Source: Crenothrix polyspora (GTDB lineage: Bacteria; Pseudomonadota; Gammaproteobacteria; Methylococcales; Methylomonadaceae). Taken from it: a stretch of 38,372 nt of DNA. This document shows, piece after piece, positions 1 through 38,372 of the stretch. Every line of letters starts with the position of its first letter. The stretch's first letter is position 1. Location: positions 1-38,372 of the forward strand of contig CAMDNJ010000013.1 of assembly GCA_945902915.1 (NCBI GenBank), in the 5' to 3' direction. Both the position numbers and the translations under genes were made by a program. Under the pieces are notes generated by a model, which was not told the origin of the DNA, searched no databases, and saw nothing but the letters and a program-made list of their open reading frames with translations.

Positions 1-39
1 ACCCTATTGTGATGGCAGTAATCATTGTAGGTCATAAAC

Positions 40-519
40 ATGGCTGTAGAGATAGAACATAAATTTTTATTAGCTAATAATGATTGGCGTAAACAAGTTA
101 GTTATTCAGTGAAATATAAACAAGGCTATTTAAGTGCAGTAGCTACAAGCTCTATAAGAGTAAGAGTAAGTAATGATAAAGCGTGGCTGAATATTAAAAG
201 CGCTACTATTGGCACGCATAGACATGAATATGAATATGAAATTCCACTTTCTGATGCACAAGAAATTATTACCAATCTATGTAGAAAACCTATTATAGAA
301 AAAACTCGTCATATTGTTATTGATGATAATAATACTTGGGAAATAGATGAGTTTGAAGGTGATAACTCGGGTTTAATTGTTGCTGAAATTGAATTACTTG
401 AAGTAGGTGCTGATTTTTCTATACCCGCTTGGCTCGGTGAAGAAGTTACTTCTGATCATCGTTATTACAATAATAATTTGGCTAGTCATCCTTATTCAGT
501 ATGGCGAGATCATTCTTAA
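40..519 (+). CDS. CYTH domain protein (class IV adenylate cyclase / thiamine triphosphatase-like)
   Basis: N-terminal MAVEIEHKFLL matches the CYTH signature (EIExKF); about 159 aa is typical of a single-domain CYTH protein. Confidence 0.9.
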   Translation: MAVEIEHKFLLANNDWRKQVSYSVKYKQGYLSAVATSSIRVRVSNDKAWLNIKSATIGTHRHEYEYEIPLSDAQEIITNLCRKPIIEKTRHIVIDDNNTWEIDEFEGDNSGLIVAEIELLEVGADFSIPAWLGEEVTSDHRYYNNNLASHPYSVWRDHS

Positions 520-701
520 TTTTATTGGTACGCATTTAAATAAAGTTTTTCTATGGTCTTGATTATTTACGTTTTTATATGCAATTTGTCATTTAAGCCA
601 ATTAAACATATTTTATATACTCTTCTTATTATTGATTTCGATAATATTCATCGATGCTTTACTAGGCGCTAGTTGATAGTTTTGCTCTGTTCATAACCGC
701 A

Positions 702-1778
702 ATGATAATAATTAAGCTAAATATTAGCTCTGTACGAAATATTATTATGGCTGCAGTTTATCCATCACCAACTTTAAATTTTATTGTTGGAAAAAATGCC
801 AGTGGGAAAAGTGCTTTTCTTGAAGCTATTTTTTTATTAGGTCGCATTAAATCTTTTCGTTCTACAGCAATAAAATCGGTTATTAATTCATCACAGTTGG
901 AGTTAGTTGTTTCTGCTGAAATTTTGCAGATGAATGGCGCTATAGCTCACCTAGGTGTGCAAATTGACAATAAAAATTATTATTGTCGTATAAATCACCA
1001 AACTACACATAAGAAATCTGATTTCGCTTATGCATTACCTTTACAAGTTATTCATCCTAAAAGTTATGAGTTGCTTGATGCTGCCCCTCAATTAAGAAGA
1101 GAGTTTTTAGATTGGGGGGTTTTTAATGATAATGAAAATTTTTTACTTAATTGGCGTAAATATAAAAAGGCTTTAGCTCAACGTAATTCATTATTAAAGG
1201 CTCGATCTCTCAAGGAACTTAATGTTTGGAATAACGAATTAGTTTATTACGGTACAATAGTTAATAATTACCGGCAAAGTTATTTACTTCAATTTAAACC
1301 TGTATTTATTGAAATCGTTGCTAAGTTTCTTGATCTTACAGATGTGGACTTACGTTTTATATCGGGATGGAATACAGATAAGGGTTTGGACAATGTTTTT
1401 ATAGAAGATCTTGATAAGGATCTTCGTTTTGGATTCACTCATAGTGGACCTCATCGTGGTGATATTCAAATAATAGTAGGCAGTCGTTTAGCTAAAGATT
1501 TTGTTTCAAGAGGACAACTTAAATTATTAATTATGAGTTTAAAACTTGCACAGATGCAATTGCTTAAAAATCAACATAGCAATATTGGTTGTTTCCTTAT
1601 AGATGATTTTGCGGCTGAACTAGATATTATTAATAGAGCCAAATTACTACAATATTTAATTGAGTTAGAATGCCAAGTATTTATTACTACTACAGAACCT
1701 TCTGATTTTGGTGATCTAAGTCATATAAAAAATTACAAAATGTTCCACGTGGAACAGGGCAACATAATACAAGTGTAA
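702..1778 (+). CDS. recF: DNA replication and repair protein RecF
   Basis: Walker A GKNASGKSAFLEAIFLLGRIKSFR, C-terminal SRGQLKLL signature and IDDFAAELD; adjacent to gyrB. Confidence 0.95.
   Translation: MIIIKLNISSVRNIIMAAVYPSPTLNFIVGKNASGKSAFLEAIFLLGRIKSFRSTAIKSVINSSQLELVVSAEILQMNGAIAHLGVQIDNKNYYCRINHQTTHKKSDFAYALPLQVIHPKSYELLDAAPQLRREFLDWGVFNDNENFLLNWRKYKKALAQRNSLLKARSLKELNVWNNELVYYGTIVNNYRQSYLLQFKPVFIEIVAKFLDLTDVDLRFISGWNTDKGLDNVFIEDLDKDLRFGFTHSGPHRGDIQIIVGSRLAKDFVSRGQLKLLIMSLKLAQMQLLKNQHSNIGCFLIDDFAAELDIINRAKLLQYLIELECQVFITTTEPSDFGDLSHIKNYKMFHVEQGNIIQV
1741..1756. promoter_or_regulatory. parS-like ParB binding site (perfect palindrome TGTTCCACGTGGAACA)
   Basis: 16-bp perfect palindrome matching the parS consensus family (TGTTYCACGTGRAACA), in the last codons of recF next to gyrB. 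Confidence 0.8.
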
Positions 1779-1794
1779 TGTTTCATGTGGAACA
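1779..1794. promoter_or_regulatory. second, imperfect parS-like site (TGTTTCATGTGGAACA)
   Basis: Near-match to parS, 38 bp centre-to-centre from the perfect site, in the recF-gyrB spacer. Confidence 0.6.
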
Positions 1795-1810
1795 TTCACA
1801 ACTACAGTAA

Positions 1811-4237
<2,427 letters not shown>

Positions 4238-4239
4238 TT

Positions 4240-5046
4240 ATGCTTAATTACCCTAATATAGATCCAGTGATATTTAGTATAGGGCCAGCAAAAGTTCATT
4301 GGTATGGACTTATGTATATAATTGGATTTGCAGCTGTTTGGTTTTTGGGTCAAATGCGAGCAAAAATGTCTTGGTCACCAATTAAGCCAGAGTCCATAGA
4401 AGATTTAGTTACGTATGGCGCATTGGGAGTAATTTTAGGTGGCAGAATTGGCTACATACTTTTTTATAATATAAGCGATTTTTTAAGTAACCCTTTAATA
4501 TTATTAAAGATATGGCAGGGTGGTATGTCATTTCATGGTGGTATGTTAGGGGTATTTGTAGCAATGTGGTTTTTTTCAAAAAAAAATCAATGTTCAATGC
4601 TGCAGTTAACTGACATTATTGCGCCACTAGCTCCAATAGGCTTAGGAGCTGGTCGTATCGGTAACTTTATAAATTCAGAATTATGGGGTCACACAAGTGA
4701 AGTACCATGGGCGATGATATTCCCAAATGGTGGACCTTTAGCGCGACATCCTTCACAGCTTTATGAGGCGTTTTTAGAAGGGATGGTTTTATTTATTTTG
4801 CTTTGGCTGTATTCAAAAAAATTAAGACCTGTCGGAGCAATAACTGGGTTAGCGATGTTTTTTTATGGCTGCTTTAGATTTATTGTTGAATTTTATAGAA
4901 TGCCAGATGCTCAACTAGGATATTTGGCATTAGATTGGGTGACTATGGGACAAATATTGTCATTGCCTATGATTATTATTGGTGCAGCATTGTTTTATTA
5001 TTCAAATAAAACAATGAATATAAAATTAACTCCACATAATAGTTAA
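4240..5046 (+). CDS. lgt: Prolipoprotein diacylglyceryl transferase
   Basis: MSFHGGMLGV, GRIGNFINSELWG, RHPSQLYEA motifs; 268 aa. Confidence 0.97.
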   Translation: MLNYPNIDPVIFSIGPAKVHWYGLMYIIGFAAVWFLGQMRAKMSWSPIKPESIEDLVTYGALGVILGGRIGYILFYNISDFLSNPLILLKIWQGGMSFHGGMLGVFVAMWFFSKKNQCSMLQLTDIIAPLAPIGLGAGRIGNFINSELWGHTSEVPWAMIFPNGGPLARHPSQLYEAFLEGMVLFILLWLYSKKLRPVGAITGLAMFFYGCFRFIVEFYRMPDAQLGYLALDWVTMGQILSLPMIIIGAALFYYSNKTMNIKLTPHNS

Positions 5047-5568
5047 ACTAAACATCTACTTTGGGCGTTAGCTAGTTAATATTTAACAGTAATTATATTA
5101 ATCAAACATTACGGCAGAATACGAAATACTGAAGCAATGCAAAAAACATCGTATTGCACTGATTCTATTATTTACTATTGACGTTAATAACGATTACTGG
5201 AAATAAAATAAACCTAAAAGTGCAGCAAGACTAAACATTATTAACTATTAGGTAGCTAATAGTCTGACATGCATCGAAGAAATACCTATACTTTATAGAG
5301 TCTTATACGAAAATCTTCAACGAGGAGTAGAATCCGCCCTATGTTATATGATTGTGCCAGTCAAGTTATCAAATATATTGAAGATATACGTCTGCCTATA
5401 AAAATAGTATTAGATATAAGTTCAGAAATCTCAATAGCAATTGGTAACATAGAGTTAACGCAAAGGACATTTTTGATATATCCAAAAGATAATGCGATGT
5501 AAAAGAAACAGGAAACTTTAATTCAAATAGAATTAAAGTTTAATTTATAAAATGATAAAGGATAAGCC

Positions 5569-5994
5569 ATGCTTTGGATAAAAGCTTTACACTTAATATT
5601 TATGGTTACTTGGTTTGCTGGTTTGTTTTATTTACCTCGTTTATTTGTTTATCATGCACAAAGTACTGATAAATTAAGCAATGAACGATTTAAGGTAATG
5701 GAGCGTAAGTTATTTTATGGCATCATGACACCAGGTATGATAGCAACGTTTATATTTGGGATCTGGATGTTAATTGACTATGCTTGGGTGCTGTATCAAA
5801 GCACATGGTGGTTGACTATAAAACTTATGTTGTTGGCATTAATGTTAGTCTACCATTATGTTTGTGGTGTGTGGTTGCATGATTTTAAATATGACCGTAA
5901 CTCGCATAGCCATGTTTATTATCGTTGGATGAATGAAGTCCCTGTCATTTTTTTAGTAAGTATCATCATTTTGGTTGTCGTTAAACCCTTTTAA
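5569..5994 (+). CDS. hemJ: HemJ-type protoporphyrinogen oxidase (CopD-like membrane protein)
   Basis: MLWIKALHLIFMVTWFAGLFYLPRLFVYH and RWMNEVP; 141 aa. Confidence 0.88.
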   Translation: MLWIKALHLIFMVTWFAGLFYLPRLFVYHAQSTDKLSNERFKVMERKLFYGIMTPGMIATFIFGIWMLIDYAWVLYQSTWWLTIKLMLLALMLVYHYVCGVWLHDFKYDRNSHSHVYYRWMNEVPVIFLVSIIILVVVKPF

Positions 5995-6353
5995 GTTGCC
6001 CTTAAAAATTTAGTATTATTAAAATATAACAAAAATAAAATGCAATACTTGATTATGGTTAAATAATTTGATACTTTAGACAATAAATAAGTAGAGTTAC
6101 GATGTTAGATTTATTCATAGGTATAAAATCTATATCATTCAAAGTATGGGTACTCTATCGAATATATAAATTACAAAGAAATAATTATTAAGAACTAAGT
6201 ATATTTTCATTTATTTAAAACTAATAGCTTGATTTTAAATAAAAATCAATAATATAAAGCCGTCAGATCAGAAAAAAAACAATAAATTAATATTCATAAC
6301 TATTATAGTTTTGACTCAATATAAATCATACAAATAAGATTAGAGTAATCATT

Positions 6354-8177
6354 ATGAGTACAATATACGGTTGGTTTTCAGCAATGGGAAAAACTTCTGA
6401 CCAGAACTGTATTGATCAACAAAGCACTGTCTCAAAATTATTAAGCAATATTCATTCATGTATAGCCAAGCATAAAAACATTGCAGAAATAGCAGGTTAT
6501 GGCCTTAAGAATGCTCCGAGTGTTTATCGATCCTCACGTTTATTGGTGATAATTGAGGGTGATCCCTATTGGAGTGATGAGGAACTAAAAAAAATTGCAA
6601 ACAGAAGCGACTCAGCTCAGGCATTAGCTGAGGGTTTTTTAAGATATGGTCGATTAGTGCTTAATAAGATTCACGGCCCATTTTCATTTTGTATTATAGA
6701 GCCTGAGCGTCATTATGCATTACTAGCGATTGACCGACTAGGCATTCGACCTCTTGCATATTATTTTAAACATGGCTTATTGGTTTTTGGTTCTAAGTTA
6801 GATCATATTATTGCGCATCCTAGCGTTAATAAAGCTATTGATCCTCAGGGTATTTTTAATTATCTATATGCACATATGATTCCAAGTCCTGGATCTATTT
6901 ATACGGGCATTTGTAAATTACAACCAGGTGAATATATTGAGATTGAAAGTAAAAAGCATATAGGTGATTTTTACTGGCGGTCGGATTACACTGAAAGTTC
7001 TTTATCAAAGAAAACATTGATGGAACAAGTTCATGCGCAACTAGAACAGTCTGTCGCAGTTTGTGTGCCTGATCAGCAAACAGGTGTTTTTTTAAGTGGA
7101 GGGCTTGATAGTAGTACGGTAACAGGTTTTTATCAAAAAATTGCTGATCATAAAGTGGATGCATTTACTATGGGCTTTGATGCTGAAGGCTATGATGAAA
7201 TGGCTTATGCTCGAATAGTAGCAGCTCATTTTAAAATAAATTTACATGAATATTATGTAACACCTGTAGATGTTTTAAATGCTATTCCGTTAATTGCTCA
7301 AACTTATGATGAGCCTTTTGGTAATGCTTCAGCTGTACCCAGTTATTATTGTGCTAAATTTGCTCGTGAAAGAGGTATGACGCGATTGTTGGCTGGAGAT
7401 GGAGGGGATGAAATATTTGCCGGAAATAGCCGTTATGCAAAACAAAAGCTATTTGAATATTATAGCTTTCTACCAGGTTGTGTAAAAGCAGTCGTAGAGC
7501 CTATCGCGAATACAATACCTTATTTAGGAAAATTACAAAGTTATATTGAACAAGCAAATATTAATATGCCTGATCGTTTAGAAACGTATAACTTTTTACA
7601 TCGTAGTCCATTATTGGATTTTTTTACTGAAGACTTTCTAAAACAAATTGATCCTGAGTTACCAATTGAAAACAGTAGATTAACTTATAATCGAGCTAAC
7701 ACAGATGATTTTGTAAAGAGGATGCTCCACTTAGATGGAAAATTTACATTGGCAGATAATGATTTAAGAAAAGTTAATGGTATGTGTGAGCTTGCTGGCG
7801 TAATGGTGCAATATCCGATGTTACAAGAAGATCTGGTGAAATTTTCTGCTGGAATTCCATCGAAATGGTTAATGCAGGGCTTTGAATTACGTTCATTTTA
7901 TAAGGAAAGTATGCGAAATTTTTTACCTAAAGAAACTTTAACTAAAAGTAAACAAGGATTTGGATTACCTTTTGGAGTTTGGATGGCTCAAGATAAAGAG
8001 TTAAAACAATTTTCTTTAGATAATTTATTCAGCTTTTCAAAACGAGGAATTGTAAATCCAGTTTATATAAAAAATATAATTCAATTACATCAAGAGGGAC
8101 ATTCTTCTTATTATGGCGTCATGATTTGGTTATTAATAATGTTGGAGCAGTGGTTTATTGCTCATCAAGTTTCATAA
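6354..8177 (+). CDS. Asparagine-synthase-related protein next to the exosortase block; glutaminase domain lacks Cys2
   Basis: PPi-loop FLSGGLDSSTV and LAGDGGDEIFAGNSRY of AsnB synthetase domain; N-terminal class II amidotransferase-like fold (IDRLGIRPLAYY) but begins MSTIYG instead of MCGI. Confidence 0.85.
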   Translation: MSTIYGWFSAMGKTSDQNCIDQQSTVSKLLSNIHSCIAKHKNIAEIAGYGLKNAPSVYRSSRLLVIIEGDPYWSDEELKKIANRSDSAQALAEGFLRYGRLVLNKIHGPFSFCIIEPERHYALLAIDRLGIRPLAYYFKHGLLVFGSKLDHIIAHPSVNKAIDPQGIFNYLYAHMIPSPGSIYTGICKLQPGEYIEIESKKHIGDFYWRSDYTESSLSKKTLMEQVHAQLEQSVAVCVPDQQTGVFLSGGLDSSTVTGFYQKIADHKVDAFTMGFDAEGYDEMAYARIVAAHFKINLHEYYVTPVDVLNAIPLIAQTYDEPFGNASAVPSYYCAKFARERGMTRLLAGDGGDEIFAGNSRYAKQKLFEYYSFLPGCVKAVVEPIANTIPYLGKLQSYIEQANINMPDRLETYNFLHRSPLLDFFTEDFLKQIDPELPIENSRLTYNRANTDDFVKRMLHLDGKFTLADNDLRKVNGMCELAGVMVQYPMLQEDLVKFSAGIPSKWLMQGFELRSFYKESMRNFLPKETLTKSKQGFGLPFGVWMAQDKELKQFSLDNLFSFSKRGIVNPVYIKNIIQLHQEGHSSYYGVMIWLLIMLEQWFIAHQVS

Positions 8178-8339
8178 TATAACATTATTAATTCTATGAT
8201 TAATTGTCTTTAAGAAATGTCCAGCAAGTTTTCGAAAAGTAATTTTAGCGCATCATGATAGATGAAAAACACAAGAAACTAGAGTTAATAAAAATAGGTG
8301 TGAAGTAAATCATAATCAAATTAAGCAGAAGGTTATAAC

Positions 8340-9695
8340 TTGGAAGATAAGAAAGTTTTACTAATTGTAGAAGATGATCTTGGTCTACAAAAACAATTAA
8401 AATGGAGTTTTGAATCATATCACACGGTAATTGCTGGCAATAGAAGTGAAGCTGTGGCTGCCTTAAGAAGGTTTGTGCCTAGTGTGATTACATTAGACTT
8501 AGGATTACCTCCAGATGCAGCTAATGCAAGCGAAGGCTTAAAAACTTTGCAAGAAATTCTCGAGCTAGCTCCTGCAACAAAAATAATTGTCGTCACTGGT
8601 AATGATGATAGGGCAAATGCTGTTAAAGCTGTAGCGATGGGTGCTTACGATTTTTATCAAAAACCTATTGATACAGATATATTAAATTTAATTATAGAAC
8701 GCGCTTTTCAGTTAAATAAGTTAGAAAATGAACATCAATTATTGCAGAAAAAAACAACTGAACCATTAGTAGGTCTCATTACCTCATGTAAAAAAATGCA
8801 GGATTTATGTCGCACTATTGAAAAAATTTCACCTACTAGTGCAACAGTATTATTAATGGGTGAAAGTGGTACTGGAAAGGAAGTGCTCGCAAAAGCAATA
8901 CATCGATTAAGTGATCGCTCTACTCAAGCCTTTGTAGCAGTAAATTGCGCAGCTATTCCTGAAAATTTGTTAGAAAGTGAGCTATTTGGTTATGAAAAAG
9001 GTGCATATACTGGAGCGTCTCAGAAAACAAAAGGCAAAATAGAATATGCAAATAAGGGAACTTTATTTTTAGATGAAATTGGCGATCTGCCTTTTTTATT
9101 ACAATCAAAATTATTGCGCTTTTTGCAAGAAAGAACTATAGAGCGTATTGGGGGGAGACAAGAAATTCCAATTGATGTACGTATTATTTGCGCTACCCAT
9201 CAAAATTTAGAAGACCATATTAATAAAGAAAAATTTAGGTTAGATTTGTATTATCGAATTAGTGAGATAATCATTGATATTCCACCATTAAGGGAGAGGG
9301 AAGGAGATGCAATAACAATTGCAACTGCTTTTTTGAAAAAATATTGCCTGATACATAATAAAAAAATAAAAAGTTTTAGTATAGAAGTTGCAGCAGCTAT
9401 TGAAGCTTATTCATGGCCAGGAAATATCAGAGAACTTGAAAATAAAATTAAAAGAGCAGTTATTTTATCAGATGATGTCAATATTACCTTCAACGATTTA
9501 GAGCTTGAAAAAAACACTGATATTGCAATGCCTGTTAATTTAAAAGAAGTGCGGGAGTCAGCGGAAATTATTGCTATAAAAAAAGCCTTAGTTCATAGCA
9601 ACAATAATGTATCTAATACTGCAAAACTTCTTGGTGTAACTAGGCCTACGCTATATAGCCTAATTGAAAAATATGGATTACAAATAAATGAATAA
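8340..9695 (+). CDS. prsR: PEP-CTERM-box response regulator transcription factor (PrsR-type, sigma54-dependent); TTG start
   Basis: Receiver domain, then GESGTGKEVLAKAIH, GAYTGA, ESELFGYEKGAYTGA and C-terminal Fis-type HTH; immediately precedes the exosortase gene. Confidence 0.88.
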   Translation: MEDKKVLLIVEDDLGLQKQLKWSFESYHTVIAGNRSEAVAALRRFVPSVITLDLGLPPDAANASEGLKTLQEILELAPATKIIVVTGNDDRANAVKAVAMGAYDFYQKPIDTDILNLIIERAFQLNKLENEHQLLQKKTTEPLVGLITSCKKMQDLCRTIEKISPTSATVLLMGESGTGKEVLAKAIHRLSDRSTQAFVAVNCAAIPENLLESELFGYEKGAYTGASQKTKGKIEYANKGTLFLDEIGDLPFLLQSKLLRFLQERTIERIGGRQEIPIDVRIICATHQNLEDHINKEKFRLDLYYRISEIIIDIPPLREREGDAITIATAFLKKYCLIHNKKIKSFSIEVAAAIEAYSWPGNIRELENKIKRAVILSDDVNITFNDLELEKNTDIAMPVNLKEVRESAEIIAIKKALVHSNNNVSNTAKLLGVTRPTLYSLIEKYGLQINE

Positions 9696-10575
9696 TTTAA
9701 GTGCAGGTAATCAGAATGTTAAAAAAGAAGAAAATTTTGAAACTAAAAATCAATGGTTATTAGGGATAATTGTTATATTGCTACTAATGTTATATATGCC
9801 TACCTTATTGTGGTTATGGGGCAGATGGACTATGAGTGTTTGGCAAAATGGCCACGGAATTTTAGTGTTTGCCTTAGTGATATATTTAATATGTAGAGAA
9901 TTACAAAAATTAAAATACTTACCCGCAAGTTCTAATTCGTGGGGGTACCTTATCTTAATTCCGAGTTTATTATTATATATGCTCGATACTGGCATTAACA
10001 CTCAATTACTGTCTAGTTTTTCAATGTTTTTGTCGCTCATCGGTTTGTCATTGTTGTTTTTAGGTGAGGTAAAAACAAAGGCCATACTTTTTCCTTTATT
10101 AACAATGTTACTTACATTGCCGATCCCTTTAGTTTTTACAGAAACTATTCATCTTATGCTCAGGCATATTGCGACAAAAAGTGTTGCATTTATCTTAAAT
10201 CAAGTGGGTATACCCGTTTTTACAAGTGGAACATTATTAGAAATAGAGGGCGGTACATTAATGGTAGCTGATGCCTGTAGTGGTTTTGCAACGCTTTATG
10301 CAGCAATCACCATTGCGATTCTGACGGCTTATTTTTGTACCTCTACAGAAAGGAGAATAATACTCTTGGTGATAGCCGCTCCTCTTGCTATAGGTGTCAA
10401 TATAATAAGAGTTTTAGTGCTCGCATTATTAGTTAATTACTATGGACTGAATATTTTAGCGACATCAGCTCATGAGTTATCGGGCTTATTAACCTTTATA
10501 GTGGCTTTACCTATAATATTTATCATAGGGAAAAATCCTATTAATAATAAAAATATAATTGAAAAAAATCTATGA
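9688..10575 (+). CDS. Exosortase (subtype not assigned)
   Basis: Multi-TM protein with exosortase catalytic motifs VADACSGFATLYAA (Cys), INIIRV (Arg), AHELSGLLTF (His). Confidence 0.9.
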   Translation: MNNLSAGNQNVKKEENFETKNQWLLGIIVILLLMLYMPTLLWLWGRWTMSVWQNGHGILVFALVIYLICRELQKLKYLPASSNSWGYLILIPSLLLYMLDTGINTQLLSSFSMFLSLIGLSLLFLGEVKTKAILFPLLTMLLTLPIPLVFTETIHLMLRHIATKSVAFILNQVGIPVFTSGTLLEIEGGTLMVADACSGFATLYAAITIAILTAYFCTSTERRIILLVIAAPLAIGVNIIRVLVLALLVNYYGLNILATSAHELSGLLTFIVALPIIFIIGKNPINNKNIIEKNL

Positions 10576-11201
10576 TATCTACACGCCATGCACCATTAGT
10601 ATTATTTATCATCATGTTGGCATTGATTCCTACGATTATTCATAGTTATTTGGAATTAAAAATAGGCGATAATTTATCGACTCGTCATATTAGCCAAGTA
10701 TTAGGTTCTTATGTTTCAAAGCCTAGTCAACGTAAACCAGGATGGGGTGAAGATACTTTTGCTTGTTATGATTGGTTCGAACGCATTTATACAAATCAAC
10801 AAGGTAAATCAGTACGTTTTTTTGTAGGACGGTCTTATGATCATAAAAAGCTGTATCATCATCCAGAACTTGCGCTGTCTTACGGTAAAGATCTAAGGAT
10901 GGTTGGAGAAATACAATATTCTGAACAACCTACCGTAGCCGTTAAACTTCTGGCTAACGAAACGAAACCTGTTATAGCTGCTTATGCATTATTATATGAT
11001 AAGCAATTTGTTGGCAATGCTATTACCCATCAAATAATGAGTTCAATCATGCAACTGATTACGCCAAGGAAGCCAATGACATTATTTTATGTCGAAGAAG
11101 AAAATGCGTCTGCGAAAACTATATTCAGTGAAACTGATGCGGCATTAATTCTTGAAAGAGCTATTAAAGACTTTTTAAATAACGACTTAAAAAACGATTA
11201 A
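10572..11201 (+). CDS. epsI: EpsI-domain exosortase-associated protein
   Basis: ATGA overlap with exosortase; N-terminal TM plus YDWFERIYTNQQGKSVRFFVGRSYDHKKLYHHPELALSYG typical of EpsI. Confidence 0.85.
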   Translation: MISTRHAPLVLFIIMLALIPTIIHSYLELKIGDNLSTRHISQVLGSYVSKPSQRKPGWGEDTFACYDWFERIYTNQQGKSVRFFVGRSYDHKKLYHHPELALSYGKDLRMVGEIQYSEQPTVAVKLLANETKPVIAAYALLYDKQFVGNAITHQIMSSIMQLITPRKPMTLFYVEEENASAKTIFSETDAALILERAIKDFLNNDLKND

Positions 11202-11430
11202 GATTAATCAGATATAAATAAATCTACTCTAAAGCATAAATTTTCATTTTATAAAGTTGTGTACTTATAATCTATTAGTAGAGTAGCAATGGCCCACTTA
11301 GCATTACACTTTACTATGACTTTAGTTAACAGCAATTTATTTAATTTGTGTTTGTTAGCTTTAGTGCCATTGAATTTAAATACTTGAAAATTTTTTTTAT
11401 CAAAGGTAATTATTTGGCACTTTTTAATAG

Positions 11431-11778
11431 CTGATTGACATAGACAAAGCAGCGCTAAAAAAAAGCACAAGGGTTCATGCTGATAAAGCCTATTGCAGTC
11501 AAAGTCATCGTGAAGCACTTAAAGAACGTGGACTTAAAAACGGTATATAGGACAAATCAGTCAGAAATAAACCGCCGACTAAGAGACAATTATAGTGCAA
11601 CTGAAAAATCACTCGGGTTTGTTATGTGGTCGAAAGAACCTTTGGTAGCCAAGAGCGCTGGCTTGGCTCCAAAATCTTGAGATATGTCGGTTTGGACAAA
11701 ACTCACGCTTGGCATATTCTGCAAGCGATGGCTTACAATTTGATAAAGTTGCCCTTTTTGTATGTTAAATGTGGGTAG
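11431..11778 (+). pseudogene. Degenerate IS5-family-like transposase C-terminal fragment
   Basis: Frame +1 reads RVHADKAYCSQSHREALKERGLKNGI*DKSVRNKPPTKRQL*CN*KITRVCYVVERTFGSQERWLGSKILRYVGLDKTHAWHILQAMAYNLIKLP; internal stops at 11548, 11593 and 11602. Confidence 0.88.
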
Positions 11779-12127
11779 CTACAGCCAAATTGCGCCTTTT
11801 AACCTGAAATTGGCGCAAAAATACCATTGTTTTCTGATTATATAACTAAAATATACTCATTTAAGCCCATTTTTTAAAAAATAAAGGCAGTTTCGGAGTT
11901 ATTTTAAAAAAAGTTGGTTTTGCAAAGGAGGAAGGTCTCTATATACTTTAATATCATTGCGACCTGCAGTTGGATACCCACTAAATTTCTTGATCGGAGA
12001 ACTAATCTAAATAACTACGATGCAATTTTTTTTTAGTCACTAACAAGCAATTTTATGATTGCTTGTTATGTAGATCTAAATAAAATATAGCATCTATTAT
12101 TATTAAACAGACTTGAACTTAACTACT

Positions 12128-12610
12128 ATGCCTTCTTTTGATATTATTTCTGAATTTGATAGCCACGAAGTAAAAAACGCCATTGACCAAGCTAACAAAG
12201 AAGTGACGACACGCTTTGACTTTAAAGGCTCAAATTCAAATTTTGAACTCACTGACGATAAACTGGTTATGGTTAGTGAATCCACTTTTCAGTTACAACA
12301 AATGTTTAGTGTGGTCTGTTCAAAACTTAGTCGACGCGGCATTGATGTCGGCTGCATGGAAGTCGGCGATGCTAAAGGTAGCGGCAAAATGATGCGCCAA
12401 GAAATCACCCTAAAACAAGGTTTAGATTCATTATTCGCGAAGAAAATAGTGAAGCTCATTAAAGACAAAAAACTAAAAGTCCAAGCCGCCATTCAAGGCG
12501 ACAAAGTGCGTGTTACTGGTAAAAAACGCGACGATCTTCAAGAGGTTATTCAAATGCTCAGAGATGAAAAACTTGAGATGCCCTTACAGTATGATAATTT
12601 TAGAGATTAA
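12128..12610 (+). CDS. yajQ: YajQ family cyclic-di-GMP/nucleotide-binding protein (start trimmed to MPSFDIISEFD)
   Basis: MPSFDIISEFDSHEVKNAIDQANKEVTTRFDFKGS. Confidence 0.95.
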   Translation: MPSFDIISEFDSHEVKNAIDQANKEVTTRFDFKGSNSNFELTDDKLVMVSESTFQLQQMFSVVCSKLSRRGIDVGCMEVGDAKGSGKMMRQEITLKQGLDSLFAKKIVKLIKDKKLKVQAAIQGDKVRVTGKKRDDLQEVIQMLRDEKLEMPLQYDNFRD

Positions 12611-12617
12611 CTAAGAT

Positions 12618-12648
12618 AACCTTCAATACCTTAGTGGCATTGAAGGTT
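12618..12648. terminator. Hairpin downstream of yajQ (possible terminator)
   Basis: aaccttcaat...attgaaggtt 10-bp perfect arms plus CC/GG inner pairs; no strong U-tract. Confidence 0.5.
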
Positions 12649-12783
12649 AAAACTATTTCCAAAGCGCAGCGGTGAATCACCTAAGCACAAAGCTATTTAC
12701 TTTAAAAAGCCTTTAAACATCCCCCCTTAAACTTATTTTCTTTAACTTTCGAACACCTTGTTCATGTTTTGTTAAACTATATT

Positions 12784-12812
12784 TTGACAAGGCAGTGCTT
12801 AGTTGTTACATT
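12784..12812 (+). promoter_or_regulatory. sigma70-type promoter upstream of the sigma factor gene
   Basis: TTGACA-17 bp-TACATT. Confidence 0.6.
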
Positions 12813-12908
12813 ATTGTGAAATTATTAATAAACAAATCGTTAATAATAGCTACACTATGTTACTAAAGCTTAGGCTTTAAATATTTGATGTTTTCGGGAG
12901 TTTTTGTT

Positions 12909-14288
12909 ATGTCTTATTTCAATGAACCGTTATTAAAACAAGACCTTAATGCCTTAGTCTTTAACAGTGGTATTGAAACCGCAAAAAATTCGGATAATGA
13001 AAGTCAAGAATTTTTACCTAAAGATAATAGCAATTTTGAACTAGCGCAGTTGTTAAGCATCGAGAAGACTAACCTTATTGATGCACTTGCTCAATTTCCT
13101 GCTACAGCACTTTGGTTGATTAATAAATATACAGAAAATTTCTCTAGCACTGAAAAAGAAGACTTGGCAATTGAACCTGCCCTATCGTCGACTTTAATAG
13201 ACATAAAAAAACAATTTCAAGCATTGAGTGTTAACACTTCAACCCATACGATCGATAAGGTTGATAATAAAAATCTAGTTTTGGCGTTACAGCTATTTCC
13301 TTTTTCTTTTCATGACTTGACTGAACTTATCAATATCTTTGCTTATAGCTATAAATACAGAGAAATATACTGCCAAGCCTCTACTAAAAACTCTGATGAT
13401 AAGATCAACATATTACTTAAAAGACTGGAAGCATCAAATCATCACAAACCTATAAGCGCTACTCAGTGGCTAGCTAGCCTTACTAATTATGATGAGCAGT
13501 TTTTATTCCTATGCAGCAGTGATATGCATAAATATTACACTAATGCCGTACTTTATGAACATAACTGGCTTAATTTAAGAAAAAAATTGGCTACTGCCAA
13601 TACAAGATTAGTATTATTTATTGCTAATCAATATAAGGGTAGTTTTTTAGATTTTGATGACCTTGTTCAGGAAGGACAGTCCGGCTTATTAAAGGCTATT
13701 GATAGATATGATTATCGCTTAGGCTTTCAATTTTCAACCTATGCAGGCTATTGGATTAGACAAGCTATATCAAGAGCGCTATCTCGATGCGAAAGAGTAG
13801 TGAGAATTCCTTGCGGAAGAATTGGAACCATTAATAAAGTATTTCGTACTAAAGACCAATTCCTTAATCGTACAGGTAGAGAACCGACTACTAAAGAGTT
13901 GGCCGAACACACGGAATTAACAAGCAATGAAGTCCATGATGTTTTATCAATGTCTCAATATGCCATGTCTTTTGAAGGCTCAATTGAAGATGGGGAAAGC
14001 TCATTTGCACCGATTGATTTTCTAGAGCAACAGACATTTACACCTGCATTTATAGATATAGCAAAAACTGAGCTTGATAATATTTTTAATAAAGCACTAA
14101 AAATACTTAACCCACGAGAAGCTAGAGTTATATGCTGTCATTTTGGTATTGAAGTAGACAAAGAAATGACCTTGCACGAAATTGGCTTAGAGCTTGATTT
14201 AACTCGCGAACGTGTCAGACAAATTCAAGTGATCGCCTTAAATAAAATAAAACGCAATTTCGGCGAGCAATTAGTGAATTTTTTATAA
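12909..14288 (+). CDS. sigma-70 family RNA polymerase sigma factor (group 2-like) with divergent N-terminal region
   Basis: FDDLVQEGQSGLLKAIDRYDYRLGFQFSTYAGYWIRQAISRAL (region 2), TGREPTTKELAE (region 3), LTRERVRQIQVIALNKIKR (region 4); RBS GGGAG before ATG at 12909. Confidence 0.9.
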   Translation: MSYFNEPLLKQDLNALVFNSGIETAKNSDNESQEFLPKDNSNFELAQLLSIEKTNLIDALAQFPATALWLINKYTENFSSTEKEDLAIEPALSSTLIDIKKQFQALSVNTSTHTIDKVDNKNLVLALQLFPFSFHDLTELINIFAYSYKYREIYCQASTKNSDDKINILLKRLEASNHHKPISATQWLASLTNYDEQFLFLCSSDMHKYYTNAVLYEHNWLNLRKKLATANTRLVLFIANQYKGSFLDFDDLVQEGQSGLLKAIDRYDYRLGFQFSTYAGYWIRQAISRALSRCERVVRIPCGRIGTINKVFRTKDQFLNRTGREPTTKELAEHTELTSNEVHDVLSMSQYAMSFEGSIEDGESSFAPIDFLEQQTFTPAFIDIAKTELDNIFNKALKILNPREARVICCHFGIEVDKEMTLHEIGLELDLTRERVRQIQVIALNKIKRNFGEQLVNFL

Positions 14289-14317
14289 TGTACAAAATCA
14301 TTAAACAAAGCTACTAT

Positions 14318-14346
14318 AAAATCCTACAAAATGACTAGGATTTTTG
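14318..14346 (+). terminator. Rho-independent terminator after the sigma factor gene
   Basis: aaaatccta-caaaatgac-taggatttttg: 9-bp stem followed by T-run. Confidence 0.7.
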
Positions 14347-14457
14347 AATAACATTTCAAGCTGATAAAAGGATAGCATCGGAACATTTCGTTTTGAATGC
14401 AGTTGTAGGTAATCGCAATACTACAGTTAGCCCTTAGGGGATTTGGAGATTAGAACC

Positions 14458-16380
14458 ATGAAAAAATACATACAAACCACTCTACTTTGGAGCGTGGTGT
14501 TGGTAGGTGCATTTCTTATCTATAACCGCATAAACACGACGCCGGCCATAGATGAATCTATCGCCTATTCTGACTTTATTTACAAGGTTAAAAATAAATT
14601 AGTAGATCGAGTTGAAATAGCAGGGTCTGCTATAAAACTACGCACCTCTGATGGTCAAAACCTTGAAACATTTAACCCTAATGATCCACATTTAATTGAT
14701 GATCTTTTAGGTGCTGGCGTACAAATAAGAACAAAACCACCTGCACAACAATCGGTATTCATGCAAATGTTTATCTCGTGGTTCCCTATGCTACTTTTAA
14801 TTGCAGTTTGGGTTGTGTATCTGCGTAAAAATCAAGGTGCCGGCATGGGTGGTAATGCATTTGGAAAAAGCAAAGCCAAGTTGCTGGAAGAAGATAAATT
14901 AACGGCTACTTTTGCAGATGTTGCTGGCTGTGAAGAAGCAAAAGAAGATGTCGCTGAGCTAGTTGATTTCTTAAAAGATCCACAAAAATTTCAAAAGCTA
15001 GGTGGAAAAATTCCACGTGGCATTTTAATGGTTGGCCCTCCAGGAACAGGAAAAACACTAATAGCAAGAGCCATTGCCGGTGAAGCGGGTGTGAAATTCT
15101 TTACGGTTTCTGGCTCTGATTTCGTGGAAATGTTTGTTGGTGTTGGCGCTTCCAGAGTAAGAGACATGTTTGCCCAAGCTAAAGAACACTCACCTTGCAT
15201 CATATTTATTGATGAAATAGATGCCGTCGGTCGTCAAAGAGGCGGCGCAGGCATGGGTGGCGGTAATGATGAACGCGAACAAACCTTGAATCAATTATTA
15301 GTAGAAATGGATGGATTCACGGGCAACGAAGGCGTTATTGTCATTGCCGCGACTAACCGTGCCGATGTTTTAGATAAAGCCTTGCTCAGACCGGGTCGCT
15401 TTGACCGTGAGGTTAATGTTGGCTTACCCGATGTGCGTGGCCGCGAACAAATATTGAATGTACACATTAAGAAAGTTCCGGCAGCGGATGATGTAAAGTT
15501 AAAAGATATTGCAAGAGGAACGTCTGGCTTTTCAGGGGCTGAATTAGCCAATGTAGTCAATGAAGCGGCACTATTTGCAGCTAGATCTAACAAAGTGCAA
15601 GTCAGCATGAGTGATCTTGAAAAAGCTAAAGATAAAATACTCATGGGTGCTGAAAAACGCACGATGGTGATGACCGAAGAAGATAAATTATTAACGGCTT
15701 ACCATGAAGCCGGTCATTGTATAGTTGGTGAATCATCTCCGGATCATGATCCTGTTTATAAAGTCAGTATTATGCCTAGAGGCAGAGCTTTAGGCATCAC
15801 TATGTTCTTGCCTGAAAGAGACCAATATAGTGCTAGTAAACGCAAGCTAGAAAGCCAAATAGCTAGCTTGTTTGGCGGCAGGATTGCAGAACTCATGATT
15901 TATGGTGGTGATCGTGTAACGACTGGTGCATCTAATGACATTGAACGCGCCACTGAACTAGCGCGCAACATGGTGACTCGCTGGGGATTTTCAGAAAAAC
16001 TCGGTCCCTTGGTTTATGGTGAACAAGGTGGTCAGTCCTTTATGGGACACCCAGGAACTCAAGGCAGCAAAGTGTCTGGAATCGTTGCCGAACATATTGA
16101 TGAAGAGATTCGTGCAGTCATAGATTGTAACTATCAACGTGCAGAAACTATTTTACAAGAAAACATCAGCATACTTCATAAAATGGCAGATGCGTTGATG
16201 AAATGGGAAACCATAGATAAAGATCAGATTGATGATTTGATGGCCGGTAATGAACCACGACCACCACAAGACATTGATAATCTATCTACCCAAAAGCAAA
16301 GTTTTACCCAGCAGGACAAAGTCGATGTTAAACCGATAAAAACTAATATTGACAAGAATAAACCTGCTGGACAAGTTTGA
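14458..16380 (+). CDS. ftsH: ATP-dependent zinc metalloprotease FtsH (start trimmed to MKKYIQ)
   Basis: [46 protein letters not shown] and zinc site HEAGH. Confidence 0.97.
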
Positions 16381-16396
16381 GGTGCGTTCATTTTAT

Positions 16397-16421
16397 AGGG
16401 GCTTAACAGCCCCTTTTTTTT
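16397..16421 (+). terminator. Rho-independent terminator after ftsH
   Basis: ggggct-taac-agcccc followed by TTTTTTTT. Confidence 0.85.
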
Positions 16422-16454
16422 GTAATACATTTTAGATTAATTTAAGTCAACTCC

Positions 16455-16691
16455 GTATAAAATTTGCAATGCAATCGCTTCAGCCATTGTTTTGCAAAAC
16501 AGCGCTACCCACAAAACGATTGCAACGATTGTGTCGATGTTGCAGTAGGTTGGGCTAACGGCTCTATCGTTAACCCAACATTGATGTCGGGTAGTGTGGG
16601 TTGCGAAAAGCATGCAACCCAAGCTACACCGATTGGAGTGCAATAGCTTCAGCTATTGCTTTTTAAAACAGCTAAAGCTGTTTTACTCCAA
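16455..16691. repeat. Composite palindromic repeat cluster between ftsH and uvrD
   Basis: Hairpins at 16549-16579 (gttgggctaacg/cgttaacccaac), 16591-16627 (gtag..tgggttgc/gcaaccca..ctac), and 16633-16691 (outer ttggagt/actccaa enclosing two 9-bp hairpins); a diverged copy of the last unit lies near 16465-16505. Confidence 0.8.
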
Positions 16692-16769
16692 ACACACAGA
16701 ATATTTAGTTTATTGCTGTAACACTGCGGTTACAACAAAATCTTATCTGACTTACGCGATCATACAGCT

Positions 16770-18935
16770 TTATAAAACATCTAACTTAGCGTAAGCAAGC
16801 ATTAGCCATTTAACACCCGCAGGCTTGAAATTAATTTGCACACGCTCCTGAGCGCCATCACCCTCTATTTGCAAAATAACACCCTCGCCAAATTTAGCAT
16901 GATGAACACGCTGTCCAAGCTTATACTTGCTCTGAGTCTGAAACATCGCTGGCTTTGCTTGAACGGCAGTCACTGGACGACTAATAGTGGCACGCATCCG
17001 CACCTCTTGTAATAATTCAGCAGGTATTTCACGCAAAAAGCGTGATGGCCTAGGATAGGTTTCGCGTCCGTATAAACGCCTTGATTCTGCATAGGTCAAA
17101 TACAGTTGCTGCATAGCTCTAGTCATACCCACGTAACATAAGCGGCGCTCTTCCTCTAAGCGACCAGTATCATCTACAGACTGCTGTGACGGGAATAAAC
17201 CTTCTTCCAGACCTACCAGAAACACCTGCTTAAACTCTAGGCCTTTAGCACTGTGCAAGGTCATTAGCTGAACACAATCTTCTGATGCTTCTGATTGGCT
17301 AACACCTGCCTCTAAGGCGGCATAACTCAGAAACATATCGACTTCGCCCAATTTATCTTCATTATCTTGATCAAACTCAAAGAGCTTAGCGGCATTAACC
17401 AGCTCTTCTAAGTTTTCTATTTTCTCCTCGCCTTTATCCATTTTTTCATTTTGATACAAAGCCATTAGTCCGCTTTTTTCAGCGATACGCTTAACCTTTT
17501 CTTCCAAGGCCTGCTCTTCGATATCCTTAGCTAAGAACTTAATCAACTCCAAAAAGCCAATCAGCGCATTAGTCGCACGTGCGGACATAGTGCGTTGATT
17601 AATCAATAAAATGGCAGCCGCCCATAAAGAAACACTTTGATCACGCGCAATGCTCCGCATCTCATCCAGGGCTTTTGCACCAATGCCACGAGTCGGTGTA
17701 TTAATGACGCGCTCAAATGAAGCATCATCATCACGGTTGGCGATCAAGCGTAAATAAGCCAAGGCATTTTTAATTTCAGCGCGGTCAAAAAAGCGCAAAC
17801 CACCATAAACGATGTAAGGTGTACCTGTAGCCATCAACTTTTCTTCAAATTGACGCGACTGGGCGTTTGAGCGATATAAAATAGCTGTATCACTGCGTAA
17901 ACCACCTTCATTGACCCACGCTCGAATACGATCCACGACAAAATAGGCTTCATCCTGCTCATTAAAAGCGGCATACAAGGAAATTAAATCGCCATCACCG
18001 GCATCCGTCCACAGCTCCTTACCCATACGTCCTGTATTGTTGGCGATAACCTTGTTTGAAGCCTTTAAAATAGTACCGGTAGAGCGGTAATTTTGCTCTA
18101 ATTTGACGACTTGATGATTAGGATAATGCTGTTGAAAGCTATAGATATTTTCAATTTTAGCGCCACGCCAGCCATAAATAGATTGATCGTCATCACCGAC
18201 TACAAACAGATTATCCTTGCCGTCGGTTAATAAGCGTAACCAAGCGTATTGTATGGTGTTGGTATCTTGAAACTCATCTACATGCACCTGTGTGAAACGT
18301 TGCTGATAAAATTCAAGCACATCAGCGTTATCGCGCAATAACTCATGAGCTCGCAACAGCAGTTCGGCAAAATCGACTAAACCCGAACGATCGCATAACT
18401 CTTCATAGGCCTTATAGATGATTAATCGTTGGCGTTCATGGCTATCGCCTGTTTCAACACAATGTCTAGCTCGTATACCTTCATCTTTCTGCGCATTGAT
18501 GTACCACTGCATTTCCTTAGGCGGCCATTGCTTATCGTCAAAATTAAGTGTGCTTAACAAGCGTTTAATGACTCTTAATTGATCGCCAGAATCCATGACC
18601 TGAAACGTTTCTGGCAAGCGTGCCTGCTTGGCATGTCGCCTTAGAAGACGATGAGCGATACCATGAAACGTCCCTATCCAAAGGTTGTGTGCAGAAATAC
18701 TGAGCAAGTCTTCAATTCTGCCGCGCATTTCTTTGGCGGCTTTATTAGTAAATGTTACCGCTAAGATGCTATGCGCTGAGACGCCTTCTACTTTAATCTG
18801 CCAAGCGATACGATGTACTAATACGCGCGTCTTACCACTGCCCGCGCCCGCCAATACCAGCATGGCTTGAGGAGGCGCAGTCACCGCTAGTCGCTGAGCA
18901 TCATTTAAAGAATTAATTATTGTTGTTACATCCAT
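16770..18935 (-). CDS. uvrD: DNA helicase II UvrD
   Basis: LNDAQRLAVTAPPQAMLVLAGAGSGKTRVLVHRIAWQI, VDEFQDTNTIQYAWLRLL, LMTLHSAKGLEFKQVFLVGLEEGLFPS. Confidence 0.96.
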   Translation of the reverse strand: MDVTTIINSLNDAQRLAVTAPPQAMLVLAGAGSGKTRVLVHRIAWQIKVEGVSAHSILAVTFTNKAAKEMRGRIEDLLSISAHNLWIGTFHGIAHRLLRRHAKQARLPETFQVMDSGDQLRVIKRLLSTLNFDDKQWPPKEMQWYINAQKDEGIRARHCVETGDSHERQRLIIYKAYEELCDRSGLVDFAELLLRAHELLRDNADVLEFYQQRFTQVHVDEFQDTNTIQYAWLRLLTDGKDNLFVVGDDDQSIYGWRGAKIENIYSFQQHYPNHQVVKLEQNYRSTGTILKASNKVIANNTGRMGKELWTDAGDGDLISLYAAFNEQDEAYFVVDRIRAWVNEGGLRSDTAILYRSNAQSRQFEEKLMATGTPYIVYGGLRFFDRAEIKNALAYLRLIANRDDDASFERVINTPTRGIGAKALDEMRSIARDQSVSLWAAAILLINQRTMSARATNALIGFLELIKFLAKDIEEQALEEKVKRIAEKSGLMALYQNEKMDKGEEKIENLEELVNAAKLFEFDQDNEDKLGEVDMFLSYAALEAGVSQSEASEDCVQLMTLHSAKGLEFKQVFLVGLEEGLFPSQQSVDDTGRLEEERRLCYVGMTRAMQQLYLTYAESRRLYGRETYPRPSRFLREIPAELLQEVRMRATISRPVTAVQAKPAMFQTQSKYKLGQRVHHAKFGEGVILQIEGDGAQERVQINFKPAGVKWLMLAYAKLDVL

Positions 18936-19051
18936 TATTGTATTATCACTTGCACATTTTTTAGAGCTGTGTATATTGCCTTTAGCTTTGCAATGTTCGA
19001 GTTCATTATTGTTGGGCTACCATAATAACGATTACACAGAAGGGGATTAAG

Positions 19052-19297
19052 ATGAGTTTTGATTATAAACGCATGACTAAATTTGAACACAATATAGGCG
19101 AAAAGGAAAAAAAATACCGTCTATACGCTGGCGCTGCATTAATTGCAATTTCGATTTTCACAGCGTCCATAGCATTATTGCTAGTAGGCATGGTTCTGGT
19201 TGGAACCGGTTTTTCAGGCTGGTGTCCAGCTTATTCTGGCATGGGAAAAAACACCTGCGACACTTCAGCAAACGATAATACTTCTGAAGAAAATTAA
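19052..19297 (+). CDS. Small YgaP-like/DUF2892-type inner membrane protein
   Basis: N-EKKYRLYAGAALIAISIF...GMVLVGTGFSGWCPAYSGMGKNTC: two TM segments with a WCPxY motif. Confidence 0.75.
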   Translation: MSFDYKRMTKFEHNIGEKEKKYRLYAGAALIAISIFTASIALLLVGMVLVGTGFSGWCPAYSGMGKNTCDTSANDNTSEEN

Positions 19298-19302
19298 AAG
19301 CG

Positions 19303-19346
19303 AAAGGCGAAAGGCTTATAAGCACCGTGCTTTGCCTTTTGCCTTT
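19303..19346. terminator. Bidirectional hairpin between convergent genes
   Basis: aaaggcgaaaggc / gccttttgccttt (12 of 13 paired) between the DUF2892-like gene and fxsA. Confidence 0.5.
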
Positions 19347-19347
19347 G

Positions 19348-19782
19348 TTATTCTTCTTTATGAAACTCGCCTTCTAACACATTAGCTTTAGCAGTTTTTT
19401 CTTGGAAAACACCGCTGGCTTGAATAAGATGCTTTTCAAGTACATATTGCGCTATTTTTTTTCGTAAACTTGGCACTAAGCAAGCAAAACCGATAAGATC
19501 AGTAATAAAGCCAGGCGTTAATAATAAAGCACCACCCAACAAAATAATTGGTCCTTCAATCATTTCATAAGCAGGAATAATACCTTGCCTCAGACTTTCC
19601 TGAAATCGCCTAAAAGTCGAAAAGCCTTGTTGCCGCAATAACCATGCACCCAATGTTGCTGTAAACACGACCAGAAAAATAGTCCAAAAAGCACCGATAA
19701 CACTACCAACTTCTAGCAATAGATAAATTTCTGCAAAAGGGATGATCAATACGACCAGAAATATTATTTGAAAAATTTTCAT
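19348..19782 (-). CDS. fxsA: FxsA family membrane protein
   Basis: FAEIYLLLEVGSVIGAFWTIFLVVFTATLGAWLLRQQGFSTFRR...GGALLLTPGFITDLIGF. Confidence 0.93.
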   Translation of the reverse strand: MKIFQIIFLVVLIIPFAEIYLLLEVGSVIGAFWTIFLVVFTATLGAWLLRQQGFSTFRRFQESLRQGIIPAYEMIEGPIILLGGALLLTPGFITDLIGFACLVPSLRKKIAQYVLEKHLIQASGVFQEKTAKANVLEGEFHKEE

Positions 19783-19915
19783 CGGCGAACTCTCATTGCA
19801 AAAGGAAAGACTAAATTCTGGCTGTGCCTGAACTTTTCTAGTATTGCCAACAATATAAAGGCAATTTGCTTTAATTTCTAGGATAATATCCTTATTTCAT
19901 TTGTCATTGGCTAGA

Positions 19916-20242
19916 ATGTCCATTCCCTATCAAATAATTCTTTGTACGTGTCCTGATAAAGACAGCGCTGAGATGCTTGCTCACTTATTGGTCAATGAGC
20001 AATTAAGCGCTTGTGTGAATATATTGCCCGGCATTAGTTCTATTTACTGGTGGCAAGGACAATCAACTTCAGCTCAAGAATATTTATTATTGATTAAAGC
20101 CCATAAAGATCATTATCAGGCTATTGAAACCAACATAAAAGCACAGCACCCATACGAACTTCCTGAAATTATTGCCGTTTCTATTGAAAACGGTTTACCC
20201 GAATATTTGCACTGGATTGATTCATGCCATTCACACATCTAA
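19916..20242 (+). CDS. cutA: Divalent-cation tolerance protein CutA (start trimmed to MSIPYQ)
   Basis: EQLSACVNILPGISSIYWWQG and HPYELPEIIAV. Confidence 0.94.
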   Translation: MSIPYQIILCTCPDKDSAEMLAHLLVNEQLSACVNILPGISSIYWWQGQSTSAQEYLLLIKAHKDHYQAIETNIKAQHPYELPEIIAVSIENGLPEYLHWIDSCHSHI

Positions 20243-22410
20243 TTTTCTTTTGTTTATTGCTGATCAGTAAGCTAGCATTTGCCATTGATAACAACGAGCT
20301 CTTAGCTCCAGAGCAAGCATTCATCATTTCCGCTAAAGCCGTCAGTGCTGATCAGCTAGAAATTTCTTGGGATATTGCCGATGGTTATTATCTGTACCGC
20401 GACAAGCTGAAATTCATCTCTAAAACAGACGAAATCCAATCAGTGACGCCAGCCTTTCCTGAGGGCAAAACTAAGCATGATGAATATTTCGGTGATATGG
20501 TTGTTTACTACAATAAGCTGACCATTCCCGTATCGTTAATCTCAAATGGCGGAGCGTCCATAAAACTGTTGGTGCAATATCAAGGCTGCGCTGATAAAGG
20601 CATTTGCTATCCGCCGCAGAAAAAAACGTTTGATTTAGCTCTGCCGAAGGCAACTATTAGCTCTAGTAATCAAATTGATGCATTGTTTAAACCCAAAGCG
20701 CCAGTAGACGGCTTATTGCCCGCAGAACAGGCTTTTCGGTTTTTTGCAGCCCTTAACGAGTCAGGTGCAATAAAGGTTTCTTGGGAAATAGCTCCAGGTT
20801 ATTATTTATATCGTGAAAAAATTCAGCTGGAATTAAGTAGTTCAGAAGGCAGTCGCTTAGGCGATTATGCCATCCCTAGAGGCGCGCCTAAACACGATGA
20901 AGCCTTTGGTCAAGTTGAAATATTCCACGAGCAACTGAGCTTTGAACTGCCGGTAATTCGCACTCAGCCCACAGCGCAAAGCCTTACCTTATTAGCCAAT
21001 TTTCAAGGTTGTGCGGATCGTGGCGTTTGTTATCCGCCGATGAGCCAAAAAATCGACTTGGCACTACCTGCAAGCGCCATTACCGATGACGTAGTTGCAC
21101 CTAAGCTTTCCGAACAAGACCAAATCGTGACAGCGCTCAAACAAGACAGCTTAACCATGACCTTGCTAAGCTTTTTTGGCTTCGGGTTACTGTTATCGTT
21201 GACGCCCTGTATTTTCCCCATGATTCCGATTCTATCCGGCATTATCGTAGGACACGGCAATCATATTACCACCACTCGCGCCTTCTTACTGTCGCTTAGC
21301 TATGTCATGGCTTCCGCTTTGACTTACACAGTATTTGGCGTACTTGCGGCTTTATTTGGCGGCAACTTGCAGGCCACGTTTCAGCAACCTTGGATAATCG
21401 GCTTGTTCAGCAGCATTTTTGTCTTACTGTCCTTATCCATGTTTGGCTTTTACGAGTTAGAGATCCCTAACTGGCTGAAAACTAAATTGCATAATTCCAG
21501 CATAAGACATCGTGATGGTTCACTCTGGGGTGCTGCGATTATGGGCGCTTTGTCATCGTTGATTGTAGGCCCGTGTGTCGCCGCACCCTTGGCAGGTGCG
21601 CTGATTTATATAGGCCAAACTGGTGATGCATTATTGGGTGGTAGCGCCTTATTTGCGATGGGCTTGGGTATGGGTGTGCCCTTATTACTATTAGGCGCTT
21701 CTGCTGGCAAATTATTGCCCAAAGCCGGAACCTGGCTGTACGCCACTAAAGCCGTATTCGGCGTTATTATGCTAGCTATGGCTGTGTGGATGTTAAGTCG
21801 CATCTTGCCAGCCGCCATTATCATCCTACTCTGGGCCATGTTACTGATACTGCCAGCCATCTACCTCAAGGCCATCGACCCTTTACCTGAACAGTGCTCA
21901 GGTTGGCACAAATTATGGAAAGGCATCGGTTTAATGATGCTCGCCTACGGCCTACTATTATTAATTGGTTTCAGCATGGGCAATAACAACCCCTTAAAAC
22001 CACTACAAGGCTTAGGCGTCAATAATGCGCAGGCAGCCGAACCAGGTCTGGTTTTTAAACGTGTCGCTTCGTTAGCGGCACTGGAAACCGAAATCTTGCA
22101 AGCCAGCGCTAAGCATCAAGCCATCATGCTGGATTTTTATGCGGACTGGTGTATCTCTTGCAAAGAAATGGCCGCCTACACCTTTACTGACCCTAAAGTG
22201 AAACAAGCCTTAGCCGGTGTCGTATTACTGCAGGCAGATGTCACCAACAATAATGCCGATGACCAAACCTTGTTAACAAAATTTAATCTCATTGGCCCAC
22301 CCGCTATTTTATTTTTTGGCACAGATGGCAAAGAAATTACTGCGCAGCGAGTAATAGGCTATCAAGAGACAGAAAGTTTTATCAAAACCTTGCAACGAGT
22401 TAAATTATGA
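20224..22410 (+). CDS. dsbD: Thiol:disulfide interchange protein DsbD with two tandem N-terminal alpha domains
   Basis: Two copies of QGCAD(K/R)G(I/V)CYPP, central TM domain (TPCIFPMIPILSGIIVG), C-terminal DWCISCKEM thioredoxin motif. Confidence 0.95.
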   Translation: MPFTHLIFFCLLLISKLAFAIDNNELLAPEQAFIISAKAVSADQLEISWDIADGYYLYRDKLKFISKTDEIQSVTPAFPEGKTKHDEYFGDMVVYYNKLTIPVSLISNGGASIKLLVQYQGCADKGICYPPQKKTFDLALPKATISSSNQIDALFKPKAPVDGLLPAEQAFRFFAALNESGAIKVSWEIAPGYYLYREKIQLELSSSEGSRLGDYAIPRGAPKHDEAFGQVEIFHEQLSFELPVIRTQPTAQSLTLLANFQGCADRGVCYPPMSQKIDLALPASAITDDVVAPKLSEQDQIVTALKQDSLTMTLLSFFGFGLLLSLTPCIFPMIPILSGIIVGHGNHITTTRAFLLSLSYVMASALTYTVFGVLAALFGGNLQATFQQPWIIGLFSSIFVLLSLSMFGFYELEIPNWLKTKLHNSSIRHRDGSLWGAAIMGALSSLIVGPCVAAPLAGALIYIGQTGDALLGGSALFAMGLGMGVPLLLLGASAGKLLPKAGTWLYATKAVFGVIMLAMAVWMLSRILPAAIIILLWAMLLILPAIYLKAIDPLPEQCSGWHKLWKGIGLMMLAYGLLLLIGFSMGNNNPLKPLQGLGVNNAQAAEPGLVFKRVASLAALETEILQASAKHQAIMLDFYADWCISCKEMAAYTFTDPKVKQALAGVVLLQADVTNNNADDQTLLTKFNLIGPPAILFFGTDGKEITAQRVIGYQETESFIKTLQRVKL

Positions 22411-22925
22411 AAACAACCGGACTCATCTTGATTGCCGTCGCAGTTTTGGCTTTGGGCGGGGGCATTATTGCTAGAGGTTTATTGTCATCGACAGATCAAG
22501 TTAGCACTACGTCCTTACCCGACTTTACCTTACCCGATGTCTCTGGTCAGCCACATGCTATTTCAGAATGGCAAGGCAAACTAAGAGTGATTAACTTTTG
22601 GGCGACTTGGTGCGGGCCTTGCCTCAAAGAAATTCCAGAATTTATCGAACTGCAAAACCACTATGCCGATAAAGGTCTGCAATTTATCGGCATTGCCGTA
22701 GATAGCCCAGAAGCCGTAGCAACCTATCTAAGTTCCATCAACATCAACTACCCTATGTTGGTTGGTGACATGCCCGCTATCAGCATCGCTCATGAACTGG
22801 GCAATCACATCGATGCCGTGCCTTTTACCGTCATTGTTAATCAACAAGGACAAATCATCCATCAACATGCCGGTGAGTTTTCTAAAGAGAAAATACTGGA
22901 AGTCATTACGCCGTTGCTTAATTAA
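22407..22925 (+). CDS. TlpA/ResA-like thiol-disulfide oxidoreductase
   Basis: LPDFTLPDVSGQPHAISEWQGKLRVINFWATWCGPCLKEIPEF; ATGA overlap with dsbD. Confidence 0.93.
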   Translation: MKTTGLILIAVAVLALGGGIIARGLLSSTDQVSTTSLPDFTLPDVSGQPHAISEWQGKLRVINFWATWCGPCLKEIPEFIELQNHYADKGLQFIGIAVDSPEAVATYLSSININYPMLVGDMPAISIAHELGNHIDAVPFTVIVNQQGQIIHQHAGEFSKEKILEVITPLLN

Positions 22926-22954
22926 GCATCGGTACACTTTCTGCAAGACTCCGT

Positions 22955-23013
22955 AGCCTCGATGAAACGCAGTGGAATCGAGGGGGTTCGGAGTGCTGTA
23001 AAACCTCGATTCC
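22955..23013. repeat. REP-like palindromic repeat
   Basis: ggaatcgagg (22974-22983) / cctcgattcc (23004-23013), plus a third cctcgat at 22957. Confidence 0.7.
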
Positions 23014-23175
23014 GCCTTGCTAAATCTAGGCATTTGCTGAGTCGTTTAGGAAGTCACCGTTAACTTTTCAATGATAATTAGTTAGATGTTAGGACAGCAA
23101 ACAGTCGTACAGGCAATACCTAAAAATAGCAGGGCATAAAAAATCCCCACGAAAAAATTTAAGTAGGGATTAGCT

Positions 23176-23790
23176 TCAAAGTTTCGTTTGTGGCGGATTG
23201 TTTGACGGCCAATCTACTTTACGTGTTTTTTTTCTGAGCAAAACACCAAAACCTAAAAGTCCTAATGTTAGTAACGCAATAGAAGTAGGCTCTGGAATTG
23301 TAGGTGGCGGATCTATTATTGTCGCATAAAGCTCTTCTTGAACTGTCCCTCCACGTGAAGATAATGTGTTCGCTTTCTCAAACGTGACTAAGTAGTAACC
23401 ATAGGTGAGTGACGCCGGTGCTTTAAAAGTAATATAATCAACTGTGCCATTGCCTGGGGATACCCATGAGTAAGCAAGAGAGTTTTTCTTTTGGACGCCA
23501 TTGAATGTAAAAGTAAAGTCAAGTTCTCCTGTGATTGGCGTGTTTTGTGCATAATATTCATTAACGCCCACTTGGAAACTTAAGGTTGCTACATCCTGCG
23601 GGGCATTAGATCCCCCGGTATCGCCCGAATGTCCAGTTATAAATAATTTATCCAATTGTGAGTTAATCTGATCGCCTATGCTTCCGACATATTCACTAGA
23701 CATACTCCATGCTAAAGGATGGGCATTTACCGTAGCACAGCCAAGCGACAGCACTAAAGAAATAGCTAAAGTAACATAAGTTTTTTTCAT
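23176..23790 (-). CDS. PEP-CTERM sorting domain-containing secreted protein
   Basis: Signal peptide MKKTYVTLAISLVLSLGCATVNA; C-terminal IPEPTSIALLTLGLLGFGVLLRKKTRK. Confidence 0.93.
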   Translation of the reverse strand: MKKTYVTLAISLVLSLGCATVNAHPLAWSMSSEYVGSIGDQINSQLDKLFITGHSGDTGGSNAPQDVATLSFQVGVNEYYAQNTPITGELDFTFTFNGVQKKNSLAYSWVSPGNGTVDYITFKAPASLTYGYYLVTFEKANTLSSRGGTVQEELYATIIDPPPTIPEPTSIALLTLGLLGFGVLLRKKTRKVDWPSNNPPQTKL

Positions 23791-24116
23791 AAATAAAATC
23801 CTAAATACAAGGTTAAAAATAATAATCGAATGGGTGAATGATTTAACGTAAGTGATTATTTTACATGCTGTAAATTCCTTTATAGCCCATATAGTTGGCT
23901 TTAGCGAAAAGTTTGTGTTTGACGAAATTTCGTTGTATATGACATTGATTTAAATTAATTTTCTGTTTTCTCTTGAAAATTAAACTTTGCTAAAACGCGT
24001 AACCTTTAGAGCATCGCTAGCGTCTTACGTCGCATGATTGAGATTTTATAGTCAAAAATCATTAAATGTTAAAGACGGGGTTGCAAACCCTCACCCCGCT
24101 GAGATGTATAAACACA

Positions 24117-24144
24117 GTAGGAACAGGTCGCGACCTGTTCCTAC
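24117..24144. repeat. 28-bp perfect loopless palindrome GTAGGAACAGGTCGCGACCTGTTCCTAC
   Basis: Read directly from sequence; intergenic. Confidence 0.95.
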
Positions 24145-24173
24145 ATGCACACGATTTATTTCAATTTCTTAGG

Positions 24174-24863
24174 CTATCCAGCTACCGAAACACTAACTAC
24201 ATCACTCCACTGCCCCACCTGTTCATCATGCAAGCGATAAATAGCCTTATATTTCCAGATAGCACTAGCCCCCAATGCCGGTAAGGGTGAGTTGTCGGTG
24301 GTGTTAGGTGCGCTGTTGATATTGAGTAAGACAAAATTATTACCATCGCCTCTATCTACCCAGATTTCTAGGGCGCTGGCTTGGCCTTTGGTCCAGATGA
24401 TAATCGGATGGCTCGCTTGATTTTGTACTGTTAATATAGGCTTCCAAGTGCTGGAATCTATGACTTGAGTGCTGCCGATTAGCCATAAATCTTGACCTAT
24501 GGCGGGGGTATAGTTTTTATGGGTTTTAATATGTGCAACTAGGGCGGTAAGTCTTGGAATAATACCGGGGTTAACAGCCGATGGAACGGGATTAAGCCGT
24601 TCTAATAAGATCGGCCAATCTGCAGAGCCGCTACCGCCATCACGTAGTGCATTTTTATAGGCCGTCCAATGTTGGCCGTAAGCCAGTACATCCGCTTGTG
24701 TATGCAGCGTATAGCGAAAGGCATCGGCATCAGCCTTGAGCGTTGCAACATCAACAGCGCTGACGTCCAGTAATGCCGCATAGCGAGGCATTGCTGCGGC
24801 AAAATGATCGAACATGTCGGCTTTGCCGTTGTCGGTCGTGGGCATAAAATAATTTATAGTCAT
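24174..24863 (-). CDS. Uncharacterised 229-aa protein with possible C-terminal beta-sandwich (Fn3-like) region
   Basis: Long ORF with ordinary composition; ALEIWVDRGDGNNFVLL...WKYKAIYRLHDEQVGQWSDVVSVSVAG. Confidence 0.75.
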   Translation of the reverse strand: MTINYFMPTTDNGKADMFDHFAAAMPRYAALLDVSAVDVATLKADADAFRYTLHTQADVLAYGQHWTAYKNALRDGGSGSADWPILLERLNPVPSAVNPGIIPRLTALVAHIKTHKNYTPAIGQDLWLIGSTQVIDSSTWKPILTVQNQASHPIIIWTKGQASALEIWVDRGDGNNFVLLNINSAPNTTDNSPLPALGASAIWKYKAIYRLHDEQVGQWSDVVSVSVAG

Positions 24864-24970
24864 AATGCTTAAGCTCCTTACGGTTGATTTACAAAGGTGG
24901 TATTACAGTGTCCAGTGGGTGTAGCGGTAATGCTTCACAGTCGTCTAGCTACGATGGCTAGTCGACTTTG

Positions 24971-25159
24971 CGTGACAAAATGTTATCTGGCTGTCATTGC
25001 TAGTGGTCTAGCTGCGTTTAAATGTGCTCTGGCAATGCCTAAATGTAGTCTAGCAGTGCCTAAATGATGCCTAGCCGGCATAGATTGTTTTTTATTTGTG
25101 TTTAAATGATAACTAGCAATGCCAGCTAGGGCTCGCAATAGCGCAGCCAGATAACTGGC
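24971..25159. repeat. 21-bp minisatellite
   Basis: Five contiguous 21-bp units (24971-24991, 24992-25012, 25013-25033, 25034-25054, 25055-25075) ending in (t)ctRGc, plus degenerate units up to 25159. Confidence 0.85.
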
Positions 25160-25539
25160 AAGCATTCATAAAAAATTAATTATGAGGCCCTTACATCCCG
25201 ATAGAGTGGCCAGAGGCCGAGAAAATAGTAAAGTCATAGGGCAAAAATAATGCCCGAGCTTTTAGCTAGGAAAATATGGGTTGTGCATAAGCATAATCAT
25301 AAAGGCGAGAAACAGCAAGATAAAGTGTAATTAATATCTACTTCTAGGATAAGTCGCAATCAGCCCCTAGCTACACTCGACTCGCGCAAACCATGCCTAG
25401 AGTCAAAATGATGAAAAAAGCTAACTAACAGCCGACAATCTGTCGCTATCATTTGTTAAAAACAGAATGTCTGGACAAAATATTACAAAACGGTAAAATT
25501 ACGCGCTGTTATCATCCATAAGCTGAGTTAAATACCTAA

Positions 25540-25983
25540 ATGGCGACGATTACCGTTTTAAATGGTCCAAACTTAAATCTATTGGGTATCCGAGAGCCTA
25601 GCTTATATGGCAATAAAACCCTCGCTGATATTCGTGACTCGCTAGAAATCAAAGCGACTGCATTAAATCATCAACTAGATTTTTATCAAAACAATGCCGA
25701 ACATGACATTATTGAATTGATACACTTAGCTTACCAAAAACACACGGATTTCATCATTATTAACCCTGCTGCCTTTACTCATACCAGCGTGGCGATCCGT
25801 GATGCTTTATTAGCAACCAAAATTCCCTTTATAGAGGTTCATTTATCAAACGTCCACGCACGCGAACCTTTTAGAAAACACTCTTATTTCTCAGATATTG
25901 CTCAAGGCGTTATCTGTGGCTTAGGAGCAATAGCATATGAACTGGCCTTACAAGCCGCCGACCAGATATTAACCGAGAGATGA
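25540..25983 (+). CDS. aroQ: Type II 3-dehydroquinate dehydratase
   Basis: [19 protein letters not shown]...[16 protein letters not shown]...[13 protein letters not shown]. Confidence 0.97.
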
Positions 25984-25989
25984 TAAGCC

Positions 25990-26433
25990 ATGGATATTAG
26001 AAAAATAAAAAAACTCATCGAAATTATCGAAGAATCCGACATTGCCGAACTAGAAATCAAAGAAGGCGAAGAGTCGATACGCATTAGTCGCTATTCTGCG
26101 GCACCGGCTCAGGTCACTTATGCGCCTGCACCTATTAATACAGCAACTGCTCTAACAGGCGCTACTTCAGCACCCATAGCAGCAGAAGAAAAGATTACCG
26201 GGCATGTGGTCAAGTCTCCTATGGTAGGTACTTTTTATCGATCAGCTTCACCTGGCAGCAAAGTGTTTGTCGAAGTCGGCCAATCGGTAATGTCGGGTGA
26301 TACCTTATGTATTATTGAAGCCATGAAAATTCTTAATCAAATTGAAGCAGATAAATCTGGCGTTATTACTAAAATATTGGTTGATAACGCGGAGCCGGTC
26401 GAATACGGCCAACCCTTATTCATCATTGAATAA
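25990..26433 (+). CDS. accB: Acetyl-CoA carboxylase biotin carboxyl carrier protein
   Basis: Biotinylation motif [15 protein letters not shown]. Confidence 0.97.
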
Positions 26434-26447
26434 TCTGCGGGGATCTT

Positions 26448-27791
26448 ATGTTCAATAAAATTGTTATTGCCAATCGCGGCGAAATTGCCTTGCGTATCCT
26501 TCGCGCCTGCAGAGAATTAGGCATTAAAGTCGTTGCCGTGCATTCAGAAGCCGATCGCGATCTTAAGCATGTACGCTTAGCTGATGAATCGGTGTGCATA
26601 GGCCCTGCGGCTTCAGCAGATAGCTATCTGAATATTCCAGCCATTATCAGCGCCGCTGAAGTGACTGATGCAGAAGCCATCCATCCTGGTTATGGTTTCT
26701 TATCCGAAAATGCTGATTTTTCTGAAAAAGTAAAGCAAAGTGGCTTTGTCTTTATTGGCCCGAATGCCGAGACTATCCGCATGATGGGTGACAAGATTTC
26801 TGCTAAAAAAGCCATGCAGGCCGCAGGTATACCTTGCGTCCCTGGCAATAATGATCCTTTGTCAGACGATGATCAAAAGAACTTACGTATGGCTCAAGAA
26901 ATTGGCTATCCGGTCATTATTAAAGCGGCTGGCGGTGGCGGTGGTAGAGGTATGCGCACCGTGCATACTGAATCTGCGCTGATTAACTCCATAGCGATGA
27001 CTAAAGCCGAAGCCGGCAGTGCCTTTGGTAATTCAACCGTGTATATGGAAAAGTTTTTAGAAGATCCAAGGCACATTGAGTTTCAAGTCATGGCTGATGC
27101 TCACGGTAACGCGATTCACTTAGGCGAACGTGATTGCTCTATGCAACGTCGCCATCAAAAAGTAGTGGAAGAAGCGCCAGCTCCGGGCATTACGCCTGAA
27201 CAACGCAAACTCATCGGTGAACGTTGTGCTAAAGCCTGTATTGATATCGGTTACTTAGGCGCAGGTACCTTTGAATTTTTATATGAAAAAGGCGAGTTCT
27301 TTTTCATAGAAATGAATACGCGCGTACAAGTTGAACATCCAGTCACTGAAATGATTACGGGCTTTGATATTGTTAAAGAACAACTGCGTATTGCTGCAGG
27401 TGAACCACTTTCTATTACCCAAGATCAAGTTAAAATCACCGGCCATGCCATTGAATGCCGTTTGAATGCTGAAGACCCCAAGACCTTCATGCCTTGTCCT
27501 GGCACTATTGATCAATTCCATATGCCGGGTGGACCTGGTATCCGTTGTGAAACGCATATCTACAACGGCTATAAAGTACCGCCTTATTATGACTCTATGA
27601 TAGGTAAATTGATTGCTCACGGCGAAGACCGAAAAAGCGCTATTGCCCGTATGAACACGGCTTTAAGTGAAATCATTATCGATGGCATTAAAACCAATAT
27701 CCCGCTACAGCAAGATATTATGAATGACAGCGCTTTCGCACTAGGCCAGCAAAACATTCATTATTTGGAAAAGAAGTTAGGGATTTATTAG
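26448..27791 (+). CDS. accC: Acetyl-CoA carboxylase biotin carboxylase subunit
   Basis: [52 protein letters not shown]. Confidence 0.98.
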
Positions 27792-27807
27792 TTCTGTAGT
27801 TCTTTAG

Positions 27808-27833
27808 GGTGGATAAGCGACAGCGCATCCACC
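27808..27833. repeat. REP-like hairpin between accC and the TA pair
   Basis: ggtggat aa gcg acag cgc atccacc. Confidence 0.65.
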
Positions 27834-27854
27834 TATAACATTCTGGAGTAATTT

Positions 27855-28055
27855 ATGACCTCTATTCTAGATATTGAGCAGGCTGTTCAACAATTATCTG
27901 CTCACGAATTGGCTGAATTTAGCCGATGGTTTACTCAGTTTAATGAAACTGTTTGGGATGCTCAGATTGAAGCTGATGCCGATGCGGGAAAATTAGATAA
28001 GCTGGCGACTGAAGCGCTAGCTGAATATAATAATGGCTCGGCGCGTGAGCTTTGA
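27855..28055 (+). CDS. Putative type II antitoxin (RelB-like)
   Basis: 66-aa acidic protein, overlaps the downstream RelE/ParE-like ORF (tTTGA). Confidence 0.7.
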   Translation: MTSILDIEQAVQQLSAHELAEFSRWFTQFNETVWDAQIEADADAGKLDKLATEALAEYNNGSAREL

Positions 28056-28312
28056 AGCACTTTACCTCTTCAAAGTTCTGGCAACATTTCGATGCGTTGC
28101 CTGCTAATATTCAACAACAAGCACGCAATAGCTATGAACTGCTCAAACAAAATTCGCAACATCCTTCGTTGCAATTTAAATCCATTAAAAATGGAGCATT
28201 TCGTAGCGTACGCGTGAGCTTAGGGTATCGCGCCCTTGGTGTTCCAGTTGATTTAGGTGTGCAATGGTTTTGGATTGGCAGTCATGCCGACTATGATAAA
28301 TTGCTTGGTTAA
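28052..28312 (+). CDS. Putative RelE/ParE-type toxin (TTG start)
   Basis: 86-aa basic protein: SLQFKSIKNGAFRSVRVSLGYRALGV...WFWIGSHADYDKLLG. Confidence 0.78.
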   Translation: MKHFTSSKFWQHFDALPANIQQQARNSYELLKQNSQHPSLQFKSIKNGAFRSVRVSLGYRALGVPVDLGVQWFWIGSHADYDKLLG

Positions 28313-28417
28313 CGCCTCGACAGTACAGCGTTGTTCTACTTACATTTTAAAAACCGTAAGCTCTGCGACTTACTATCTCTAACCTCATCTACTATCCATC
28401 CTAAACCACATATCATC

Positions 28418-29296
28418 ATGGCCTGGCATCAAATTTCCGTTATCACTCAAGAAAACATCGCTCCCCAATTAGCGGATTATTTCAGTAATCTAGGCGCCGT
28501 GTCTGTCACTTATATGGATGCCGAAGACGAGCCCGTCTACGAACCGGCTATCGGCGAAACCAAAATATGGAGTAACACTCAAGTTATCGCCCTCTATGAA
28601 TTAGATGCTGATCCCGAGCTAATAAAAACTCAGGTTTATCAGCACTTTAATCATGAGGATTTGCATGATTGGGTGTATGAAGCCATTGCCGATCAGGAAT
28701 GGGAACGTGCTTGGATGGAATATTATAAGCCGATGAAATTTGCAGATAGACTTTGGGTATGCCCAACCGATCAAGAGCAACATGAGTCGGGTACGGTTTG
28801 CCTGACCCTAGATCCAGGGCTTGCCTTTGGCACTGGCACACATCCAACCACGGCCTTATGTTTAGAATGGTTAGCTAGTCATGAGTTAAGCGCTAAAACT
28901 GTCATCGATTACGGCTGTGGCTCCGGCATACTAGCGGTTGCCGCAGTATTGCTAGGTGCTAAAGTCGCTCATGCCGTGGATATAGATCCGCAAGCAATTA
29001 CGGCTACGATAAGTAATGCCTTAAAAAATAAGGTGGTAGATAAAATTAAAACCTATCTGCCTGAACAGTTCACGCCTTTTCAGGCCGATATCGTCTTAGC
29101 CAATATCTTAGCTAAACCTTTAATTGATATGGCTGAGCAGATTTGTGCCTTAGTGGTTTCGGGCGGTCAACTCGTATTATCAGGTATCCTACATGAACAA
29201 GCTGAATCTGTTATCAATGCCTACCAGCACGAAATTATTTTTAACCCTTTGGTACAACAAGAAGATTGGATCAGGCTTGAAGGCATCAAGCGCTAG
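28418..29296 (+). CDS. prmA: Ribosomal protein L11 methyltransferase (start trimmed to MAWHQISV)
   Basis: LDPGLAFGTGTHPTTALCLEWL; DYGCGSGILAVAAVLLGA; VLANILAKPLI. Confidence 0.97.
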   Translation: MAWHQISVITQENIAPQLADYFSNLGAVSVTYMDAEDEPVYEPAIGETKIWSNTQVIALYELDADPELIKTQVYQHFNHEDLHDWVYEAIADQEWERAWMEYYKPMKFADRLWVCPTDQEQHESGTVCLTLDPGLAFGTGTHPTTALCLEWLASHELSAKTVIDYGCGSGILAVAAVLLGAKVAHAVDIDPQAITATISNALKNKVVDKIKTYLPEQFTPFQADIVLANILAKPLIDMAEQICALVVSGGQLVLSGILHEQAESVINAYQHEIIFNPLVQQEDWIRLEGIKR

Positions 29297-29354
29297 CCAT
29301 ACACATCGGCCTTTTTGCCTTTAGCCCTTAACCTTTAGCCCCACTGAAACATCC

Positions 29355-30551
29355 ATGTCACTACCTGAAATCTATTTAAAAAAGAACGAAGACAAACGCT
29401 TACGCAAAGGACATCTCTGGGTATTTAGCAATGAAGTAGATACCCAGCGCTCACCGCTGGAACAATTTGCAGCGGGCGACCTCGCGCAGCTTAAAAGTGA
29501 TGATGGCAAAATCTTGGGCACGGTATATGTCAATCCGCAAGCACTGATATGTGCGCGCTTGCTATCAAGAAAACCCAATCTAAAATGCGGCAGTAATTTT
29601 TTCAAAGAGCGCTTAACGACTGCGCTGATTTTGCGTGAAAAGCTTTTTACTCAACCCTATTATCGTTTAGTTTTTGGTGAAAGCGACGGTTTGCCTGGTT
29701 TGGTTATTGATCGCTTTGGCTCGGTTTTTTCGGTGCAGATCACTACGGCCGGCATAGAGCAACGTAAGGAATCCTTAATCGCTGCACTGGTAGAGTTGTT
29801 TGAGCCCACCGCGATCATACTCAAAAATGATAACAGCCAGAGACAGCTAGAAGGCTTAAGTTTGGAGTCTGAAGTCGCCTATGGTCATCTTCCTGATTCC
29901 GTTATTATCGAAGAAAATGCTGCGCAATTTAAGATCGATATATTGAATGGCCAAAAAACGGGCTGGTTTTACGATCACCGCAGCAGTCGGGCTATGGTCG
30001 CTAATATTGCCAAAGATCAACGAGTATTAGATTTGTTTTCTTATACCGGCGCTTGGGGCATACCCGCAGCGATGGCAGGAGCAACAGAAGTGACTTGTGT
30101 CGATGCCTCTGAAAGCGCGTTAACACTAGCTAAAGAAAATGCTACGCTTAATCAGGTTGACGGTAAAATGCATTTTGTGCGCAGTGATGTTTTCGAATTT
30201 TTAAAGCAAGCCCGCCTAGATAATCAGCTTTATGATATTATCATCCTTGATCCGCCGGCACTTGTTAAACGCAAAAAAGATTTTAAACAAGGTTATGAAG
30301 CTTATAGGCGTTTAAACCACTTAGCACTACAAGTTTTATCCAAAAACGGTATTCTAGTTTCGGCCTCTTGTTCTTATCACCTAAGTCGTGAAAATTTGCA
30401 TGAAATTTTACGTTCTTCAGGGAAACATATAGATCGGCATTTAGTGTTTTTTGCTAGCGGTGGACAAGGACCTGATCACCCCATAGACCCTGCAGCGCCT
30501 GAAACAGAATACCTAAAAACGTTCTTTTGTTCGGTGTCTTCTAGCTTATAA
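29355..30551 (+). CDS. rlmI: 23S rRNA (cytosine-1962-C5)-methyltransferase RlmI-like
   Basis: PUA-like N-terminus KNEDKRLRKGHLWVFSNEVD; LPGLVIDRFG; FSYTGAWGIPAAMAGA; LDPPAL. Confidence 0.9.
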   Translation: MSLPEIYLKKNEDKRLRKGHLWVFSNEVDTQRSPLEQFAAGDLAQLKSDDGKILGTVYVNPQALICARLLSRKPNLKCGSNFFKERLTTALILREKLFTQPYYRLVFGESDGLPGLVIDRFGSVFSVQITTAGIEQRKESLIAALVELFEPTAIILKNDNSQRQLEGLSLESEVAYGHLPDSVIIEENAAQFKIDILNGQKTGWFYDHRSSRAMVANIAKDQRVLDLFSYTGAWGIPAAMAGATEVTCVDASESALTLAKENATLNQVDGKMHFVRSDVFEFLKQARLDNQLYDIIILDPPALVKRKKDFKQGYEAYRRLNHLALQVLSKNGILVSASCSYHLSRENLHEILRSSGKHIDRHLVFFASGGQGPDHPIDPAAPETEYLKTFFCSVSSSL

Positions 30552-30587
30552 AAGCTTTGAGCTATCAGCACGGCCATTATAAAATGG

Positions 30588-30775
30588 GGTTACCAACTTA
30601 AAGCGGGACAGCTTCAGCTTAGACGAAAGGCTCAGGGCGAAAGACTAAGCCTAGGAAGCTAGCAACTTAAGGCGTCACAGGTACTAGGCTTTGCCCTTTG
30701 CCCTTTGTCTGCGCTTAGAAGAACCCTGCCTAAAAGTGAACATTTAAGCTAGTGTCCCGTCTTAAATTGGTAGCC
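30588..30775. mobile_element. MITE-like element, about 188 bp
   Basis: Terminal inverted repeats ggttaccaacttaaagcgggaca (30588-30610) / tgtcccgtcttaaattggtagcc (30753-30775), 19 of 23 matching. Confidence 0.78.
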
Positions 30776-30831
30776 ATATAAGACGATTAAAATCATAATA
30801 ATAATTAACTTAAGTCAAGGATATATAAACC

Positions 30832-31359
30832 ATGAAAGCATGTGACTCCTGTAACGGCAGAGCTGAAATTGGCAAAAATCATAGACAAGTCCCCGTTCTA
30901 CAAAGAGCGATAGGGCTAGTTCTTGTTTATTTGCCGATATTCACCTTACCTTTTGTATTTCTTAGTGCCTATTTGACTTATTATCACTTGCGCATGATTG
31001 GTGGAACGAACATTAAAACTTTCTCTGATTTTCTACCGGAAAGAAGCAGTCATCGCTATAACTTGAAAAATCAAATTACCATGCACGGCTCCTTTAAAAT
31101 GAGCCTGTCTCAATCAAAACTGTATTGGATATTAAACTGCACTTGGTATTGCCCAGTCAGTGTTGCCGTTTTTGAATGGCATGCTTATCTTGTTAAAATT
31201 GTTGAAAATTGGTGGTGCCCTTTCACCCATGAAAAGAAAGAAGGCTATAGCAACGCCAAAATTGACCAGTCGTTCTGGCATATCTATCCTGAAGACAGCG
31301 CTAAATTGCATGAAGAAGACAGAGACAATCCTATCTGGAATGAATCCGTAGATAAATAA
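30832..31359 (+). CDS. Uncharacterised 175-aa membrane-associated protein with N-terminal CDSC motif
   Basis: MKACDSCNGRAEIG..., hydrophobic segment QRAIGLVLVYLPIFTLPFVFLSAYLTYYHL, second hydrophobic stretch LYWILNCTWYCPVSVAVFEW. Confidence 0.75.
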   Translation: MKACDSCNGRAEIGKNHRQVPVLQRAIGLVLVYLPIFTLPFVFLSAYLTYYHLRMIGGTNIKTFSDFLPERSSHRYNLKNQITMHGSFKMSLSQSKLYWILNCTWYCPVSVAVFEWHAYLVKIVENWWCPFTHEKKEGYSNAKIDQSFWHIYPEDSAKLHEEDRDNPIWNESVDK

Positions 31360-31441
31360 CATTTAGATAAAAGGCACAAGGCATAAGGTCATGCATTTTA
31401 CGGTTAGCAACTTAGGTAACTCGCAAAAAATAAAATACCCT

Positions 31442-31517
31442 ATAGGATGTGCTGAACAACTTGAAGCGCATCGCTTTATAGGCATGATGCGCTTCACTAT
31501 CGTTCAGCACATCCTAT
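31442..31517. repeat. Nested REP-like palindrome
   Basis: Outer 16-bp perfect arms ataggatgtgctgaac/gttcagcacatcctat (31442-31457, 31502-31517), inner 10-bp perfect arms gaagcgcatc/gatgcgcttc (31463-31472, 31486-31495). Confidence 0.9.
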
Positions 31518-31546
31518 GAAAATGGGGGTTTATTATTGCGTCTTAC

Positions 31547-31651
31547 CTTAAGGCGGAGCAGATACTAGGCTTAACCATTCGCCGTTTGCCTTTTGTCTGC
31601 TCTTAAAAGAACCCTGTCTAAAAGTGAACGATTAAGCTAATGTCCCGTTTT
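31547..31651. repeat. Partial second copy of the MITE (right half)
   Basis: Aligns to 30666-30773: cttaaggcg...tactaggctt...gtctgc.cttA.AAGAACCCTG.CTAAAAGTGAAC..TTAAGCTA.TGTCCCGT.TTAAATTGGTAG. Confidence 0.82.
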
Positions 31652-31698
31652 AAATTGGTAGTCTATTTTACTTTTAGCTTAACGCCTGTGCTTAACTT

Positions 31699-32667
31699 AT
31701 GAAAATTGGTCCTTATCAACTCGAAAATAATCTGATTTTAGCGCCTATGGCTGGGATTAGTGACCTGCCTTTTAGATCGTTATGCAAACAACAGGGCGCA
31801 GGTTTAGCAGTTTCCGAGATGGTTGCTTCAAATCCAGCCTTGCGAGAACATAAACGCACCTTATTAAAGGCTGATCACAAAGATGAAATCGGCCTGCGCT
31901 CGGTGCAAATACTAGGCATAAATCCAGAGCAAATGGCTGATGCCGCACGATATAATGCAGAACGTGGCGCACAAATTATTGATATCAATATGGGCTGCCC
32001 TGCTAAAAAGGTCTGTTCAGTTGCGGCAGGATCAGCCTTACTAAGAGATGAGGCACTGGTAAAGAAAATATTGGATGCTGTGGTCAATGCCGTAGATATT
32101 CCTGTTACTTTAAAAATCCGCACCGGTTGGGATAGTCATAACCGTAACGCGGTTGATATTGCCAAAATAGCCGAAAACTCAGGTATAGCTGCTCTCACTT
32201 TGCATGGACGTACAAGAGCGTGTAAATTTAACGGGCAAGCTGAATATGAAACTATTAAAGCGGTTAAGCTAGCGGTTAATATACCTATCATTGCCAACGG
32301 TGATATTGATTCAGCACAAAAAGCCAGTTATGTACTAGATACTACTGGCGCAGATGCCATCATGATCGGTCGTGCCGCACAAGGCAATCCTTGGATATTT
32401 AAGCAAATAGATCATTTTCTTAAAACAGGAAAAGACCTAGAAAAACCAACTGCAACTGACATACATAGCACCTTGCTAACTCACCTTGAGCAACTATATA
32501 GCTTCTATGGCAATCTTAGCGGTGTTAGAATAGCCCGAAAACATATAGGTTGGTATTTTAAACATTTTGATACTATCAGCATAGAAACTCGAAACCAACT
32601 GAATCAAGCTATCAGCCCAACAAAACAATTAGCGCTGATTAATTCGGCCTTTAATCACCTACACTAA
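31699..32667 (+). CDS. dusB: tRNA-dihydrouridine synthase DusB
   Basis: LAPMAGISDLPFRSLC; DINMGCPAKKVC; adjacent to fis. Confidence 0.97.
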   Translation: MKIGPYQLENNLILAPMAGISDLPFRSLCKQQGAGLAVSEMVASNPALREHKRTLLKADHKDEIGLRSVQILGINPEQMADAARYNAERGAQIIDINMGCPAKKVCSVAAGSALLRDEALVKKILDAVVNAVDIPVTLKIRTGWDSHNRNAVDIAKIAENSGIAALTLHGRTRACKFNGQAEYETIKAVKLAVNIPIIANGDIDSAQKASYVLDTTGADAIMIGRAAQGNPWIFKQIDHFLKTGKDLEKPTATDIHSTLLTHLEQLYSFYGNLSGVRIARKHIGWYFKHFDTISIETRNQLNQAISPTKQLALINSAFNHLH

Positions 32668-32679
32668 GACCGCTAGCCC

Positions 32680-32964
32680 ATGAATCCATTATCAAATAGT
32701 GCCGATACTATTAACAGTGACAGTAAAAAGGCTCTCCTTTTACCGCTGTCTCTATATGTCAAACAAACCATAGAGCTCTATCTTTCGCAACTGAGTGGTC
32801 ATGATGCTGTCGGCTTACATGCTATGGTGATTAGCGAAGTTGAAAAACCTTTGTTAGAAACGGCTTTAGAACATTCGGGCTATAACCAAACTAAAGCGGC
32901 CAAAGCACTAGGCTTAAGTCGCAGTACCTTAAGAAAAAAATTAGAGCAATACGGCATCTCTTAA
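32680..32964 (+). CDS. fis: DNA-binding protein Fis
   Basis: EVEKPLLETALEHSGYNQTKAAKALGLSRSTLRKKLEQYGI. Confidence 0.97.
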   Translation: MNPLSNSADTINSDSKKALLLPLSLYVKQTIELYLSQLSGHDAVGLHAMVISEVEKPLLETALEHSGYNQTKAAKALGLSRSTLRKKLEQYGIS

Positions 32965-33025
32965 GCTCCACCACGATTTGATTTACTCACTATTACAACC
33001 CTCTATCCATATATAAAAGGTCTGC

Positions 33026-34585
33026 ATGAACAAAATAATGACTCGCGCACTGATCAGCGTTTCTGATAAATCTGGTGTGGTCGATTTTTGCCGAGAATTA
33101 CATCAACTAGGCATTGAGCTTTTGTCTACGGGTGGTACGGCTAAAACACTTGCGGAACATGATATACCCGTCACTGAAGTTTCAGATTACACTGGTTTTC
33201 CAGAAATGATGGATGGTCGAGTTAAAACCTTACATCCTAAAGTACATGGCGGCATTTTAGGTCGTAGAGGCATAGATGACACCGTAATGGCTGCGAATGC
33301 TATTAAGCCTATTGATATGGTCGTGGTCAATCTCTATCCCTTTGAGCAAACTATTGCTAACCCCCATTGTGATTTTGAAACCGCTATAGAAAATATCGAT
33401 ATCGGTGGCCCGACCATGATACGCGCCGCCGCTAAAAATCATGCCGATGTTGCTATCATTGTTAATCCTGATGATTACGCTAGTATTTTAGCTGAACTAA
33501 AACTCGCTGATAACAAGCTGTCTGCAAAGACCCGTTTTAATTTGGCTCTAAAAAGCTTTGAACACACTGCTCGCTATGACACTGCGATTGCTACTTATTT
33601 AGGCAAGTTAAATGATGTGGCGTTTCCTGAAACCTTAAATTTACAGTTTTATCATAATCAAGCACTGCGTTATGGCGAGAACCCCCATCAGAGTGCGGCT
33701 TTTTATAGAGAAAAAGTGCCTAGCGCTGGCACGATTGCCGCAGCCCATCAGCACCAAGGTAAAGAATTATCCTACAACAATATTGTTGATGCCGATGCCG
33801 CGCTGGAATGTGTAAAAACCTTTAAGGACAAAGCTACTTGCGTCATTGTTAAACATGCTAATCCCTGCGGCGTAGCTCAGGCTGATAGTCTTTTAGGTGC
33901 TTATGATAAAGCCTATGCGACAGATCCGACCTCAGCCTTTGGCGGCATTATCGCCTTTAATCAAGAGCTCGATGAACAAACTGCGGCAGAAATCATCAGC
34001 CGCCAATTTGTTGAAGTGATAATTGCACCTACCATAGCACCGGCAGCCTTAGCCGTATTAGCAACAAAACAAAATATTCGCGTATTAGCTTGTGGCTTAT
34101 GGGAAAGTGTTAATACGCCTTCTTTTGATTTCAAGCGTGTTGCCGGTGGTCTTTTAGTTCAAGACAAAGATTTTGGTGAAATAACACTAGACGATCTTAA
34201 AGTTGTGAGTCAACGCACACCTACTGAACAAGAATTAGCAGATTTATTATTCGCTTGGAAAGTAGCCAAATTCGTTAAATCTAATGCCATTGTTTACTGC
34301 AAAGATGGCCAGACCATTGGTGTAGGCGCAGGACAAATGAGCCGTGTTTATTCTGCTAAAATTGCTGGCATAAAAGCTGCCGATGAAGGCTTAGTTGTAC
34401 CCGGTTCAGCTTTAGCATCTGACGCGTTCTTTCCCTTTAGAGATGGCATAGATGCAGCCGCAGAAGCAGGCATTACCGCCATTATTCAACCGGGCGGCTC
34501 TATGCGTGATAACGAAGTGATAGCTGCGGCCAATGAACACAACATTGCTATGGTCTTCACCGGCATGCGCCATTTTCGACATTAA
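33026..34585 (+). CDS. purH: Bifunctional AICAR formyltransferase / IMP cyclohydrolase
   Basis: [52 protein letters not shown]. Confidence 0.98.
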
Positions 34586-34632
34586 TTTAAACACGGCGTA
34601 ACACTTTTACGCCGTCTTGCAGAGACTCCCTT

Positions 34633-35904
34633 ATGAAAATCCTCATCGTTGGTAGCGGTGGTCGTGAACACGCCCTCGCTTGGAAAGCTAAACAATCTCC
34701 TAAAGTTACCCAAGTCTTTGTAGCCCCAGGCAATCCAGGCACAGCTTTAGAAGCTGGCGTTGAAAACATCGCACTGGCTGTTGATGACATTTCTGGCTTA
34801 CTGGCTTTTGCCCAACAAGAACACATCGATTTAACTATTATTGGCCCAGAAATTCCTTTGGTCTTAGGTATCGTTGATAGTTTTCAAGCCGCTGGCCTAA
34901 AATGTTTTGGCCCCAGCGCCCTCGCTGCACAACTTGAAGGCTCTAAGTCTTTTTGTAAAGATTTCATGATACGCCATCATATTCCCACAGCTGCTTATCA
35001 AAGCTTTACCGATACCGAGCTAGCTATTGCTTATATTAAACTACAAGGTGCGCCTATAGTTGTTAAAGCCGACGGCTTGGCTGCTGGTAAAGGTGTGATC
35101 GTTGCCCTAAACGAACAAGCCGCGATAGATGCGGTCATCGATATGCTCTCAGGCAATGTCTTTGGTAGTGCTGGCAATCGAGTGGTTATCGAAGAATTTT
35201 TAGTCGGCGAAGAAGCCAGCTTCATTGTTATTGCCGACGGCAAAAATGCACTGGCGATGGCCACTTCACAAGATCACAAAGCGCGTGATAATAATGATTT
35301 AGGACCCAACACTGGCGGCATGGGTGCTTATTCACCCGCTCCCGTGGTAACGCCAGAAATTCATGAGCGCGTCATGCGTGATGTCATCGCCCCTACCTTA
35401 AAAGGTATGGCTAACGATGGCCTACCTTACACTGGCTTTCTTTATGCGGGCTTAATGATTAGTCCAGATGGCACTATTAAAGTATTGGAATATAACTGCC
35501 GATTTGGCGATCCTGAAACACAGCCCATCATGATGCGGATGAAAAGTGACCTAGTCGAACTCTGTGAAGCTGCTTTGGCTGGTGAGTTAGATAAAGCCCA
35601 CAGCGAATGGGATGAGCGAGCTGCTTTAGCCGTAGTCTTGGCCGCTGGCGGCTATCCAGACAGCTATCAACAAGGTGCGATTATTTCTGGCTTACCCGAA
35701 CAAGAACAAACTGAGTGCAAAGTATTTCATGCAGGGACTAAAAAGGTCGGTGACAACATAGTGACTGCCGGAGGTCGTGTGTTATCGGCTTGCGCATTAG
35801 GATCAGATATTAAAACCGCACAAACCAATGCCTATAAACTGGCCAATAGCCTATATTGGGATGGCGTTTATTACCGTACTGACATTGGCTTTAAAGCGAT
35901 TTAA
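34633..35904 (+). CDS. purD: Phosphoribosylamine-glycine ligase
   Basis: MKILIVGSGGREHALAWK; VKADGLAAGKGV; NTGGMGAYSPAPVV; EYNCRFGDPETQ. Confidence 0.98.
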   Translation: MKILIVGSGGREHALAWKAKQSPKVTQVFVAPGNPGTALEAGVENIALAVDDISGLLAFAQQEHIDLTIIGPEIPLVLGIVDSFQAAGLKCFGPSALAAQLEGSKSFCKDFMIRHHIPTAAYQSFTDTELAIAYIKLQGAPIVVKADGLAAGKGVIVALNEQAAIDAVIDMLSGNVFGSAGNRVVIEEFLVGEEASFIVIADGKNALAMATSQDHKARDNNDLGPNTGGMGAYSPAPVVTPEIHERVMRDVIAPTLKGMANDGLPYTGFLYAGLMISPDGTIKVLEYNCRFGDPETQPIMMRMKSDLVELCEAALAGELDKAHSEWDERAALAVVLAAGGYPDSYQQGAIISGLPEQEQTECKVFHAGTKKVGDNIVTAGGRVLSACALGSDIKTAQTNAYKLANSLYWDGVYYRTDIGFKAI

Positions 35905-35944
35905 ATTTAAAAGCTAATTTTGTAGATTGATCGGGTGGCGATAA

Positions 35945-35976
35945 CGGTGATGCCTGTTATCCCTCCTGCATCACCG
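35945..35976. repeat. Hairpin downstream of purD (REP-like)
   Basis: cggtgatgc (35945-35953) / gcatcaccg (35968-35976), 9-bp perfect arms, no T-tract. Confidence 0.6.
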
Positions 35977-36567
35977 AACGTATCCAGCCTTAGGAATGAA
36001 AGGCTTTCAGCGCTCCCCGCCGACACATCTTACCTTTGGATGCTCCAGTGCTCAGCTTGCTATTTGTGGCCTTGGCTTCGACCTGTATCCATCAGATGAT
36101 TTCCAATCACCGCTAGTTAGGAAATCGCCGTAGTTGCCGTTCTTTTCTATTTCAAATGACCATTCGCTTCGCTTGACAGTCTTTTCGTTGTATCTCGATT
36201 CTTTCAGTCCTTTGCTCTGACAAGACATATTCGCTATTTCGGTTTCTGCTGATTTTTTTAAGTCTTTCACTTCGAAGATCTACCCAGATATAAAACATTG
36301 GCTGAAGTAAGTGCACAAAAATGGATTATGGGGTGTCAAATGACGTTAGGCGACAGCTTTGTCCTTTGCTAGATTTCATTGATGGATAATTGGTCACAAT
36401 GAAATAACCTTCGAACTTTTGCGAATGTAGACATGTAATTCACTCTTGATTTACACCGGCTTAATAACTAAGCAGGATACATGGATTACCTAGTAATTTT
36501 CAATCAGCGCCAACAAATCAAAATGATATCGGAAGTTTTTGCATTGATAGAGGAAAAGGTCATGCTA

Positions 36568-36654
36568 AAACTCATTTACCGATTGCGAAAAACACTAAAC
36601 CTCAAAACACCCTATGCGTTATTTATTGGCGATGACAAACGGCAGACTGCATAG
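36568..36654 (+). pseudogene. Possible C-terminal remnant of an IS30-family transposase
   Basis: KLIYRLRKTLNLKTPYALFIGDDKRQTA* resembles the IS30 ending (LN.RPRKTLG(F/Y)KTP.E.F). Confidence 0.4.
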
Positions 36655-36890
36655 TTATTAGAATTGCAATTCAGAATCGAATTCGCCTTCCATATAGATT
36701 ATTAATCCTAAAAATAACATCTCCCTACATTTAAACAAGGCTTATTTTTGATTAGGCCAAAGTCCGCAACATATCAATTAACTATATGATAATAAATAGT
36801 ATTTTTTTATATATAATTTTTAATTATTGTTTTATAGAAGCTGATTGATAAGTTTTTGTTAAAAAATAGGGTATTCGAATGAAATCTTCC

Positions 36891-36919
36891 TTGACTGGAA
36901 GCTGTTTGGAATTTATAGT
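36891..36919 (+). promoter_or_regulatory. sigma70 promoter of the dcw cluster (Pmra-like)
   Basis: TTGACT (36891-36896) - 17 bp - TATAGT (36914-36919). Confidence 0.8.
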
Positions 36920-36928
36920 GTTAAAAAA

Positions 36929-36953
36929 GTGGTAAAAAGTGGTGGTAAGTGGT
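36929..36953 (+). promoter_or_regulatory. Putative MraZ operator: three GTGGT direct repeats at 10-bp period
   Basis: GTGGT at 36929, 36939 and 36949 with 5-bp spacers, immediately downstream of the promoter and upstream of mraZ. Confidence 0.8.
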
Positions 36954-36979
36954 TATTTTTAGAGAATTTTGGGGGTTTT

Positions 36980-37447
36980 TTGTTTCGAGGCATAAGTTCG
37001 ATCAATTTAGATGATAAGGGTCGTCTTGCAATTCCAACACGTTACCGTGAAGAATTGCAAGATTGCTGTGATCGTCAAATGGTGGTAACTGTTGCAGTAA
37101 ATGAACAGTGCGTTGGTGAGCATGGTTGTTTATGGCTGTATCCGCTTCCAGAATGGGAGAAATTAGAGCTAACGATAAGTAAATTGCCCACATTGAATAA
37201 AATGGCAGGGAAATTAAGGCGTTTTGTTATAGGTAACGCATCTGAGTGTGAGATGGATGGTCAAGGACGATTATTATTGCCAGAGAAGTTAAGAAAATTT
37301 TCTCAGATGGATAAAAAAATTGTTCTAGTTGGTCAGTTGAATAAATTTGAGATTTGGAATGACGATGCTTGGATAGCTAAAGAGCAGCAATGGTTAGATG
37401 GTGGTGATAATGACGGCTTGGAAGAGTTAGGGACATTGTCATTTTAA
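36980..37447 (+). CDS. mraZ: Transcriptional regulator MraZ (TTG start proposed; called ORF start at 36929 is inside the operator)
   Basis: (L)FRGISSINLDDKGRLAIPTRYRE...; GGGGG RBS-like run at 36971-36975. Confidence 0.93.
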   Translation: MFRGISSINLDDKGRLAIPTRYREELQDCCDRQMVVTVAVNEQCVGEHGCLWLYPLPEWEKLELTISKLPTLNKMAGKLRRFVIGNASECEMDGQGRLLLPEKLRKFSQMDKKIVLVGQLNKFEIWNDDAWIAKEQQWLDGGDNDGLEELGTLSF

Positions 37448-37463
37448 TACGGGGGAATTGTTA

Positions 37464-38302
37464 GTGGAACATTTACCCGTTATGTATGCAGAAGCTTTGC
37501 AGCAATTAGCGATTAAGAGTGATGGTGTTTATCTCGACGGTACTTTCGGTCGAGGTGGTCATAGTCAGGGTATCTTAAATTTATTAGGTTCGAATGGTCA
37601 GTTGTTAGCATTTGACCGTGATGTTGATGCTATTAATGCAGATTGCGCGCAAGCCATGTGTTTAGATAAGCGATTTAAACTTAAACATAGTTGTTTTTCA
37701 CAGTTAGAAAATATAGTCAATAGTGAAGGTTTAGCAGAAAAGATAGATGGTATTTTGTTGGATCTAGGCGTCTCCTCGCCTCAGCTTGATACACCAGAAA
37801 GAGGCTTTAGCTTCTTACGGGATGGTCCTTTGGATATGCGTATGGATAGCACTACCGGAGTATCTGCTGAACAATGGCTGTCTACTGTAGATGAAAAATA
37901 TTTAGTTAAGGTTCTGTTTGAATATGGTGAAGAGAAGTTCGCAAGGCGTATAGCTCGAGCAATATTAGAGCAGCGAATGAAGTCTCCGATTACAACGACT
38001 AAACAATTAGCAGATTTAATTGAAGATGTAGTGCCACTAAGGGAAAAACATAAGCATCCTGCGACACGAACTTTTCAGGCGATACGCATAGAAATCAATA
38101 AAGAGCTGGATGAGTTGTCCACAGTGTTGGATCAGGCTATACGAGTTCTAGGTCCGGGAGGCAAATTAGTGGTGATTTCTTTCCATTCTCTGGAGGATCG
38201 AATTGTAAAGCGCTTTATTAGAAATGAATCCGGCGCAAAACATAATCCTGGGAAACTGCCTATTAAAGAAGTTGATATTCTTAAGGGTGTTTTAAAAAAG
38301 CC
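37464..38302 (+). CDS. rsmH: 16S rRNA (cytosine(1402)-N4)-methyltransferase RsmH, 3' end truncated/corrupted by contig-end fold-back
   Basis: EHLPVMYAEALQQLAIKSDGVYLDGTFGRGGHS; LDLGVSSPQLDTPERGFSF; VISFHSLEDRIVK; homology expected to continue after LKK but sequence folds back. Confidence 0.93.
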
Positions 38303-38358
38303 CTTACTTGGCTTTTTTAAAACACCCTTAAGAATATCAACTTCTTTAATAGGCAGTT
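38254..38358. repeat. Perfect 49-bp inverted repeat with 7-nt loop (fold-back)
   Basis: Arms 38254-38302 and 38310-38358, loop cttactt; followed by an 18-bp restart of the left arm (38355-38372 = 38270-38287). Confidence 0.97.
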
Positions 38359-38372
38359 GATATTCTTAAGGG

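Follow-up and report, generated by a model that had tools for sequence, protein, structure and literature searches.

The mraZ locus

The window, by which we mean the whole 38,372-nucleotide stretch of DNA analysed here, belongs to the 2.71-Mb MAG of a methane-oxidising Methylococcales bacterium whose closest relatives are Methylococcales MAGs carrying the labels Methylobacter, Crenothrix or Methylococcaceae. Close to the end of the contig lie mraZ, a cell-division regulator gene, and then rsmH, the gene order of a dcw (division and cell wall) cluster, preceded by a promoter and an array of GTGG repeats (Table 1). The mraZ product belongs to TIGR00242 by profile search, scoring 140 bits against a cut-off of 98, and has two matches to Pfam MraZ (PF02381) and two SpoVT-AbrB-like halves with the motifs DDKGR and DGQGR. 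Aligned with E. coli MraZ it shows 46% identity, and the FRG N-terminus and both D-x-x-G-R motifs are common to the two proteins. The dcw genes past rsmH fall off the contig, at the end of which (38254-38358) we observed a perfect 49-nt inverted repeat with a 7-nt loop, its second arm being the reverse complement of rsmH; rsmH looks to have been cut off by a foldback assembly artefact. On the other side of mraZ, about 0.95 kb (35905-36850) separating it from the upstream ORF (34633-35904) is without a long ORF, and this stretch aligns with the nearest strain, L032, only, and not with other close relatives.

Table 1. Features of the mraZ upstream region and of the genes that follow it, in window coordinates.
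Feature	Position	Strand	Remarks
-35 element TTGACT	36891-36896	+	read directly; TTGAC conserved in close relatives
-10 element TATAGT	36914-36919	+	read directly; 17-nt spacer 36897-36913
Degenerate MraZ box 0 (GTGT)	36918-36921	+	overlaps -10, 11 bp before box 1; putative function
MraZ box 1, unit AAAGTGG-TAA	36926-36935	+	GTGGT at 36929-36933; array conserved in relatives
MraZ box 2, unit AAAGTGG-TGG	36936-36945	+	GTGGT at 36939-36943
MraZ box 3, unit TAAGTGG-TTA	36946-36955	+	GTGGT at 36949-36953; slight deviation
Shine-Dalgarno-like GGGGG, probable	36971-36975	+	4 nt before start codon; G-rich motif there in most close relatives
mraZ coding sequence	36980-37447	+	155 aa, TTG start; TIGR00242, Pfam MraZ domain twice
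rsmH (mraW)	37461-38302	+	TIGR00006 344 bits; next dcw cluster gene, truncated at contig end

Promoter and repeat array

The promoter and three GTGGT boxes that had been predicted upstream of mraZ were confirmed at their positions by direct reading, and the triplet turned out to be unique in the genome. While a TTGACT/TATAGT-like pair alone, with one mismatch allowed, is expected 1.6 times by chance, the promoter call is convincing because the -35 and -10 hexamers recur upstream of mraZ, at the identical 17-nt spacing, in 81 of the 82 close relatives. An AT-rich block preceding the -35 element (GTAAGTCATTGTCAAAAAAGAAAGA...TTTAAATGAAATC) is also conserved among relatives and partly retained in the window at 36849-36890; it is perhaps a UP element or the site of another regulator.

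The GTGGT boxes follow one another with a 10-bp period, 9 nt, given earlier as about 10 bp, separating the end of the -10 element from box 1, so that GTGG/GTG direct repeats of about 10-bp period lie between the -10 and mraZ, as expected of an MraZ operator. The pattern GTGGT-N5-GTGGT-N5-GTGGT has one match in the window and none in 100 dinucleotide shuffles, and GTGG-N6-GTGG-N6-GTGG has a single occurrence in the 2.71-Mb genome, upstream of mraZ. Similarly, AAGTGG-N4-AAGTGG is found genome-wide only in the mraZ operator, as two overlapping matches, with 0 matches for the reversed-pattern control. A genome-wide search for a wider MraZ regulon turned up neither a further exact triplet nor a further pair of AAGTGG units. 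Two triplets with one mismatch, located elsewhere (C6 and C29), were discarded as MraZ sites, since they look like chance matches; the reversed-pattern control gave three.

Conservation across relatives

The original prediction had proposed comparing the same spacer in related genomes, and we did so with 180 distinct mraZ upstream regions drawn from the genus, the order, the class and E. coli K-12, comprising 82 close sequences (MraZ identity of 75% or more) and 98 others, nearly all from class-wide gammaproteobacterial genomes. Exact GTGG cores, two or more of them spaced by 10 or 11 bp, are present in 65 of the 82 close sequences, whose counts are not independent because close relatives share ancestry, and in 85 of the 98 others, against 0.8-1.4% of dinucleotide shuffles. 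When one-mismatch boxes are allowed, the promoter and GTGG array are found to be kept in 72/82 and 90/98 loci, respectively, and the array is conserved beyond chance in orthologous loci. Box intervals in the close set measure 10 bp in 178 cases and 11 bp in 40, and the letters before the GTGG core are A-rich, with A at position -1 in 97%. This conservation, along with the layout of E. coli K-12, supports the earlier claim that a sigma-70-type promoter is followed by an MraZ operator with E. coli-like 10-bp periodicity. Judged from sequence comparison, the MraZ operator is real and conserved, and would represent an ordinary case of a known switch.

The E. coli mraZ operator (Pmra) was reportedly described by Eraso et al. 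in 2014 as TGGGN repeats. Our comparison with E. coli is based on the genome sequence and on papers quoting the E. coli work; upstream of K-12 mraZ, GTGGG stands at L113:591, 601 and 611, and the array ends 19 nt before the ATG. The two loci are alike in their 17-nt promoter spacer, in three GTGG cores at a 10-bp period 8-9 nt after the -10, and in the mraZ-rsmH order, and they differ in that E. coli has GTGGG boxes, a shorter distance to the start codon and a -10 without GTG, whereas the window has GTGGT boxes, 26 nt to the TTG and a -10 reading TATAGTG. In Burkholderia cenocepacia, the promoter fragment bound by MraZ carries four 7-nt repeats, set 3 nt apart and lying downstream of the -10 (PMC7761207). 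This promoter, PmraBc, resembles ours in its 7-nt GTG repeats, their spacers and their position downstream of the -10 and overlapping the transcription start, but has four repeats where the window has three and a degenerate one (PMC7761207). The MraZ unit of Mollicutes is (AAAGTGKN3)3, where K is G or T (Fisunov et al. 2016, quoted in PMC5282649 and PMC8475190); boxes 1 and 2 of the window match it exactly and box 3 with one mismatch, although Mollicutes are a distant phylum with a reduced dcw cluster. Mollicutes MraZ also bound a related site in which the repeat spacing differed by 1 nt (PMC5282649), and in E. coli and M. genitalium MraZ reportedly represses its own cluster.

Proposed autorepression and alternative readings

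We hold with high confidence that the region is the MraZ autorepression site of the dcw operon, a reading in which we infer MraZ binding, repression, the transcription start and the extent of the operon. We favor it because the array occurs once in the genome, before mraZ, is conserved, and matches the sites of E. coli, B. cenocepacia and Mollicutes. RNA polymerase carrying the housekeeping sigma factor would use TTGACT-N17-TATAGT and begin transcription near 36925-36929. In known members, MraZ forms an octameric ring. The protein would bind the GTGG units along one face of the DNA, as their 10-bp repeat period suggests, from the -10 to about +30 and into the first transcribed bases. Bound MraZ would presumably block open-complex formation or promoter escape, and abundant MraZ would repress mraZ and the genes downstream. 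Two features speak against this account, namely that box 3 is slightly off (TAAGTGG) and that box 0 is degenerate.

The T that follows GTGG in all three boxes, in place of the G of the TGGGN form, had been taken as a sign of altered MraZ specificity. Among the boxes of the close set, GTGG is followed by T in 56%, G in 20%, A in 17% and C in 8%, and in the other loci by G in 53%, A in 24%, T in 19% and C in 4%; T is more common in Methylococcaceae-like operators than in other loci, where G leads, which is the pattern expected if T marked an altered specificity of this lineage on an otherwise real operator. However, boxes within one operator differ at the fifth base in 45 of the 80 operators from close relatives and in 68 of the 87 from other loci, which argues that the base is not read strictly. 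Moreover, the D-x-K-G-R motifs of MraZ are conserved and their residues do not sort by the operators' fifth base, which in the published Mollicutes register, (AAAGTGKN3)3, is the first base of the spacer (PMC5282649). Altered specificity is unsupported by these data, and we consider it very improbable. Because the fifth base is variable across relatives and absent from the Mollicutes consensus, we do not treat it as defining. The comparison points to an MraZ operator that is kept across Gammaproteobacteria and whose fifth base appears to be free.

It is slightly less probable still that the GTGG array serves a different regulator, or acts as an mRNA leader element, and is not an MraZ operator. 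The AT-rich block is a second conserved element in relatives, and other factors may act there, but the array itself matches the experimentally supported MraZ boxes of E. coli, B. cenocepacia and Mollicutes. With respect to an RNA element, box 0 overlaps the -10 and would lie largely outside the RNA, and a search of the window for structured RNA found no Rfam family, which also counts against a leader element.

A probable box overlapping the -10 element

On the reading of the region as an MraZ operator, its earlier description as complete was right for the promoter and the three boxes but omitted a degenerate box 0 over the -10. Relatives have GTG or GTGG at this position, mostly 10-11 bp ahead of the next box and often in the form TATAGTGG; in the window, the -10 and box 0 at 36914-36921 read TATAGTG, in the degenerate form TATAGTGTT, at 11 bp. 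It is likely that a box 0 overlaps the -10, because the G at position 5 of the -10 is conserved (the -10 is TATAGT in 81/81 close-relative promoters, and G occupies position 5 in 74/94 other loci), because the GTG is phased 10-11 bp before the next box, and because box 0 is a full GTGG in 44 of 81 close relatives. From this pattern we infer selection for box 0. Within the source genome, TTGAC-N18-TATANT has eight matches, three of them with G at position 5, including mraZ; the pattern is no more frequent than its reversed control and too sparse to serve as a baseline.

The number of units also varies. L003/L032, with 99.3% DNA identity over 3.3 kb, carries one additional 10-bp unit, giving four boxes versus three at window positions 36920-36955; both genomes are MAGs, and the difference may stem from an assembly error on one side. 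We tentatively propose, as a possibility that we rate somewhat below an even chance, that in many Gammaproteobacteria the dcw -10 is part of the operator, with TATAGT(G)(G) kept over TATAAT since its GTG is an in-phase MraZ box 0, and that the number of 10-bp units is an evolving dial of dcw repression, set to three here and to four in the 99.3%-identical strain. The overlap between the -10 and box 0 would offer a simple testable account of MraZ repression.

The translation start of mraZ

The ORF list opens mraZ at the GTG of box 1, 36929, and illustrates how an automated caller can misplace this start because the GTG of the operator core doubles as a start codon. The suspicion that this call is wrong and that TTG 36980 is right was borne out: the TTG directly precedes FRG, the N-terminus common to E. 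coli MraZ, mraZ starts with TTG in 77 of 82 close (Methylococcaceae-like) relatives, and the leader is broken in L033. Both the window and L004-L007 keep the 17-codon leader from GTG 36929 open; in L004-L007, codon changes relative to the window are nonsynonymous in 7/10 cases in the leader versus 16/150 in the body. Conservation of the extension as protein, which would have spoken against the original prediction, was not seen: in L033, with a 98.7%-identical MraZ, the leader is interrupted by two stops and a frameshift, in L003 a stop lies 19 codons upstream of the mraZ start, and most relatives have one within 17 codons. Despite the open frame in the window and L004-L007, the chance that MraZ has a real 17-residue N-terminal extension from GTG 36929 is negligible, as these frame breaks lead us to reject it, the GTG is present because it is a box core, and, placed on the expected transcription start or only a few bases from it, it would leave no room for a preceding ribosome site. 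The sequence evidence thus gives good support to a predicted translation start at TTG 36980, with the 17 codons from GTG 36929 belonging to the operator and 5' leader, and corrects one gene start of a type that automated callers can miss. The conserved TTG start of mraZ may also hold MraZ synthesis low.
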